Assembly (NCBI RefSeq): GCF_014192335.1
Contig: NZ_JACHXU010000027.1
Span: 62,001-126,000, forward strand
Direction of reading: 5' to 3'
Origin: Aporhodopirellula rubra
GTDB taxonomy: Bacteria; Planctomycetota; Planctomycetia; Pirellulales; Pirellulaceae
Length of the DNA: 64,000 bases
The translations under genes and the position numbers were made by a program. How positions within the stretch are numbered: the first letter of the stretch is position 1; each line of letters begins with the position of its first letter. Shown in pieces: positions 1-64,000 of the stretch. The notes below the pieces were generated by a model. That model saw only the letters and a program-made list of their open reading frames with translations. It was not told the origin of the DNA and searched no databases.

Positions 1-737
1 GCGGCATCGAGGAACGCGGCGTCAATTTTGTCGGTGACGATTTCGATTTGGCCGTCTTTCAACGCCTGTTCAAAATTGCCACGTTTGATTTCTTGGCAAC
101 TCATGACGCCGTCGATGATCGCTTTATCGTGCGGCGGCAAAACTTGAGCACCGCTGGACCAGTAAACTTTGACCGCGTTGTCGCTCGGTGGGTTGTGGCT
201 GGCGGTGACCATGATGCCGCAATCACATTCGAGGTAGCGAACCGCGAATGAGAGTTGGGGTGTGGCGCGATAGTCGTCGAGCAAGTAAACCTTGATTCCT
301 GCGGCGACCATGACTTCGGCACACAATTCGGTGAAGTGTCGCGAGCGATGTCGGGTGTCGTAGGCGATCGCACACGAGAGTGGCTTCTTTCCGCCGTGAT
401 ATTTGACGACGTAGTCAGCGAGACCTTGGGCACTTTCGCCGATCGTCCGGTCGTTGATGGCGTTGGATCCGATTTCATACATCCGTCCGCGTCGGCCACC
501 GGTACCGAACGGGATGATCGTCCAAAAAACGTCATCGAGTTTTTGCCACTGTTCTTCGTCGATGTGCCGGAGCACGCTGTCGCGATATTCGCGGTACCGG
601 TTCTCCGTCAACCAGCAACGGATGTTTTCCGCCGCACCGGTGGTGATGCGTTCTTCCTGCACGGCCTGTTCGACGTGGGCCAATGCGGTTTGGACGCGAG
701 GAGAATCGGGGGCTGCGGGCTCGGGCATCGTTGACAT
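1..737 (-). CDS. Phosphoglucomutase/phosphomannomutase family protein, 3'-truncated
   Basis: This frame is open from an ATG at 737 down to the window edge, so only the first 245 or so residues are visible. It would interconvert hexose-1- and hexose-6-phosphates in the cytoplasm. The clearest sign is the phosphoserine loop TASHNPPSDN near residue 188, the family's catalytic signature, preceded by a substrate-binding style stretch (FGTGGRRGRMYEIGSN) and an AYDTRHRS segment typical of domain 1. An in-frame ATG three codons downstream (728) is an alternative start. The N-terminal extension of about 60 residues before the FGTGG motif is typical of the larger PGM/PMM2-like bacterial mutases. Substrate preference (glucose or mannose) cannot be told from this half. 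Longer reading frames on the opposite strand here are shadows. Confidence 0.88.
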   Translation of the reverse strand, partial: MSTMPEPAAPDSPRVQTALAHVEQAVQEERITTGAAENIRCWLTENRYREYRDSVLRHIDEEQWQKLDDVFWTIIPFGTGGRRGRMYEIGSNAINDRTIGESAQGLADYVVKYHGGKKPLSCAIAYDTRHRSRHFTELCAEVMVAAGIKVYLLDDYRATPQLSFAVRYLECDCGIMVTASHNPPSDNAVKVYWSSGAQVLPPHDKAIIDGVMSCQEIKRGNFEQALKDGQIEIVTDKIDAAFLDA

Positions 738-947
738 GAGAAGGTTCAGCTTGGTTGAAGGAAAATAGAAACGTGGACCTGAGCGTCGGACCGACTACCG
801 CCGACCGAACGATGTTCGTCTAGCCTTTGCAGGCATTGTTCCATCGGCCAGTTTAGAACTTTCCACGCCCATCGACCAGTTGCTGATCGGCTCCCGCAAT
901 TGCTAGCCGAGTTTGCCGGCAAGGCTCAATTGGTAGACCAAATTGAA

Positions 948-1874
948 TTAGCTGACCAAACCTTGGGTCACGGTCATGAAGACGTCCTCGAGCGTCGGGT
1001 CGCGGTCGTTGAAGGATCGCATTTTGACGCCTTGTTGAATCAAGTACTCGAGCAGTTGGGCCAAACCTTCATCATCGGTCTCGAGTTCCGCGATCACGCG
1101 GTCAGGTCGGATCTCCAAATCACGCAGCGCCGGGCTGCTTCGGAGGATTGAAATGCCCGCATCGCCGTTTTCGGTGAATGATATCTCCACCATCCGGTTG
1201 CGGCGGATTTGGCGGTACACCGAATCGATCGGACCGTGCATCAGCAATTGGCCTCGTTCGATGATTCCGATGGACGTGCAGCAGTCGGCCAATTCGGTCA
1301 AAATGTGACTGCTGATCAAAATTGTTTTGCCCATTTTTCTGAGCTCTTTGAGCAGCGCCTTCACTTCGACACGGGCCCGCGGGTCCAGTCCGCTGGCAGG
1401 TTCATCAAGAATTAATACTGGCGGATCGTGGACGAGCGTTTTCGCGAGACAGAGTCTCTGTTTCATTCCGCGGGAGAGCCCGTTTACGAAATCATCGCGT
1501 TTGTGTCCGAGATCCAGCAGTTCGAGCACGTTGTCGATAATCGGGCCTCGTGCGGTGCGAGCGATGCCGTACGCTACTGCGAAAAAATCGAGAAATTCCC
1601 AAACCCGCATCCCGTCGTAGACCCCGAAGTTGTCGGGCATGTAGCCGATCGAACGACGCACGCCCATCGGATCACCCATCACGTCGAATCCGGCCACCTC
1701 GCCGCGTCCGCGGGTGGCTTTGAGAAGGGTCGCGAGGAAACGAATCGTCGTGCTTTTGCCCGCTCCGTTAGGGCCGATGAAGCCGAACGTCTCTCCTGCC
1801 TCGATTTGCAAATCGATGTTCTCGACGGCGGTGAATTCACCGTAGTCTTTGCCGAAACCTTCGAGCGTGATCAT
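948..1874 (-). CDS. ABC-2 type transporter ATP-binding protein
   Basis: This 308-residue protein is a single nucleotide-binding domain with the usual C-terminal tail of ABC-2 exporters. Walker A (GPNGAGKST) lies at residues 34-42. The signature is LSRGMKQRL at 133-141, not LSGGQ, a variant common in this subfamily. Walker B (VLILDEP) is near 152-158 and the switch histidine (LISSH) follows about 30 residues later. It would power an exporter from the cytoplasmic face, but no permease is adjacent. The gene is the last of a same-strand run behind the large membrane-anchored protein (2189-4936), with a 314 bp gap. The mutase gene lies 210 bp downstream. Substrate is unknown; the family assignment is firm. 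Confidence 0.9.
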   Translation of the reverse strand: MITLEGFGKDYGEFTAVENIDLQIEAGETFGFIGPNGAGKSTTIRFLATLLKATRGRGEVAGFDVMGDPMGVRRSIGYMPDNFGVYDGMRVWEFLDFFAVAYGIARTARGPIIDNVLELLDLGHKRDDFVNGLSRGMKQRLCLAKTLVHDPPVLILDEPASGLDPRARVEVKALLKELRKMGKTILISSHILTELADCCTSIGIIERGQLLMHGPIDSVYRQIRRNRMVEISFTENGDAGISILRSSPALRDLEIRPDRVIAELETDDEGLAQLLEYLIQQGVKMRSFNDRDPTLEDVFMTVTQGLVS

Positions 1875-2188
1875 GGAGTGTTCTTTGATTCGGCTGGAAC
1901 GAAGTAGAGACCGATTGCCGGTGAAGCGGTCCCGGGAAACCGGTTCTTGCTCCTGTTTAACTCACCGCCCTTCCCTGTGCAACGTTGTTGCCTTTCCCGT
2001 GCATCGCATTTGCCTGCCCCGTGCATCGTATTCAGTTAGTAACGAACTCGAGTCGGTCTTCCTGAGTTTACGGCAAGCAGGCAGTGTGATTGCGAACCGA
2101 AAACCATGTTCGGTTGAATGTTTGACTTGATACGCGGTGGAAAGCCGAGGTTGTCGGTGCGTTGTGGCGATGTTCTCGTTGGTGTGCG
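1875..2188. other. Intergenic region with a short tandem repeat
   Basis: This 314 bp gap between two same-strand genes has no convincing coding sequence. Its only visible structure is the 22 bp tandem repeat listed separately. It may hold a promoter for the ABC ATPase gene, but no clear -35/-10 pair was recognised. Confidence 0.5.
1967..2032. repeat. Degenerate 22 bp tandem repeat, three units
   Basis: Two adjacent 22 bp units (1989-2010 and 2011-2032) share 19 of 22 positions around the core CCGTGCATCG. The preceding 22 bases (1967-1988) match at about 14 positions and look like a third, decayed unit. They lie in the gap upstream of the ABC ATPase gene, and their role is unknown. Confidence 0.55.
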
Positions 2189-4936
2189 TTACTTGGGTTT
2201 GCGAATCAGATCGTTGACCAGATTGGCATCCGGGAGTGCTCGGGGACGCGGCGGCATGGTCAGGTGAGCCAATATCAATGTTTGGGCCCGCACCTGTTTG
2301 CAGTCCGGCGTGATGGTTAGATCGCCGAGAGGTTTTTCGACTCGGGCCACGAGCCTTGCTGAACCCGGTGGGATGATGCCGGGCGATAGCATCCGCTGCA
2401 TCCAATCGGTCAGCCCCATCGGTAAGTCTGCGGGGACAACGAGGGTGCCCTCCGATTGCAACCGAATCGATTTGCGACTTCCCGGTGCGAGAGTGCCCAT
2501 GTTCGCGATGCGTGTCGTTCCGTCGCCCGTCCGTTCGATTACAAACGCATCGAGTAATTCGAGTGAAGACTCGTTAACGATCGACGCCTGGTCGATGGAA
2601 TTGTCCTCGCCGGAAGATGTGTCTGTCTCCGGTGCACGTCCTTGTACTCGTATAGTGCCTTCGATATCGATCATCTGTTCGGCGTGGAGGACTCCGTAGG
2701 AATTACTGCCGATCGAAACGTTGTCGAGCGAGGGGCCTGCGTCGAATCCGAATTGCAGTTCGGGTTCAATGTTGCCGAACAGGTTTGTCTCGGTGTCGTT
2801 TTGTGGACGCCGCGTTCGGACGACTTCGATCGCGGCATCAGGGGTTGCAAAGTCGACTCGGTAACGGCTGGCCAGCGAGTTGTACAAGCCGATTACGCGG
2901 GTGAGGTGACCGCGTGAGTAGTCCTTGGGCAACTCGAGCATCGCGAGTTCATTGCGACTACGGGCAAAACCGACGTCCAGTTGTGCCGCCCTCGCTACCC
3001 AAAATGCGCCGAGAATCGCGAGCGGCACCACCGCCAACCAAGCCCATTCCAACCGTCCCAGTAATCGAAACACGATGTAGTTGACCGGGATAAGAACAAT
3101 CAAATAGATCAACAGGCTGCGGAACACGAGAGACGAGTCAGGGATCGAAACACCGATTTCCTGGCGCAGTTTGTCACGTCCCCACGCAACCATTGGGCTG
3201 TCGTTTTTCCAGCCGCCCAACCCTGTGACAGGGTGCGCCCAAAGGTCACCGCTGAGCCATGCGGCCAATGGGGCTGAGGCTCTCGAGGCGGGCGTCGCGG
3301 TGGCTGTTTCCGTATCCGTTGCGTCTTTGCCGTCCGCGTTTCTTTCGCTTGTGTTGGTGTCCGATTCGTTTGCGTTACTGTCAGGGATACGAGCAGGCAT
3401 TCTTGAATCACGAGCGAAGAAACGAACACCGGTGTTGATCGAGGGATGAACCGTTTCGGTTTGAACACCGACGAACGTTTGATGCACCGGTGGCAATCCG
3501 GTCAGTTCCGCTTGTAGATCGTCCGGTGACAAAGTGGCCGACGGATCGTTGGGAAGTGTCGGTACAGTATTACCGCCGGTGACCGCATCCGGATTTCCCA
3601 AATGAAAAACACGTGGAGGGCGGGCGAGAATGGCTGCGTTGACGAAGCTGTCGTAGGATTGCCACGACGTTAACCAATCGCTCATCAGGTCAACGCGAAA
3701 CTGCACGATCCGTCCGCGTCCAATGCGTTGCTCAACGAGCAATCCGCCGGCACCGATCTCGACTGCGCCGGGGCGTTTTTCGCCGGCAACGGCAACCTGC
3801 GTCGAGCTTTTTTCAATGTCGGACGTGACGGTTGCGACGGACAGATCTGTGTCGATGTTGTGTGAGCGAACGAAACGTTGGGCCTCGCTCGTATTGAGTT
3901 CTTCAACGCCGCCCGAAGTGATGGGTAAGAGGTCGCGGAACGAGCGGTCTGAGAGTGAGTCCACTCCGGCCGGACCGTTAACAATGAGGAGGCCGCCGAA
4001 GTGCAGCCAATCAAGGATCGCCGTTCGCTGTCCCATGGTCAGCGCCGTAACTGGAACGTCATCCCAAAGCAGGACTGCCGTTGAGGTCCAATCCATTGCC
4101 GTTTCGGCGATCGGCACAACACCTTGCGTTGGCGGGATAACGATTCGGTAGTTGTCGCGATTCTGTGTGAACGATTGCTCACTGCGGAAAGGGCTGGCCC
4201 AGTTCGCGGTCTGCAATCGGGTAAACCTTTCGGGGCGATCGCTCAGAATGACAAAGAAATACGTTTGTGCCTGCATCGCGGCGAAACGAGATGGCGGCAA
4301 GTCGAGGCGTCCGGTGGAATCATTCGACAGGAATTCACCGCCAAAGCGGATCGCATCGAACGTTTGGTTTCCGCGGTCGGGGACCAACAAACGCGTGTCG
4401 AGGCGGCGACGTTGGCCTTTAGGTAAGACAGCGGGACGACGGACGAGAGTGGATTTGGCGGATTCGAATTCCGCGGGTTCGAATTCACCGTCAAACGTAA
4501 CTTCGGATCGGCCGACCTCTGCTCGTGTTTGCACGACACCGCGGCGGTCTTCACGGTTGCTTCGGATCGAAAATTCGGCGCTCGTCCAGTGCCCCGGTTT
4601 GACTGCCCCGTCGGGTGCACCGCTGTTACCCGCGTCCGGTCGGGACAGTGGGTACGCCTTCGCGGCAAGGGACGTGAAGGCGGGCTGTTGCTGTTCTAGC
4701 TTTTTCGCTTCTTCGTCTTCAGGTTGGCTCAGTCGGCAACCATCGCAACCGACGATCAGTGGCAATAGAACGATTGCGAACGTCCATAGACGATGGAAGA
4801 AATCGGTTCCATCGTTAGCAGGGCGATGTGGAGACTGCGGGCAATCGTTCGACACATTGTCGCGGCGGAGTGCCCGCGAAGATGCTCGTTCATCATTGTC
4901 GAATCGGGACCACGCTCGGGAGAGCGTGGTTACCAT
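2189..4936 (-). CDS. Large membrane-anchored planctomycete protein with amidotransferase-like fold region
   Basis: This 915-residue protein is not assigned to a characterised family. After a polar start there is a hydrophobic segment ending in LIVGC near residue 64, which could be a lipobox or a transmembrane anchor. A stretch around 290-340 (VLLWDDVPVTALTMGQRTAI, then LHFGGLLIVNGP) resembles the beta-strand/glycine pattern of class I amidotransferase-like domains found in large planctomycete membrane proteins. Two more hydrophobic segments lie near 605-655 (LLIYLIVLIPVNYIVF and WLAVVPLAILGAFWVA), so the long middle part is probably periplasmic and the C-terminal 250 residues lie after the second helix pair. 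Its start overlaps the end of the upstream 108-residue gene by 7 bp, which suggests coupled translation. The downstream ABC ATPase may be a functional partner; that is inference from position only. Confidence 0.75.
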   Translation of the reverse strand: MVTTLSRAWSRFDNDERASSRALRRDNVSNDCPQSPHRPANDGTDFFHRLWTFAIVLLPLIVGCDGCRLSQPEDEEAKKLEQQQPAFTSLAAKAYPLSRPDAGNSGAPDGAVKPGHWTSAEFSIRSNREDRRGVVQTRAEVGRSEVTFDGEFEPAEFESAKSTLVRRPAVLPKGQRRRLDTRLLVPDRGNQTFDAIRFGGEFLSNDSTGRLDLPPSRFAAMQAQTYFFVILSDRPERFTRLQTANWASPFRSEQSFTQNRDNYRIVIPPTQGVVPIAETAMDWTSTAVLLWDDVPVTALTMGQRTAILDWLHFGGLLIVNGPAGVDSLSDRSFRDLLPITSGGVEELNTSEAQRFVRSHNIDTDLSVATVTSDIEKSSTQVAVAGEKRPGAVEIGAGGLLVEQRIGRGRIVQFRVDLMSDWLTSWQSYDSFVNAAILARPPRVFHLGNPDAVTGGNTVPTLPNDPSATLSPDDLQAELTGLPPVHQTFVGVQTETVHPSINTGVRFFARDSRMPARIPDSNANESDTNTSERNADGKDATDTETATATPASRASAPLAAWLSGDLWAHPVTGLGGWKNDSPMVAWGRDKLRQEIGVSIPDSSLVFRSLLIYLIVLIPVNYIVFRLLGRLEWAWLAVVPLAILGAFWVARAAQLDVGFARSRNELAMLELPKDYSRGHLTRVIGLYNSLASRYRVDFATPDAAIEVVRTRRPQNDTETNLFGNIEPELQFGFDAGPSLDNVSIGSNSYGVLHAEQMIDIEGTIRVQGRAPETDTSSGEDNSIDQASIVNESSLELLDAFVIERTGDGTTRIANMGTLAPGSRKSIRLQSEGTLVVPADLPMGLTDWMQRMLSPGIIPPGSARLVARVEKPLGDLTITPDCKQVRAQTLILAHLTMPPRPRALPDANLVNDLIRKPK

Positions 4937-5256
4937 CCCATCACCATGTTCGATTCGATGGCTCGGCGAGCTTGATCGACATCACAACCGGTTTCCATGC
5001 GATACAAACGAATCGCGTTGACCTTGTCGCCGGCCGATTTGCTGAGGCAATCGCGTGCGATCATGCACGGGTCGAGTGTGCGGTCGGTCAGTCCCAAGGC
5101 ACCTTTACTGATGACCCAGGAATCACGTGGACGCTTGGTGATCCGCAGCACTTCGTCTTCCGGATACGCATCGTCGACAACCTCCTGTGCGGAGGATTCG
5201 TCATCGGCCCATGTGATGATAATGTGAGCGTCGGTTTCGATTTCGAACAAAGGCAT
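4930..5256 (-). CDS. Small conserved hypothetical protein
   Basis: This 108-residue, mostly acidic cytoplasmic protein has no signal peptide or membrane segment. The N-terminal half reads as beta-rich (LFEIETDAHIIITWADDE). The C-terminal part (YRMETGCDVDQARRAIESN) looks like a helix-turn-helix-sized or UBA/L7-like helical pair, but no catalytic motif is visible. It is first in a same-strand run, and its stop codon lies inside the start of the 915-residue gene, so the two are probably translated together. Only its compact size, plausible composition and coupling support it as a real gene. Function is unknown. Confidence 0.65.
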   Translation of the reverse strand: MPLFEIETDAHIIITWADDESSAQEVVDDAYPEDEVLRITKRPRDSWVISKGALGLTDRTLDPCMIARDCLSKSAGDKVNAIRLYRMETGCDVDQARRAIESNMVMGW

Positions 5257-5563
5257 GGCGCTATCTCAAGAAGGGGCGAGCACGAGAGGTGAATCGCGGC
5301 ACGGGCCGGCTTCGATCGCACTCGAATCCTCGGCCCCGCCGCATGCTCAGCATAGGCACCACCGCCGGTGTCGGCAAACGGGGAGGCCCCGACATCGCCG
5401 CAATTTGGTTTATTCTAAAGGAGAACCGAGCCGCGATGAGATAGCGGACAGGCGTTGCCTGAATCCCGCAGACGGCCGACGCTGAAACCGTAGTCTCGCG
5501 GTCGTCGGCTCGCTCATAGAACCCGTAAACTTAGAAACAGGCCGTGAATGACTGAAGGGATTT
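5257..5563. other. Intergenic region downstream of the sigma factor gene
   Basis: No gene is supported in this 307 bp stretch. It should contain the 3' end signals of the sigma factor transcript and the promoter for the small protein gene at 5256, but no clear terminator hairpin with a T-run or promoter pair was recognised. Confidence 0.4.
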
Positions 5564-7153
5564 CTAGATCGCTTCGCTGCCTTCGAAAATCATCAATTCC
5601 GCACCGTCGAGGAAACTGACCAGCGATTTGGCACGGTACGGCTGCTGCAGTTTACGAACCGCTTTGCTTTCGATTTGACGCACACGCTCGCGAGTCACTT
5701 GGAAAATGCGTCCGACTTCTTCGAGCGTGTAGGTGTAACCGTCGGCGAGGCCGTAACGCAGGCGTAGGATTTCGCGTTCACGGTAGTTCAGGGTTTCCAT
5801 CGCCAAATCGATTTGCCGCTTGAGCGCCTCGCGGTTGGTTTCCACCAACGGGTCTTGGTCGCGATGGTCTTGCAGGAACTCACCGAACGCGCTGTCTTCG
5901 TGATCGCCGACCGGTTGGTCCAACGACAACGGTTGACGGCTCATCTTCAGGATCACGCGGGTGTCGTCGAGCGTCAGGCCGCTGCGGGCACAGACTTCTT
6001 CCGGGGTGGGTTCGCGGCCGTGTTCTTGAACGAGATCACGCGTGATTTGGCGGATCTTGTTCATCGTGTCGATCATGTGAACCGGAACGCGAATCGTGCG
6101 GCTCTGGTCGGCGATCGCACGAGTGATCGCTTGGCGAATCCACCATGTTGCGTAGGTGCTGAATTTGTATCCGCGGGCATGTTCGAATTTATCGACCGCT
6201 CGCATCAGACCCGTGTTGCCTTCTTGGATCAGGTCCAAGAACGACAGCCCACGGTTGCGATACTTCTTCGCAATGGACACAACCAAGCGAAGGTTTCCGG
6301 CCGAGAGCACGCGTTTGGCGGCATCGTAATCGTCACGCAACGTGTCGCAGCGGTCAACGCGTCGTTGCAGCGTGCGGGGAGTTTCGTAGGTCAATCGCAT
6401 CAGGTAACGCAGTTCGCCACGCAATTCTTCGGCCGTCGGCATTCCCGCCAGAGCGAGCTTTTGCGGTTCGGCGAGGATCTGACGGATCTCGGTCATGCGG
6501 AGTGCACTGCGACGCAATTTTTCGAAAATCGGCTGCAGTTTATTGGTCCGCAGGTTCATCTCTTCGACCAACCGAACTGCTTTGTTGCGGCGGATGACGA
6601 GGTTGCGCCATGCCGCACGACGCCGACGCATCGGTTGTGATTTGTTGACCGCGACCAGGTAGTCGCCGCGGTTTTGTGCGAGCAGATGTCCCAGAGTTCG
6701 GGTGTTGGGGACGATCCGTTTCATGATCGCCTTTTTCTCAGACGCGTTCGTTACGCTGACTTCGATCGTGCGGTCCAATCGCAGTTGCTTGTCACGGACC
6801 TGTTGCAGCAGTTTGAGTGCTGCCTGCAGCATGAAATCGGTCGCCATCATGCAATGCCGATAACGCTCGCGGGTGGCTTCGATTTGGACGGCCGCGGAGA
6901 CTTCCTGGTCGCGAGTCAGCAAGGGGATCTGGCCCATTTGCATCAGGTACATGCGAACCGGGTCTTCGGTCGGGTCGTTGGGGATCTCTTCCCGGCGGGC
7001 GAGCAGGTCTTCTTCGGACATGATCGCGAGGTCGGATTCCTCGGAGATCGCGTCGGCGAAGTCTTGGCCCATGGTGCGTGACCGGCGGGAGACGGAGTCT
7101 TCGGCGTCGAATGCGTCATCCTGCAAACTGCGGCTGCTGAATTTTTTGCCCAT
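5564..7153 (-). CDS. Primary-type RNA polymerase sigma-70 factor (RpoD/SigA family)
   Basis: This protein directs RNA polymerase to housekeeping-type promoters. All sigma-70 landmarks are present. Region 1.2 reads [17 protein letters not shown]. Region 2 has the core-binding [18 protein letters not shown] and the -10-binding [15 protein letters not shown]. Region 3 starts RIPVHMID-like ([15 protein letters not shown]). Region 4 ends in the helix-turn-helix [21 protein letters not shown] spacer of about 200 residues separates regions 1.2 and 2, as in larger group 1 factors. I chose the ATG at 7153 (529 residues) because a purine-rich GAGGAAAG sits about 5-12 bases upstream and the extra 33 residues from 7252 look like leader. 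Planctomycetes often carry several such factors, so I do not assert that this is the single essential one. Confidence 0.93.
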
Positions 7154-7780
7154 CAAGCTTTCCTCGGTTCCCGGTTGATTCTCAAAGCGGTTCGAGGGAA
7201 GGAACCAAGCACTGTCAGTGCCATCAGACGATTGGGGCAAAGCATAAATCATTGCAAGCTGTTGTCACGAAAGAGGTTAGGTAAGATATCTCACCTGTGG
7301 GGATGGGATGAATGCGGCGTGACGTGTGGTGTCCACTCATCGTGATGTTGCATCCACGCAACACCTGATGGATTCCGCCCACTCGCCTCAACGTCTGGTC
7401 TTTTCATGCTCTTGACGTTCCCCCGTCCTCGCATGTCAAAAAGTAGGTCAGGTTTCGCGACATATCTAAAAAAGCGGCTGTTTCATTACGAAAATCGACT
7501 CCGCTACACCAATCCTTTGCGCCCGTCTAAACTCCGATTCATGGTGGTTGTTACTCTTGTTGTTCGCGAACTTTGAATGGATCCGGGGCAACATTTTTTG
7601 ATCATCTGGGTGGATCGACTCAAATTCGTCGTTGCTCCGTTAGACTCCCCCTGCATTTGGAAAGTTCCCGATCACGATGACAGGACGACTTTGCTTGCAA
7701 AAATCCGCACCGAAGAGCCCGTTCGGGATGTTCCTTGAGCCTTTCTTGACGATGCCACTCGCCCCCGGGGATCGATAATT
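7154..7780. other. Divergent intergenic region between sigma factor gene and glnE
   Basis: This 627 bp gap separates divergently transcribed genes and should hold promoters for both. Apart from the palindrome at 7279-7294 I see no RNA gene, repeat or supported coding frame. Reading frames on the minus strand that run into glnE are shadows of it. Confidence 0.5.
7279..7294. promoter_or_regulatory. Near-perfect 16 bp palindrome, possible operator
   Basis: GGTAAGATATCTCACC matches its own reverse complement at 14 of 16 positions. It lies about 125 bp upstream of the chosen sigma factor start. Size and position suit a dimeric repressor site, but no cognate regulator is identifiable, so the call is tentative. 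Confidence 0.3.
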
Positions 7781-10700
7781 GTGACCGCAGCCAACCCTTG
7801 GACCGATTTCCAGCCGCTCGATGACTCGATTTTCGTTGACGTCCCGGGGGCATTCCGCTCGCTCAACGAGATCGCAGCCAGTGGTGCGCCCGAGGATTTG
7901 CTGGCTGGGCTTTGGAAGGCACTTCGCGAGCACCTCGGTTCGATCGATTCACCCGATGATTGCGTCCGATGGCTGTCCCGTTTTGTCGAGGTGTCACGGA
8001 GCCCCACTTCGTTGTTGGCGTTGTTCGAACGCGATCCTCAGGCGTTGCCGTCTCTGCTGCAAGTGCTGTCGACCAGCAACGCGGTCGCGGAGCTTCTGAT
8101 CGGGGACCCGGAGAGTTTTGATCTGTTGCGTGCGAGCGACGGTCGACCCGCCTCACGTGAACTCCTCAGCGATGAACTCGGTGCCGAATTGCGAAACGTC
8201 GCGTCAATCCCTCGTGCCGCCGTTGCGATCCGGCGTTATGCGGGGCGTGAGATGTTGCGAATCGCCTATGGGGAGTTTGTCCGCGGGTTGCCGCCGGATC
8301 GTGCGGCCCGGCAAATCAGTCATCTCACAGATGCGGTTTTGTCGACGTCTCTGGAATTCACAATCCAACAGACCGCCGAGCGACTGCATTACCCTCAACG
8401 GATTGACGGTTCGAATCCGAAGTACACCATCATCGCGTTGGGGAACTACGGCGGTGAGGAGATCGGCTACGACTCTCCACTGGATCTCTTGCTGCTGTGC
8501 GATCAGATCGATCGAAAGAACGAGAGCCATCTCAAGTTCAACCGTCAAATCGCCTCCGGCCTGATCAGCCTCCTCGGTTCCAACCGTGGGCCGGTCGTGT
8601 CGATCAACCTGCGGTTCGTTCAGCAACCTGGTGAAGACGTTCCTGGTACCGATACGCAGCGTCTGAGCGATTATTCTCGCACGGGAGACGCATCCACTCG
8701 TCAGGTTGAGTTCCATGATGTTGTCGATGCGGCGGCTTATTTCGAGCGAGAGAACCAAACCTCCCATCGGCTCGCCTTTGTCAAAGCACGTGTGGCAGCG
8801 GGGGACCGTGAGCTCGGTGAACGGTTCCTTCAGCGGATCGAGCCGTGGGTATATCACCGTTTGCTCAGCCGCAGTGAAATCGCGGACATCCGAGTGCTAC
8901 GGCGCAAACTCGAGAAACGTGCCTTGTCCGCGGATACCGAACACGGAACGCCGATTGCGGATTGTCCCGGTGGACGACGGGACATTGAGCTGACGATTCA
9001 GTTCTTGCAGTTGCTGCACGGCGGCGAGTTGCCGGAAGTCCGCGTGACCGGGACGCTCGACGCGATCGCGGCATTGAATCGTCACGGTTGTTTGACACAG
9101 CAGGAGGCGTCCATTCTGTCTGAGAACCATGCACGTTTGTGTCGTCTGGAGCACCATCTCGCGGTCCTCTTCGATCATCGTGTCACGCACTTACCCGACG
9201 ACGATGCGGTCCGCACTCGGTTAGCGTGGCGATTAGGGGTTCGTTTGCCTAGCGATTCCCAGTCCGAAATGGGGGCGTTGGCGTATGGGGATCGTGAGCG
9301 GTTCGAGCATCTGCTTTCGGAAACGTTCGAAGTCAATCGAAAGATCATCAACCACCTCATGGTTCAAGACGTCGCGGCACGGCCTGTCGTTTCGTCGGGG
9401 GCGATTCTTCCCAGGGCGGATGCGGGCAAATCGATTGATAGCGATGATGTCGACGCCGTCGAAATCGAAACCGAGCTGATTTTGGATCCTGATCCGGATC
9501 TAGACACCTATCGCGAAGTTTTGAAGGGGCATGGGTTTAAAGAAATCGATCGAGCGATCGACAATCTTTCGGCGCTGAGTCACGAGACGGTTTCGTTTCT
9601 ATCGCCGCGTCGGTGCCGGCATTTCTTTGCGGGAGTGGCTCCTGCATTGTTGCGAGAAATGTCGACGACTCCCGCGCCCGACAAGACTCTCGCGCGGTTG
9701 GTCGAGGTGACCGGTTCGATCGGGGCAAAGGCGACTCTGTGGGAACTGCTCGGCACCAACCACGCGACCTTATCGTTAATGATCCGGTTATGTTCGCTCG
9801 CGCCCTATCTCACCGGGATTCTGATTGAGAATCCTGGAATGATCGACGAACTCGTGGATTCATTGATCATGGATCGGTTGCCGAGTGCCGAGAGGCTCGA
9901 CATGCAAACGATCCGGTTGTGCCAATCCGCCGACGACCTGCAGCCGATTTTGCAGACATTTAAGGCCAGTTGTCATCTGATGATTGGCGTCCGCGACTTC
10001 CTCGGTAAGGAGTCTGTGGATGCGATCGGAGAAGCACTCAGTCATACCGCTGAGGCGTGTCTGCGGCGGGTGATCGAGAGCGAGCAGGAAAGGTTGGCGG
10101 CGCGATTCGGCGACCCGATCGATAGCGACGGTGAACCGGTCGAGATGGTCGCCGTCGCGCTCGGTAAATTCGGTGGCCGTGAACCGAATTATCACAGCGA
10201 CCTCGATCTGACGTTCCTCTACACCGCTGAAGGTGAGACGCGGCGTCGCGTCGGCGGCCCTCGGACGACTCTCTCGAACCGGCAGTTCTTTAACCAGTTG
10301 GCCCAGAGCGTGATTCGTAAAATCGATTCCGAAACGGATCGGCTCTACGAAATCGATATGCCGTTCGCACGCGGTGCGGATGAAACCGTGCTGACGCATT
10401 CGATTCAACAATTTTCGAAACCGTTTCGGCATGGCGGGGCACCGCTATGGCAACGTGTTTCGTTGTGTCAGGCTCGCCCTTGTGCGGGATCACGGCGTGC
10501 CTTGCAACTTGCCTCTGACGCGATCCGAAAGGCAATCGAGCAGACGCCTTGGCGTGACAGCCATTTTGCAGAAATGAAGGCTCTTCGTCACCGCAGTGAA
10601 TCGACCGCCACACCCGGAAATCTGAAACGGGGAGTCGGCGGCACGGTGGATGTACAGTGCATTGTTGCGGCGGGAGTGTTGAAGTCGTCGAAACCCGGTT

Positions 10701-11011
10701 CCCCACACATCTCGACCGGGATCGTCGCTGCACTCGGCGATCTCGCGGACGCGGGCGTTTATGATCGATCGGACGTCGATACGCTGATTGAAAACTATCG
10801 CTTCTTGCGAACACTCGAGGCGAAGTTGAGGTTGATCGGAACTGCGTCACGACACGAGTTACCACTGTCGACAGATGGTGGCGTCAACACGCTTGAAATG
10901 AAACAGTTGGCAGTGTTGCTGGAAATGTCCAACCCCAGCGAGATCGTTCAGCGATGTGAAGAGACTCGGAAGTCAAACCGTCGGTTGTTCGACCGGTTAT
11001 TGTCGGCGTGA
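7781..11011 (+). CDS. glnE: Glutamine-synthetase adenylyltransferase/deadenylase (GlnE-like), altered N-terminal active site
   Basis: GlnE adds AMP to glutamine synthetase through its C-terminal domain and removes it through its N-terminal domain, tuning nitrogen assimilation. The 1076-residue length and two nucleotidyltransferase domains fit. The C-terminal motif is canonical: G795-K-F-G-G-R-E then S806-D807-L-D809, with both metal-binding aspartates. The N-terminal motif is changed: G221-N-Y-G-G-E-E then S232-P233-L-D235, so proline replaces the first aspartate of the expected DxD pair and asparagine replaces the usual lysine. Deadenylation may therefore be weak or lost (inference). The start is GTG, and the stop overlaps the start of the next ABC ATPase gene by 4 bp. 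No glnA or glnB is in the window. Confidence 0.9.
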   Translation: MTAANPWTDFQPLDDSIFVDVPGAFRSLNEIAASGAPEDLLAGLWKALREHLGSIDSPDDCVRWLSRFVEVSRSPTSLLALFERDPQALPSLLQVLSTSNAVAELLIGDPESFDLLRASDGRPASRELLSDELGAELRNVASIPRAAVAIRRYAGREMLRIAYGEFVRGLPPDRAARQISHLTDAVLSTSLEFTIQQTAERLHYPQRIDGSNPKYTIIALGNYGGEEIGYDSPLDLLLLCDQIDRKNESHLKFNRQIASGLISLLGSNRGPVVSINLRFVQQPGEDVPGTDTQRLSDYSRTGDASTRQVEFHDVVDAAAYFERENQTSHRLAFVKARVAAGDRELGERFLQRIEPWVYHRLLSRSEIADIRVLRRKLEKRALSADTEHGTPIADCPGGRRDIELTIQFLQLLHGGELPEVRVTGTLDAIAALNRHGCLTQQEASILSENHARLCRLEHHLAVLFDHRVTHLPDDDAVRTRLAWRLGVRLPSDSQSEMGALAYGDRERFEHLLSETFEVNRKIINHLMVQDVAARPVVSSGAILPRADAGKSIDSDDVDAVEIETELILDPDPDLDTYREVLKGHGFKEIDRAIDNLSALSHETVSFLSPRRCRHFFAGVAPALLREMSTTPAPDKTLARLVEVTGSIGAKATLWELLGTNHATLSLMIRLCSLAPYLTGILIENPGMIDELVDSLIMDRLPSAERLDMQTIRLCQSADDLQPILQTFKASCHLMIGVRDFLGKESVDAIGEALSHTAEACLRRVIESEQERLAARFGDPIDSDGEPVEMVAVALGKFGGREPNYHSDLDLTFLYTAEGETRRRVGGPRTTLSNRQFFNQLAQSVIRKIDSETDRLYEIDMPFARGADETVLTHSIQQFSKPFRHGGAPLWQRVSLCQARPCAGSRRALQLASDAIRKAIEQTPWRDSHFAEMKALRHRSESTATPGNLKRGVGGTVDVQCIVAAGVLKSSKPGSPHISTGIVAALGDLADAGVYDRSDVDTLIENYRFLRTLEAKLRLIGTASRHELPLSTDGGVNTLEMKQLAVLLEMSNPSEIVQRCEETRKSNRRLFDRLLSA

Positions 11012-12144
11012 ACACCGTGAAAGATGAGGAACCAATTGCTGCGCCGAATTTGAAGTTGCGGGGTGTGAGCAAATCGTTCGACGGCGAACGTGTTCTCGAC
11101 GGGTTGGACCTGAGTGTTTCCGAAGGGGAGTACGTCGTCGTGTTGGGGCCTAGCGGGTGCGGCAAGAGCACGCTGCTGCAGATCATCGCGGGCCTTGTGC
11201 CACTGGATGCCGGTACGGTTGAGTTCGCGTTGCAGTCGCTCGGGCGTGTGGCACCGAAAGACCGTGATGTTGCGTTTCTATTTCAAGACGACCGTCTTTA
11301 CCCACATTGGACGTTGCGACAAAACCTTCGTATCGCAATGGACCGGTCTCCGGTGAAGTCAAGTGGCAACGACGTTATGTCTGAGCTGGCACGTCGTTTG
11401 GGCATCGATGGGCTGCTCGAACGACGTCCAGACGAAGTCAGTGGTGGGCAATTGCGGCGGGCGGCGTTGGTGAAAGCGTTGTTGCGTCAACCGGCTGTTT
11501 GTTTGCTCGATGAGCCTTTGTCGGCAATCGACATGATGTTGCGTGAAGACTTGATTGCTTTGTTGGCGGACTATCCAAGGGATCGCGGGAGTTCGTTATC
11601 GCAAACGTCCATCTTGCACGTCACGCATGACGGGGAAGAGGCGATGCGGTTGGCGGATCGGATCGTCGTGCTCGGGAGTGGGCGGGTCCTGCAGTCAGGC
11701 ACCCCGGAATCAATCTATCGGTCGCCCTGCTCTCTAGAAGTCGCCAAGGCTATTGGAACTCCGCCTGCAAATCTGATTCCGCTGAGGTGGCTTCGTTCAG
11801 TGTTTGCGAGCAGCTACGAGGCAATCCTGCAATCGTTACCCGGTTGCGATGAAACGTCGTTCCTAGTGCTACGTCCAGAGAGCGTTGAGATCACCGATCA
11901 GTCCGTTGGCAATGATCAAGTGACGGTCGTGAGTGAAGATGCGTGGAATGTGACAGCCAGCGTGATATCGTCACGTTTTGTTGAGGGGCGTTGGCTGACG
12001 AGGCTGGCACCGGTTGCGGAGCCGGGCACGGTTTGGACATTCGCAACGCGGCATCGACCGGGAACGATAGGAAAGAACGTGGTTGCGCGGATTCCACTGT
12101 GCGACCTCGTTGCAGTTCCCGGAGCAACCGGATGCACGGCGTAG
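11008..12144 (+). CDS. ABC transporter ATP-binding protein, MalK/PotA-like
   Basis: This 378-residue ATPase has Walker A GPSGCGKST at 47-55, a Q-loop FQDD near 92, signature VSGGQLRR at 144-151, Walker B VCLLDEP at 164-170 and switch H207 in HVTHD. The C-terminal 120 residues (roughly 255-378) are beta-rich and look like the TOBE-type regulatory domain of importers for sugars, polyamines, iron or sulfate. It starts with GTG, and ATG-independent coupling to glnE is likely because GTGA overlaps the glnE stop. No permease or binding-protein gene is nearby, so it is an orphan ATPase that probably serves a permease encoded elsewhere. The substrate cannot be named. Confidence 0.88.
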   Translation: MNTVKDEEPIAAPNLKLRGVSKSFDGERVLDGLDLSVSEGEYVVVLGPSGCGKSTLLQIIAGLVPLDAGTVEFALQSLGRVAPKDRDVAFLFQDDRLYPHWTLRQNLRIAMDRSPVKSSGNDVMSELARRLGIDGLLERRPDEVSGGQLRRAALVKALLRQPAVCLLDEPLSAIDMMLREDLIALLADYPRDRGSSLSQTSILHVTHDGEEAMRLADRIVVLGSGRVLQSGTPESIYRSPCSLEVAKAIGTPPANLIPLRWLRSVFASSYEAILQSLPGCDETSFLVLRPESVEITDQSVGNDQVTVVSEDAWNVTASVISSRFVEGRWLTRLAPVAEPGTVWTFATRHRPGTIGKNVVARIPLCDLVAVPGATGCTA

Positions 12145-12267
12145 AATTACGTTGCGTCCAGAACGAGGGTGAACCGGAGAGGCGGGCGCATAGGCGTTTG
12201 CCACAATCGCGAGACGGTGCATCGCTTTCTGCGAACGTTGCTAACGCTCGTCAGCCCGCGTCTTTAA

Positions 12268-12288
12268 GGAAACGTTCTAAACGTTTCC
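12268..12288. terminator. Hairpin between convergent genes
   Basis: GGAAACGTT and AACGTTTCC form a perfect 9 bp stem with a 3-base loop. It lies just beyond the fabF-like stop and downstream of the ABC ATPase gene, so it could terminate either transcript. There is no long T-run on either side, so intrinsic termination is plausible but not certain. Confidence 0.5.
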
Positions 12289-12291
12289 CGT

Positions 12292-13581
12292 CTAGCCGTT
12301 GAATCGGCTGAGGCAGAGGGTCACGTTCTGGCCACCGAAGCCGAAGCTGTTGTTGAGGACATTCTTGAGGTCCGCTTCGCGAGCTTCGTTGGGCACGTAG
12401 TCGAGATCGCAGTCAGGATCCGGCGACTCGTAGTTGATCGTTGGCGGCAGAACGCCGTCACGAAGAGCCATGAGGCACACGATCATTTCGGTCACACCCG
12501 CCGCCGCGATGAGGTGCCCCATCATGCTCTTGGTGCTGCTGACGGGGGTTTGCAGCGCCCGTTCGCCGAAGACTTCGCGGCAGGCCTTGGTTTCGACGCG
12601 GTCGTTAACCTTGGTGCTGGTGCCGTGCGCGTTGACGTAGTTGATATCAGCGGGTGCCAGGCCGGCGTCGGCGATTGCCATTCGCATTGCAGCGATGCCG
12701 CCGTGTCCGTCCGGTGGAATGTCAGTAATTCGGTACGCATCGGCTGTCGTGCCGTAGCCGGCGACTTCGCCATAGATGGTGGCGCCACGTGCTTTGGCTG
12801 ATTCGAGTTCTTCGAGGATGACCATGGCGGCACCTTCGCCGAGCACGAACCCGTTGCGTCCGGCATCAAACGGACGGCTCGCCTTGGTTGGCTCGTCGTT
12901 GCTTTCCGACAGCGCGGTGAGCAGATTGAATCCGGTCACGCCGAACGGGTGGATCATGCTGTGTGTGCCACCGGCGAGCATCGCATCGGCTTCGCCACGA
13001 CGGATGATTTCAGTCGCTTCACCAACGGCTTGGCTGCTAGCCGCACAAGCGGTGAGGCAGTTGAAGTTGGGGCCTTGCGCGTTAAAACGCGATGCCAGGT
13101 GCGCGGCCGGCATGTTCGGTTCTTGTTCGAGTTCTTTGGCGGGATCGAGCAAATCGATTCCTGCGGCGATGAACCGTTTCGGATCGTAGTCGCCCGACGA
13201 CAACGCGGCGGTCATCATGCGGCTGAACGTGCCGAAGTCCTGGTTACCTTCACCGCTGCCGAGGTAAACGCCGAAACGAACCGGATCCGAGATCGCGTCG
13301 AGCACGCCGCTGTCTTCGATCGCTTGCGTTGCCGCGGCGATTGCGAATTGGGTGTGGCGTCCCCGGCGAACGTGTTGCTCGCCGTCGTCGACTGCTTTGG
13401 TGATATCCCAGTTTTTGATTTCGGCGCTGATCCGGGTGGGGAACCCGGTTGCATCAAAAAGTGTTGTCGGAGCAACACCGCTTTGACCTTCTTTCAGACC
13501 GGACCAGACCGTCGTGACATCCCAACCCATGGGGTTGATCATTCCGATCCCAGTAACGACGACTCGGCGACGCGACGACAT
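12292..13581 (-). CDS. fabF: Beta-ketoacyl-ACP synthase II-like condensing enzyme
   Basis: This 429-residue thiolase-fold enzyme would condense an acyl primer with malonyl-ACP in fatty-acid or related lipid synthesis. The full KS active site is visible: nucleophile C179 in LTACAASS, H319 in VNAHGTST, and K351 with H356 in STKSMMGHLIAAAG. The glycine-rich C-terminal NNSFGFGGQN is also present. Length matches FabF. It is the last gene of a four-gene run (dehydratase, ACP, dehydratase-like, synthase), with 6 bp to its upstream neighbour. No malonyl transferase, ketoreductase or enoyl reductase is present, so this may be a specialised synthase and not the housekeeping FabF; the symbol reflects family only. 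Confidence 0.9.
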   Translation of the reverse strand: MSSRRRVVVTGIGMINPMGWDVTTVWSGLKEGQSGVAPTTLFDATGFPTRISAEIKNWDITKAVDDGEQHVRRGRHTQFAIAAATQAIEDSGVLDAISDPVRFGVYLGSGEGNQDFGTFSRMMTAALSSGDYDPKRFIAAGIDLLDPAKELEQEPNMPAAHLASRFNAQGPNFNCLTACAASSQAVGEATEIIRRGEADAMLAGGTHSMIHPFGVTGFNLLTALSESNDEPTKASRPFDAGRNGFVLGEGAAMVILEELESAKARGATIYGEVAGYGTTADAYRITDIPPDGHGGIAAMRMAIADAGLAPADINYVNAHGTSTKVNDRVETKACREVFGERALQTPVSSTKSMMGHLIAAAGVTEMIVCLMALRDGVLPPTINYESPDPDCDLDYVPNEAREADLKNVLNNSFGFGGQNVTLCLSRFNG

Positions 13582-13587
13582 GGACGC

Positions 13588-14094
13588 TCAAAGGTTTTTG
13601 TAGTAAGGAATCGGTTTGCCTTCGGCGGTGACCGCGACATGAAAAAAGTTCATCAGTCGCAGCATCGCCCGGAGGTCACCGGGATTGAATAGAGGCCCAT
13701 CAACGAGATGCCCCTCTTCTAAAAATGCAAACATCAGGTCGACTTCAGCCTGCAACTCGCCGTTGCAGTGGCTTGTTCCGCTAACGATCGCCCCGAGACC
13801 TTGCGTCCGACCGAGCCGGACATGGTAGTTCAGAGTGTCGCCGGGTTTTGCAGGTGCATGGTATTTTACCGTTCCGACCTTAGCCAAGACCACGCGTTTG
13901 GTGAATTGGAAATGCTCGTGAACGAGAATTCCACCCACCTGAGCGAGTCCCTCAATGATCAACGTCGGCGGCAGCACGGGGAATCCCAGACTGTATCCGT
14001 CGAGGACTTCCTCGTCGAGCGCAACGTTCTTGATGCCGCTGGCATGCGAACCGCTGACGAATTCGGTGAAACGATCGACCCAGAACCAACGCAT
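13588..14094 (-). CDS. FabZ/FabA-like hotdog protein lacking the catalytic histidine
   Basis: This 168-residue hotdog-fold protein aligns without gaps to the active region of 3-hydroxyacyl-ACP dehydratases: GFPVLPPTLIIEGLAQ corresponds to the FabZ pattern GxPxxPGVLxxEAxAQ. The catalytic histidine position holds Y34 and the glycine of PGV holds P43, while the catalytic glutamate position keeps E48. It is therefore probably inactive as a classical dehydratase, or uses changed chemistry. A regulatory or structural partner of the intact dehydratase at 14524-15048 is an attractive inference, since that protein has H34 and E48 at the same positions. I chose the ATG at 14094: it leaves 4 bp to the ACP gene, whereas the upstream extension overlaps it. 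Confidence 0.82.
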   Translation of the reverse strand: MRWFWVDRFTEFVSGSHASGIKNVALDEEVLDGYSLGFPVLPPTLIIEGLAQVGGILVHEHFQFTKRVVLAKVGTVKYHAPAKPGDTLNYHVRLGRTQGLGAIVSGTSHCNGELQAEVDLMFAFLEEGHLVDGPLFNPGDLRAMLRLMNFFHVAVTAEGKPIPYYKNL

Positions 14095-14098
14095 AAGA

Positions 14099-14488
14099 TT
14101 AAGCGTTGACCTTGCTGCCGACGTAGCTGCACAGGTCACCTACGGTGAGCAGGTTGCCGAAGTCTTGAACTCGTGGGTTTTCTTCGAATTTCGACAGGTC
14201 GGCCCATGGCATCCGGGTTTTCAGTTCGGTCATTCCGTCGGCCGTGACCACGCCGTCTTGGACGTATTGGCTGTTAGTCAAGATGTCTTCAGGCGACAGT
14301 TCTTCGCGAGGGATTTGGATGTCGAATGATTTTTCGAGTTTGAAAACGATATCGAGAAAGTCGATCGATTCGGCACCGAGGTCACCAACGAGGGTGGCGT
14401 CGCGGGTCGCTTCGTCTTCGTCTACTCCGAGAGCATCGACCAGCGCGGCTTGCACCTTTTCAAAAATTTCGTCTTGTGACAGCGACAT
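14099..14488 (-). CDS. Acyl carrier protein with C-terminal extension
   Basis: The first 85 or so residues are an acyl carrier protein: acidic helices and the phosphopantetheine site at S41 in DLGAESIDFLDIVFKLE (canonical ACPs read DSL where this has ESI). It would carry growing acyl chains for the neighbouring synthase and dehydratase. At 129 residues it is about 50 longer than a housekeeping AcpP. The extra part (near 78-129) contains EELSPEDILTNSQYV followed by a helix-rich tail ending LTVGDLCSYV, the piece that normally closes the ACP fold, so the extra residues form an insertion before the last helix. It sits between the two hotdog genes with gaps of 4 and 35 bp. Confidence 0.9.
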   Translation of the reverse strand: MSLSQDEIFEKVQAALVDALGVDEDEATRDATLVGDLGAESIDFLDIVFKLEKSFDIQIPREELSPEDILTNSQYVQDGVVTADGMTELKTRMPWADLSKFEENPRVQDFGNLLTVGDLCSYVGSKVNA

Positions 14489-14523
14489 CGTGCGTTCCTA
14501 TTCTTGGTTTAACTAAAAAAGTA

Positions 14524-15048
14524 TTAGGGGGTCATGGTTGGCGAGGTGTTTTCCCCTGGTTGCACGAGGGCAGCTACAGGAGGGCAATCGCCGTAAAGTT
14601 GGAAAAATTGCTCGCGAGCGAGACGTTTGAGGTCGGTGTCGGTATCAAGATGCTCAGGATCGCCACTAGAGCAGCTTTCTAAAATCAGACGAGCGGCCAC
14701 CGTTGTGCGGTCACCTTTTCGTGCGATGGCCTTCACCGTGGTCATCGGCCCGTCGGTCTTGGAAATCTCGGCTTCGATCGTCAGCGTTTCGCCCGGCGAG
14801 AGGAAATCGCCGAATTTGACGTTGCGGACTTCCCGTACCAAAACCAGGGCGCTGTCGAAGTCCGGAGACATGCGAATTAACCAGACCGCGGCCTGGTGCA
14901 ACGCCTCGAGCATCATCACACCGGGCATGACCGGGAAGCGTGGGAAATGGTCTTGGAGGTACTCCTCATCCGCGGCCAACGTGCGCTCGCCAACCAGCTT
15001 TTGGCCGGGTTCGAGTAGGGTGATGCGATCGAGTTGACTGTATTTCAT
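14524..15048 (-). CDS. 3-hydroxyacyl-ACP dehydratase, FabZ-like
   Basis: This 174-residue hotdog protein keeps the complete FabZ active site: H34 in DHFPRFPVMPGV and E48 in MMLEAL. It would dehydrate 3-hydroxyacyl-ACP to trans-2-enoyl-ACP in the cytoplasm. I start it at the ATG at 15048 (MKYSQLDR); the 12-residue upstream extension has no support. It is the first gene of the four-gene run ending in the ketoacyl synthase, and about 95 bp downstream of the aminotransferase gene on the same strand. The C-terminal 40 residues (after ARLILESC) are an acidic then basic tail not needed for the fold. It may pair with the histidine-less homologue at 13588-14094. Confidence 0.88.
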   Translation of the reverse strand: MKYSQLDRITLLEPGQKLVGERTLAADEEYLQDHFPRFPVMPGVMMLEALHQAAVWLIRMSPDFDSALVLVREVRNVKFGDFLSPGETLTIEAEISKTDGPMTTVKAIARKGDRTTVAARLILESCSSGDPEHLDTDTDLKRLAREQFFQLYGDCPPVAALVQPGENTSPTMTP

Positions 15049-15143
15049 GTGGGGAATCTTAGTGGTCCGCCCAAAACCCCTCAACCGGAGATTCAGCCCA
15101 GAAATGCCTGCTTCGCAAAAATTTCCCCTTCCGAACAGCTCTC

Positions 15144-16610
15144 CTAACCCAATTTTGCTTTCATTTGGGTCAGGCCTTGGTCGAGCAACGCGATCGCCGC
15201 ATCAATGTGGGCGGTTGTGGTGATCGCCGGTGGGGGAAGGAAACGCATCCGAACCGGTGCTGCCCCGCAGAGGAAACCGAGCAGACCGAGGTCGTAAAGG
15301 ATCCCCATCAACAATTTCGCTTGGTCGAGCGATCCGTCGCCGGGGGTAAAGCCGATCATCATCCCTTCGCCATAAGGGCCCCGAATCAAACCGTCATGCT
15401 TCGCCGCGAGCTGCTCGAGCTGAGTGGCGAAATACTGATGGTTGGCCATATTCGCGCCATCGGCGCCGAAACAGCCGCGTGATTCGAGCTGATCGAGTGT
15501 CGCCAGACCGGTTCGAATCGACGAGGTCGAGCCCGTGAATGTCTGGCTCAAAATCGGGGAGGTGGGATGGAATTCCTTGCGATACAGGGTCGCGCATACC
15601 TGAGTGATTTTGCCCACGGTGACAATGTCGGCGAACGATTCGAGCCCGTAGTGTTGGAACGCGAACGGCTTGCTCGTTCGGGAGAACGTTTGGATTTCGT
15701 CGAAAATGATCGGAATCCCGGCTTCTCGAAGCGGTCCGCATAACGCCGCGAAAAAATCGTGGCTGCCCGCGTAATAGCCGCCTTCGCCCGCAATCGGCTC
15801 GGCCCAGAACGCGGCGTGCTTCTTGGGATATCGGGCGAGCAGGCGTTTCAGCTCGTTAACCGCCCAACGCGTCGAACGTTCGGGAGCATGCGGGTCGAGA
15901 AACGGAAGGTAATCGACTTGAATGGCGAGCGGGATGCCGTCGCGATAGCTGGGCCGATCCGTCAGTGCCGCCAGAGCGATCGATCGCCCGGCGAAGGCGT
16001 TGTCAAACGCGATCACGCGGTTGGCCGGTTGGGCATGGTGAAACGCCAGTTTGAGCGCGTTCTCGTTGGCCATCGCGCCACTGGTCGACAACAGGCCGTG
16101 CTCCAACGGGGCACCCGTCTGGCTCGCGAGCGAGAGCAGCCTGCTCAGCATTTGGACGCTCGGCACGTTCTGTTGCAGGTTGCCCTGCATCACGGTGTCT
16201 TCGATCGCCGCATCAATGCCCGCGTCAATGATCGAGGGGTGAGAGTGCCCGCACCCGTGAACGCCGATTCCACCAATGAAATCCAATTTGACGCTTCCGT
16301 CGGCTAGCTCCACATAGGGGCCGTTGCCGAGCCCCGACGCAAAATAGGGCCACAAAGGTGGACCGCCTCGAGCCCGAACGTACTCCGCCGTGATTGTTTC
16401 ATACGAGTCGCCGAGTTGAGCGTTGGCCGACGCGACGCGGTCCAGCCCATCTGCATGTTCTCGAACCGCCTCGGCGATCAGACGTTTAGCCTCAGCGATC
16501 CGGGGATCGTTCTGCAACGCTGTGGCATGCAACGGGGACGCGTTTTTCTGATCGCTCGGTGCGTCGGCGGGCGACGCGTCTACGGAGGACGAGGCGGCGG
16601 GAGATGTCAT
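15144..16610 (-). CDS. Class III aminotransferase, L-lysine 6-transaminase-like
   Basis: This 488-residue PLP enzyme has the class III features: SGAMANENALK at 177-187, FDEIQTF at 303-309 with the PLP-nitrogen-binding D304, and Schiff-base lysine K334 in VGKITQVCATLY. That last motif resembles lysine epsilon-aminotransferases (GKKTQVCG) more than acetylornithine aminotransferases (GKxxGGG). The likely reaction is transfer of a terminal amino group of lysine or a similar diamine or omega-amino acid to 2-oxoglutarate. Residues 1-35 are a low-complexity Ala/Ser/Pro leader. It stands upstream of the lipid-type cluster on the same strand (about 95 bp), so joint transcription is possible; a role in making an amino-modified lipid is only a guess. 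Confidence 0.8.
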   Translation of the reverse strand: MTSPAASSSVDASPADAPSDQKNASPLHATALQNDPRIAEAKRLIAEAVREHADGLDRVASANAQLGDSYETITAEYVRARGGPPLWPYFASGLGNGPYVELADGSVKLDFIGGIGVHGCGHSHPSIIDAGIDAAIEDTVMQGNLQQNVPSVQMLSRLLSLASQTGAPLEHGLLSTSGAMANENALKLAFHHAQPANRVIAFDNAFAGRSIALAALTDRPSYRDGIPLAIQVDYLPFLDPHAPERSTRWAVNELKRLLARYPKKHAAFWAEPIAGEGGYYAGSHDFFAALCGPLREAGIPIIFDEIQTFSRTSKPFAFQHYGLESFADIVTVGKITQVCATLYRKEFHPTSPILSQTFTGSTSSIRTGLATLDQLESRGCFGADGANMANHQYFATQLEQLAAKHDGLIRGPYGEGMMIGFTPGDGSLDQAKLLMGILYDLGLLGFLCGAAPVRMRFLPPPAITTTAHIDAAIALLDQGLTQMKAKLG

Positions 16611-16850
16611 GAGTTTCGTTTTCGCTGAGAAACGCAGGGGCTAAGGGAGAGCAACGCGGCGACACATCATCGTCGGTCGCTCCGGGTTTGACAATCGATG
16701 ATTGTTTGGGGTTCGGCATCCTAGGCAATTTGCGTCGCCTTTGTGTTTCCTTCCGATTGTTTTGGTCTTAGCGATCCTGCGTCGTCGATAAGCAATGCGG
16801 TAGCGAAGAAGTTTCGCGTACTCCGTTTTAACGAATGAGACCATAACACG

Positions 16851-17804
16851 ATGATGGTAACCGCGATGAGCCGCAAACTGAGATTCAATCTGACGAGACT
16901 CCCTTCCACCACGCCAGCGATCGTTGCTTGCGTGATTGTGGTCGCGTGTTCTGGGCGAGCGACCGCTCAGGGCGTTTGGGCCGAACCCGCATGTGGGACC
17001 GAACCGGTTTGTGGCGTGGAGCCAGTTTGCGGTGCCGAACCAGTCTGCGGCGCGGAACCTGTCTGCGGCGCGGAGCCGGTGTGCTCCTGCAACGAACCTG
17101 TTTGCGGATGCGAACCATCGTGCGGGTTCGAACCCTCTTGTGGTCTTGAGCCATCCTGTGGTTTGGAACCGGCATGCGGTTGCGAGCCGGCATGTGGGTT
17201 CGAAACGGGAGGTTGTGGTGAACTCCTCGGTCCAGAGAAAGGCCTGCTCGCCAAAGCCAAATGGAGCAAGGCAGGTCCACTGCACTGCATGCTCGATAAG
17301 GTTGCCGGAGGAATTGAAAAATTGGTCACACATCGATGCAGCATGCCGCGACGGGCCAAACCAGATTGCCAATGTGCGACGTGCTCGCATACCGTCGGTC
17401 ACATGTCCGAAACTTACATCGAGCAAGAGCCGATGTTGATTTCGCCGATGCAAGAGACCGTTCAACCGGTTCCTCATGTTCATCCTGCCGCACCCGTGAT
17501 GCCGGCTCAACCTGCACCACGCACGACGATCCGGCGCGACATGCCCAACCCGCCGACGCTGCCATTGCCTTCGAACAACTTCGACCGTCCCGGTCGTGCG
17601 TTCGATGAATTGAATGACCCCTTTGAAGACGACTCGGCTAGTCACACGGCCCAAGGGCCGCGTGGTATTCTGCAGGCCACGTTCGCACAGGGTGATACGG
17701 AAACGCACAGCCACGCCGATTCCCTGGGTGATTCAGGCGTTGCACGTCGCCCCGAACAGGCTCAACAGGAAGTCGACGTTTACGCGGACTACTTCCGCGA
17801 ATAA
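16851..17804 (+). CDS. Secreted cysteine-rich CGxEP-repeat protein
   Basis: This 317-residue protein has a signal peptide (hydrophobic IVACVIVVACSG ending in ATAQG near residue 42). Residues 48-124 contain about a dozen six-residue units of the form C-G-x-E-P-x, with 16 cysteines in about 76 residues. After it come a basic linker, a second small Cys cluster (DCQCATC near 175-185), a Pro/Met-rich part and an acidic C-terminus. No enzyme motif is visible. Dense cysteine repeats suggest a disulfide-linked envelope or matrix protein, or metal binding; both are inference. An internal ATG at 16866 could be the start. The MBOAT gene follows after 18 bp, so the two are probably cotranscribed. Confidence 0.78.
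   Translation: MMVTAMSRKLRFNLTRLPSTTPAIVACVIVVACSGRATAQGVWAEPACGTEPVCGVEPVCGAEPVCGAEPVCGAEPVCSCNEPVCGCEPSCGFEPSCGLEPSCGLEPACGCEPACGFETGGCGELLGPEKGLLAKAKWSKAGPLHCMLDKVAGGIEKLVTHRCSMPRRAKPDCQCATCSHTVGHMSETYIEQEPMLISPMQETVQPVPHVHPAAPVMPAQPAPRTTIRRDMPNPPTLPLPSNNFDRPGRAFDELNDPFEDDSASHTAQGPRGILQATFAQGDTETHSHADSLGDSGVARRPEQAQQEVDVYADYFRE
16992..17215 (+). repeat. 18 bp coding tandem repeats (CGxEP units)
   Basis: Successive 18 bp units encode C-G-x-E-P-x. The best conserved copies are at 17007-17024, 17025-17042, 17043-17060 and 17061-17078, the last two differing at only two bases. Later units (to about 17215) are more diverged and include CxC variants. The array could expand or contract by slippage or recombination. 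Confidence 0.85.
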
Positions 17805-17822
17805 GGACCGGAAAGCTAACCG

Positions 17823-19307
17823 TTGAATTTCGCTCAAGCTGAATTTCTCATCTTCTTATGCGTCGTCCTGGTTGTAGCCTGGACGGCGGGGGCGAACGAT
17901 CGCCGGATACGCAACGGTTTCTTGCTGGCGGCGAGTTACTATTTTTATGCCTACTGGGACTATCGTTTCTGTGGGCTGTTGTTGATTTCGACGCTGGTCG
18001 ATTTCTTCGTCGCTCGCCGAATGGCGTCGTGTACTTCGCCACATCGGCGAAAAGGATGGTTGATCGTCAGTTTGATGGTCAACCTGGGGATGCTTGGCTT
18101 CTTCAAGTATTTCAACTTCTTCCTCGACACGGCCCGTCCGTTGATCGAGTCGCTTGGCAGTCACGCGGGCACGCTGAACGTGATCTTGCCTGTCGGCATT
18201 TCTTTCTTCACGTTTCAGACGCTCAGTTACACGATTGATGTCTATCGTGGCAAACTGCGCCCGACGTCCAGCCTGTTAGATTTCGCTCTCTACGTTGCGT
18301 TCTTCCCGCAATTGGTTGCCGGGCCGATCGTGCGTGCAACCAACCTATTGCCTCAACTCGCCGAAGTTCCTGAGTTTCGCCGGCGGATGATGTATGGCGG
18401 TTTTCAGCAATTGCTACGCGGTGCGGTGAAAAAAATCTTGATCGCCGATCGTTTGGCCGAGACCGTCGACGTGGTTTTTGCGGGAGTGGAGCTGTATAGC
18501 AGCGTGAGCGTGTGGATCGCGGTGATCGCCTACGCGGGACAGATCTACTATGACTTCTCGGGCTACAGCGACATGGCGATTGGGATCGCCAAAATGCTTG
18601 GGTATCGTTTCCCGGTCAATTTTCGGCATCCCTATCTCGCGACGTCGATGTCCGAGTTTTGGCGTCGTTGGCACATCACGCTTTCGACTTGGCTGCGCGA
18701 TTATCTCTACATCCCTTTGGGGGGATCTCGTGGGTCGTCATTCGCGACGCAGCGAAATCTGATGATCACAATGACCCTTGGTGGACTGTGGCATGGTGCC
18801 GCAGTGACCTACGTGTTGTGGGGGCTGTGGCACGGGGCCGCGCTGGTTATCGAGCGATATCGTCGAGCCGCGTCGAGGCTTCCACGTGTCATTCGATCTC
18901 GTGTGGTGCGTTGGTTTTTGGTGATGATCGTTGTGCTGATGGGATGGGTCTTGTTTCGCAGTCCCGATTGGACGACGGCGATGCAAGTGTATCAGCGTTT
19001 GTGGATGCCTTGGCTGTCGGTGGCGATTGATGGATCAGCGATGGACGTATCAGCGATGAGCGGGGCAGCGACAGATGGAGTGGGGGCGTTGGGTGAAACG
19101 GCACGAATCGTTTGGTTGCCGCCACTGACGCTTTTGATGATCGCCATCATGGTGATCGAGCACGCGGTTTGGACAACACGATTGCGACGTTGCATGCGAC
19201 TGCCGCCTGACGCGTGGTACAGCGGTGTGGCAACGGCGATGATGATTTGGAGTCTCCTGCTCTACGCCCCACGCGGTTTCCGGCCATTTGTGTACTTTCA
19301 GTTCTAG
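17823..19307 (+). CDS. Membrane-bound O-acyltransferase (MBOAT), AlgI-like
   Basis: This 494-residue integral membrane protein moves acyl groups onto a sugar or polymer on the outer face of the membrane. MBOAT landmarks: PQLVAGPIVRA, FWRRWHITLSTWLRDYLYIPLGGSRG, and the catalytic histidine H324 in GGLWHGAAVTYVLWGLWHG. About ten hydrophobic segments are visible, starting at residue 5. The start is TTG at 17823, supported by GGAAAG about 7 bases upstream; no ATG gives a complete first helix. AlgI-type proteins normally act with an AlgJ/AlgX- or DltD-like SGNH partner, and none is here. The partner next door is the Cys-rich secreted protein 18 bp upstream. The acyl acceptor is unknown. Confidence 0.88.
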   Translation: MNFAQAEFLIFLCVVLVVAWTAGANDRRIRNGFLLAASYYFYAYWDYRFCGLLLISTLVDFFVARRMASCTSPHRRKGWLIVSLMVNLGMLGFFKYFNFFLDTARPLIESLGSHAGTLNVILPVGISFFTFQTLSYTIDVYRGKLRPTSSLLDFALYVAFFPQLVAGPIVRATNLLPQLAEVPEFRRRMMYGGFQQLLRGAVKKILIADRLAETVDVVFAGVELYSSVSVWIAVIAYAGQIYYDFSGYSDMAIGIAKMLGYRFPVNFRHPYLATSMSEFWRRWHITLSTWLRDYLYIPLGGSRGSSFATQRNLMITMTLGGLWHGAAVTYVLWGLWHGAALVIERYRRAASRLPRVIRSRVVRWFLVMIVVLMGWVLFRSPDWTTAMQVYQRLWMPWLSVAIDGSAMDVSAMSGAATDGVGALGETARIVWLPPLTLLMIAIMVIEHAVWTTRLRRCMRLPPDAWYSGVATAMMIWSLLLYAPRGFRPFVYFQF

Positions 19308-19398
19308 ATCGCGTTGGCGGAGTGTCATTGCGCCTCGCATGCCGTTAAGTTGGCGTCGTATGTGTATAGGCTTGTCTCGCTGTGATGGATGAATTGAT

Positions 19399-21006
19399 AT
19401 GCCGAGTCGTTTGTTTCTGTGGGCGTTAACGTCTGCCCTCGCCGGTTTTTTGTTCGGTTTCGATACCGTCGTTATCTCGGGAGCCGAGAAAACGATTCAA
19501 TCGTTGTGGTCGCTCGGTCACGCGCAGCATGGGCTCGCGATGAGCATGGCGTTGTGGGGAACGGTCATCGGATCGCTGGTCGGCGGTTGGCCGACGGATC
19601 GGTTCGGTCGTAAGTCAACGTTGCTTTGGATCGGGATTTTGTATCTCGTTTCCGCGATCTGGTCAGCTCTTGCGACGGACGTTTATTCGTTCATGATCGC
19701 CCGACTGATCGGTGGGATCGGGGTCGGTATCTCGACCGTCGCGGCGCCACTTTACATCTCGGAAATATCGCCGCCCGCTCGGCGTGGTCGGCTCGCGGGG
19801 ATGTTTCAATTCAATATCGTCTTTGGGATCTTGGTCGCGTTCGCATCCAACGCGCTGCTCGCAGGAATCGGCGAGAACGCGTGGCGATGGATGCTCGGCG
19901 TCGAAGCCATTCCCGCGTTGATCTATTCGTTGATGTGTTTGAGATTGCCTGAAAGCCCCCGTTGGTTGATCTCCCGACGCGGCGATGAAACGGAGGCACG
20001 GCGCGTGATCCGATTGGCCAATCCGGATTTGACCGATGAGGAGGTGGAGAGATTGGTGCGGCGGATTCAAGACTCCGCGGACGAGAAAACAGCGTCAGAG
20101 CCGTTTTGGACAACGCGTTTGCGAATCCCAATTTTGCTCGCCTTCTTAGTCGCGTTCTTTAACCAGCTTTCCGGCATCAACGCAATTCTGTATTTCGCAC
20201 CGCGAATTTTTGAGATGACCGGATTGGGGCAACAGGCCGCCTTGATCCAATCGATTGGCATCGGTGTGATCAATTTGCTGTTTACGTTCATCGGTTTGTA
20301 TTTGATCGATCGGCTCGGACGCCGAACGTTGCTGTACATTGGATCGTTCGGATATATCGCGTCACTCGGGTTATGTGCCTGGGTGTTTTTTGCGTTTGCT
20401 CCACAGTTCCAGGTTGCAAACTCCGCGATCGCTGTCAAAGGATCGATTGCTGCGTATGAAAAAGCCGATGCGTTGCCAGTGCGAAACGAATCCGATTTGG
20501 CCAAGTTTCAATCCGATATCGATGAGTCCAAAGCGGCGCTCGTTACCGCGTCGCAGTCACCGGAATTCGAAGGTGATCCGGTCGAGTTTACCGGCACTGA
20601 AAGTTCCCAGACCGTCGTCGCCTTGGCCGATACCGCAATGTCACAAGCGAGTGACGAGTCAGGTTTCGGCGGAACCCTGGTGATGCTCGGGATCTTTGCC
20701 TTCATTGGTGCTCACGCGGTTGGCCAGGGAGCGGTGATCTGGGTTCTCATTTCAGAGATCTTTCCGAACCGACATCGTGCCGCCGGGCAATCGCTCGGCA
20801 GTTTCACTCACTGGATATTTGCCGCACTGCTGACGACGGTCTTCCCGTGGTTCATCGGTAATTTTCCACCGTCGTTCGTGTTCGGCTTCTTCTGTTTCAT
20901 GATGGTGCTGCAACTCCTTTGGGTTGCCACAATGGTTCCTGAAACGAAGGGGGTGCCGTTGGAGGAGATGGAAGCCAAACTGGGGATCCGATCGGTCGAA
21001 GGTTGA
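19399..21006 (+). CDS. MFS sugar:proton symporter with a large loop insertion
   Basis: This 535-residue transporter belongs to the sugar porter branch of the major facilitator superfamily (xylose/arabinose/galactose symporters). Visible motifs are DRFGRKS between helices 2 and 3, LPESPRWLI after helix 6, QLSGINAILYF in helix 7, DRLGRRTLL between 8 and 9, and PETKG at the C-terminus. It would import a monosaccharide with protons. The odd feature is an inserted hydrophilic stretch at about 335-418, between helices 9 and 10, where most members have a short loop. It is rich in Ala, Ser, Glu and Asp and would face the periplasm. The gene stands alone, 92 bp after the MBOAT gene. Confidence 0.9.
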   Translation: MPSRLFLWALTSALAGFLFGFDTVVISGAEKTIQSLWSLGHAQHGLAMSMALWGTVIGSLVGGWPTDRFGRKSTLLWIGILYLVSAIWSALATDVYSFMIARLIGGIGVGISTVAAPLYISEISPPARRGRLAGMFQFNIVFGILVAFASNALLAGIGENAWRWMLGVEAIPALIYSLMCLRLPESPRWLISRRGDETEARRVIRLANPDLTDEEVERLVRRIQDSADEKTASEPFWTTRLRIPILLAFLVAFFNQLSGINAILYFAPRIFEMTGLGQQAALIQSIGIGVINLLFTFIGLYLIDRLGRRTLLYIGSFGYIASLGLCAWVFFAFAPQFQVANSAIAVKGSIAAYEKADALPVRNESDLAKFQSDIDESKAALVTASQSPEFEGDPVEFTGTESSQTVVALADTAMSQASDESGFGGTLVMLGIFAFIGAHAVGQGAVIWVLISEIFPNRHRAAGQSLGSFTHWIFAALLTTVFPWFIGNFPPSFVFGFFCFMMVLQLLWVATMVPETKGVPLEEMEAKLGIRSVEG

Positions 21007-21040
21007 GAGCGTTAACAAACCCTTCGACCGGTTGGCGATT

Positions 21041-21082
21041 GTCGCAGCAATAACACAGTCGCAGCAATAACACTGCGACTGT
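21041..21082. terminator. Tandem 17 bp repeat that also forms a hairpin between convergent genes
   Basis: GTCGCAGCAATAACAC occurs twice in tandem (21041-21057 and 21058-21074). A 10 bp perfect stem (21055-21064 with 21073-21082, 8-base loop) lies between the converging transporter and pseudopilin genes. A bidirectional terminator is likely by position, though no T-run follows. Confidence 0.45.
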
Positions 21083-21141
21083 CGTGTGAGGTCGCCGTTG
21101 GATGGCGTCGTCTGGATCAGGCGTGGTTTGGTTACCGAGAA

Positions 21142-22368
21142 TCAGCGATCGACTTGGTCCGTGACGACGAACTCGTTCCAAGGCACGTCGCTCTGTTTGC
21201 CTTGGGGAGTCAGCATCGCTTGGTAGACCCGGTAGTCGATCGAATCCATGATGTACCGGATCGCGCCGCTGGCCATCACGGCGTTCACACCGTCGTTGTG
21301 TGCCGATGACGGACGGGCGAGATCGCGGGCATCTCGCATATTGGAAACGACTTTGACAAACATATCCTGCGACGTGCTTCCTGACCCCGTCCCGCCTCCG
21401 TTGATGCGGTGAAGCGAATGGACCGCGATGGGGGCTTCGCCCACACTGGAATTCCAGGTGGGAGTTGTGGCGGCACCGGCGGCGTGATCTTCATAGTGCC
21501 ACACAACACCGTGGATGTATCGGGCGGCTTCGATTTTCGGTGTGATGTTGGCGTCGAAAGGAACATCGTAGGAATTCGGCAGTGTGCTTGATTTGAGATC
21601 ACTGCCGTTAATCAATCCAGCGCGATGCCACGGGAACGCTTGGACGTTTTCGGTGTACAGGATGGTATTGCCGGCACCGTCTTTGATGTCGTCGAGCCGA
21701 ACTCTCGGTCCTTGCGACACGGATACACCGACGCCATCAGACGCGCGGACGCTCGAGATGTTGTACTTGGAATTGCCGATACCGTTGGTGCGGGATTGGG
21801 AGGTCAAAAAACTCACGCCCGCGATGGTGGACCCGTCTGGACGAAGGTGACACATGCCATTGTTTGACACGTAGCCGTTTTTGCCGTTCGATCCGGACAC
21901 CACCGGATTGCTGGGGCACTGGAAAATTGCCAAGTTCGCCGCCGCGTACGGATGAAATCCATTTCCTTCAAACGCACCGTTCGTGGCGTCGGAGCCGTCA
22001 GACAAAATCGGATAGCGATCTTCGGTCCAACGTTCATAGGTTGGTAACGCTTCCAAGTAAGGCAGCAAGGCGACGCCCCACGTTCCTATCTTGCGGTGCG
22101 ACTCGACGGTGGCACCGACTTCGCTCGATGGGTCGACGCCGCCGGCGAAAAATCCGAAGTCTTGGACGTACCCGGGAAACTGACCTTTGGACGACTCGTG
22201 GAGGGTGCCCGCCAATCCGAATTGTCGCAGGTTGTTAGAGCACTGCAATTGTCGAGCACGTTCTCTGGCCGCTTGTACTGCGGCGGTCGTTAAAGCGAGT
22301 AGAACTCCGATGATGGAGATCACGACCAGCAGTTCGACCAACGTGAATCCGAGGCGTTGACGTTTCAT
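21142..22368 (-). CDS. DUF1559-type pseudopilin (prepilin-like secreted protein)
   Basis: The N-terminus is a type IV prepilin/type II secretion leader: MKRQRLG followed by FTLVELLVVISIIGVLLALTT, with cleavage expected before the first F and the conserved glutamate at position 5 of the mature protein. The stretch ERARQLQCSNNLRQFGLAG follows, typical of the DUF1559 family that is greatly expanded in planctomycetes. The C-terminal part (about 300 residues) has Gly/Ser/Asn-rich segments and ends with the family's usual DG-rich region (AHNDGVNAVMASG). It would be displayed at or through the envelope; the pilus-like assembly it joins is unknown. I start at the ATG at 22368 (408 residues), because the leader then has the proper short basic n-region. 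Confidence 0.88.
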   Translation of the reverse strand: MKRQRLGFTLVELLVVISIIGVLLALTTAAVQAARERARQLQCSNNLRQFGLAGTLHESSKGQFPGYVQDFGFFAGGVDPSSEVGATVESHRKIGTWGVALLPYLEALPTYERWTEDRYPILSDGSDATNGAFEGNGFHPYAAANLAIFQCPSNPVVSGSNGKNGYVSNNGMCHLRPDGSTIAGVSFLTSQSRTNGIGNSKYNISSVRASDGVGVSVSQGPRVRLDDIKDGAGNTILYTENVQAFPWHRAGLINGSDLKSSTLPNSYDVPFDANITPKIEAARYIHGVVWHYEDHAAGAATTPTWNSSVGEAPIAVHSLHRINGGGTGSGSTSQDMFVKVVSNMRDARDLARPSSAHNDGVNAVMASGAIRYIMDSIDYRVYQAMLTPQGKQSDVPWNEFVVTDQVDR

Positions 22369-22675
22369 TGGATTGTTCCCAGGGCGAAGAGAAGAGGATT
22401 GGGAGGAGGGAAGCCGGCGTGTCAAAACGTACGCCGACTCCGTACTCGATTAGACCACCGCAAGATCTCACCTGCAAATTTTGGGGCCCGGGCGGGCGTC
22501 CGGGCGAGAGTTGAGCAATGGTGGCGGCAACCAATAACGGCACTTTGATCGTGCCGAGAGATCCGCTGCCATTGCACGCGAACCAACGCCGCTATCGTTC
22601 GGTCCTGGTTGTCGTAAAATCTTCAACATGACGGTCCAATCGATTGCGGTTGCAGGAAAATCTACCGAGCATTGC
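22369..22675. other. Divergent intergenic region
   Basis: This 307 bp stretch between the pseudopilin gene and the Fsr-like gene should contain both promoters. A GC-rich small hairpin (GCCCGG at 22486-22491 with CCGGGC at 22500-22505) is the only structure seen. The frame opening at 22628 merges into the transporter gene. Confidence 0.4.
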
Positions 22676-23923
22676 ATGAGTAACCCCACCATCGCCCCTG
22701 TTTCCAGTGAGTCGCCTGCCTCGAACTCGCCCGGCCAATCAGCCGAGCAAACCGCGATGATGGTGCTGGCGTCGCTGAGCGTTGCTCACATGCTCAACGA
22801 TATTATTCAGTCGTTGATTCCCGCTACCTATCCGTTGTTGCGAGATTCGCTGAGTCTGAGCTATGGCGACATCGGTCTGATCACGTTTTCGTTCCAACTC
22901 ACCGCGTCGCTGCTGCAACCGGTCGTGGGAATGTATACCGATCGCAAACCGAAGCCGTTTTCACTGGCGATCGGAATGGGAATGACGTTGATCGGTTTGG
23001 TGTTTTTCTCGCAAGCTCGATCGCTCGTGACGCTGATGATGTCGGCGGCATTGATTGGCACAGGATCGAGTATTTTTCATCCCGAAGCATCGCGGATGGC
23101 ACACCTGGCCGCGGGCGGGCGGCATGGATTTGCACAATCGTTGTTCCAAGTCGGCGGCAACTTCGGCACTTCGTTGGGACCGCTATTGGCGGCAGCGATT
23201 ATTTTCCCGTTTGGCCAATCTTCCATCGCTTGGTTTGCGTTGATTGCGTTAGCGGGAATCGTCGTTCTGACGAAAGTCGGCGCGTGGTATCAAAAGAAAC
23301 TCGCCACTCGTGTGGCGATGGGCAACGCGTCCAAGCCGCAACGACACGCAACGTTGTCGCGTCGCCAAGTTGGTGGTGCGATCGGAGTGCTGGTCGCGCT
23401 CGTGTTGTCAAAGTATGTCTATCTGGTCAGCTTTACGAGCTACTACGCGTTGTACATGGAGGAAACGTTTGACCTCACGAAACAACAGTCTCAGCTCTGT
23501 TCGTTCGCGTTCCTGTTTGCGGTGGCAGTCGGTACGTTTGCCGGAGGGCCGCTCGGAGATCGTTTCGGCCGAAAGGTTGTGATCTGGTTTTCGATTCTCG
23601 GCGTTGCACCCTTCTCGCTCTCACTACCGCATACCGGATTGGTGGCCACGGTTTTGTTGACAATCGTTATCGGAGCGATTCTGGCCTCGGCGTTTTCTGC
23701 CATTTTGGTTTTTGCTCAGGAACTGTTGCCCGGACGAGTGGGCGCCGTCGCGGGGTTGTTCTTCGGCTTTGCATTCGGAATCAGCGCGATTGCTGCGGCT
23801 CTATTGGGTGAGTTGGCCGACCGAACGAGCCTACAGTTTGTCTTTCAGGTCTGTGCCTATTTGCCACTGATGGGAATCATCGCCGCGTTTCTGCCCCGGA
23901 TCGAACGACTCGAGGGCGGTTGA
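22676..23923 (+). CDS. MFS transporter, fosmidomycin-resistance (Fsr)-like
   Basis: This 415-residue membrane protein (counted from the ATG at 22676; 22628 gives 431) has twelve hydrophobic segments. The start of helix 1 reads SVAHMLNDIIQSLIPATYPLL and the second helix is followed by DRKPKP, then GTGSSIFHPEASRMA in helix 4, all hallmarks of the Fsr-type branch of the MFS. Members export fosmidomycin or other small molecules in exchange for protons. DRFGRKV sits between the two halves. It converges on the next MFS gene, 28 bp away, so the two stop codons are close and share a terminator region. The substrate here is not known; resistance is a family property, not shown by the sequence. Confidence 0.88.
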   Translation: MSNPTIAPVSSESPASNSPGQSAEQTAMMVLASLSVAHMLNDIIQSLIPATYPLLRDSLSLSYGDIGLITFSFQLTASLLQPVVGMYTDRKPKPFSLAIGMGMTLIGLVFFSQARSLVTLMMSAALIGTGSSIFHPEASRMAHLAAGGRHGFAQSLFQVGGNFGTSLGPLLAAAIIFPFGQSSIAWFALIALAGIVVLTKVGAWYQKKLATRVAMGNASKPQRHATLSRRQVGGAIGVLVALVLSKYVYLVSFTSYYALYMEETFDLTKQQSQLCSFAFLFAVAVGTFAGGPLGDRFGRKVVIWFSILGVAPFSLSLPHTGLVATVLLTIVIGAILASAFSAILVFAQELLPGRVGAVAGLFFGFAFGISAIAAALLGELADRTSLQFVFQVCAYLPLMGIIAAFLPRIERLEGG

Positions 23924-23951
23924 TCGTACGACGGGACGAGCAAGCGTCGCC

Positions 23952-25298
23952 TTACACTTTGCAAGTCTCAAATTCGCCCGAATTGTCCGGTTCGACACAG
24001 GCGACAAGAAGCTCGCCCGCGTCAACGGACGCTTCTGCTGCCGCGGGAAGGCTGATGTCGAGGGCATCGATCGCGAGTTGTTCGGCCATTCGAAGGCGGC
24101 CGGCTAACCATAAACTCAAGATCGAAAAACCGGCGGCCATCGCTCCGACAATTTCAAAGTTCAACAGGCGACCATCGGTGGATTGAATGACGATTAACCC
24201 TCCGAGGTAAGACGCCGCGCCGCCCGCGATATGTTGGATCGATGAATTTGCGCTCAAGAACGCACCGCGATTTTTGGGGAGCACGCTGCCCGTCACCATT
24301 GCCATGGCCGGAATCATGCGTCCGACATTGCATACCATTAAGCTTCCAAACGTCGCGATCGTTAACAGCAACGCCCCTGCCGGCAATTGAGTGATGATCA
24401 CCAGCATCACGGCTGAGATAGGAGCGATGCAACGGAAAACGAACAGCTTTCCGTTTTTGTCCGCGTAACGCCCAACCACGGGAGACGCAAACAACGTCAG
24501 CGTCCCGCCCGCGATGTAGACCAGCGGCAATTGTTGCTCGGTCATGCCGACGTTGCCGACAAAGTAGACGCTGAGGTAGGGGAAGACGAGAAAGCCACTC
24601 ATCGTCAACGCAATGATGAGTGCGAAGGCGTTGAGGTGATTCATGTGGAGGAACGTCGAACGTAGTGATGTCAGCGTCGATGGGCGTGAGCCGACCGCAT
24701 GGTCGTTGAGGAGTGGCAACGCAAACCATGCCAGCGCGAGCACGGGCAGTCCCAATGCCGATAAGGCGATAAAACTCATCTGCCACCCAAGGTTCGTTCC
24801 GATCAGCAATCCCATCGGTACACCGGCCACCGATGCGATGGCAAAACCGGTCATCATCGCGCCCGTTGCTCGGCCGCGACGGCTATCCGGAAAAACGTCA
24901 CCGATGATCGCCATCGAGATTCCGCCCACAATTCCGCCGAACGCGCCCGCAATCACGCGGGAGATCACCAGCGATAGGTAGTTCATCGACAAACCACAAA
25001 ACAGTGTTCCCAACAGAAAGCCGCTGTAGAGAAACAAGAACGCTGATCGTCGAGAAAACCGATCGACGGTCGCTGAGGCAATCAGTCCCGCGATTCCAGC
25101 GGCAAACGTGTAGGACGAGACGATTAATCCGAACGACGATGGGCCAATGTCGAGCGTACGCATCAGTTGCGGACCGAGAGGCATCACAATCATAAAGTCG
25201 ACGATCGTGATGAACTGAACGGCTGCCAAAATAAGCAATATCAAGCGTTCGTTATGAACGGTTCTCGTCGCGCCTTCGCTCGGTTGTTGCACCATCAT
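23952..25298 (-). CDS. MFS transporter, drug/metabolite:proton antiporter type
   Basis: This 448-residue protein has twelve hydrophobic segments and DHA1-like features: FITIVDFMIVMPLGPQLM in helix 1, DRFSRRSAFLFLY between helices 2 and 3, and the antiporter-type motif GVPMGLLIGTNLGWQMSF in helix 5. It probably exports a small hydrophobic compound or a sugar. The C-terminal 35 residues form an acidic cytosolic tail (AIDALDISLPAAAEASV). Its start is an ATG-ATG pair at 25298/25295. It is not cotranscribed with any neighbour: the Fsr-like gene converges on it and a non-coding region of about 800 bp lies upstream. Confidence 0.87.
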   Translation of the reverse strand: MMVQQPSEGATRTVHNERLILLILAAVQFITIVDFMIVMPLGPQLMRTLDIGPSSFGLIVSSYTFAAGIAGLIASATVDRFSRRSAFLFLYSGFLLGTLFCGLSMNYLSLVISRVIAGAFGGIVGGISMAIIGDVFPDSRRGRATGAMMTGFAIASVAGVPMGLLIGTNLGWQMSFIALSALGLPVLALAWFALPLLNDHAVGSRPSTLTSLRSTFLHMNHLNAFALIIALTMSGFLVFPYLSVYFVGNVGMTEQQLPLVYIAGGTLTLFASPVVGRYADKNGKLFVFRCIAPISAVMLVIITQLPAGALLLTIATFGSLMVCNVGRMIPAMAMVTGSVLPKNRGAFLSANSSIQHIAGGAASYLGGLIVIQSTDGRLLNFEIVGAMAAGFSILSLWLAGRLRMAEQLAIDALDISLPAAAEASVDAGELLVACVEPDNSGEFETCKV

Positions 25299-26093
25299 GA
25301 TCGCTGGGCCTGAGTGAGGCCTCGTTCCTTCGTATCCGGTTCGTAGTATCTATCTGACTAGGTGTGTTGACGTCTCGATCTGACAGTCTAGCCGTGTGGA
25401 AAGTTCGGCAAAGATGTACTCAAAGCCATATTCCAAACGCCCCGGTGAACGAGTGCTCCTTGTGCGTAACTGACCAACGAAACCAAAACGGTGCTGTCGT
25501 TGTCGCCGTATGAAGGTCGTGTCGCGTTATCGCCTGAGAGCGGCCGGTAAAGTTCCGTAAGGCAGTGGGCGATGTGATTGGTCCAGCGAAAATCGAAAGC
25601 GAATCCGCGTATCGATTCGATTGCGTCAATCGAATTACATGCCAACGCATATAGGCGAAAGGGGGAATGAGTCCAGTCGCCCTGATCGGCGGTAACATGT
25701 CTGACGAAGTAGCGTGATCTTAACGGGAAGGATTGAATACCCAGGAGCCTGTCACCGGCAGATACGTGAGCCTAGCTCGTTCGCGGCGGATCCTTTTGTG
25801 ACGAACGAAGGTAAGTCGTTAACCTGAGGTTTATAATTGGTGAGTGAAACAGGCGGTTCGGTATCCTCTGATGAACGCTCGACTGCAGTTGGTAAACCTG
25901 CTTTTGTGGCTCGAGTCGCAAGGGAAATTCTCCTGAGACCGAAAGTGCCGCAAGAAGTTTTTCACACCGCATCGTTTTCGAATCGAACGCATTCTTATGC
26001 GAATACATCGGTCACGAGAAATCAATTCCTACTCGCCTCTCTTTTACCCACCCACTTCGCACTCATTGACGTCCACACAGATCGAATGGATTG
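25299..26093. other. Long intergenic region, possible dispersed-repeat fragment
   Basis: This 795 bp gap has no supported gene. Between about 25388 and 25698 two minus-strand frames are open, but their translations are low in structure and unlike neighbouring proteins; I suspect a repetitive or decayed element. A TATAAT hexamer at 25832-25837, about 250 bp before the AraC-type gene, could be a -10 box, but no good -35 is spaced from it. Confidence 0.4.
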
Positions 26094-27005
26094 ATGAACG
26101 CTCTGATCGAAACGCTTCCGCCTCGAACGTTTGAATCATTTCGTTGTTTTGATCGTCGGGAAAATCGTTTGCCCGCTCGATGGCACCAACACGCCGAGAT
26201 CGAGTTGACCTTCGTGCCGAAAGGCTCTGGTGAGCGTCTGATTGGTGATCATATCGGACGATACACCGATTCCGATTTAGTGTTGGTCGGTGAGCACTTG
26301 CCTCACACTTGGGCGTCGGATGAATTTCGCGGGCAGCGGTACGACATGCATGAGGCCATCGTGCTGTACTTCAAACGTGATTTTCTAGGGAGCGGTTTCT
26401 TCGATATACCTGAAGCGATCCGAATCCGGGATCTACTGACGCGGGCAAAACAAGGCCTCTGGTTCCCTCCGGAATTTGCCGAAGAGATCGGAGCGAAGAT
26501 GCAAGAAATCTTAGCTCAACGAGGGATGCTCCGGATCGCAGAGTTGCTGCAGTGTCTGGAGATGCTTTGCGAATGTGAAAACACCGTCGTGTTAGCAAGT
26601 GAAGGATACCAGTGCGAAGCGAACAGTCGCAACGATCCGAAGATGAGCCAGGTGCTTCAATATATCATCGAAAACTTCACCGACTCGCAGTTGCAGATTA
26701 ACCAACTCGCAGAACTCGTCGGGATGAACCATTCTGCGTTTGCGAGGAGTTTTCGAAACACGATCGGACACACACCAACGCAATACATCAACCGGTTGCG
26801 TGTCGGATTCGCACGACGTCTCTTGCTCGAACAAGATCTCAGCGTGCTGAATGTTTGCTACCAGTCGGGCTTCGCCTCTGTCTCACATTTCAACAAACGA
26901 TTCAGGGCAGAATTCAGTATGTCGCCACGTGAATTCCGCGAAGCCCATTTGCTCGTTCATGACAGCTCACGAGCGGTTGCGGGGCACGAAGCGAAGACGC
27001 GATAA
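26094..27005 (+). CDS. AraC-family transcriptional regulator
   Basis: This 303-residue regulator has an N-terminal cupin-like sensor domain (RWHQHAEIELTFVPKGSGERLIGDHIGRY near residues 25-60). The C-terminal AraC DNA-binding domain has two helix-turn-helix units: QINQLAELVGMNHSAFARSF and VLNVCYQSGFASVSHFNKRFR, ending in SPREFRE. It would sense a carbohydrate or derived metabolite and activate nearby genes. The ATG at 26094 is used; a TTG one codon upstream is possible. The gene converges on the symporter-hexosaminidase-amidotransferase group, 34 bp from the symporter stop, which makes that group and the sulfatases its plausible targets. Confidence 0.9.
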   Translation: MNALIETLPPRTFESFRCFDRRENRLPARWHQHAEIELTFVPKGSGERLIGDHIGRYTDSDLVLVGEHLPHTWASDEFRGQRYDMHEAIVLYFKRDFLGSGFFDIPEAIRIRDLLTRAKQGLWFPPEFAEEIGAKMQEILAQRGMLRIAELLQCLEMLCECENTVVLASEGYQCEANSRNDPKMSQVLQYIIENFTDSQLQINQLAELVGMNHSAFARSFRNTIGHTPTQYINRLRVGFARRLLLEQDLSVLNVCYQSGFASVSHFNKRFRAEFSMSPREFREAHLLVHDSSRAVAGHEAKTR

Positions 27006-27039
27006 AATCTTGCTGGCTACGAAAATGATTGATTGCTCA

Positions 27040-28860
27040 TCAATCTGTTTTTGTCGCTGCGTTCTCGGAAGTGTTCGTGCGGTCGAGTTTTAGCTCAGGC
27101 CACGTTTTCAGCAGCACTACCACGGCGATCACTCCAACGCCCATGCTCAACGCGAACGAAAGCCACTGGCTGTAAAGGAAGGATCCGGTTCCAAACAGGG
27201 TCGCGTAGACGAGAAAAGTAGAGGCAAACATCGCTTTCAAACCCGCGACAATCGAATCGCTCGATGCCAGGACTGCGCCATCGGCGATCAATTGATTCCG
27301 AATCGGGTTCCAGCCTGAACCGCCCGGCCGAATCTTTTCATAGAAACGACATAACGTTTGCGTGTCCGTCGCGGGGGTGAGTACGGTCACGAGTAACCAG
27401 GCTAGGGTGGTGATCGCAACGCCGGCAATCAGTTCCTGCCAAGACTCGAGTTTTGCCCATCCCAGTTGTGGATAGCCGAATCGGAAGAACATGGCGACGG
27501 CGAATGAAACCGCCATGCCGGCGATTTCGGTGAACGCGTTCATCCGCCACCAAAACCAACGGAGGATGTAAATCAGTCCCGTTCCCGCACCAATTTGCAG
27601 GATGATACTGAATCCGTCCATGGCGCTTTCCAGTGTCAACGCAACAAAGCCCGCGATCATCATCAATCCAACCGTCGACCATCGGCCGATCGAGACGAGT
27701 TGCTTTTCCGACGCGTCGGGATTCAAGAACCTGCGATAAAAATCGTGGGCCAGATAGGAGGCACCCCAGTTCAAGTGAGTTGAGATGGTCGACATGAACG
27801 CCGCAATCAAGCTGGCGATGACGACCCCCAATAACCCGTTTGGCAAAAACGTGAGCATCGCGGGATAGGCCAAATCGTCTTTGACGATTTTAGGATCAAC
27901 CGCCGGGAATGCGGTTTGAATACTGTCCAGAGTCGGGAACACAACGAGTGACGCTAGTGCAACGATAATCCATGGCCACGGACGTAGTGCGTAGTGCGCG
28001 ATTTGAAATAACAGTGTTGCCGTCGTGGCGTCGCGTTCACTGCGTGCCCCGATCATTCGTTGGGCAACGTAGCCGCCTCCACCCGGCTCGGCACCGGGAT
28101 ACCAACTGCTCCACCACTGGACCGCCAACGGGATGATCAGCAGCGGAACCAATGCATTGACATTTGAGAAGTCGGGCAACAGATTGAGTTTTTCGCTGAC
28201 GTTTTCATTCGCCAGGAGGCTGTCGAATCCGCCAACTTCGGGCAGGTTGCAAATCACAACGGCCGCCCAGACCGCACCTACCATCGCAACGACAAACTGA
28301 AAGCAATCCGTCAGAATCACGCCACGCAGTCCGCCCAGTAACGTATAAACGACCGTCACCGTTCCGGCACACAAGACAACTTGCAGCGGAGAAGCACCGA
28401 GTAGGATCCCGCCGAGTTTGATCCCGGCCAAAATCACGTTTGCCATCACAAGGCAATTGAAAACGACCCCGAGATAGATCGCTCGAAAACCTCGCAAGAA
28501 GCCTGCCGATTTCCCGCTGTAGCGGATTTCGTAGAACTCCAAATCCGTCAGGACGCCACTGCGTTTCCATAACTTCGCATAGACAAAAACGGTCAGTAAA
28601 CCGGTTAACAGAAACGCCCACCACACCCAGTTGCCGCTCACGCCGTTCTTGCGGACGATGTCGGTGACGAGGTTAGGTGTGTCGGCGGCGAACGTCGTTG
28701 CCACCATCGACAGACCCAGAGTCCACCAACTCATTTGACCGCCGGCCAGGAAGTACTCGGAGAAGCTTTTTCCAGCACGTCGGCTGACGAGCACTCCGAT
28801 CAGCATCGAAATTGCGAAGAATGCCGCGATGATGGCATAGTCAACAGCGTTGAGTGTCAT
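27040..28860 (-). CDS. Sodium:solute symporter family transporter
   Basis: This 606-residue integral membrane protein has about 13 to 14 hydrophobic segments. Motifs of the SSS family are visible: SEYFLAGGQMSWWTLGLSMVAT at residues 33-54, with the discontinuous helix 1 pattern, and SLIAAFMSTISTHLNWGASYLAHDFYRRF in the middle (about 345-375), the sodium-binding helix 8 region. It would import a solute driven by sodium. It lies 46 bp downstream of the GH20 hexosaminidase gene, which suggests a sugar such as N-acetylhexosamine as substrate; that is inference. SGLT-like, proline and pantothenate branches share this fold, so the substrate cannot be fixed from motifs. Confidence 0.9.
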   Translation of the reverse strand: MTLNAVDYAIIAAFFAISMLIGVLVSRRAGKSFSEYFLAGGQMSWWTLGLSMVATTFAADTPNLVTDIVRKNGVSGNWVWWAFLLTGLLTVFVYAKLWKRSGVLTDLEFYEIRYSGKSAGFLRGFRAIYLGVVFNCLVMANVILAGIKLGGILLGASPLQVVLCAGTVTVVYTLLGGLRGVILTDCFQFVVAMVGAVWAAVVICNLPEVGGFDSLLANENVSEKLNLLPDFSNVNALVPLLIIPLAVQWWSSWYPGAEPGGGGYVAQRMIGARSERDATTATLLFQIAHYALRPWPWIIVALASLVVFPTLDSIQTAFPAVDPKIVKDDLAYPAMLTFLPNGLLGVVIASLIAAFMSTISTHLNWGASYLAHDFYRRFLNPDASEKQLVSIGRWSTVGLMMIAGFVALTLESAMDGFSIILQIGAGTGLIYILRWFWWRMNAFTEIAGMAVSFAVAMFFRFGYPQLGWAKLESWQELIAGVAITTLAWLLVTVLTPATDTQTLCRFYEKIRPGGSGWNPIRNQLIADGAVLASSDSIVAGLKAMFASTFLVYATLFGTGSFLYSQWLSFALSMGVGVIAVVVLLKTWPELKLDRTNTSENAATKTD

Positions 28861-28906
28861 GGGTTACTCGGGGTGATGCGTGAGGTGCGTGAGACTCGTT
28901 GCTGTT

Positions 28907-31009
28907 CTAGCGAACTTGGACTTCGACGATCTTGGAAAACGCATCAAAGACGTAGCCAAGGTTACCGTGGCTGATAACTCGCACAAAGCGTGCGTCGCGT
29001 TCCGGGAACGTATGGTCCACGGACGGCGTTGGCTGTTTGGGTTTCTCGAGGCGTGATCCGACTTCTTCAAACGTTTCACCATCAGCCGAAACTTCGACGG
29101 TGTACTTTTCGTACGAACCGCTAACCGTGTATGCGACCACGGTCACATTGCTGACGCGTTGGACGGTTCCTAAATCGATCGTCATCTTGATAGGCTCAGG
29201 AACCGCAGGATAACCCAGGTAGAAATCGAGGTTGTTCGTGCTGCCATCGGTGATTCGTCCGATCGAAAAAGGTGGGCCGGATGATGCCGATGTTTCAACG
29301 GGTTTGCCCAATGCGAGGTTTTCGGCTGGGGCGACCGCAATGAAATTGGCGCGGCTTCCATGACTCATTTGCTTGCCGTCCATAAATGCGGCGGCACGCA
29401 CGGTAGTGTTCTTTGACAGCGAGATTGGTTGGAGATAGAGCGTCGACGTGGAGCGAGGCTCGGAGCCATCGAGCGTGTAGCGTATCTCGACGTCGCCCTC
29501 GGCGTGAAACGCAATGTTGGTCTCGTTGTGAAAAACACCGTCTTCAGGAACGACCAGATTGGCGGCTTGAATTCGGACGGGGTAATAAGCCGCGACGCGA
29601 GCGGTTTCCGTCTTTTGTGTTCGAGCCGAGAATTCATCAAAGTCGCGTTCGACTTCAGGATTCCACGCAACCTCCGCGAACGGAATCAATCGTGGGATGA
29701 CTTGTGCAAAGTAGTTTGACTCGCGTCCTTCCCACCAGGGCATGCAGAAACCGATTAGGCGATCGGTGGGTTCTACTTCGATCGGATTGTTGTACGTTGG
29801 AATCCACGGATTCATGTGTTTGAATCGGGTGATGGAGAGCGTCTCGTAGATATGTTGCGGTGACGCCATCGTGAAGTTCGTCCGCGGGTAATGATCCACT
29901 AGATACAGCGGATCCCATGCTGCGTTGATGACATGATAGCCGTCTTCGAGCATTTGATCGGCGGGGTAATTTATCGTGCGCCAGTTGATGTGAATCACGT
30001 CAGTGTCGACTTTGTTGGCACCGGTGCCCGGACTCGGGCCCTCCCAGACCAAGGTTTGTTTGCCTTTGGTTTTCAGGTAGGCGTTGAGTTTGTTGATGAG
30101 GTCACGCTGCAAATCCTCGGGGACACCGAAGGCTTCGTCGCCGCCGATGTGGATGTACGGGGACGACGCAAAGACTTCCATCAACTCGTCGAGGAGCGTT
30201 TTGATGCCACTCAATGCGACTTCGCTTTTCACCAGATCCGTTCCCGTTCTTCCGAATACTTCCGGATAGATTCCTCGCAGTTTTTCAGAGTGCCCTGGTA
30301 CTTCCAATTCCGGAATGATCGTGACACCACGAGCGACCGCGTACGCTTCGATTTCTTTGAACTGGTCGGCCGTGATGAGTCCATCCCACAGTTTCGGAAA
30401 CGCCTTTGAGGGAAATGCAAAACGTTGATCATCGGTGAGGTGAAGCTGCATGGAGTCCACTTTGTAGAACCACAGCAGATCGATCGTCTCTTTCAAAAGC
30501 TCGACGCTATGTGGGTTGCGGCCCATGTCGATCATGAAGTTTCGATACGGCAACTTCGGTGAGTCGTTGATTGAGAGTAGCGGCAGTTTGCCTGGACCTT
30601 GTGTGCCGATGAGTTGCAGAAGTGTTGCTGTCGCGTGTGTGAATCCCTTCAGTGTGGATGCACGGATCTGGATTTGATCGCCAAGGGTCTTGAGAGAATA
30701 GGACTCCGCGGGCAGGTCTGAGTCTGCGAAAACCACAAGGGTCGCGTCATCACCATCTGTCAGGGCCAGGCGGTGTTTGCCGCTGGTTGTTCGCTCGATC
30801 AGTTCACCAACGATCTTCAAATGCTCTTTCCAAGAAGAATCCTCGGGCGCCGAAACGGTGATCACATCGGGGAGAACCATCACTTCGTCAGCGGTGATCG
30901 ACAATTCGGTAGGTGTCGGTACCAGTGGCAGGTTTTGGCCGAAGGCGGTCGAACCAATGGTGGTTAAGCCGATCATGAACGAAGCAACGAACAAGCAAAG
31001 ATTTTTCAT
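28907..31009 (-). CDS. Secreted GH20 beta-N-acetylhexosaminidase with F5/8C-type domain
   Basis: This 700-residue enzyme would remove terminal N-acetylglucosamine or -galactosamine from glycans outside the cytoplasm. A signal peptide (CLFVASFMIGLTTIGSTAFG) is followed by a GH20 N-terminal domain and the catalytic barrel with the acid/base pair D291-E292 in HIGGDEAF. Other barrel signatures are NFMIDMGRNPHS and PELEVPGHS. After about residue 505 comes a chitobiase-type C-terminal domain (VEIRYTLDGSEPR), and then a discoidin-like carbohydrate-binding domain (ALGKPVETSAS to the end). I start at the ATG at 31009 because only it gives a proper signal peptide; the upstream 113 residues overlap the amidotransferase gene antisense-free but look random. 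It is in a run with the symporter and amidotransferase-like genes. Confidence 0.92.
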   Translation of the reverse strand: MKNLCLFVASFMIGLTTIGSTAFGQNLPLVPTPTELSITADEVMVLPDVITVSAPEDSSWKEHLKIVGELIERTTSGKHRLALTDGDDATLVVFADSDLPAESYSLKTLGDQIQIRASTLKGFTHATATLLQLIGTQGPGKLPLLSINDSPKLPYRNFMIDMGRNPHSVELLKETIDLLWFYKVDSMQLHLTDDQRFAFPSKAFPKLWDGLITADQFKEIEAYAVARGVTIIPELEVPGHSEKLRGIYPEVFGRTGTDLVKSEVALSGIKTLLDELMEVFASSPYIHIGGDEAFGVPEDLQRDLINKLNAYLKTKGKQTLVWEGPSPGTGANKVDTDVIHINWRTINYPADQMLEDGYHVINAAWDPLYLVDHYPRTNFTMASPQHIYETLSITRFKHMNPWIPTYNNPIEVEPTDRLIGFCMPWWEGRESNYFAQVIPRLIPFAEVAWNPEVERDFDEFSARTQKTETARVAAYYPVRIQAANLVVPEDGVFHNETNIAFHAEGDVEIRYTLDGSEPRSTSTLYLQPISLSKNTTVRAAAFMDGKQMSHGSRANFIAVAPAENLALGKPVETSASSGPPFSIGRITDGSTNNLDFYLGYPAVPEPIKMTIDLGTVQRVSNVTVVAYTVSGSYEKYTVEVSADGETFEEVGSRLEKPKQPTPSVDHTFPERDARFVRVISHGNLGYVFDAFSKIVEVQVR

Positions 31010-31097
31010 GGAGAGTCTCGAAAGCGGTGATGTCGAATTCAAATGCGGAGTTGACCGGACGAAGTGTTGAGAATGCTGGGATAAAGTTTGCACGCTG

Positions 31098-31886
31098 TCA
31101 GTATTCGGTCGTGAATACTTGCTGCCAGAACTGGCGGTACAGAGGCCATTTGACGAAGTTGATTCCCCAGTGCGGGCTCGCACCGGTTGTCCACGCAGTG
31201 ACGCGGCCTTCGCCAAAATGGTGTGCCGCGAAAAGCGGGTGCCAGCGTCCCGCGTATGCGATGTCAATAATCGACTCGCTACTTTCTCGCGGCAGGGTTT
31301 CGTTAAATCCCAGCAGCGGCGGAAGCGTGTCGAAGTCGATGCCTGCAACCGCTGGATGATTCAAATCGTTTACCCGAGTCGGAAAGGCTTCGGTCGATTC
31401 GAACAAATCGTCCGTTTCGAGACACTGCACGGGGAGGACATCCGCGAACAAACTGCGGCCCCATCCGCCTTTGCCGAGCTGACCACTAAACGAATACCAT
31501 CCACCGTTCATGTGAAAATGACCGCCGGCTTCGACCCATCCCCGAAGAATATTGAAACGATCAGGGAAGGTAACGTATTCAGTTTCCCATTTGGCTCGAT
31601 TGAAGAAGTCGGGATGCAGCATCATGCATTTGGTTTCAACATCACCAAAGATGATCACGTCCGCCCATTCGAGCCGGCGGTCAAACGCCTCCGGTGAAAG
31701 GTTGTAAAGTTCCCAAGACGGCTGAGTGATTACTTCGGCTCCATCAATCTCACGAACCGCGTCTACCAATGGTTGGCCATAGTTGAGGACTTCCACATTT
31801 TTCTTTGCCGAGAGAAATGGCGATTCGATGAATTCGTTCCCCGTGTGGATACACCAGTTGCCAACATGCCAAACGCGTTTTGTCAT
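31098..31886 (-). CDS. Putative glutamine-amidotransferase-like protein
   Basis: This 262-residue protein resembles the putative glutamine amidotransferase family (class I amidotransferase fold, as in PF07090). It has an N-terminal Rossmann-like strand-loop (VWHVGNWCIHTGNEF), an ADVIIFGDVETKCMML segment with a cysteine (near residue 107) where the amidotransferase nucleophile elbow would be, a glycine-rich GGHFHMNGGWYSFSGQ and a conserved C-terminal AHHFGEGRVTAWTTGASPHWG. No signal peptide is seen. In planctomycetes such genes often accompany sulfatases and sugar-catabolism genes, and here it is first in a run with the GH20 and symporter genes. Its reaction is unknown; it may modify or cleave an amino-sugar derivative. 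Confidence 0.78.
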   Translation of the reverse strand: MTKRVWHVGNWCIHTGNEFIESPFLSAKKNVEVLNYGQPLVDAVREIDGAEVITQPSWELYNLSPEAFDRRLEWADVIIFGDVETKCMMLHPDFFNRAKWETEYVTFPDRFNILRGWVEAGGHFHMNGGWYSFSGQLGKGGWGRSLFADVLPVQCLETDDLFESTEAFPTRVNDLNHPAVAGIDFDTLPPLLGFNETLPRESSESIIDIAYAGRWHPLFAAHHFGEGRVTAWTTGASPHWGINFVKWPLYRQFWQQVFTTEY

Positions 31887-32225
31887 AAGTTGCTTCGAAT
31901 GCGGAAGAACGAACAGTCAGTTGGACCTATGAAGCACCGTGTCGGTGGAATTGAGCGGTTTTCAATCATGAGTTCCAAACCGAGTGCACATCTTCATCGA
32001 AACATCCGCGAGAGTCTGCCTCTCCGTTGCCAATTAATGATTCAGAATGTGCGCGGTCGGACGCGAAACCGCAGAGAATGCGATTGGCACAGAGGGGGCT
32101 GATAGCCACATGTCCCTCCACTGCAATGTCTATACAGCAGCGAGTGGCCGCCGTGAGGTACGGATATCCGATTCGATTGCTTGACGAAGCAAGTCGAGTG
32201 ATACCGTTACAAGCATCACCGTTAG
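31887..32225. other. Intergenic region, nothing recognised
   Basis: This 339 bp stretch separates the amidotransferase-like gene from the sulfatase relic. No gene, repeat or RNA is recognised in it. It should hold the promoter of the amidotransferase-hexosaminidase-symporter run. Confidence 0.4.
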
Positions 32226-32513
32226 TCACACCACGTGCGTGCCTGTCAAACGATTCTGCAATCGTTGGTCGAGATCAATGTCGACTGCATTCAGTTTGCC
32301 CCATCGATTGGAATGGCATGTTGTCGCCGTCGGCGACATGGGGTCCTGTGGCGAACCGATGTCAAAGGTTCCATCGAGAGTGACCCGGTTTGGAGTGCAC
32401 TTTTCGAAACGACCTTCACCGACCATTTGGTCATTCGCAAACAGAGTCACGGTGGCAGTGGCGTACGGTTTGTCAGAGTCTGTTTTGTAGACCATCCTCA
32501 GGGGGCGACGCAT
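32226..32513 (-). pseudogene. Relic of a sulfatase C-terminal domain
   Basis: The 95-residue translation matches the C-terminal pattern of the neighbouring arylsulfatase: VTLFANDQMVGEGRFEKC and TLDGTFDIG correspond in order and spacing to VQMSVDGNEVAKM and SASETFDVG in that protein, and the ending GKLNAVDIDL matches HKLTVEL. The glycine-rich segment between is shortened and the reading diverges after TFDIG. A stop codon two codons upstream of the first ATG blocks continuation towards a catalytic domain, and the 96 bp up to the intact sulfatase gene carry no further homology. I read this as the decayed remnant of a duplicated sulfatase gene or a deleted neighbour. Confidence 0.6.
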
Positions 32514-32609
32514 GTTAGCTCAGTCTGCCTAAAGTGCGCGTCGCCCAGCCGGCAAAGGCGAGTGATTTCACCCACGTGGCAAGTGATGAAGCAAACGTTT
32601 TGCGTGTTG

Positions 32610-34985
32610 TTACTTTGTTAACTCCACCGTTAGCTTATGGATGTCGCCTCCGAATTCGAACGGGGCGCGGTCAAAGTAGTCGCGGGCAACGGGGGAACCG
32701 AGATCGACTCCGACGTCAAACGTCTCGCTGGCACTGAAGGCGGCAGGGACCGAACGTTTGGTGGTCATTTTTGCGACTTCGTTACCGTCCACGGACATCT
32801 GCACGCTCAGTGGTGCGCCGGGGCTTTCAAGCGTGGAGTTGACTACGATCGTGTGTCGACCGGGCTGCAATCGTTGTTTGGACCGAACGATAGAACGCTC
32901 GATGATGAAAAGATTGTATTCGTACGTCAGGTACCCATCGTCGAGATAACAGGTTAAACCGCCGGCCGCTCCACCCAGTGCGTAGAGCACTCCATTTTCG
33001 TTCTCGGCGATTTCCAGGTCGATGGTGACGACGTTGCTTTTCTTGCCAAGCCCAGGTGCGGTGAATTCTGGCATGCGACGAGTGTTGGCATTGAACGTCC
33101 AACTGTTGTACGGCGAACCTATGATGTCCTCAGGGTGAATCCGAGTCCACAACGCACCGCCGATAGGCAAGTCTTTGTTCTCGGTGGCGACAGCCAGGAA
33201 ACGCTTTTTCATCGACGCCAATCTGTCGGGATGGACCGTGGCGAGATTGTTGGCCTGTGAGAAATCATTATGTAGGTCGTAGAGTTCCCACTCATCGTTG
33301 TCGGAGTCCCATGTTTTGATCTGCTTGGGGGCGTCCTCGGGATTCCAGGGACGTAGTGGACCGAATGTGCACGCCATCCAGCCGTCGAGATAGATGCCAC
33401 GGCTCCCGTTGTTGTCGAAGAACTGCTCGTGTTTCTCGGACGACGCGGCCGGATCGTGGAAGGTATCGGCAAAGCTGACGCCATCGATTGGCATTTGAGC
33501 GTGCCCGTCGACGAACTTGGGTGGAGTGATGCCGAGCACTTCAAAGAGCGTAGGTGCAATGTCGACGACGTGTGAGAATTGTGAACAAGGAGTCTCGCTT
33601 GCTTTGATAACCTTGGGCCAGGAAACCACCATTGGGTTTCGGGTGCCTCCGAAGTAAGACGCTGTCAGCTTGGTACCTTTGAACGGGGTGCTGCCGGCCC
33701 AGGCCCAGCCCGCGTGATACATGTTGTCGACCTTGGCAGATCCCAAGGCGTCGAGCCCTCCGAGTTCATTGAGCGCGGTTTGTTGTTGCTCGAACGTGCT
33801 GGACAACAGGTTTTGGGCGAGCAATTCACTGATGGTTCCGTTGTTGCCTTCGGCGCTCGAACCGTTATCGCCCCAAATGTAGAACACGATCGTGTTCTCT
33901 CGCTGGCCTCGCTCTTCCAATCCATCGACCAGCCGCAATACCTGTGAATCGGTGTGTTCGACGAAGCCGGCGAAAACTTCCATCAGTCGACGTTGGAAGG
34001 CACGTTCCGCTTCGGGGATGTCATCCCATGCTTCCAACGAAGGGTCACGGTCAGTCAATCTGGTATTAGGCGGAATGATCCCCATTTCCAATTGGCGTTT
34101 GTGAACCCGCTGACGATAGACGTCCCAGCCATCGTCGAACTTGCCCTTGTATTTGTCGGCCCATTCTTTGGCAACATGATGGGGACCATGCACCGCACCG
34201 GGAGCCCAGTACATCAAGAACGGTTTGTCGGGAGCGAACGCTTGATGGTCGTCGAGCCATGCCAACGCTTCCTCGGCCATCCCTTCGGTCAAGTGGTAGT
34301 TTTCTGATTTCGGCGGTTCGATGTGGTTTAGGTTTTCGGTCAATCGAGGCTCCCACTGCGAGGTCTCTCCCGCCAAGAAGCCCCAGAAGTGTTCGAACCC
34401 ATAGCCGGTTGGCCAGCGATCAAAGGGCCCCATCGACGTGGTTTCAACGGCAGGTGTGTTGTGCCACTTACCAAAGGCAGACGTTTTGTAACCGTAGTTC
34501 TTAAGCACTTCCGCGATTGTGGCTGCCTGTTTCGGAATCACGCCGGTGTATCCGTCAAATGCAACGGCTCGCTCGGCGATCGTTCCGTAGCCAACGCGTG
34601 TGTGGTTGCGACCAGTCAACAGGGATGCCCGCGTCGGTGAGCAGATCGACGTGGTGTGGAACTGGTTGTAGCGAATCCCTTCGCTGGCCAGTTTCTTCAA
34701 CCCCGGCGTGTGCACCTCGCCGCCAAAGACTTCCGAAATTCCGAATCCAACGTCATCCAACAGGACGATCAGGATGTTAGGTGCATCGGCTGGAAGACGC
34801 TGAGGATCTTCGGGCCATTTCATCGTCGAGTCTTGCAGTCGCGGCTTCGCAACGCTGTTCATTGGCGTTGGCGGGAACGGCAAAACCGATCCGTCGTTTG
34901 GGATCTCTGCCGCGAACGAGGTGGTTCCTGCAAGGATGAGAAAAAGTAGCGAGAGGGTTTTCTGATTGTTAGCAGGAAACAGCAT
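32610..34985 (-). CDS. Secreted arylsulfatase (formylglycine type)
   Basis: This 791-residue exported enzyme removes sulfate esters from organic substrates, probably polysaccharides. A signal peptide (LSLLFLILAGTTSFA) ends near residue 26. The sulfatase signature C115-S-P-T-R-A-S-L-L-T-G is complete, so C115 should be converted to formylglycine by a maturase encoded elsewhere; D77-D78 (LLDDVG) and DNGSS near 365 supply calcium ligands. The C-terminal 150 residues are a beta-rich extension (YLTYEYNLFIIER to the end) found in the AtsA-type subgroup. A sulfatase relic lies directly downstream and a second sulfatase gene upstream. The substrate is inferred to be a sulfated glycan from the hexosaminidase and symporter nearby. 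Confidence 0.92.
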   Translation of the reverse strand: MLFPANNQKTLSLLFLILAGTTSFAAEIPNDGSVLPFPPTPMNSVAKPRLQDSTMKWPEDPQRLPADAPNILIVLLDDVGFGISEVFGGEVHTPGLKKLASEGIRYNQFHTTSICSPTRASLLTGRNHTRVGYGTIAERAVAFDGYTGVIPKQAATIAEVLKNYGYKTSAFGKWHNTPAVETTSMGPFDRWPTGYGFEHFWGFLAGETSQWEPRLTENLNHIEPPKSENYHLTEGMAEEALAWLDDHQAFAPDKPFLMYWAPGAVHGPHHVAKEWADKYKGKFDDGWDVYRQRVHKRQLEMGIIPPNTRLTDRDPSLEAWDDIPEAERAFQRRLMEVFAGFVEHTDSQVLRLVDGLEERGQRENTIVFYIWGDNGSSAEGNNGTISELLAQNLLSSTFEQQQTALNELGGLDALGSAKVDNMYHAGWAWAGSTPFKGTKLTASYFGGTRNPMVVSWPKVIKASETPCSQFSHVVDIAPTLFEVLGITPPKFVDGHAQMPIDGVSFADTFHDPAASSEKHEQFFDNNGSRGIYLDGWMACTFGPLRPWNPEDAPKQIKTWDSDNDEWELYDLHNDFSQANNLATVHPDRLASMKKRFLAVATENKDLPIGGALWTRIHPEDIIGSPYNSWTFNANTRRMPEFTAPGLGKKSNVVTIDLEIAENENGVLYALGGAAGGLTCYLDDGYLTYEYNLFIIERSIVRSKQRLQPGRHTIVVNSTLESPGAPLSVQMSVDGNEVAKMTTKRSVPAAFSASETFDVGVDLGSPVARDYFDRAPFEFGGDIHKLTVELTK

Positions 34986-35122
34986 GTTTGAAAAATCGCA
35001 AAAAAGAAGAGAAGTAAAAATCTATGCGTGATTGGTGTCTTTACCCGACTCGTTCGATTGGGCGGGCGGTCAGTTAACCGACCAGATGCATGGCGTGGGG
35101 ACTTCGTGGAGGTCGACCGAGC

Positions 35123-36745
35123 CTACAATCCGACGTCTTTGGGAGGGAACTTTTTCAGCGTGGCGGCATGAGCTTTAATTTTTCCGAGCACGCTGGCTAA
35201 CCAAGCGTTGCGGCGATGGCCTACTGGAGATTGTTCCTTGGGATCGATGTAAAGGTTGAAGTACCAACCCGCCAAGCCCGCATCTTGGACCGTTGAATAA
35301 TCGATGTGCATGTGCTCGGACTGTGGCACGATAACTTTCATGTGCAGTTTGTACTCACGCATGCGACATGCCATCAATTGGCTGCCCCACCAAAAGTAGA
35401 CGGCTTCGCGGGCGGACTCACCGTTGTCTGAGAGAAGGAAGGAGGTTTGGTCGATGAAGTCGTAATACTTATCGTCGGCGAGTTTCTCGGTTGAAACGCT
35501 GGCGAGGTTCAATGCGACTCCGAACAGGTCCATCAAGTCAAATAGTCCGTCGCACTCTCGGCCTGGTTGAATCATCCCCTTCCAATAGGCGATACCTGGG
35601 ACTCGCACTCCGCCTTCAAACGTGGTTCCTTTGGCGCCGCGAAAGGGCGTGTAACCGGCGTCCGGCCATCCGTCCATCTGTGGTCCGTTGTCGGATGTAA
35701 AGAAGATGAATGTGTTCTCCAGAACGCCCACTTCATCTAATGCTTTTACGATGTTGCCGACATGCAGATCCACTTCCGCAACGGCTTCCTTGTAGAAATA
35801 TTTTGCTGCACTGAGGGGGCCCAGGTCGGGATTTGGGAAGTTGTCGCAGTGGACCTTCATGAAGCAGTGTTCGATAAAGAATGGTTTGTCGTCTTGGGCC
35901 AGTTCCTTGATTCGATTAATGGTGAATTCTGCGAGTTTAGCGTCCGCTCGCCCCATGTCTTGCGTGGAATTGATTTGCTCGAGCGTTTCTGTCCGTCCTC
36001 CCTTGAAGCCGTGTTGAAGATGGTCGTCGGGTTTGATCGTTTCGAACGCAGTCCTGAGTTCGGGATCGTTTACGAGGTCCGGAAATCGTCGGCCGTCTTT
36101 ACCTTGGGTGATCTCCTTCTGGGCTGAGTAGAACCCGTAGAACTCATCAAAACCGATGTCATGTGGACGCATGCCTTTGGGTTCGCCAACATGCCATTTA
36201 CCGGTGAGAAGCGTGTGGTACCCCGATTCGCTGAGTAACGCGGCCAAAGAGGTTTCATCCGCCCACGGGTTTTTAGTCAGCTTATCCCCGGCGAGAATCG
36301 GTCGCGTCAGGCCGGTTCGCACGGGAAGACGACCGGTCAGGATTGCCGAACGAGTCGGTGTGCACGTGTGTTGTGAATAACACGAGGTGAGCTTTAAACC
36401 GTCACGTGCGAGTTGATCAATGTTGGGAGTCGCAGCGCCGATGGCCCCGCCACCGCCGTAGCAGCCTGGGTCGCCATATCCCATGTCATCAACGATTAGC
36501 CAGAGGATGTTAGGTTTTTTGCCAGCTTTTTCTTCAAGGGAAGCTAGCTTTTGCTTTGCGGTCTCGTCCTGTTCAGGGCGCGGGATCGAGGCTTCGCGAT
36601 TGGAATTCGTTTGAATCGATCGGTCAAAAGTAGCCGTCGGGTGGTCGTTTTGTGTGGGCCTCGATGGTGACTGAGCAGCGGCAGGATTGATGCCAAGGCT
36701 CAGCGTGCAACCGAGAAAGAGTATGACTGTGGCGATGCGAATCAT
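35123..36745 (-). CDS. Secreted arylsulfatase (formylglycine type), second copy
   Basis: This 540-residue sulfatase has a signal peptide (IRIATVILFLGCTLSLG, cleavage near AAAQ, residues 22-25), then a linker, then the catalytic domain. C128 in CTPTRSAILTGRLPVRTG is the residue to become formylglycine; VDDMGYGDPG holds the metal-binding aspartates and TSDNGPQ is the second set. It is shorter than its neighbour and only distantly similar to it, with the C-terminal extension missing. The start is uncertain: frames open at 36787 (TTG) and 36769 (ATG), but 36745 gives the best signal peptide, and no Shine-Dalgarno sequence separates the options. It is followed downstream by the other sulfatase gene after 137 bp. 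Confidence 0.9.
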   Translation of the reverse strand: MIRIATVILFLGCTLSLGINPAAAQSPSRPTQNDHPTATFDRSIQTNSNREASIPRPEQDETAKQKLASLEEKAGKKPNILWLIVDDMGYGDPGCYGGGGAIGAATPNIDQLARDGLKLTSCYSQHTCTPTRSAILTGRLPVRTGLTRPILAGDKLTKNPWADETSLAALLSESGYHTLLTGKWHVGEPKGMRPHDIGFDEFYGFYSAQKEITQGKDGRRFPDLVNDPELRTAFETIKPDDHLQHGFKGGRTETLEQINSTQDMGRADAKLAEFTINRIKELAQDDKPFFIEHCFMKVHCDNFPNPDLGPLSAAKYFYKEAVAEVDLHVGNIVKALDEVGVLENTFIFFTSDNGPQMDGWPDAGYTPFRGAKGTTFEGGVRVPGIAYWKGMIQPGRECDGLFDLMDLFGVALNLASVSTEKLADDKYYDFIDQTSFLLSDNGESAREAVYFWWGSQLMACRMREYKLHMKVIVPQSEHMHIDYSTVQDAGLAGWYFNLYIDPKEQSPVGHRRNAWLASVLGKIKAHAATLKKFPPKDVGL

Positions 36746-37605
36746 CGAAGATAGCGTGATGGGGAGCATGGAAGCAGTCGCAATCAAAGGAGTAATGGAG
36801 AAGAAATGTCTGTGGAATTGCGCCGATCAATTGGAAGCATCCCAGTCATTGTTAAGAGATGGTCTCGCGGAGGGAAGAATCAGCCCTCGCAGCTTCCTTT
36901 TTTCATCGGGGGCAACCGACGGGGAGACCATCATGAATGAAATTAGTCTTTTGCAATCTCTTGGGCAAGTTTCAGCGTCGGAGACCGGGAGAGTCTTTCG
37001 AGATCCTATCCCCGGCCCACAGCTCTCGAGAGAAGTGCCCAATATGTGCATGGGCAATGTAGAGAGGCGGACGAGTGGTCCTGTCGTACCATCCCAATGT
37101 GCGGCGTCGTGAACCAGATGATTATGTTATTCGACGAAGGACCAGGTGATGTGTTTGCAAATGGAAAATCAGTTGGCGGTCCTCGGAGATGAATGCTGTG
37201 ATCCGAGTTAGGTCAGCGGCAGTAACGAATGAATAATAAGAACGTAAATCCGTACGCATCAAGCATTGGCGACGTCTTTACCAGTGCTGGTTGCGAAACA
37301 GGAGATGCGACGCTCTCGATGTCGCCGTGGATTTTAAGAGGTTGGATGGATGAAGTTGTGCTGCCCTTGGAAGTTCGTTGGTACTGGGATTTTGCTCGCA
37401 TTGGGAGTTTGCTAGGGCGTGCGAACCAGGAATGGACGCCACTGTTGGTGCGGAGACTAGGTCGGACGTCGTGTGGGTGATTTGCGGGAGGGGGCGGTCT
37501 GCGACAATGCGTGCACTGCAAAGTGCCGGATTGCGGTGTTAGATCTGATATTATGGCGAATCCATCCCGCCAACATTTCCTGCCTTTCGAATGCGTGGAG
37601 CAGCC
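36746..37605. other. Long intergenic region between divergent genes
   Basis: This 860 bp region separates the sulfatase gene (minus) from the Gfo/Idh/MocA gene (plus). It should hold both promoters. Other than the doubtful small frame at 37229-37480, no coding sequence, repeat or RNA was recognised. Antisense frames over the sulfatase start are shadows. Confidence 0.4.
37229..37480 (+). CDS. Doubtful small protein, possibly a gene fragment
   Basis: This 83-residue frame starts MNNKNVNPYASS. N-terminal NPYA-type motifs are common in planctomycete membrane proteins, but this frame has no transmembrane segment and ends soon after. It has no recognisable Shine-Dalgarno sequence. It may be the 5' remnant of a decayed gene or a chance frame. 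Confidence 0.25.
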   Translation: MNNKNVNPYASSIGDVFTSAGCETGDATLSMSPWILRGWMDEVVLPLEVRWYWDFARIGSLLGRANQEWTPLLVRRLGRTSCG

Positions 37606-39006
37606 ATGACCACCCTCAATACGCCCGCTAACACTGTCGTCTCGACATCTCAGGCATCGGATCGACGTCGTTTCTTGCAAGCCACCGGGGTCGCGGTCGC
37701 AGGGGCCGCAGTCGCGGGAAATGTGGTGCAGGGGGAGACGGCCCGGTCAGTCCATGTTGCTGAAGACAGCATGATTCGGTTGGCCCTGATTGGTTGTGGG
37801 AGTCGTGGAACGGGCGCGGTGGTCAATGCTCTCGAGACGAGCAATCAAGGACCGATCTCTCTTTACGCAACGGCTGATTTGGACGCGAAGAACGTTGAGC
37901 TACGCCTGCGTTCTCTTAAGCACAAGTATGCCGACAAGATCGACGTGCCCGAAGAACGCCAATTCATTGGTTTTGATGCCTACAAGAAGGCAATCGATGT
38001 TCTTAAGCCGGGAGACATCGCGTTATGCACGACACGTGCGTACATCCGTCCGGTCCACGTTGAGTATGCCGTTAGCAGAGGCATCAACGTGTTCATGGAG
38101 AAACCATTCGCGACCGATCCGAGGGGACTCCATCGAATGCTGCGTGCGAGCGAGTTAGCGGAAAAAAATGGTGTAAAGATTGCAGCGGGTTTGCAATGCC
38201 GGCATTCACCCGCTCGCGCCGCCTTGATCGATCGAATCCGTGAGGACGCGATCGGAGACATCTCGTATATCTGCGCAAATCGGTTGGGCGGCCGTCGATG
38301 GTTGGGCGACCAACGAGACAAATCAAACGTTCTGACTGAACAATTGCGATTTGGGAAAACCGGATTGTTGTGGATTGGTTCAGGACACATGGTGGATTTC
38401 TTAATCCATCAAATCGATGAGTGTTGTTGGTTGATGAATGATTGGCCGGTGTCATGTCACGGTATGGGTGGTCGTGAAGTCGGCAGCACTGATCGTGGTC
38501 AGAACATGGACACCTATTCGATGGAGTTCACTTTCGCCAATGGCAAGAAAGCGTTCTGCGGGTTCCGGCGCGCCCAGGGTGGTTTTAATGAGTTTGCGAC
38601 GTTTGTGCACGGCACGAAGAAGGCCGCGCAGTTTTCCGGTAAGGTGCACAAGGCGACCGTCCATGTGTACAAGGACCAGGTCATTAGCGACAACAATATC
38701 GAATGGTCGCCAACGCCGGACGCACATAACCCGTGGGACTACGAATGGATCTCGCTCATCAATAGCATCCGCAATGACTTGCCTCACAATGAAGGCAAGC
38801 GTGCGGTGTATTCTGACTACGCGAGCTTGATGGGACGCGCCGCCTCGCATCTCAATCGGGTCGTTACGTGGGATGAAATCGTCAATTCGAAGTTCCAGTT
38901 TTGTGATCGACTCGACGAATTAACGGTCGACAGCGCGCCGCCAGTCGTGGCAGGCGAAGAAGGCTATTTTCCGCAGCCTGGGACTCGTAATTGGAAAGAA
39001 ATCTAG
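37606..39006 (+). CDS. Tat-exported Gfo/Idh/MocA family oxidoreductase
   Basis: This 466-residue protein begins with a twin-arginine signal (DRRRFLQATGVAVAGAAVAG, arginines at 20-22), so it would be exported folded with its cofactor. The NAD(P)-binding fold follows with G63-x-G65-x-x-G68 (LIGCGSRGTG), and EKPFATDP near 155 is the family's catalytic-lysine motif. Members oxidise or isomerise sugars and sugar derivatives. The C-terminal part (DAHNPWDYEWISLINSIRNDLPHNEGKRA) is typical of the large planctomycete subgroup. I start at the second ATG, 15 bp inside the open frame. Its place beside sulfatases fits glycan breakdown, but the substrate is not evident. Confidence 0.9.
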   Translation: MTTLNTPANTVVSTSQASDRRRFLQATGVAVAGAAVAGNVVQGETARSVHVAEDSMIRLALIGCGSRGTGAVVNALETSNQGPISLYATADLDAKNVELRLRSLKHKYADKIDVPEERQFIGFDAYKKAIDVLKPGDIALCTTRAYIRPVHVEYAVSRGINVFMEKPFATDPRGLHRMLRASELAEKNGVKIAAGLQCRHSPARAALIDRIREDAIGDISYICANRLGGRRWLGDQRDKSNVLTEQLRFGKTGLLWIGSGHMVDFLIHQIDECCWLMNDWPVSCHGMGGREVGSTDRGQNMDTYSMEFTFANGKKAFCGFRRAQGGFNEFATFVHGTKKAAQFSGKVHKATVHVYKDQVISDNNIEWSPTPDAHNPWDYEWISLINSIRNDLPHNEGKRAVYSDYASLMGRAASHLNRVVTWDEIVNSKFQFCDRLDELTVDSAPPVVAGEEGYFPQPGTRNWKEI

Positions 39007-39044
39007 CACCGGATTGAGCTCTGTTGCCATTTGTATTCACGAAA

Positions 39045-39106
39045 AACGCCACCTTTCATAGGAAGGGTGGCGTTGGTCGTTTGCCAGCATCCGTCAGGAT
39101 GCTGGC
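39045..39106. terminator. Two hairpins between convergent genes
   Basis: The first inverted repeat, AACGCCACCTT (39045-39055) with AAGGGTGGCGTT (39063-39074), has one bulged base. The second is a perfect 10 bp stem, GCCAGCATCC (39083-39092) with GGATGCTGGC (39097-39106), with a 4-base loop. Both lie between the MocA-type gene and pgi, which converge, so they are good candidates for bidirectional termination. Confidence 0.65.
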
Positions 39107-39137
39107 GATCGTATTGCGACGCCCGTAGCGGGGCGGG

Positions 39138-40766
39138 CTATCGACGCATCTTGCGATAACGCTCGATCAGTGCGTTCGTTGAACTGTCGTGTTGCAGTTC
39201 ACCATCGCTTTCACCGGAGAGTTCTGGGATGATCGCTTTGGCGAGCACTTTCCCGAGTTCCACGCCCCATTGATCGAACGCGTCAATGTTCCAGATCACG
39301 CTTTGGACGTAGACGCTGTGTTCGTAGAGTGCCACCAATTTGCCGAGCATGGCGGGAGACATTTCGTCGCCGAAGAGGGTGTTCGATGGACGGTTGCCTT
39401 CAAAGACGCGGTGGGGGACGAGCCAGTCCTGCGTGCCTTCGCTCTTGACCTCTTCGGCAGTTTTGCCGAACGCGAGTGCTTCGCTTTGTGCGAGAACGTT
39501 GGCGATCAGGATGTCGTGATGAGATCCGATGGGGTTGAGTGATTTTCCGAAGGCGATGAAGTCGCACGGAATTAAACGCGTGCCCTGGTGGATCAATTGA
39601 TAGAACGAGTGTTGGCCGTTGGTGCCGGGTTCGCCCCAATAAATCAGGCCGGTTTCGTAGTTTACTTTTCGCCCGTCGACGGTCGTCGACTTCCCGTTGC
39701 TCTCCATCGTGAGTTGCTGCAGGTAGGCGGGGAATCGCTTGAGGTACTGTTCGTAGGGAAGCACGGCGGTGGTTTCGACGCCGAAAAAGTTGGAGTACCA
39801 AACCGACAACATGCCCATCAGGACGGGAAGGTTTTTCTCCAGAGGCGCGGTGCGGAAGTGTTCGTCCATTTGGCGGAATCCGCTGAGCATTTCGCGGAAG
39901 CCCTTGGGCCCGATTGCGAGCATCGTGGACAATCCGATTGCGGAGTCCATCGAATAGCGACCGCCGACCCAGTCCCAGAATTCGAACATGTTGGCGGTGT
40001 CGATGCCGAACTCGGAGACTTTTTCGGAGTTGGTCGATAGGGCGACGAAGTGTTTCGCGATGGCCGATTCGTCACCGCCGATCTGATGCAGCAACCACGC
40101 GCGGGCGGTGTTGGCATTGGTCATCGTTTCGATCGTCGTGAATGTTTTCGATGCGACGATGAAGAGGGTTTCCATCGGATCGAGGTCCACGACCGCTTCG
40201 GCGAAATCGGTGGCATCGACGTTGCTGATGAAACGGAACGTGAGATCGCGTTGGCTGAAGCTCTTGAGGGCTTCATATGCCATCACCGGGCCAAGGTCCG
40301 ATCCGCCGATTCCGATGTTGACGATGTTGCGAATCGGTTTGCCGGTATGGCCGACCCAACTGCCATTGCGGACGCGGTCACAAAAGGCTGACATTTTGTC
40401 GAGCACCGCGTGGACTTCGGGGATCACGTTTTCGCCGTCAACGAGGACGTTGGCATCGGCGGGGCTGCGGAGGGCGGTGTGCAGGACCGCACGCCCTTCG
40501 GTCAGGTTGATCTTTTCGCCGGAGAACATCGATTCAATGCGGCTGGGCAATTCGCAGGCACGTGCGAGATTGAGCAGCAGGTCGACGGTTTCGGCGGTGA
40601 TGCGGTTTTTGGAATAGTCCAGGTACAAACCCGCACCCTCGACGGTCAACGTTTTGCCACGCGCCGGGTCGGAGGCGAACAGATCCCGCAGATGCGTGTC
40701 CTTAAGTGTTTCGAAGTGCGAAGAAAGGGCTTGGAATTGTGGCAGGTTCTTGAGAGTGTCGGGCAT
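39138..40766 (-). CDS. pgi: Glucose-6-phosphate isomerase
   Basis: This enzyme interconverts glucose 6-phosphate and fructose 6-phosphate in glycolysis and gluconeogenesis. The 542-residue length matches large bacterial Pgi. Diagnostic segments are [16 protein letters not shown] (about residues 152-167), the substrate-binding [28 protein letters not shown] with the catalytic glutamate, the conserved [13 protein letters not shown] with the active histidine, and the C-terminal [14 protein letters not shown] carrying the catalytic lysine. It is a clean housekeeping gene without operon partners: the divergent upstream gap is 145 bp. It could also receive fructose 6-phosphate from amino-sugar catabolism upstream in the window. 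Confidence 0.97.
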
Positions 40767-40911
40767 AGGTCGTGTCGGTGGCGAGGTGGCGGAATTGGGA
40801 GCGACTATGTTTTAGTTCAACGTGCGGATTCCTCGAAGGGTGCTGATTTCGCGGAAGGTGACGCTCGTTGCACAAGGGGATGGAACGCGGGCGAATTGGC
40901 GAGAAACGGGG

Positions 40912-41907
40912 CTATTCTTCGCTCTTCACATGTCCGGCAACGACGAGGACCGGGTGAGGGCTGCGGCGGATTCGGTCGATCACGAACCCCTGTGTGAATC
41001 GGTCGTCTACTTCGAGCGGCAAGACGATCAGCTGTTGGTGGGTATCCGAAAGTGGGTGTGGAGGGGCCATTTCACCGGGTTGCGGCAAGAGGTGGTATTG
41101 GATGCCGAGGTCGTTTGCGGTCTTGTTCATCGCCGCGTGTAGATTTTGGTGCGTTCGGGCGAGGACGTCCGCGAGCATTCCGACATCGAATTCTTTATCG
41201 GGGTCGACGGACTCGAGGATCGCACGCACGTTTTCGAAGTGTTCTTTTTCGACGACGAGATTGAGCGAGACTTCGCCTTTGGGTTTTGCCAGTCCGAACG
41301 CCCAGGCGGCTGCGCGGTTTTCGACATCACATTCACTGCCGACGAGCATGCTGACTCGCTGCGAGCATTCGGCGAGTGCTTGATCAGGATGTCGGATCAC
41401 GAGAAACGGTACCGAGCATCGTGAGAGCAGCACATCGACGACCGTGCCCACGCTGTCGGCGCCGACTTTGCCGAACGAGCGGCCGAAGGGGCACGGCACA
41501 ATGAGAAGATTGACGTCGTGGGTCCTGAGTGAATCCAGGATCGCTTCGAAGGCCTCGCCCGACGGCCTCGAAATCGCGCGGGCACCGGTAATTTGTCCGG
41601 CCGTTTGCGTCGCCAAATCGCTCGGCGGGTGAGGAGACGATGGGGTGGGCGGTGCTGCGTTTGCGTCGGGGGAGCTGTCGTCCGTGGCGGTCTCGCGAGC
41701 GTCGAGCACCAACGTTTCGGTGTTGCAAACGTTACGCAGGTGATTGGCCGATGCGATCGACGTCGGGTCTTGGTCGGACCCGTCGAGTACCAACATCACT
41801 CGAGCGGGGCGGATCGGCGTCAAAGGAGTCGCCGATCCCACGCGGGCACGCTCGAACAGTCGCATCGAGTCGTCTACGTCGCGGTCAAAGTCAGATGCAT
41901 CGTCCAT
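40912..41907 (-). CDS. Universal stress protein-like, two-domain
   Basis: This 331-residue protein carries two UspA-like alpha/beta halves. The first runs from about residue 33 (ARVMLVLDGSDQDPTS) to LLIVPCPFGRSFGKVGADSVGTVVDVLLSRCSVPFLVIRH, where GxVG..V...L-S-x-C-x-V-P-x-x-V-I-R matches the ATP-binding tail of UspA proteins. The second begins near MLVGSECDVENRAAAWAFGL and ends VIDRIRRSPHPVLVVAGH. A Ser/Pro/Thr-rich, intrinsically disordered loop of about 25 residues (DSSPDANAAPPTPSSPHPPSD) interrupts the first half. It follows the transporter gene upstream with only 36 bp between, so the two probably form an operon. Usp domains attached to or encoded next to ion transporters often act as nucleotide-dependent regulators. 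Confidence 0.75.
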   Translation of the reverse strand: MDDASDFDRDVDDSMRLFERARVGSATPLTPIRPARVMLVLDGSDQDPTSIASANHLRNVCNTETLVLDARETATDDSSPDANAAPPTPSSPHPPSDLATQTAGQITGARAISRPSGEAFEAILDSLRTHDVNLLIVPCPFGRSFGKVGADSVGTVVDVLLSRCSVPFLVIRHPDQALAECSQRVSMLVGSECDVENRAAAWAFGLAKPKGEVSLNLVVEKEHFENVRAILESVDPDKEFDVGMLADVLARTHQNLHAAMNKTANDLGIQYHLLPQPGEMAPPHPLSDTHQQLIVLPLEVDDRFTQGFVIDRIRRSPHPVLVVAGHVKSEE

Positions 41908-41943
41908 CGCTGGTGAGCCTGAATAGTTGAGAAAAGAGGGAGG

Positions 41944-43386
41944 TTAGGACTGAATCGCGGGAATCCATCCCTGCCAGTGCAACATCATCACATAGAGGAT
42001 TGCACCGATGACTTGGATCAACATGATCGCGCCTCCGAGTTTCAAGAACGTACCCCATCCGACGTGAACGCCGGCTTCCTTTTTTAGGGCGTAAATTGCA
42101 ATCACGCAGGAAATAGAACCGATCGGGGTGCCGTTTCCGCCGAGGTTACAACAAATGATCAGCGTCCACCACAACGGCTCGGCAGGCACGCCCGTGTCAC
42201 CTCCGGAGATGTCTTGGACGATCGGGATCAGGGTCGCGGCCACCGGGATGTTGTCGACGATCGAGCTGGCGACGGCCGAGAAGACGCCCATCAAAGGGAT
42301 CAGCAATGCGATTTGATTTCCCGAGAACGCGATGACCTGTTCGGCCACCCATTTCAGTGCGCCTGTTTCTTTGACGCAGCCGATGATCACAAACAGTCCC
42401 ATGAAGAACAGGATCACGGTCCAGTTCACTTTGCCGATCGCGTCCTCAACGCCTTTGCCGGAAAACAACAACGCCGCCGTTGCGCCAACCATGGCGATGA
42501 AATCCATTCCTACCCCGAGCGGTTGTGCGAGTGCGAACCCGCAAACGGTCGCGATCAGGATCGTGGCACTGCGAAAGAGCACGCGTCGGTCTTCCACCAT
42601 CGCCCAAGGGTCGAACCCTTCGATTTGTTGTTTGAGTGCCGCTTTGTCCGATTCGGATTGTTTCCATGGAAGATCGTTGCGAAAGAAGAATCGCAGCCCG
42701 ATGATCGCGATAACCAAACTGAGCGCCGCGTAGGGAAGCGAGACTTTCAGGAAATCGACGTAGGGGATCGAGGCTGCCGTGCCGATCATGATGTTCGGCA
42801 ACCCGCTGGCAAACGTCGCGATCGCTCCACTGTTGGCACAGATTGCGACCGACAGAAGCAGAGGCATCGGTTTGTAGCCGAGCGAGCGGCAGATCACGAG
42901 CACCAAGGAACTCAGGATCAACATCGCCGGGACAATGGTCAGGACGCTGACGAAAAGGAACGTGACCACACAGAGGGTTACGAAAAGCGATCCGGCTCGT
43001 CCTGCGGTCAAACGAACGATCCACATGCTCAGGAAGTGGAACAGGCCGCTTTTGCCGACGACGTCGACGAGGATCCCTGTGCCGATGATGACCCCGAAAA
43101 TGTTGAGGTCCTCTTTGATGAATTCGTAGACCTTTGAGTACGGGAACAAGTCCAATGCCATGCTGAGAATGATCAACACGGCGGCGCCACAGAGCGCCGC
43201 GACGGTCTTGTGAAACCTCTCGACCGCGACACCCACAAACGTCGCCATCATCACGCCGGCAAACAGCAGCATGACCCAGGCGGGTGACGACGCGGTCGGC
43301 ATCTGGGTCAGTGACGACGCCAGCGATCCCCAGGTCGATACAGCGTCCCTAACTGGTTCGCAGGTCACGTATTCAGTGAGAAGCAT
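41944..43386 (-). CDS. ArsB/NhaD/SLC13-type ion transporter
   Basis: This 480-residue membrane protein has 11 to 13 hydrophobic segments. Family features include the internal repeated pattern NSGAIATFASGLPNIMIGTAA and, in the second half, SSIVDNIPVAATLIPIV and NLGGNGTPIGSISCVIAI, typical of the ion-transporter (IT) superfamily that includes NhaD Na+/H+ antiporters, ArsB and citrate/sulfate carriers. NhaD-like proteins share the second-half SxxxNxP/NLGGxxTPIG style, so sodium/proton exchange is the best guess. I start at the ATG at 43386 because GGAG lies about 10 bases upstream, and the extended frame to 43521 has no such site. The downstream Usp-like gene may regulate it. Confidence 0.88.
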   Translation of the reverse strand: MLLTEYVTCEPVRDAVSTWGSLASSLTQMPTASSPAWVMLLFAGVMMATFVGVAVERFHKTVAALCGAAVLIILSMALDLFPYSKVYEFIKEDLNIFGVIIGTGILVDVVGKSGLFHFLSMWIVRLTAGRAGSLFVTLCVVTFLFVSVLTIVPAMLILSSLVLVICRSLGYKPMPLLLSVAICANSGAIATFASGLPNIMIGTAASIPYVDFLKVSLPYAALSLVIAIIGLRFFFRNDLPWKQSESDKAALKQQIEGFDPWAMVEDRRVLFRSATILIATVCGFALAQPLGVGMDFIAMVGATAALLFSGKGVEDAIGKVNWTVILFFMGLFVIIGCVKETGALKWVAEQVIAFSGNQIALLIPLMGVFSAVASSIVDNIPVAATLIPIVQDISGGDTGVPAEPLWWTLIICCNLGGNGTPIGSISCVIAIYALKKEAGVHVGWGTFLKLGGAIMLIQVIGAILYVMMLHWQGWIPAIQS

Positions 43387-43529
43387 CAGGGTGGGTCTCC
43401 GTGGTGAATCGACGTTGGGCACACACGTATGCCAGAAAACACCGGGCATTTTGCCTGATTTTGGTAATATGGGCCATCCCGCTGTAACCTTCGCGGATGT
43501 GGTGGAAATAGCTTCGATCACGAATCCAC

Positions 43530-44084
43530 GTGACGGGAATTTATGCGACGAGAATTTATGTGACCGCAGAAAACCGAACCGAACAATTTGTACAGCACCT
43601 CACCGAGCATCAATCTCGGTTGTATGGGTATGTGTACTCGTTGCTGGGGAATCATTCCCGGGCGAGTGATGTGGTGCAGGAAACCAATTTGGTCCTGTGG
43701 AGAAAAATCGATGAATATGATCCGGCGAAACCTTTCTCGTCTTGGGCGTTCGGGATCGCCCGGTATCAAGTCCTCTCGAGTCTTCGGGACCAGGGACGTG
43801 AGCGGGTTCTCGTTGACTCAGAACTCGCCGAACAACTCAGCGGCATTCTCGAAGTCGAAATGGATCGCTTGGACGACTATCGGACGCCACTGCGACATTG
43901 TCTGGCCCGACTCGACGAAGAGCACCGGGCGCTCATCCATCAGCGATACTTTCGGGAGCAATCGATTGCTGATATTGCCGCCGCCCTCGGGCGAACCAGT
44001 GGCGCGGTGAAAGTCGCACTAACGCGTGTGCGGCAAAAACTCTTTCGATGTGTCTCCGAACAATTGAATCTGAACGAACTGTGA
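43530..44084 (+). CDS. ECF-type RNA polymerase sigma factor
   Basis: This 184-residue protein has the two conserved blocks of extracytoplasmic-function sigma factors: region 2 (RLYGYVYSLLGNHSRASDVVQET, then PFSSWAFGIARYQVLSSLRD) and region 4 (LARLDEEHRALIHQRYFREQ, IADIAAALGRTSGAVKVALTRVR) with the recognition helix. It matches the planctomycete/verrucomicrobial type that precedes FecR-like genes. The start is GTG at 43530 or GTG at 43560; the upstream 30 bp hold a 15 bp duplication, so the second start is possible. Its stop overlaps the next gene start by 4 bp (GTGA), so sigma factor and FecR/LamG protein are translationally coupled. It probably regulates the downstream cytochrome and DUF1501 genes. 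Confidence 0.92.
   Translation: MTGIYATRIYVTAENRTEQFVQHLTEHQSRLYGYVYSLLGNHSRASDVVQETNLVLWRKIDEYDPAKPFSSWAFGIARYQVLSSLRDQGRERVLVDSELAEQLSGILEVEMDRLDDYRTPLRHCLARLDEEHRALIHQRYFREQSIADIAAALGRTSGAVKVALTRVRQKLFRCVSEQLNLNEL
43532..43561 (+). repeat. 15 bp direct duplication at the sigma gene start
   Basis: GACGGGAATTTATGC (43532-43546) is followed at once by GACGAGAATTTATGT (43547-43561), identical at 13 of 15 positions. Both copies keep the reading frame (TGIYA then TRIYV) and each ends at a possible GTG/ATG context, so the duplication blurs the true start codon. Confidence 0.7.
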
Positions 44085-45790
44085 ACAATCCATTCGAAGA
44101 ACTCGAAGGCCTCCTCAGCGAATGGGAAGCCGGAACCCTCGATGACCGGGGTGTCGAACGTTTTCGCGAAATACTTCGTGACGACGAAGCGGCACGCGTT
44201 CATTTTGCGCGACTGCAAACGTTCAACATGGTTTTGATGTCGGAAGCGGGCAGTGGTGAGAGCATGGCGATGCCAACGCAGACGCAATCTCGCGCGGTAC
44301 CAGAGACAGTGGCAAAGACGGCGGAGTCGTCGGTCGGTGCATCGACATCGGAGATCGCTAACGTTCCGGATCGTTCGGCACGAGTGCTGGCATTCGTTGT
44401 CGGTGCCCTTGCCGCGAGCCTGTTAGTGGCTGCATTTCTATGGCGACCTGGTCGGGACGCGGCTTTCGCGGGAACGGACGAGCGTCCCAGTGCAACCAGT
44501 GTTGATGAGGGCAATGCGCCAGCGTCTGAGCCATCTTCCCGTGGTGTTGCGATGGTGACTCAGTTGGTCGGTGTCAACTCGCATGCTGACGGGCGAGCGT
44601 TAACCACCGGTCAGGCTTTGGTGCCAGGTGATTTTGAAATTGAACGTGGTTTGGTGCAAATTGAGTTTTTCTGCGGAGCGACGGTGGTCCTTGAAGGACC
44701 CGCGCAGTTGGAGTTGGTTACGTCGGATCTCGCTCGATTGAGTCATGGCAAGTTGCGCGCTCAGGTGCCGCCGGCGGCTCAAGGGTTCACGATCGAAGCG
44801 GACGACTTGCGAGTGGTGGATTTGGGAACCGAATTCGGTGTCGCGGTATCGGCAGACGGAGCGGACGTCGAAGTGTTCGATGGTGAGGTGGAGGTGCATC
44901 ACGCGAACGACCCCGCTCGATTGCTAGAGAAAGGCGACGCGGTGATGCATGACCGGGGCGGTTCGTTCGAAAAGGCGACCGCGCGGCCGGATCGATTTGT
45001 CGATATCGAATCGTTTCATCAGCAAGTTTCCACACGTCAGTCGAATCGTTTTGAAGCGTGGAAACGTTGGTCTGAATCTTTTCGCAAGGATCCGCGGTTG
45101 ATCGCGTATTACGACTTCGACGATCCCGGGAGATGGAATCGGCGATTGCCGTGCCGTATTGAGCCGGTCAATCGCGGGCTCGACGGGGCAATCGTGGGCG
45201 CTGTGCCATCGAAGGGGCGTTGGGATGATAAGAGTTCGTTGGAATTCAAACATCCGGGCGACCGCGTCCGGGTGTCGATTCCCGGCGAATACCGATCACT
45301 CAGCTTTTCCGCGTGGGTGCGAATTGACAGCCTCGACCGTTGGTACAACTCGCTATTCCTCACCGATGAATACAATGAGGGGGAGCCGCATTGGCAGATA
45401 CTCGATACCGGTCAATTGTATTTCTCGGTGCGCAAGCAAGGTGCGGGAACCGGAACGAATAACAAACGTAAGGTTCTCTCGCCGGTTTTTTGGGAGCCGT
45501 CTTTGAGCGGAAAGTGGCTGCATTTATCAACCACGTACGACGTTGATCAATGCGTTGTGCGACACTATCTCAATGGCGAGTTGCTTCACGAGCAGTCGAT
45601 CCCGCCGGATCAAGTCGCGACGACGACTCGATTTGGTCCCTCGACGATCGGAAATTGGACACGACCCAATCGCCCCGATCTCGACTTTGCGATTCGTAAT
45701 TTGAACGGCAGTATCGATGAGTTTGCAATTTTTTCGGAGGCACTCTCCGCGTCAGAAATTCAGGAGATGTACGATCATGGAAAACCCTAA
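44081..45790 (+). CDS. FecR-like/LamG-domain membrane protein, putative anti-sigma partner
   Basis: This 569-residue protein starts with GTG overlapping the sigma stop codon (an upstream frame from 44048 is disfavoured). Residues 1-100 are a short cytoplasmic helical part (NPFEELEGLLSEWEAGTLDDRGVERF, resembling anti-sigma zinc-less domains) and a single transmembrane helix near 110-125 (VLAFVVGALAASLLVAAFLW). A FecR-like periplasmic domain follows (GLVQIEFFCGATVVLEGPAQLEL, VVDLGTEFGVAV). The C-terminal 200 residues form a LamG-type concanavalin domain (LSFSAWVRI, IRNLNGSIDEFAIFSEALS). A periplasmic glycan or polymer could be sensed by LamG and passed to the sigma factor; this is inference. 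The gene end overlaps the next start by 14 bp. Confidence 0.85.
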   Translation: MNNPFEELEGLLSEWEAGTLDDRGVERFREILRDDEAARVHFARLQTFNMVLMSEAGSGESMAMPTQTQSRAVPETVAKTAESSVGASTSEIANVPDRSARVLAFVVGALAASLLVAAFLWRPGRDAAFAGTDERPSATSVDEGNAPASEPSSRGVAMVTQLVGVNSHADGRALTTGQALVPGDFEIERGLVQIEFFCGATVVLEGPAQLELVTSDLARLSHGKLRAQVPPAAQGFTIEADDLRVVDLGTEFGVAVSADGADVEVFDGEVEVHHANDPARLLEKGDAVMHDRGGSFEKATARPDRFVDIESFHQQVSTRQSNRFEAWKRWSESFRKDPRLIAYYDFDDPGRWNRRLPCRIEPVNRGLDGAIVGAVPSKGRWDDKSSLEFKHPGDRVRVSIPGEYRSLSFSAWVRIDSLDRWYNSLFLTDEYNEGEPHWQILDTGQLYFSVRKQGAGTGTNNKRKVLSPVFWEPSLSGKWLHLSTTYDVDQCVVRHYLNGELLHEQSIPPDQVATTTRFGPSTIGNWTRPNRPDLDFAIRNLNGSIDEFAIFSEALSASEIQEMYDHGKP

Positions 45791-48700
45791 GAATTTCGAT
45801 GCGAACCGAGAGTCGAACTCGACCGGTACTCTGGTCGCGATTGTGGCGTGGCAACGCCGAGGCGAATTCGGTCGAGCGGGAATGTTTCTGTCTATCCCGT
45901 TTGGGGCGGCGTTGTTGTGCGGCGCCGTCATGCTGTTGGGCACAGTGATGTGGGCACCGGGGGCTCACGCGGAAACGAAATCGGCGGAGGACATCATCGC
46001 CGGTCAGCGTCTCTTTACATTGAAGGTGTTGCCTCTCTTCACCGAGAAATGTTTTGGTTGTCACGGAGCCGACGCCGAAAAACGTCGGGGTGATTTTGAC
46101 ATGCGGACCCGCCAAGCGTTGTTGGACGGCGGCGAAACCGGAGACCCCGCGATCGTGCCGGGCGATCCAGACGAAAGCCTCTTGGTGCATTCGATCGAAT
46201 GGCAATTCAACGAGATGCCGCCCAAGGAGAATGACCGACTGTCACAATCGCAAATCGATGCGGTACGACAGTGGATTCGTCTCGGCGCGCCGTGGCCGGA
46301 CGAGGAAACGCAAGCCGCGATGCGTCTCGAAGAGTCCACACGTGAGGTTACGGCGGATGGTGTCCTCGTCAGTACGAGTGGCGGCACGTCGGAGCAATGG
46401 ACACTGCGGCGTTATGACGTTGATGATTTGTGGGCGATCCAGCCAATCCGAACGGAATCACACGTGTCCCGCAGCGACGCGATCGACACGTTCATCGGCC
46501 GACGAATCGAAGAAGCGGGTTTTTCACCGGCACCACGGGCAACGCCGATCGAACTGATTCGGCGAGCAACGTTCGATCTTACCGGGTTGCCGCCATCGCC
46601 CGAGGAAGTCGATGCCTTCGTCGACGCGAGTGAATTGAATCCGAGGGCGGCGTGGGAGGAATTGGTGGATCGTTTGCTTGCCAGCCCACAGTATGGCGAG
46701 CGTGCGGCGCAGCATTGGCTCGATGTCACTCGTTACGCCGATACCGGCGGGATGGCCAACGATTACGAACGGTCCAACATTTGGCGATACCGCGACTACG
46801 TGGTGCGATCCTTTAACGAGGACAAGCCCTACGACCAATTTATCGTTGAGCAAATTGCCGGCGACGAGTTAGCGGACGAGTCGGTTCGTCGTCGCCTGGT
46901 CGATGAACTCGGTGACGATGCGGAGGTGGATGAAATCGAACGCCGTGTTCATCAGGTTCGGTTGCGAGGGGAGTACACCGCTGAGGAAGCCGAAGCAATC
47001 GTCGCGACCGGCTATCTCCGGATGGGCCATTGGGATAACGCGATGATCGAAAAGGACGAGGCACGTCAGATCTTTCTCGATGACATCGTGAACAACGTCG
47101 GGCAAACGTTCTTGTCGACAACACTGCGATGCGTGAAATGTCACGATCATAAGTTTGATCCGATTCCGACACGTGATTATTACCGGATGTATTCCGCATT
47201 CTCGGCAACTCAAATGGCCGAACGTCCGGTGCCGTTCTTGCCTGCAGAAAATCGAAACGGATTCGACGAAGGCAAGCTTCATGTCGAGCGGATGCTCGAA
47301 TATGCGGAGACCAAGATGAACGACTTGATCACAAAGCAGGAAGCGGCGGCGCGAAAGTGGTTCGAGGAACACGATCTTCCTTACAAGAATGAAGACGAGC
47401 GAAAGAACCTGCCGGATGAGGAAAAACCGCCTCGGCATATTGGTCTGAATCACATCGAACAGGGGCGGCTCAAGGTTCGCAAGCAAGACGAATGGATTTG
47501 GAGGCGTCGACTCGAGCGATACCAGCCTATGGCGCAGAGTGTCTTTAACTCGGCGGACAAAGGGATCGCGATCGGTGCTCGGAAATTGCGGATGCCCCAA
47601 AAGGTCAATCTCAACCAGCGTACGGAATCGTATATCTTGACCGGGGGCGCGTTGACCGCGCCTGGGGATGCGGTTGGCCCCGGCGTGTTGAGCATGACCG
47701 CGTTGGCGGTGAATGCTGGCGAGACACGTGAGGATGCCTATCGGCTTACCGACGAGATCAACGGACGGCGGTTGGGGCTTGCCCGGTGGATCGCAAGCGC
47801 GGACAACCCGTTGACTGTCCGCTCGATTGTGAACCGCCTTTGGCAATCGCATTTCGGGACGGGGCTAGCAGCGAACGCAAATAATTTTGGTGGCAAAGGT
47901 GCCAAACCGACGCATCCCGAAGTACTCGATTTTCTCGCGGACGATTTCTTACGCGGTGGATGGAAAATCAAGCGGATTCATCGTCGGATCATGATGTCCG
48001 AGGCGTATCAACGCAGCAGCTATCACCCGAACCATGACGCTCTGGCTGACGTTGACCCAAACAATGAGTTGTTGACGTCGTTCCCCATCCGCCGACTCAC
48101 AGCGGAAGAGTTGCGAGACGCGATGCTCGCAATGACGGGCGAATTGAATCTCGAAATGGGAGGTTTGCCGATCAGTCCGGAAATCAATATGGAGGTGGCG
48201 TTGCAACCGCGAATGATTCAGTTTTCGCTAGCCCCGGCTTATCAACCGTCGAGGTTGCCTGAACAGCGGAATCGTCGCTCGCTCTACGCGTATCGGGTTC
48301 GCGGTCAAGCCGATCCGATGTTGGAGTTGTTCAATCAACCGAATCCGAACGAGTCGTGTGAGCGTCGTGACGTCGCCGCAGTTTCTCCTCAGGCGTTGAC
48401 GCTACTAAATAGCGATTTGATGACCGATCGATCGATTGCGATGGCACTGCGGTTGCAAAATGGTGCGCCGGAGAAATTCACGGACGACGAACAGGATCGC
48501 GAGATGTCGACCACGCTACTGGTGGAAGCTGCGTTTCGAATCATGCTCGGCCGAACACCGCGACCGGACGAGTTATCAAGGCTGAGTGAATACGTCGCGG
48601 ACATGCGGGTCTATCACTCGAACGTTGAACCGGTTCCCACGCAGTATCCCACCGAAATTACTCGTTCGCTCGTTGAGGAGTTCACGGGGAAGCCGTTTGA

Positions 48701-48836
48701 GTACACCGAGATTCTGCCGGTATTTGAGGATTACGTCCCTGACGACAAGGCGGCCGATGTTCGTCCGGATACTCGCGCGTTGGCAGATCTTTGCTTGCTC
48801 TTATTTAATACCAACGAATTCCTATACATCCGGTAG
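45777..48836 (+). CDS. Planctomycete cytochrome c-like (PSCyt1)/DUF1549/DUF1553 protein
   Basis: This 1019-residue exported protein has a transmembrane or signal segment at about 38-60 (LSIPFGAALLCGAVMLLGTVMW). A heme-binding-like CxxCH at C92-C95-H96 in EKCFGCHGADAEKRRGDFDMR is the planctomycete cytochrome c-like domain; a second CxxCH occurs at C452-H456 (CVKCHDHKFDPIPTRDYY) inside the DUF1549 part. The DUF1553 part follows and ends at the C-terminus. Family members are abundant in planctomycetes but their function is unknown, so a redox or polymer-degrading role is only a guess. I chose the ATG at 45777 because the longer frame reads the previous gene. It is 5 bp from the DUF1501 gene. Confidence 0.9.
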   Translation: MENPKNFDANRESNSTGTLVAIVAWQRRGEFGRAGMFLSIPFGAALLCGAVMLLGTVMWAPGAHAETKSAEDIIAGQRLFTLKVLPLFTEKCFGCHGADAEKRRGDFDMRTRQALLDGGETGDPAIVPGDPDESLLVHSIEWQFNEMPPKENDRLSQSQIDAVRQWIRLGAPWPDEETQAAMRLEESTREVTADGVLVSTSGGTSEQWTLRRYDVDDLWAIQPIRTESHVSRSDAIDTFIGRRIEEAGFSPAPRATPIELIRRATFDLTGLPPSPEEVDAFVDASELNPRAAWEELVDRLLASPQYGERAAQHWLDVTRYADTGGMANDYERSNIWRYRDYVVRSFNEDKPYDQFIVEQIAGDELADESVRRRLVDELGDDAEVDEIERRVHQVRLRGEYTAEEAEAIVATGYLRMGHWDNAMIEKDEARQIFLDDIVNNVGQTFLSTTLRCVKCHDHKFDPIPTRDYYRMYSAFSATQMAERPVPFLPAENRNGFDEGKLHVERMLEYAETKMNDLITKQEAAARKWFEEHDLPYKNEDERKNLPDEEKPPRHIGLNHIEQGRLKVRKQDEWIWRRRLERYQPMAQSVFNSADKGIAIGARKLRMPQKVNLNQRTESYILTGGALTAPGDAVGPGVLSMTALAVNAGETREDAYRLTDEINGRRLGLARWIASADNPLTVRSIVNRLWQSHFGTGLAANANNFGGKGAKPTHPEVLDFLADDFLRGGWKIKRIHRRIMMSEAYQRSSYHPNHDALADVDPNNELLTSFPIRRLTAEELRDAMLAMTGELNLEMGGLPISPEINMEVALQPRMIQFSLAPAYQPSRLPEQRNRRSLYAYRVRGQADPMLELFNQPNPNESCERRDVAAVSPQALTLLNSDLMTDRSIAMALRLQNGAPEKFTDDEQDREMSTTLLVEAAFRIMLGRTPRPDELSRLSEYVADMRVYHSNVEPVPTQYPTEITRSLVEEFTGKPFEYTEILPVFEDYVPDDKAADVRPDTRALADLCLLLFNTNEFLYIR

Positions 48837-48841
48837 AAACT

Positions 48842-50290
48842 ATGTCTCATTCCATTTGTTCACGACCGGCTTCGACGTCCGCGACGCGGCGTAGTTTTTT
48901 GTATGGGCTCGGTGCGTCGCTCGGTTCGGTCGCGTTAACCGACCTTCTCGCGGCGGAGTCCGCCGCGGACGCGACCGCGATCAGTGCTGCCGCAGGTGGT
49001 CCGTTGTCTCCTAAACCACCGATGCATCCCGCCCGAGCCAAGGCGGTCATCATGCTGTTCATGGAAGGCGGTCCCGGGCAAATGGACACATTCGACCCGA
49101 AGCCAGAACTAACCCGTCTTCACAAGACGGAGTCGAAACGGACGACCGGTCAGGAGAAGGGATTTAAGTTCTTTGTCGGCAGTCCGTTTGGATCACGCAA
49201 AGTCGGCAACGCCGGATTGGATATGTGTGATCAGTGGACGCACATGGCGGACCCGTTTGTCGCCGACGAGTTGTGTAACTATCGCGGGTTGCAGGCGGAG
49301 TCGTTGAATCATCCCGAAGCGTTGTTTCATATGAATACCGGCAGTCGGCTCGGTGGCGATCCTGCCCTCGGTGCGTGGTCGACGTACGGGCTCGGCAGCG
49401 TGAACCAAAACCTGCCTGGTTATGTTGTGATGACGGAGTTAGCGCTTCCTCAAGGAGGTTCGGGGAACTGGAGCAACGGTTTCCTGCCTGCTCATTTCCA
49501 GGGAACTCGTCTGCGTCCGGAAGGTTCACCGCTTTTAGATTTGTCACCGCAATCGTTCAAGAGTCGCGAGCACCAACGCCGTGCCTTGGATGAACTCGCG
49601 TTGTTGAATCAATCGCATCTCGAGTCCATTGGTGCCGGACGCGGTGATCTCGCGGCACGAATGGAAAGCTATGAATTAGCGTATCGGATGCAAAGTGAAG
49701 TGCCCGGTGTGATCGACCTAAACCAGGAGTCGCAAGCAACGCTCGCGATGTATGGGATGGATGACCCCGACACCGAAACGTTCGGACGCCAATGTTTGAT
49801 GGCCCGGCGATTGGTCGAAAACGGTGTGCGATTTGTTCAGATTTTCAGCGGTGGTTGGGACAGTCATGACTATCTCGAACGTGGGCATTCGTCGCGGATT
49901 AAGAGCGTCGATAAACCGATGGCGGCCCTCATTCGAGACTTGAAGCAGCGTGGCATGCTCGACGAAACGTTGGTGATTTGGACTGGGGAATTCGGACGCA
50001 CACCGGATAACAACAAACGCGGTGGTGTCTATTCACTCGGACGAGGACACAACAATAACGCGATGACTATGTTGATGGCCGGCGGTGGCGTCAAACGAGG
50101 TGCCGTTGTTGGGGCGACAGATGAGATCGGCTCCACGGCGGTCGAATGTGTGCATCCGATTCGTGACCTACACGTGACGTTGCTGCATCTACTCGGTCTC
50201 GATGACAACAAACTGACGTACTTTCACGGCGGTCGATACAAGCAACTCAGTCAGTTCGGCGGCGAGGTGATCACGGAATTGCTTGCCTAG
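48842..50290 (+). CDS. DUF1501 family protein, Tat-exported
   Basis: This 482-residue protein has a twin-arginine leader (ATRRSFLYGLGASLGSVAL, arginines at 16-17) that implies export in folded form. It belongs to the DUF1501 family, which has an alkaline-phosphatase/sulfatase-like fold: VIMLFMEGGPGQMDTFDPKPEL near 60-85, FSGGWDSHDYLERGHSS and WTGEFGRTPDNNKRGG, then GRGHNNNAMTMLMAGGGVKRG. The aspartates and histidines in these loops look like metal ligands. In planctomycetes DUF1501 genes typically follow DUF1549/DUF1553 genes, as here (5 bp gap), and the two products are presumed to act together. The substrate is unknown. Confidence 0.92.
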   Translation: MSHSICSRPASTSATRRSFLYGLGASLGSVALTDLLAAESAADATAISAAAGGPLSPKPPMHPARAKAVIMLFMEGGPGQMDTFDPKPELTRLHKTESKRTTGQEKGFKFFVGSPFGSRKVGNAGLDMCDQWTHMADPFVADELCNYRGLQAESLNHPEALFHMNTGSRLGGDPALGAWSTYGLGSVNQNLPGYVVMTELALPQGGSGNWSNGFLPAHFQGTRLRPEGSPLLDLSPQSFKSREHQRRALDELALLNQSHLESIGAGRGDLAARMESYELAYRMQSEVPGVIDLNQESQATLAMYGMDDPDTETFGRQCLMARRLVENGVRFVQIFSGGWDSHDYLERGHSSRIKSVDKPMAALIRDLKQRGMLDETLVIWTGEFGRTPDNNKRGGVYSLGRGHNNNAMTMLMAGGGVKRGAVVGATDEIGSTAVECVHPIRDLHVTLLHLLGLDDNKLTYFHGGRYKQLSQFGGEVITELLA

Positions 50291-50405
50291 GACGCATCGA
50301 AACAGAGTTCCCGCTCGCATGTTGTTTGGGAGACTGTTTTTAGCGAGAACCCTTCGCAATATGTGGGGCTGTCATGGGCGGAACGGTGCGTCGATGAAAA
50401 CGGGT

Positions 50406-52907
<2,502 letters not shown>

Positions 52908-53196
52908 GGCAGTGATGGCGGGAGGTCGGAGAAAGGCGGGAGCCGAAATGCTCGGCCTAGGGGACGGAGTCGATTGGGGGCGACACCGAAATGGCCCGCA
53001 AAAGTCATGGAAAATGCTGGCGAATGGGGATGGCAATTTCTCAGCGTTGGGTACAATATTTCGCTTGCGAATCGGGCCAGCGGGAGTCCCTGTGATCGGT
53101 CTGGTGAGCGCCCCTCACGTGTAGAAATCTGCACAAGAGATACGTTCACGTCACCCATTTTATCACACTGCTTCCCCAAAAAAACGAGAGAAAAGC

Positions 53197-54537
53197 ATGT
53201 CCCAAGTCGCTACTGAACGACTTCCTTACAAGGTTCGAGACATTTCGCTGGCCGAGTACGGTCGCAAAGAAATCGAGATCGCCGAAAACGAAATGCCCGG
53301 TTTGATGGCCCTTCGTGAGAAGTACGGCGAGTCAAAACCGTTGAAGGGTGCCCGCATCGCCGGTTGCCTGCACATGACCATCCAAACGGCGGTCTTGATC
53401 GAAACCCTCGTCGAACTCGGCGCCGAAGTGACCTGGAGTAGCTGCAATATCTTCAGCACCCAAGATCACGCTGCCGCAGCAATCGCCAAGGCCGGAATTC
53501 CTGTTTTTGCCTGGAAGGGCATGAGCGACGAGGAATTCGATTGGTGCATCGAGCAAACGCTTCATTTCCCATCGGGCGAACCACTCAACATGATCCTGGA
53601 CGATGGTGGTGACTTGACCGCCATGGTTCACGACAAGTTCCCAGAGTTGCTCGGCGAAGTTCGCGGAATCAGCGAAGAGACCACCGCCGGTATTCACCGC
53701 TTGGAAGTGCTCAACCGCACTGGCAAGCTCAAGGTTCCTGCGATCAATGTCAATGACTCGGCAACGAAGAGCAAGTTCGACAACCTGTATGGTTGCCGCG
53801 AATCGCTTGCAGACGGTGTCAAACGTGCCACCGACGTGATGCTCGCCGGTAAGGTTGCCGTCGTTTGTGGTTATGGCGATGTCGGTAAAGGTTGTGCCCA
53901 CAGCCTGCAGCGTTACGGTTGCCGCGTGATCGTCACCGAAATCGATCCGATCAACGCTTTGCAAGCTGCGATGGAAGGTTTCGAAGTCGTCACGATGGAA
54001 GAGGCTTGCAAAGAAGGCCGCTTGTTCGTCACCACCACCGGTAACAAGGACATCATCCTTGGCGAGCACATGGTTCACATGGCCAACGACGCGATCCTTT
54101 GCAACATCGGCCACTTCGATACCGAAATCGACGTCGCATGGTTGGAAGAGCAAGTCGCGCAAGGCAAGGCAACGAAGGTTGAAATCAAGCCAGCCGACAT
54201 CGGTGCGGTTGATCGTTACACGTTCAAGGACACCGGTCGCAGCATCTTGATCCTGGCCAAGGGCCGTCTCGTCAACTTGGGTTGTGCAACCGGACACCCA
54301 AGCTTCGTGATGAGCACCTCGTTCACGAACCAGGTCCTCGCTCAACTCGAGTTGTGGCAGCAAACCGGTCAGTATGAAAACAAGGTTTACATGCTGCCGA
54401 AACGACTCGATGAAGAAGTCGCTCGTTTGCACCTTGGAAAGCTAGGCGTCAAGCTCACCACGTTGACCCAGGACCAAGCCGATTATCTCGGCGTGCCAGT
54501 CGAAGGCCCTTACAAGCCAGAGCATTACCGTTACTAA
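53197..54537 (+). CDS. ahcY: Adenosylhomocysteinase (SAH hydrolase)
   Basis: This enzyme splits S-adenosylhomocysteine into adenosine and homocysteine, relieving product inhibition of methyltransferases. The 446-residue chain shows [23 protein letters not shown] (substrate binding), the NAD-binding G225-Y-G227-D-V-G230-K-G loop in [17 protein letters not shown], and the conserved C-terminal [10 protein letters not shown] that completes the neighbouring NAD site. Length matches the shorter bacterial form without the 40-residue insertion. Codon use is strongly biased to C/G-ending preferred codons, so it is probably highly expressed. The upstream 150 bp contain no recognised SAH riboswitch. A strong terminator follows at 54671-54698. 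Confidence 0.98.
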
Positions 54538-54670
54538 GACTCGCGAGTGAATGCGGAGTCAATTCGTCGTGCATGCTGTCGGTCTGAAGCACCGTCGGGC
54601 AGCCTGTGAAATCGATCGAATACGGATCCCCGCGTACCCGTTTGTCTATCTAACGCAGTAAAACACGAGA

Positions 54671-54698
54671 AACCGGAGTCGTTTGGCTCCGGTTTTTT
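54671..54698 (+). terminator. Rho-independent terminator after ahcY
   Basis: AACCGGAG (54671-54678) pairs with CTCCGGTT (54687-54694) across an 8-base loop, and the stem runs into a run of six T. This is a classic intrinsic terminator, 134 bp downstream of the ahcY stop. Confidence 0.85.
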
Positions 54699-54751
54699 GC
54701 TGCGCTGTCGGGTTCGCGGTAGACGGTCCAGGTGTGCTGCAGGACCACGTT

Positions 54752-56335
54752 TTACTGGCGAATTGCCTGGGCGATCGCGTCGACGAGGCTGGGCATGGAT
54801 GGCAGTTCCGCGACCGCGTCGACGGTGAGTTGATGAGATTGCAGGGCCTCTGCCGTGATCGGGCTGATCGCGGCGAAACGGCATTTCGCTATCGCGTCAC
54901 CGAACAGGTGTTGGAGGTTTTCAGCGGTCGCACTGCTGGTGACGGTGACCCAGTCGATTTCGCCCTTTCGAAGCATCTCGGTCGCCTTGGGGTCGGCGTC
55001 CTTTACATCGACGTTTTGATAGGCCGCGAGTTCGTTGACTTTGGCCCCGGCGTCTCGCAGTCCTTCCGGCAAAACGCGACTGCCACGGTTAGCGCGGACG
55101 ATCAGAACGTTTTGGTCGGCAACGTCTGGTTTGAGTGCACGGACCAACCCTTCCGCGTTGTGTTCGTCTGGGATCACGTCAACATTGAGGTGATATTCGC
55201 TCAGTCGCAGAGCGGTGGTTTTGCCCACTGCCGCGATTCGGCTTTTTGCCAAGCAACGCATGTCGAGGCCTCTCTCAATCACACGATCGAGGAAAAACTG
55301 GACCGCGTTGGTGCTGGCAAAGACGACGGTTTGATAGATGGCGAGTTGGTCGATCGCGTTGTCGACGTCGTCCCAAGTATCGGGCGATTTAATCTCGATG
55401 ACGCTATGTTTGACAACCGTCGCGCCGAGGTCTTCGAGAGGGCGAACGAGTTCGGTTGCCTGATCACTGGGCCGGGTGACGAGAACGCGTTGTCCGTAGA
55501 GCGGCCGGCGACTGAACCAATCCATCGACTCAGCCAATCGTGTGACGTCGCCAACGATCGTGATCACAGGCGGGCGGAATCGGCTCGCGGGGGTCAGTCG
55601 GTCTGCGACTTCATCGAGCCGGCAGGTGATTTGTTGTTGATCAGGAAGGCTGCAGCGGCGGACGATCGCGCAAGGCGTGTCAGGCGATTTGCCTCCTTCG
55701 AGGAGTGCCCGCGTCCAGACTTCGGCGGTAGTCACACCCATGTAGATCACGAGAGTACCGGGGAAGGCCGCCAACGCATTCCAGTCCAACGCGGATTCGG
55801 GTTTGCCCGGTTCTTCGTGACCGGTTACGAGTGCAACTGCCGAGGCGATTCCGCGATGCGTGATCGGAATTCCCGCATAGGATCCTGCGGCCAACGCGGC
55901 CGTGATCCCTGGGACGATTTCGAATGGAATGTCCGCGGCCACGAGCGCGTCGACTTCTTCGCTCGTGCGGGCGAAAACCGCGGGGTCGCCGCCTTTGAGG
56001 CGTACGACGGATTTGCCTGCCTCGGCATGTCGAAGCGTTTCGGCGATGATTTCCGGTTGGGTCCAGATCCGAGATTGGCCATGTTTGCCGACGCAAATGT
56101 GTTCGGCTTGGGGCGCGTGAGCGAGCATTTCGGCATTTGACAATCCGTCGTAGAGAACGACATCGCAGCGGCCGAGCCAGTATTGTCCGCGGAGTGTCAG
56201 CAATTCCGGATGGCCGGGGCCGGCTCCCACGAGAGCCACGAAACCGCTTCGGTTTCCGGAGTCAGCCGCCGATGTCTGCGTGGCGGTTGGGTGAGTTGGA
56301 TCGTCTCGATGGGAGTTCACTGGGCGATGAATCAC
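54752..56335 (-). CDS. Fused uroporphyrinogen-III C-methyltransferase and uroporphyrinogen-III synthase
   Basis: This 527-residue protein joins two tetrapyrrole enzymes. Residues 15-255 are the methyltransferase (SUMT/CobA type): LVGAGPGHPELLTLRG with the SAM-binding P-loop, VVLYDGLSN, VVRLKGGDPAVFAR and GIPITHRGIASAVALVTGHE. Residues about 275-525 are HemD-like uroporphyrinogen-III synthase: LVTRPSDQATELVRPLEDLGA, VVFASTNAVQFFLDR, and a closing ITAEALQSHQLTVDAVAE. It would close the tetrapyrrole ring and then methylate it toward siroheme or cobalamin. A siroheme-type dehydrogenase/chelatase domain is absent. Such fusions are known in Firmicutes and others. Its promoter lies in the gap before rpsT. 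Confidence 0.95.
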   Translation of the reverse strand: MIHRPVNSHRDDPTHPTATQTSAADSGNRSGFVALVGAGPGHPELLTLRGQYWLGRCDVVLYDGLSNAEMLAHAPQAEHICVGKHGQSRIWTQPEIIAETLRHAEAGKSVVRLKGGDPAVFARTSEEVDALVAADIPFEIVPGITAALAAGSYAGIPITHRGIASAVALVTGHEEPGKPESALDWNALAAFPGTLVIYMGVTTAEVWTRALLEGGKSPDTPCAIVRRCSLPDQQQITCRLDEVADRLTPASRFRPPVITIVGDVTRLAESMDWFSRRPLYGQRVLVTRPSDQATELVRPLEDLGATVVKHSVIEIKSPDTWDDVDNAIDQLAIYQTVVFASTNAVQFFLDRVIERGLDMRCLAKSRIAAVGKTTALRLSEYHLNVDVIPDEHNAEGLVRALKPDVADQNVLIVRANRGSRVLPEGLRDAGAKVNELAAYQNVDVKDADPKATEMLRKGEIDWVTVTSSATAENLQHLFGDAIAKCRFAAISPITAEALQSHQLTVDAVAELPSMPSLVDAIAQAIRQ

Positions 56336-56694
56336 GAATGACAGGGAATCACGGATGACGGGATGAGTAAGGGAGACCGCAAAGTTGCATCGTCTCGGTT
56401 CTCGCGAGTGGTGCGAGCGAGCTGCGGTTTGAGACGGTCAAATGCGGGAATGGATGAGGTTTCGGCAGCCCGCCGGGGGCAACGGGCCCGATTTGTGGGC
56501 GGTCTCCGGCCGAAACCGGCGTGTTCTCGAGTTTCGGCCGCGTAAAACGATTATGGAAGTTTTCCATGAGTCTGGACAGTGACCGACCCGATTGTCATAC
56601 TACGCCGCTTCCCATTTACCTCGCGAGCGGGCGACTGCTCCGAAATCAACCTTTTTTAGTCCCCATCGGGGTGGCACCCGCCGCCGCCAATCAC
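56336..56694. other. Divergent intergenic region upstream of rpsT
   Basis: This 359 bp gap separates the SUMT-HemD gene and rpsT and should hold promoters for both. No RNA gene was recognised. A small CCCC-ATC-GGGG hairpin about 24 bp before the rpsT start could influence translation, but that is speculative. Confidence 0.45.
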
Positions 56695-56967
56695 ATGCCA
56701 AATACCCAGAGCGCCAAAAAACGACTTCGCCAAAATGAAGTTCGCCGTCTTCGAAACCGTGGCGTCCGCAGCAACATGCGGTCGGCTGTTCGTCGTGTCC
56801 GTGAAGCTGTGGCCGCAGGCGATCAAGAAAAAGCTCAAAGTGAATTTCGTTTGGCCTGCAAGAAGCTCGATCAAGCTGCTGCCCGCAACGTGATCCACCG
56901 GAACGCGGCCAATCGCACTAAGAGCCGGCTCAACGCCGCGATCAAGAAAGCCAGCGCAGCCGCTTAG
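56695..56967 (+). CDS. rpsT: 30S ribosomal protein S20
   Basis: This small basic protein binds 16S rRNA early in 30S assembly. The 90-residue sequence starts MPNTQSAKKRLRQNE, shows the S20 core (RNRGVRSNMRSAVRRVREAV and AARNVIHRNAANRTKSRLNAAIKK) and is largely helical. The longer frame opening at 56521 is ignored because it adds 58 non-conserved residues and the S20 family starts at this ATG. The gene stands alone. The ispD gene follows after 258 bp. S20 expression is autoregulated in other bacteria, but no specific leader structure is recognised here. Confidence 0.97.
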   Translation: MPNTQSAKKRLRQNEVRRLRNRGVRSNMRSAVRRVREAVAAGDQEKAQSEFRLACKKLDQAAARNVIHRNAANRTKSRLNAAIKKASAAA

Positions 56968-57225
56968 TGCTGCGTCGCGGCTAGAGATTACAGGTGCGAG
57001 CCGTAGCGAGTGTCGGCAAGACATTCCGCCAATGACGGACCTGCCGAACTTTTGACGAGTTTCGCTGGCTTCGAATGAGGCCGCCCTGCAATCGAGCTGT
57101 GACGAAACATGAGGTTCCTGGAACCCTGACAAAGGTTAGGGCCTTCCTGGTGAGTGCGGGCGTTGAGTTGAATTCCGCCCCCTATTGTGCTTTCCCAGGA
57201 CTTCTCTGGATTTTCTGTCCCGCCC

Positions 57226-58017
57226 ATGACTTCACTTTCTCCCGGTAGCGTCGCAGTCATCCTGCCTGCGGCGGGCAGTGGAAGTCGATTCGGCGACGAA
57301 GAAAACAAACTCTTCGCTCTGCTGCGTGGGCGATCGCTGTGGATGCACGCGGCTGAAACATTGATTCGGCGTCAAGAAGTCGGCCAGATTTTGCTGGCGG
57401 TGGCGCCTTGCGATCGAGAGCGTTTCGAGCAGCAATTGCTGGAGCTCCCGCATTCCGATCGATTCCGGATTGTTGAGGGTGGCGATCAACGCAGCGATTC
57501 TGTTGCCGCTGCTCTTGCAGAGGTCAATCGAATGCCTGCGCCGGCGACCGATGAGGAGGCCGTTGACGGTCTTCCTCCTCGCATCGAATGGGTTGCCGTT
57601 CACGATGCCGCTCGTCCGCTGGTCCGCGACTCCGATCTGGACGCTGTGTTTGCGCACGTCGGTCATTCAAGGGCGGCGATTTTGGCCACGCCCGTGACGG
57701 GAACGTTGAAGCGATCTTGTCCCGCAATATCCGGTGGCAGTTTGTTCGAGAGCGAAACGATCAATGGGATCACGTTTGACCGGCGAGGAATGTGGGTCGC
57801 TCAGACGCCCCAGGTGTTTCATCTGGATTTAATCCGCCAAGCTTATCAGCGTCACCGTGGCCGTTCAGCGACGGACGATGCCGAATTGGTTGAGCGGATG
57901 GGGCACCCGGTCGCTCTAGTGCCCGGCGCTGCCGATAATTTAAAAATCACGTACCCGGAAGACCTGCTCGTGGCCGAGGCTCTGTTGAGCGAACGGTTGA
58001 AAAACTCGAGCCGCTGA
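57226..58017 (+). CDS. ispD: 2-C-methyl-D-erythritol 4-phosphate cytidylyltransferase
   Basis: IspD transfers CMP to methylerythritol phosphate in the MEP isoprenoid pathway. The 263-residue chain has the nucleotide loop ILPAAGSGSRFG at 11-22 with K28 (ENKLFALLRG), EWVAVHDAARPLV near 127-139 and the C-terminal ADDNLKITYPEDL-like ending (GAADNLKITYPEDLLVAEALL). It is about 30 residues longer than usual, owing to an insertion (AEVNRMPAPATDEEAVDGLPP) before the AVHD motif. I start at the ATG at 57226, since only this ATG puts the loop at the normal distance. tyrS follows after 34 bp on the same strand, so the two may form an operon. Confidence 0.95.
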   Translation: MTSLSPGSVAVILPAAGSGSRFGDEENKLFALLRGRSLWMHAAETLIRRQEVGQILLAVAPCDRERFEQQLLELPHSDRFRIVEGGDQRSDSVAAALAEVNRMPAPATDEEAVDGLPPRIEWVAVHDAARPLVRDSDLDAVFAHVGHSRAAILATPVTGTLKRSCPAISGGSLFESETINGITFDRRGMWVAQTPQVFHLDLIRQAYQRHRGRSATDDAELVERMGHPVALVPGAADNLKITYPEDLLVAEALLSERLKNSSR

Positions 58018-58051
58018 ACCTTTTCGACAATTGATAACGAAACCAACGAAC

Positions 58052-59401
58052 ATGACTCAGTCACCCGAACTCAACGACGCTTCGCCATCCACCGATGATC
58101 TTCTCAACGAACTCCGGTGGCGAGGTCTGTTGCACCAGATCACCGATGAGGAAGGCCTCGGGAAGTTACTGTCGTCGGGACCTCAAACCATCTACATCGG
58201 CTTTGATCCCACCGCCACGAGCCTTCACGTCGGCAGCATGATGCAGTTGATGATGCTGCGTCGGTTCCAGCGGGCCGGGCACCGACCGATCGCCCTCGTC
58301 GGCGGAGCGACCGGGATGATCGGTGATCCGAGCGGCAAGAGTGAAGAACGAAATCTGCTGTCGGCCGAGCAACTGCAGCTCAACGTCGATGGCGTTGCCG
58401 CGCAAATGCGGCGATTTCTTCAGTTTGAAGGCGAAGACGGATTTGAAGGCAAAAACGGGGCGTTGCTGCTGAACAATTTCGATTGGATGCAGGGGTACTC
58501 TTACTTGGAATTCCTTCGCGATGTCGGGAAGAACTTCCCCGTCGGCACGATGATGGGCAAGGAGTCCGTTCGCAGTCGCCTGAACAGCGAAGCGGGTTTG
58601 AGTTACACCGAGTTCAGTTACATGTTGTTGCAGGCGTACGATTTCGTGCACCTGTCTCGCGAGCACGGGTGTCGTATTCAGGCCGGCGGCAGCGATCAGT
58701 GGGGGAACATCACCGCCGGGATCGATCTCGGTCGTCGGATGACGGGCCAGCAACTGTTCGGTCTCACGGCGCCGTTGCTGACGACGAGCGATGGGAAGAA
58801 AATGGGCAAGACGGAGAACGGTGCCGTGTGGCTCGACCCAGAGCGGACCAGTCCTTACGCGTTCTACCAGTACTGGGTCAACGTGGCGGACGACGACGTC
58901 ATGCGATGTATCGCCTACCTCACTGAAATCGAAAAGGACGAGTATGACGAACTCGCCGAGCGGACCGAGCAATCGGCCGGCGAACGTGCCGCACAAAAAC
59001 GCCTCGCCCAGTGGATGACGACGCTCGTTCACGGCGAAGAGGGAATCGAATCGGCACAACGGGCGACCCAAATCCTATTCGGGGGCGAGCTCGGTAATAC
59101 CACCGACGACCAATTGCGAGAAATCTTCGCGGACGTTCCGAGTTGCGATATCAGCCAGGACCAAATTGACGGCGACGGTTTGTGGATCGTTGAGGCGTTG
59201 CAGCTCGCTGGGCTGTGTTCGAGCGGCGGTGAGGCTCGGCGTAGTGTCAAGGAAAACAGCATCTATCTGAACAACTGCCGCGTGACGGACGAGCAAAAGC
59301 GAGTCGTCGGTAGCGACTTTGACGGCCGGTCTGTCATCGTACTGCGACGTGGTAAACGCAAATATGCCCTGCTAAAACTCGTCGCAGGCGCGGCAAACTG
59401 A
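58052..59401 (+). CDS. tyrS: Tyrosyl-tRNA synthetase
   Basis: This class I synthetase charges tRNA-Tyr. The HIGH-type motif is HVGS at 59-62 (GFDPTATSLHVGS). The KMSKS-type motif is KMGKT at 250-254, the usual replacement in many TyrS. An S4-like RNA-binding tail occupies the last 60 residues (GEARRSVKENSIYLNNCRV). The 449-residue length is that of TyrS with a middle anticodon-binding domain. The start is the ATG at 58052; a TTG at 58031 also exists but is weaker. It follows ispD closely, 34 bp. The class with KMGKT and S4 tail is standard, so the call is firm. Confidence 0.97.
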   Translation: MTQSPELNDASPSTDDLLNELRWRGLLHQITDEEGLGKLLSSGPQTIYIGFDPTATSLHVGSMMQLMMLRRFQRAGHRPIALVGGATGMIGDPSGKSEERNLLSAEQLQLNVDGVAAQMRRFLQFEGEDGFEGKNGALLLNNFDWMQGYSYLEFLRDVGKNFPVGTMMGKESVRSRLNSEAGLSYTEFSYMLLQAYDFVHLSREHGCRIQAGGSDQWGNITAGIDLGRRMTGQQLFGLTAPLLTTSDGKKMGKTENGAVWLDPERTSPYAFYQYWVNVADDDVMRCIAYLTEIEKDEYDELAERTEQSAGERAAQKRLAQWMTTLVHGEEGIESAQRATQILFGGELGNTTDDQLREIFADVPSCDISQDQIDGDGLWIVEALQLAGLCSSGGEARRSVKENSIYLNNCRVTDEQKRVVGSDFDGRSVIVLRRGKRKYALLKLVAGAAN

Positions 59402-59582
59402 GTCATGTGATCGGGGGTGTCGTGGTAAGATGGATCGTCGGGCCGGTGGCATAGAATTGTCGCAAATAGGAGGTCAGTTTCTGACCATTTTTCGCGACGC
59501 CATGCACCCGCGAGGAGCCATCGATGACTTCTATTGTTCGGTCCACAAACGGCCTTCCCCTTCTTAGACCCCGGTGACATAA

Positions 59583-59840
59583 ATGCGAACGCAACTTGAA
59601 GAAACGCTAGAACAGCTTCGGACACAGCTCGCGGACGTTGAGAGTCTCGATGAGGAGCAGCGTGAGCAATTGCAGGAGGCCGTCAACGAAATCCAGCAAA
59701 GCTTGGATCGTTCGGAAGTGAATTCGCAATCGCTCGCGGAAAGGTTGTCCGAAGCAACGGCTCAGTTCCAAGAATCTCACCCCTCGTTGACCAACAGCGT
59801 CGGGCGAATCGCTGATATGCTTTCACAAATGGGAATCTAA
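59583..59840 (+). CDS. DUF4404-type small coiled-coil protein
   Basis: This 85-residue acidic protein is a single predicted helix pair rich in Glu, Gln and Leu with heptad-like spacing (LEQLRTQLADVESLDEEQRE, then LQEAVNEIQQSLDR). The C-terminus SHPSLTNSVGRIADMLSQMGI is typical of the DUF4404 family. No signal or enzyme motif exists. It probably oligomerises. It stands between tyrS and the PQQ-propeller gene, 105 bp before the latter. Function is unknown. Confidence 0.8.
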   Translation: MRTQLEETLEQLRTQLADVESLDEEQREQLQEAVNEIQQSLDRSEVNSQSLAERLSEATAQFQESHPSLTNSVGRIADMLSQMGI

Positions 59841-59944
59841 GCTCCGCCTCGTTCCCTATCGTTTACGATTTTTTTCCCTCAACAATCACCCTCCCCTTTT
59901 CCGCCGAGTTCTTTTGAATTCGCTCCCGCCAACAAAGCCCTCTC

Positions 59945-61225
59945 ATGAAAACTCTGTTTACTTTCTCTGCACTTCTGATTGCTGTTGCGGCTCCGTTTTT
60001 TCTCTCCCACGCCTATGCCGATGATTGGCAGCAATGGCGGGGAGCCGAACGGGCCAACCGTTCCACAGAAACAGGACTCTTCGAGACCTGGGGTGAGGAC
60101 GGTCCACCCTTGAAATGGATGGCCGAAGGACTCGGCTCCGGCTATGCGAGCGTCAGCGTTTCCGATGGAGTGATCTACACGACCGGTAATTTTGAGGGTA
60201 ACCAATCCGCCATCGCAATCAGTGAGCAAGATGGCAAAGTGATCTGGACGCAGGCGATTACGGATTCACTGCCTAGACATGGTTACGACGGCAGTCGAAC
60301 AACGCCGACGGTGGACGGAGATCGACTATACATGGTTAGTAGCGACGGCCGGATTGTCTGTCTCAATCGTGCGGATGGATCGATGGTGTGGTCGCGTGAT
60401 TTCAAGGAATGGGACGGCAAAATGATGAGCGGATGGGGATTCAGTGAATCACCGCTTGTCGATGGTGACCGTGTCATTTGCACACCGGGTGGTGAAGACG
60501 CGATGGTCGTTGCATTGGACAAGAGCAACGGTGAGCAGATTTGGGCCTGTGCGATTCCCGCCGGAGGTGATGACTCACTGAAGAAAGGGGCCGGCTATTC
60601 TTCTGTTGTGATGAGCAACGGGGGCGGCGTGAAGCAGTACATTCAGTTGGTCGGTCAAGGGTTGATTGGGATTCGCGCCAGCAATGGTGAAATGCTGTGG
60701 CGTTACGAACGCGTCGCGAACACGACCGCGAACATTCCCACGGCGATCGTCGACGGCGATGATGTCTTTACCAGCACGGGATACAACACAGGATCAGCGC
60801 TGTTGACCCTTTTGGCCGACGGAAACGACGGCGTGACGGTGAAGGAAGTGTATTGGCTCGGTGCCCGCGAATTGCAGAACAAGCACGGAGGCGTCACCCT
60901 CGTCGATGGCTATTTGTACTGTGGGCATGGCAACGGGAACGGGATGCCGGTCTGCGTTGAAATGAAAACAGGCGAGATCGCATGGGGACCCGAACGGGCC
61001 GAGGGGCGAGGCGAAACCAGTTTGATTTATGCCGATGGTCACATCGTTTTTCGTCGTGAAGACGGCACTGTGATCTTAGCTACCGCGACTCCGGACGATT
61101 TTAAAATTGTCCGCCTTTTCGAGCCTGCCTTTCAAGAGGGCAAGACATGGGCGCATCCGGTAATCGCCAACGGTAATTTGTACTTGCGCGAGCAAGACAA
61201 GCTGATGTGCTACCAGCTGAAATAA
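59945..61225 (+). CDS. Secreted PQQ-like beta-propeller protein
   Basis: This 426-residue protein has a signal peptide (LFTFSALLIAVAAPFFLSHAYA) and then DWQQWRGAERANRSTETG, the WRG opening of planctomycete propeller proteins. Repeated segments of the PQQ-like type follow, each with Gly-Asp and a Trp near the end (DGRIVCLNRADGSMVWSRD, DAMVVALDKSNGEQIWAC, LIGIRASNGEMLWRY). It forms a six- to eight-blade propeller, related in fold to BamB or quinoprotein dehydrogenases. No catalytic PQQ ligands are certain, so it may be a scaffold and not an enzyme. The gene converges on the redoxin gene, with a hairpin between them. Confidence 0.88.
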   Translation: MKTLFTFSALLIAVAAPFFLSHAYADDWQQWRGAERANRSTETGLFETWGEDGPPLKWMAEGLGSGYASVSVSDGVIYTTGNFEGNQSAIAISEQDGKVIWTQAITDSLPRHGYDGSRTTPTVDGDRLYMVSSDGRIVCLNRADGSMVWSRDFKEWDGKMMSGWGFSESPLVDGDRVICTPGGEDAMVVALDKSNGEQIWACAIPAGGDDSLKKGAGYSSVVMSNGGGVKQYIQLVGQGLIGIRASNGEMLWRYERVANTTANIPTAIVDGDDVFTSTGYNTGSALLTLLADGNDGVTVKEVYWLGARELQNKHGGVTLVDGYLYCGHGNGNGMPVCVEMKTGEIAWGPERAEGRGETSLIYADGHIVFRREDGTVILATATPDDFKIVRLFEPAFQEGKTWAHPVIANGNLYLREQDKLMCYQLK

Positions 61226-61246
61226 CCGCTCGGTTTTACAGTGTCC

Positions 61247-61279
61247 ATCTGACGCATCGAACGTGCCGGTGCGTCAGGT
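61247..61279. terminator. Hairpin between convergent genes
   Basis: CTGACGCA (61249-61256) pairs with TGCGTCAG (61270-61277), and flanking bases extend the stem to about 11 pairs with wobbles. It is between the propeller gene and the redoxin gene, which converge, so it is a likely bidirectional terminator. There is no T-run. Confidence 0.5.
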
Positions 61280-61303
61280 AAGGGGGCGTCGTGCCGGGTG
61301 ACT

Positions 61304-62461
61304 TTACTCAGCGAGAAGAGTGGCGATCGATTCACGCATCTGTTGTTCGCCGGGTGTACCCTGCCAATTCATTTCGCCTTGCCACCAACGGCGGATGTAG
61401 CCTTTTTTATCAATCAGATAAGTGGTTGGCCACATCGTGTTGGCCCATGCATCCCAATTGTGTGAATCGCGATCAAACAAGACGGGGAAATCGAACCCGT
61501 CTTTGACCATGGCTGATCGAACTTTGGCGATGTCTCGTTCGGCAGACGTTTCTGGCCGTTGGATGCCAATGATGACGAGTCCATCGTCACCCATATCGGC
61601 GTGCCACGCTTTGTAGTGTGGGAAATTGCGTTGGCAGTTGATGCACTGAAATGCGTAGAAGAAGACGGCAACCACCTTTCCTCGAAGTTCCGGCATCTGA
61701 GCGGTTTCTTCGCTCAACCATTCAGCGCCTTCGGTGATGAAATCAGGCGCTCGCGGGTAGGTGCGTTTGACTTGAGAGAAGTCGAATGTTGAGCCAACGA
61801 GAGAACCAATTTTAGATTGTTGGTCGGTTGTTAAAATATCGAGCAGGCCTTGCCGTTCGTTGCGCTGTTCTGTCGCGATCTCACGTGCCGCTTGTTCAGC
61901 GTTGATTGTTTTTTCGCCGAGTTCCTTTTGGATGATCGCGACCTCGGCGTCGGTGTCGGTGAACAGCTTTTCAAATTTAGATTGCTGCGTGGGTGTGATT
62001 TTCAAGGAGGATACGATATCGGCTCGACGAACCATTCTTGTGCCGTGTGCTTGCCGTTCGAGTTCGGTCAGCCGTCGGTATTGATCCTCGCTGAGTAGGT
62101 TCGAGAGACGTTCTCGAAGTTGTTCCGTGAGTTCCTTGATCTCAGCTTGTTGTTGCTCAGGCGGTTGAATTCTGCTGGTCCACCAACGAGGGTCAACTTC
62201 AGCGATCGCTTCCTCGACCTGTTGGGTTCCTGACTCGTCGAGTCGGAGTTCCTGGTGAACCGAATCATCGCGAATCATTTGCAGAAGGAACGGTTGGGTG
62301 TGCTGTGTCGGTTTTCCATTCGAATCGGATTCGGCCGCAAATGCCGCTAACGGAGTGTGAAGAACGACGGCAACGAACATGGCCGTAGTAATCCGGCTGC
62401 ATTGAAACGCGAATGCAGAGTGCCGGATGAGTGGTTGATGTGCTAGTCGCCGAACATGCAT
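61304..62461 (-). CDS. Secreted Spy/CpxP-like plus thioredoxin-fold redoxin fusion
   Basis: This 385-residue protein has a signal segment (AMFVAVVLHTPLAAFA, residues 27-42). Residues 65-230 are almost wholly helical and charged, with LTxxQ-like repeats (ITPTQQSKFEKLF near 155, LTTDQQSKIG near 210) reminiscent of Spy/CpxP periplasmic chaperones. The C-terminal 140 residues are a TlpA/AhpC-like thioredoxin fold with C273-I-N-C276 in FFYAFQCINCQRNFP and WPTTYLIDKKGYIRRWW (cis-proline loop). The pair of cysteines suggests thiol reduction or oxidation outside the cytoplasm. The fusion suggests a chaperone that also handles disulfides, which is inference. No Dsb partner is adjacent. Confidence 0.82.
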   Translation of the reverse strand: MHVRRLAHQPLIRHSAFAFQCSRITTAMFVAVVLHTPLAAFAAESDSNGKPTQHTQPFLLQMIRDDSVHQELRLDESGTQQVEEAIAEVDPRWWTSRIQPPEQQQAEIKELTEQLRERLSNLLSEDQYRRLTELERQAHGTRMVRRADIVSSLKITPTQQSKFEKLFTDTDAEVAIIQKELGEKTINAEQAAREIATEQRNERQGLLDILTTDQQSKIGSLVGSTFDFSQVKRTYPRAPDFITEGAEWLSEETAQMPELRGKVVAVFFYAFQCINCQRNFPHYKAWHADMGDDGLVIIGIQRPETSAERDIAKVRSAMVKDGFDFPVLFDRDSHNWDAWANTMWPTTYLIDKKGYIRRWWQGEMNWQGTPGEQQMRESIATLLAE

Positions 62462-62619
62462 GAGATTGCCGTCTTGAGAAGTGGTTCGGGGGTATGCGGC
62501 CCGCTAGCGGACGCGCCATGGACAAAACAACGGTATTGGATTTGCTGTTATGCTCTCACCGCAGGTGCACAACGGGTGCATCGAGAATACAGTTCGAGGC
62601 ATGATAGCGGGTAGGGAAT

Positions 62620-63480
62620 ATGACCGATCTTTGGATCGCCATTGCAGTGATGTTTTGCATGTCGATTGTGGGAGGTATTTTCGCGGGCGGCTATGCCTAC
62701 GCGTCCAAAGGACAGTTGACGATACTGTATTTGAGCCTAGCTGTGGTCGCGATGATTTACTTTCTCCTCTACGCCTCCGGTCAGTTGTATTGGGCGAAGC
62801 TGATCTCGTCGTCGGCGGCGATTATCTACTCAAACTTCGCGGCAATTTTCGCGGCACTCGCGGCGGGATGGGCCTTTCGATTACCTCGAACCCCATTGTG
62901 GCGGCGAATCATCTTGTCCGCGTTGTTAGCAATTTGTTCACTCGCAGCGATTGTTTGGCCGTTATTGTCGATGGCAGTCCGTCCTCCTCCGGAGGGATCG
63001 GACGATCCAACCGGGGTAGTTGTGGAGCAGACCTCTTGGGCGACGTGCAGCCCAGCAGCGGCGGCAACTCTTCTCCGTGCAGAAGGCATCGATGCGAGTG
63101 AGTCGGAGATGATTCCACTGTGTCTGACCGACAGTAGCGGTACTCCGACTCTCGGTCTCTATCGTGGCGTCAAAATCAAGGCTCAACAGAATGGTCGAGA
63201 CGTGAGCATTGTCGATCAGACTCTCGACGAGCTTTTGGAATCGGACGATTGGCCTGTGCTGCTCGCCGTTGGTCTGCCCTATGGCGAAGAGGACCGTCGA
63301 TACGCAGAGCAGTGGGGATGGATCCCCGGTATGGGGCACAGTGTGGTTGCGCTCGAGCGTGTTCCGGACCAGGATGGGATACTTGTGGCAGACCCCTCGA
63401 CCGGGCTGGAAAGATGGACTCGATCGGATTTGGAGGTTCTGTGGAGGGGAGTTGGTATGCGCGTCGAAGGGGGGCTTTAG
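62620..63480 (+). CDS. Membrane-anchored C39-like cysteine protease
   Basis: The N-terminal 120 residues hold four hydrophobic segments (residues 3-23, 33-52, 64-85 and 98-119). The remainder is a papain-like domain of the C39 type: Q137 in VVEQTSWATCSPAAAATLL (oxyanion glutamine), nucleophile C143, H240 in GMGHSVVALE and D258 in VADPSTGLERW. C39 domains normally process double-glycine leaders next to ABC exporters, but no ABC domain is fused or adjacent. The target is unknown. The gene starts at the ATG at 62620, divergent from the redoxin gene with about 160 bp between. Confidence 0.82.
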   Translation: MTDLWIAIAVMFCMSIVGGIFAGGYAYASKGQLTILYLSLAVVAMIYFLLYASGQLYWAKLISSSAAIIYSNFAAIFAALAAGWAFRLPRTPLWRRIILSALLAICSLAAIVWPLLSMAVRPPPEGSDDPTGVVVEQTSWATCSPAAAATLLRAEGIDASESEMIPLCLTDSSGTPTLGLYRGVKIKAQQNGRDVSIVDQTLDELLESDDWPVLLAVGLPYGEEDRRYAEQWGWIPGMGHSVVALERVPDQDGILVADPSTGLERWTRSDLEVLWRGVGMRVEGGL

Positions 63481-63626
63481 TTTAATCTTGAGCGGTTCTT
63501 TGAAGTTCGGTGCATCGATTTGGTGAAAAGTTGATGTTGATCAACATGTAGGACTAGATACCTGTGTCGGCAGTTACGATATTGCAAACACTCAATTGTG
63601 TGACTTCTGGATTTCCACAGGACCCA

Positions 63627-64000
63627 ATGATGCAGCGTGAAGGCGAGACGCCAATCTATTTCCCACGTATCGAAAAGTTGGAGATGCCGGCGATCACAGA
63701 GACGCAGATTGAGACAGTTGCATTAATCCTTTCGGCGATTAACCCCAGCGTATTACAGGAGACGACTCCGAATCCGCAAACCCTTTACCAGGTCAACCAA
63801 AACCCCAAAGTCGTTCGAGTCGATCCGTCTGTCGAATTAAGGCAAGATCATCGTTACCTTCTCAGTCCACTTCATGACGGTACCGATGCATCGTTCGACA
63901 AGTTGTGGGCAAAAGCTAAACGGGTCAAAGGTGCTAGCGGATCGAGCGCGTTGCTGGACTTAGTTCAGCGACTACGGGACTGGGAAATTGATGAAGAAGG
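63627..64000 (+). CDS. Unknown protein, 3'-truncated by window end
   Basis: The frame is open from the ATG pair at 63627/63630 to the window edge (about 125 residues visible). AGGA lies about 5 bases upstream and supports this start; a GTG at 63564 in the same frame is an alternative. The visible part is soluble (QREGETPIYFPRIEKLEMPA, then SPLHDGTDASFDKLWAKAKR) with no signal, membrane segment or motif I can name. Coding potential is suggested by open length and context only. Confidence 0.5.
   Translation, partial: MMQREGETPIYFPRIEKLEMPAITETQIETVALILSAINPSVLQETTPNPQTLYQVNQNPKVVRVDPSVELRQDHRYLLSPLHDGTDASFDKLWAKAKRVKGASGSSALLDLVQRLRDWEIDEE

Follow-up and report, generated by a model that had tools for sequence, protein, structure and literature searches.

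A FabZ-like hotdog pair in a conserved cassette of Planctomycetota that probably shares one composite dehydratase site

Two FabZ-like hotdog proteins of the planctomycete Aporhodopirellula rubra, here called H (with His34) and Y (with Tyr34), probably form a FabZ-type heterodimeric dehydratase with one composite active site, half of which comes from Y; the probability of this reading is put at roughly 0.77. Their genes lie in the window, i.e., the whole stretch of 64,000 nucleotides that was analysed, to which all coordinates refer unless another contig is named. The observations are a conserved operon, a crossed conservation of active-site residues, natural H–Y fusions and the predicted fold of two of these fusions. 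The proposed heterodimer as such is well supported by the fusions, by the one-sided invariance of one of its two prospective sites (site 1) and by residue coupling at the other (site 2).

The genes form a four-gene run on the minus strand in the order H, ACP, Y and KAS, with gaps of 35, 4 and 6 nt (Table 1). A sequence-only reading of this DNA, in which Y was the first protein and H the second, had described two hotdog genes flanking an ACP gene in one run. This arrangement is found, and the KAS gene after Y also belongs to the unit. Both H and Y pass the gathering score of the Pfam FabA model (PF07977), and their BLASTP alignment starts at residue 1 and runs past the motif without a gap (31% identity over 100 aa, E 2e-13). 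At positions 34, 43 and 48, Y has Tyr, Pro and Glu and H has His, Gly and Glu, in agreement with the residues first assigned. Pro43 of Y, initially taken as a meaningful mark, loses that weight, as the position is variable (P, S, N, H, A, T, C, G and others).

Table 1. Genes of the cassette and their key residues (window coordinates)
Feature	Position	Strand	Remarks
H, FabZ-like hotdog subunit, 174 aa	14524..15048	-	PF07977 61.1 bits, cut-off 23
His34 of H	14947-14949	-	
Glu48 of H	14905-14907	-	
His51 of H	14896-14898	-	
ACP, 129 aa	14099..14488	-	PF00550 match
Phosphopantetheine Ser41 of ACP	14366-14368	-	Ser41 in 67/67 rows, duplicates included
Y, FabZ-like hotdog subunit, 168 aa	13588..14094	-	PF07977 40.7 bits, cut-off 23
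Tyr34 of Y	13993-13995	-	
Pro43 of Y	13966-13968	-	
Glu48 of Y	13951-13953	-	
Ala51 of Y	13942-13944	-	
KAS II-like beta-ketoacyl synthase, 429 aa	12292..13581	-	fabF model 484.9 bits, below equivalog cut-off 493.75

The catalytic residues of the KAS (Cys179, His319 and His356) are each present in 64 of 64 rows. The ACP carries about 45 extra residues after its core, which are absent from the genome's own AcpP and present in all 13 cassette ACPs aligned with it. A class-III aminotransferase gene directly upstream of the cassette (15144-16610, minus strand) was considered as a member of the unit and rejected, as among 41 loci compared it occurs in the window only, with no homologue beside the cassette in the 40 related loci. 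Further along the window, an open frame on the plus strand (16851-17804) encodes many cysteine-rich repeats of the CGxEPVCG type.

The cassette is conserved among relatives. A Y-like match is present in 147 of 149 family genomes, although other FabZ proteins may account for some of the weak best matches. The 41 loci analysed in detail (40 chosen from the family listing, and the window) comprise 34 complete H-ACP-Y-KAS sets, 3 sets without KAS, 1 without H, and 3 with an H–Y fusion. The 80 named loci, which were those kept out of 404 relatives, comprise 58 H-ACP-Y-KAS sets, 1 such set with two KAS genes, 6 H-ACP-Y sets, 8 fusions and 7 partial sets; the related named loci belong to Planctomycetota, among them Pirellulaceae, Rhodopirellula and Blastopirellula. 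Beyond the family, 294 genomes of the phylum were sampled and 40 loci picked from their better-scoring matches; H, ACP and Y occur in that order in 37 of them. In 15 of the 40, H and ACP are separated by a gene that belongs to a single reductase cluster. Two members of this cluster were scanned and are FabG-like, with one scoring above and the other below the 3oxo_ACP_reduc cut-off. The remaining three outside loci (L098, L103 and L111) are divergent, with two KAS genes and a degenerate second hotdog, and possibly represent a separate branch in which the partner has decayed further.

The Cys-His-His triad is present in 84 of the 96 KAS rows longer than 250 aa from the loci compared, and 9 of the other 12 are chain-length-factor-like. 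In nine loci (L085, L090, L092-L095 and L105-L107), a KAS has Glu, Asp, Asn or Ser for the catalytic Cys. The chain-length-factor-like KAS adjoins another KAS in seven of nine loci; at L105 and L107, each on a short contig, no other was seen. These loci belong to other families of the phylum. A type II polyketide synthase (PKS) of the KS-CLF type has a KAS partner without the active Cys, whereas the single KAS of the window cassette has it.

In FabZ, each active site takes its His from one subunit and its Glu from the opposite chain. Active sites comprising residues of both subunits are described for hotdog dimers (PMC2698920). With the crossed geometry of FabZ, an H–Y dimer would have two unlike sites: site 1 consists of His34 of H with Glu48 and Ala51 of Y, the latter standing one turn after Glu48, and site 2 combines residue 34 of Y with positions 48 (Glu) and 51 of H. 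The two sites differ in conservation. At site 1, His34 of H, Glu48 of Y and Ala51 of Y are invariant across all 134 non-redundant H/Y pairs, with 0, 0 and 0 changes on the tree. At site 2, Glu48 of H is present in 129 of the 134 pairs and replaced by Gln in 5, with two changes on the tree (three on the Y-only tree). Position 34 of Y holds Tyr in 81 pairs, His in 49 and other residues in 4, with seven changes if all states are counted and three for Tyr and His only. On the Y-only tree, which was built without the motif columns, residue 34 has four changes between His and non-His and seven among all states, and Glu48 of Y has none.

Other samples agree with this pattern. When divergent loci and duplicates are kept, His34 of H is present in 108 of 109 rows and Glu48 of Y in 111 of 112. 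In the named loci, His, Gly and Glu occupy positions 34, 43 and 48 of H in 76 of 77 proteins, the other one being cut off, and Glu48 of Y is present in 76 of 76, residue 34 of the same Y proteins being Tyr in 58, His in 15 and Trp, Glu and Cys in one each. One of the Y proteins with His is that of Blastopirellula marina DSM 3645 (L174). As a base rate, the genome's other FabZ type, encoded on contig 34, keeps His and Glu at the two positions in all 30 loci read, which had the best scores in a search of 60 family genomes.

Losses at site 2 come from either side, by Gln in H or by a non-His residue in Y (Tyr, Trp, Cys, Glu or Asn for His), and site 1 is not hit at all. The five loci with Gln48 in H (L090, L093 and L105-L107) keep His in the Y orthologue, and the two kinds of site-2 damage thus exclude each other. 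Where an orthologous Y has His34 and its partner H has Glu48, both sites are complete by these residues, indicating that the asymmetry is not universal. The invariance of Glu48 and Ala51 points to Y as the most likely source of one half of the working site. The sequence-only reading had offered an active/inactive heterodimer; the heterodimer is supported by the fusions, the one-sided invariance and the coupling, but the term inactive does not fit the invariant residues of Y.

H and Y also vary together at site 2. In a scan of corrected mutual information (101 x 100 variable column pairs, 111 non-redundant rows), the highest of the 10,100 inter-protein scores (z 8.4; next 5.5) belongs to residue 34 of Y and residue 51 of H. 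Like Ala51 in Y, residue 51 of H stands one turn after Glu48. In the 81 pairs with Tyr34 in Y, it is Phe in 31, His in 25, Tyr in 20, Val in 2, Gln in 2 and Thr in 1, i.e., Phe, His or Tyr in 76 of 81; in the 49 pairs with His34 in Y, it is Val in 27, Thr in 19, Ile in 2 and Ala in 1, without exception. Independent 34/51 transitions number one pair on supported branches and three across the tree as a whole; with so few, a sign test cannot separate the coupling from shared ancestry. Its weight would come from outranking every other column pair in these rows and from its place next to Glu48, where the crossed geometry predicts a contact.

H and Y also occur as a single chain. Fusions in one open frame, with H first, were found in at least 7 of 149 family genomes, a set that overlaps with the eight among the named loci, and each fusion has His34 and Glu48 in its H half and Tyr34 and Glu48 in its Y half. 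AlphaFold2 models were obtained for the fusion L133 (pLDDT 89.1, pTM 0.90) and the more distant fusion L139 (pLDDT 81.8, pTM 0.82). As Y was mostly placed on the wrong half when fusions, H and Y were aligned together, the models used fusions with Y (A2, 45 rows) or fusions with H (A4, 38 rows). The L133 model is a double hotdog, and its best matches over most of its length are acyl-CoA thioesterases and PKS dehydratase (DH) domains. It matches PksJ DH1 (8qk4) with Z 19.2 over 233 aligned residues (rmsd 3.6) and a thioesterase double hotdog (6vfy) with Z 20.0, which is as high as for the DH domains. Because thioesterase and PKS double hotdogs lead the fold matches together, the fold alone does not decide the chemistry.

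For the separate H and Y proteins, we infer an assembly, a catalysis, a substrate and a lipid product as follows. A canonical dehydratase site would be built from His34 of H and Glu48 of Y, with Ala51, and the H–Y dimer would dehydrate 3-hydroxyacyl chains on the dedicated ACP, working with the cassette KAS. The mirror site, with Tyr34 of Y and Glu48 and His51 of H, would have lost dehydratase chemistry and be plugged or remodelled by aromatic side chains; this second site would have been altered first and lost later. All 81 pairs with Tyr34 in Y, the fusions among them, retain Glu48 in H, and this is not expected of a site 2 that is simply dead. The pocket may therefore have a structural or new role; H may also form a homodimer, or Glu48 may pair with Tyr34.

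The same retention of Glu48 would fit a rival reading with two independent homodimers, in which H is a normal FabZ and Y uses Tyr and Glu for a new activity on the shared ACP, as a thioesterase, decarboxylase or isomerase. Such activities have precedents, in that some hotdog subfamilies work with an acidic residue alone (PMC2698920) and the hotdog enzyme AmcE is a decarboxylase (PMC10698177). However, natural fusions of H and Y occur, Glu48 of H is lost only where Y keeps His, and no other pair of columns is as strongly coupled as residues 34 of Y and 51 of H. Also, residue 34 of Y can be Trp, Cys or Glu with Glu48 kept, suggesting that Tyr is not a required catalyst. Taken with the fusions, these features make two separate homodimers improbable.

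Considerably less probable still is a self-sufficient H accompanied by a Y that has no catalytic function and binds the carrier or serves as a scaffold. His is lost in a large part of the family and the Y gene adjoins the ACP gene, as such a role would allow, but the invariance of Glu48 and Ala51 in Y is unexpected for a scaffold; the carrier-binding role proposed for Y at the outset is disfavoured on the same ground.

The idea that Y is a decaying pseudo-enzyme or the product of a sequencing error can draw on the variability of residue 43 and of the loop around residue 34, but is hardly tenable given that Tyr recurs in 81 of 134 non-redundant pairs, in open reading frames with strict conservation at other positions. 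A sequencing error or recent mutation at Tyr34 was rejected, as the cassette is conserved and Tyr is found in most family members read. His in close orthologues had been named as the sign of such an event; His appears in only 5 of 70 rows, all from other genera (L059, L061 and L063-L065). Family members with His mostly form one group on the Y-only tree (support 87), with L200 outside it. Outside the family, 39 of the 40 loci have His in their best Y match, the exception being L110 with Asn; the second Y matches of the divergent L098 and L111 carry Arg and Pro at this position. Beyond the five rows from other genera, His is a mark of more distant orthologues, and the replacement by Tyr is therefore old.

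The composite-site heterodimer may be part of a longer history. In a tentative extension, against which the odds run, the H/Y family would be a living series leading to single-site double-hotdog dehydratases, from both sites intact by residue (most orthologues read outside the family), through damage to one side of site 2 (Tyr or Asn in Y, or Gln in H), to the H–Y fusion. Site 2 of the Tyr lineage would in this case be a coupled pocket of Tyr34, Glu48 and an aromatic residue 51 with a new role, e.g., holding the growing chain or the carrier.

FabZ is among the known systems closest to the pair. Like FabZ, H and Y are PF07977 hotdogs with the His and Glu of the dyad between them, and their sequence matches in the PDB are mostly named FabZ or beta-hydroxyacyl-ACP dehydratase. 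The nearest PDB match for H is 7qv0, titled anammox amxFabZ with amxACP; a search of the open-licence literature found no paper on amxFabZ. The FabZ dimer is built from a single protein and has two equal sites, whereas H and Y seem to have one complete site between them. H has both His and Glu in the same chain, as in FabZ, and Y lacks the His. Both proteins score below the FabZ equivalog models TIGR01750 and NF000582 (Y 75.5 and H 75.2 vs. 155.15; Y 78 and H 79.7 vs. 113), a test that does not discriminate, since the genome's two other FabZ-like proteins are also below (85.1 and 95.7 vs. 113).

Hotdog heterodimers with a single site are already known, namely HadAB and ApeI/ApeP. ApeI/ApeP, an aryl-polyene dehydratase, is described as a single-site heterodimer that replaces homodimeric FabZ in a gene set with KS and ACP (PMC8041823). 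The present case differs in its H-ACP-Y-KAS operon and in an asymmetry that can be traced across the phylum, ApeI/ApeP being compared here by description; no ApeI- or ApeP-named model was matched by H or Y at E 0.1 in Pfam and NCBIfam scans. Mycobacterial HadAB and HadBC and the MaoC-type ChsH1-ChsH2 likewise combine two unlike hotdogs with one site per dimer (PMC4491049; PMC11321319). In HadAB, however, both catalytic residues (His and Asp) are described as coming from HadB (PMC4491049), whereas conservation points to a dyad split between H and Y, even though H carries both residues. The families also differ, HadAB being MaoC and H/Y FabA/FabZ: Pfam matches to E 0.1 are FabA and 4HBT for Y and FabA and AfsA for H, with no MaoC model.

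In the double-hotdog DH of type I PKS, as in the proposed H–Y dimer, the N-terminal hotdog gives the His and the C-terminal one the acid. This split of His and acid is stated for the AviM PT, in which the dyad has the orientation seen in DH domains (PMC9135731). PKS DH domains are numerous among the fold matches of the L133 fusion, with 8-17% identity in the structural alignments. Unlike H/Y, they use Asp as the acid rather than Glu and are domains of megasynthases rather than free-standing proteins. Rosetta-type hotdog fusions such as LpxC-FabZ are recorded in the survey of Dillon and Bateman (PMC516016), and extra, partly atypical FabB/F genes are reported for Kuenenia and Rhodopirellula baltica in a 2009 survey (PMC2649909). 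Among the titles and abstracts listed by searches of an open-licence library, no description of an H/Y pair or of this cassette of Planctomycetota was found. As far as these searches show, the new features are the planctomycete pair, its split dyad with one of two sites damaged from the H or the Y side, and a present-day series in which the two proteins are separate, degenerate or fused.

The genome (8.55 Mb, 75 contigs) encodes other fatty-acid genes. A separate KAS and ACP elsewhere pass the NCBIfam equivalog cut-offs (fabF 619.3 vs. 493.75; acyl_carrier 111.8 vs. 70.45), whereas the cassette KAS and ACP lie below them (484.9 and 56.8) and pass broader subfamily models. Two further FabZ-like genes and a FabI-like gene are also present elsewhere, all three below equivalog cut-offs. 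The separate acpP-fabF disfavours a housekeeping fatty-acid synthesis role for the cassette. Contig 11 of the same genome (L118, 8422-10136) has a further KAS below the fabF cut-off that overlaps an ACP-like frame, with an FAD oxidoreductase-like frame downstream, as judged by eye. A dedicated elongation unit of H/Y, ACP and KAS is the best explanation of the cassette. Gene sets with KS-CLF, ketoreductase and dehydratase and without enoyl reductase are described as making polyenes (PMC8041823; PMC10698177), and by analogy the cassette may build an unsaturated chain, which is a guess. Five FA_desaturase matches in the genome do not favour the cassette as the cell's only route to unsaturation.

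With the H/Y pair, a conserved lipid- or polyketide-building cassette of Planctomycetota gains a testable enzyme logic. Its intermediates, with two potentially complete sites, with one site broken from either side, or fused, serve the question of how symmetric homodimers turn into asymmetric enzymes, and the same question bears on the dehydratase domains of polyketide synthases.
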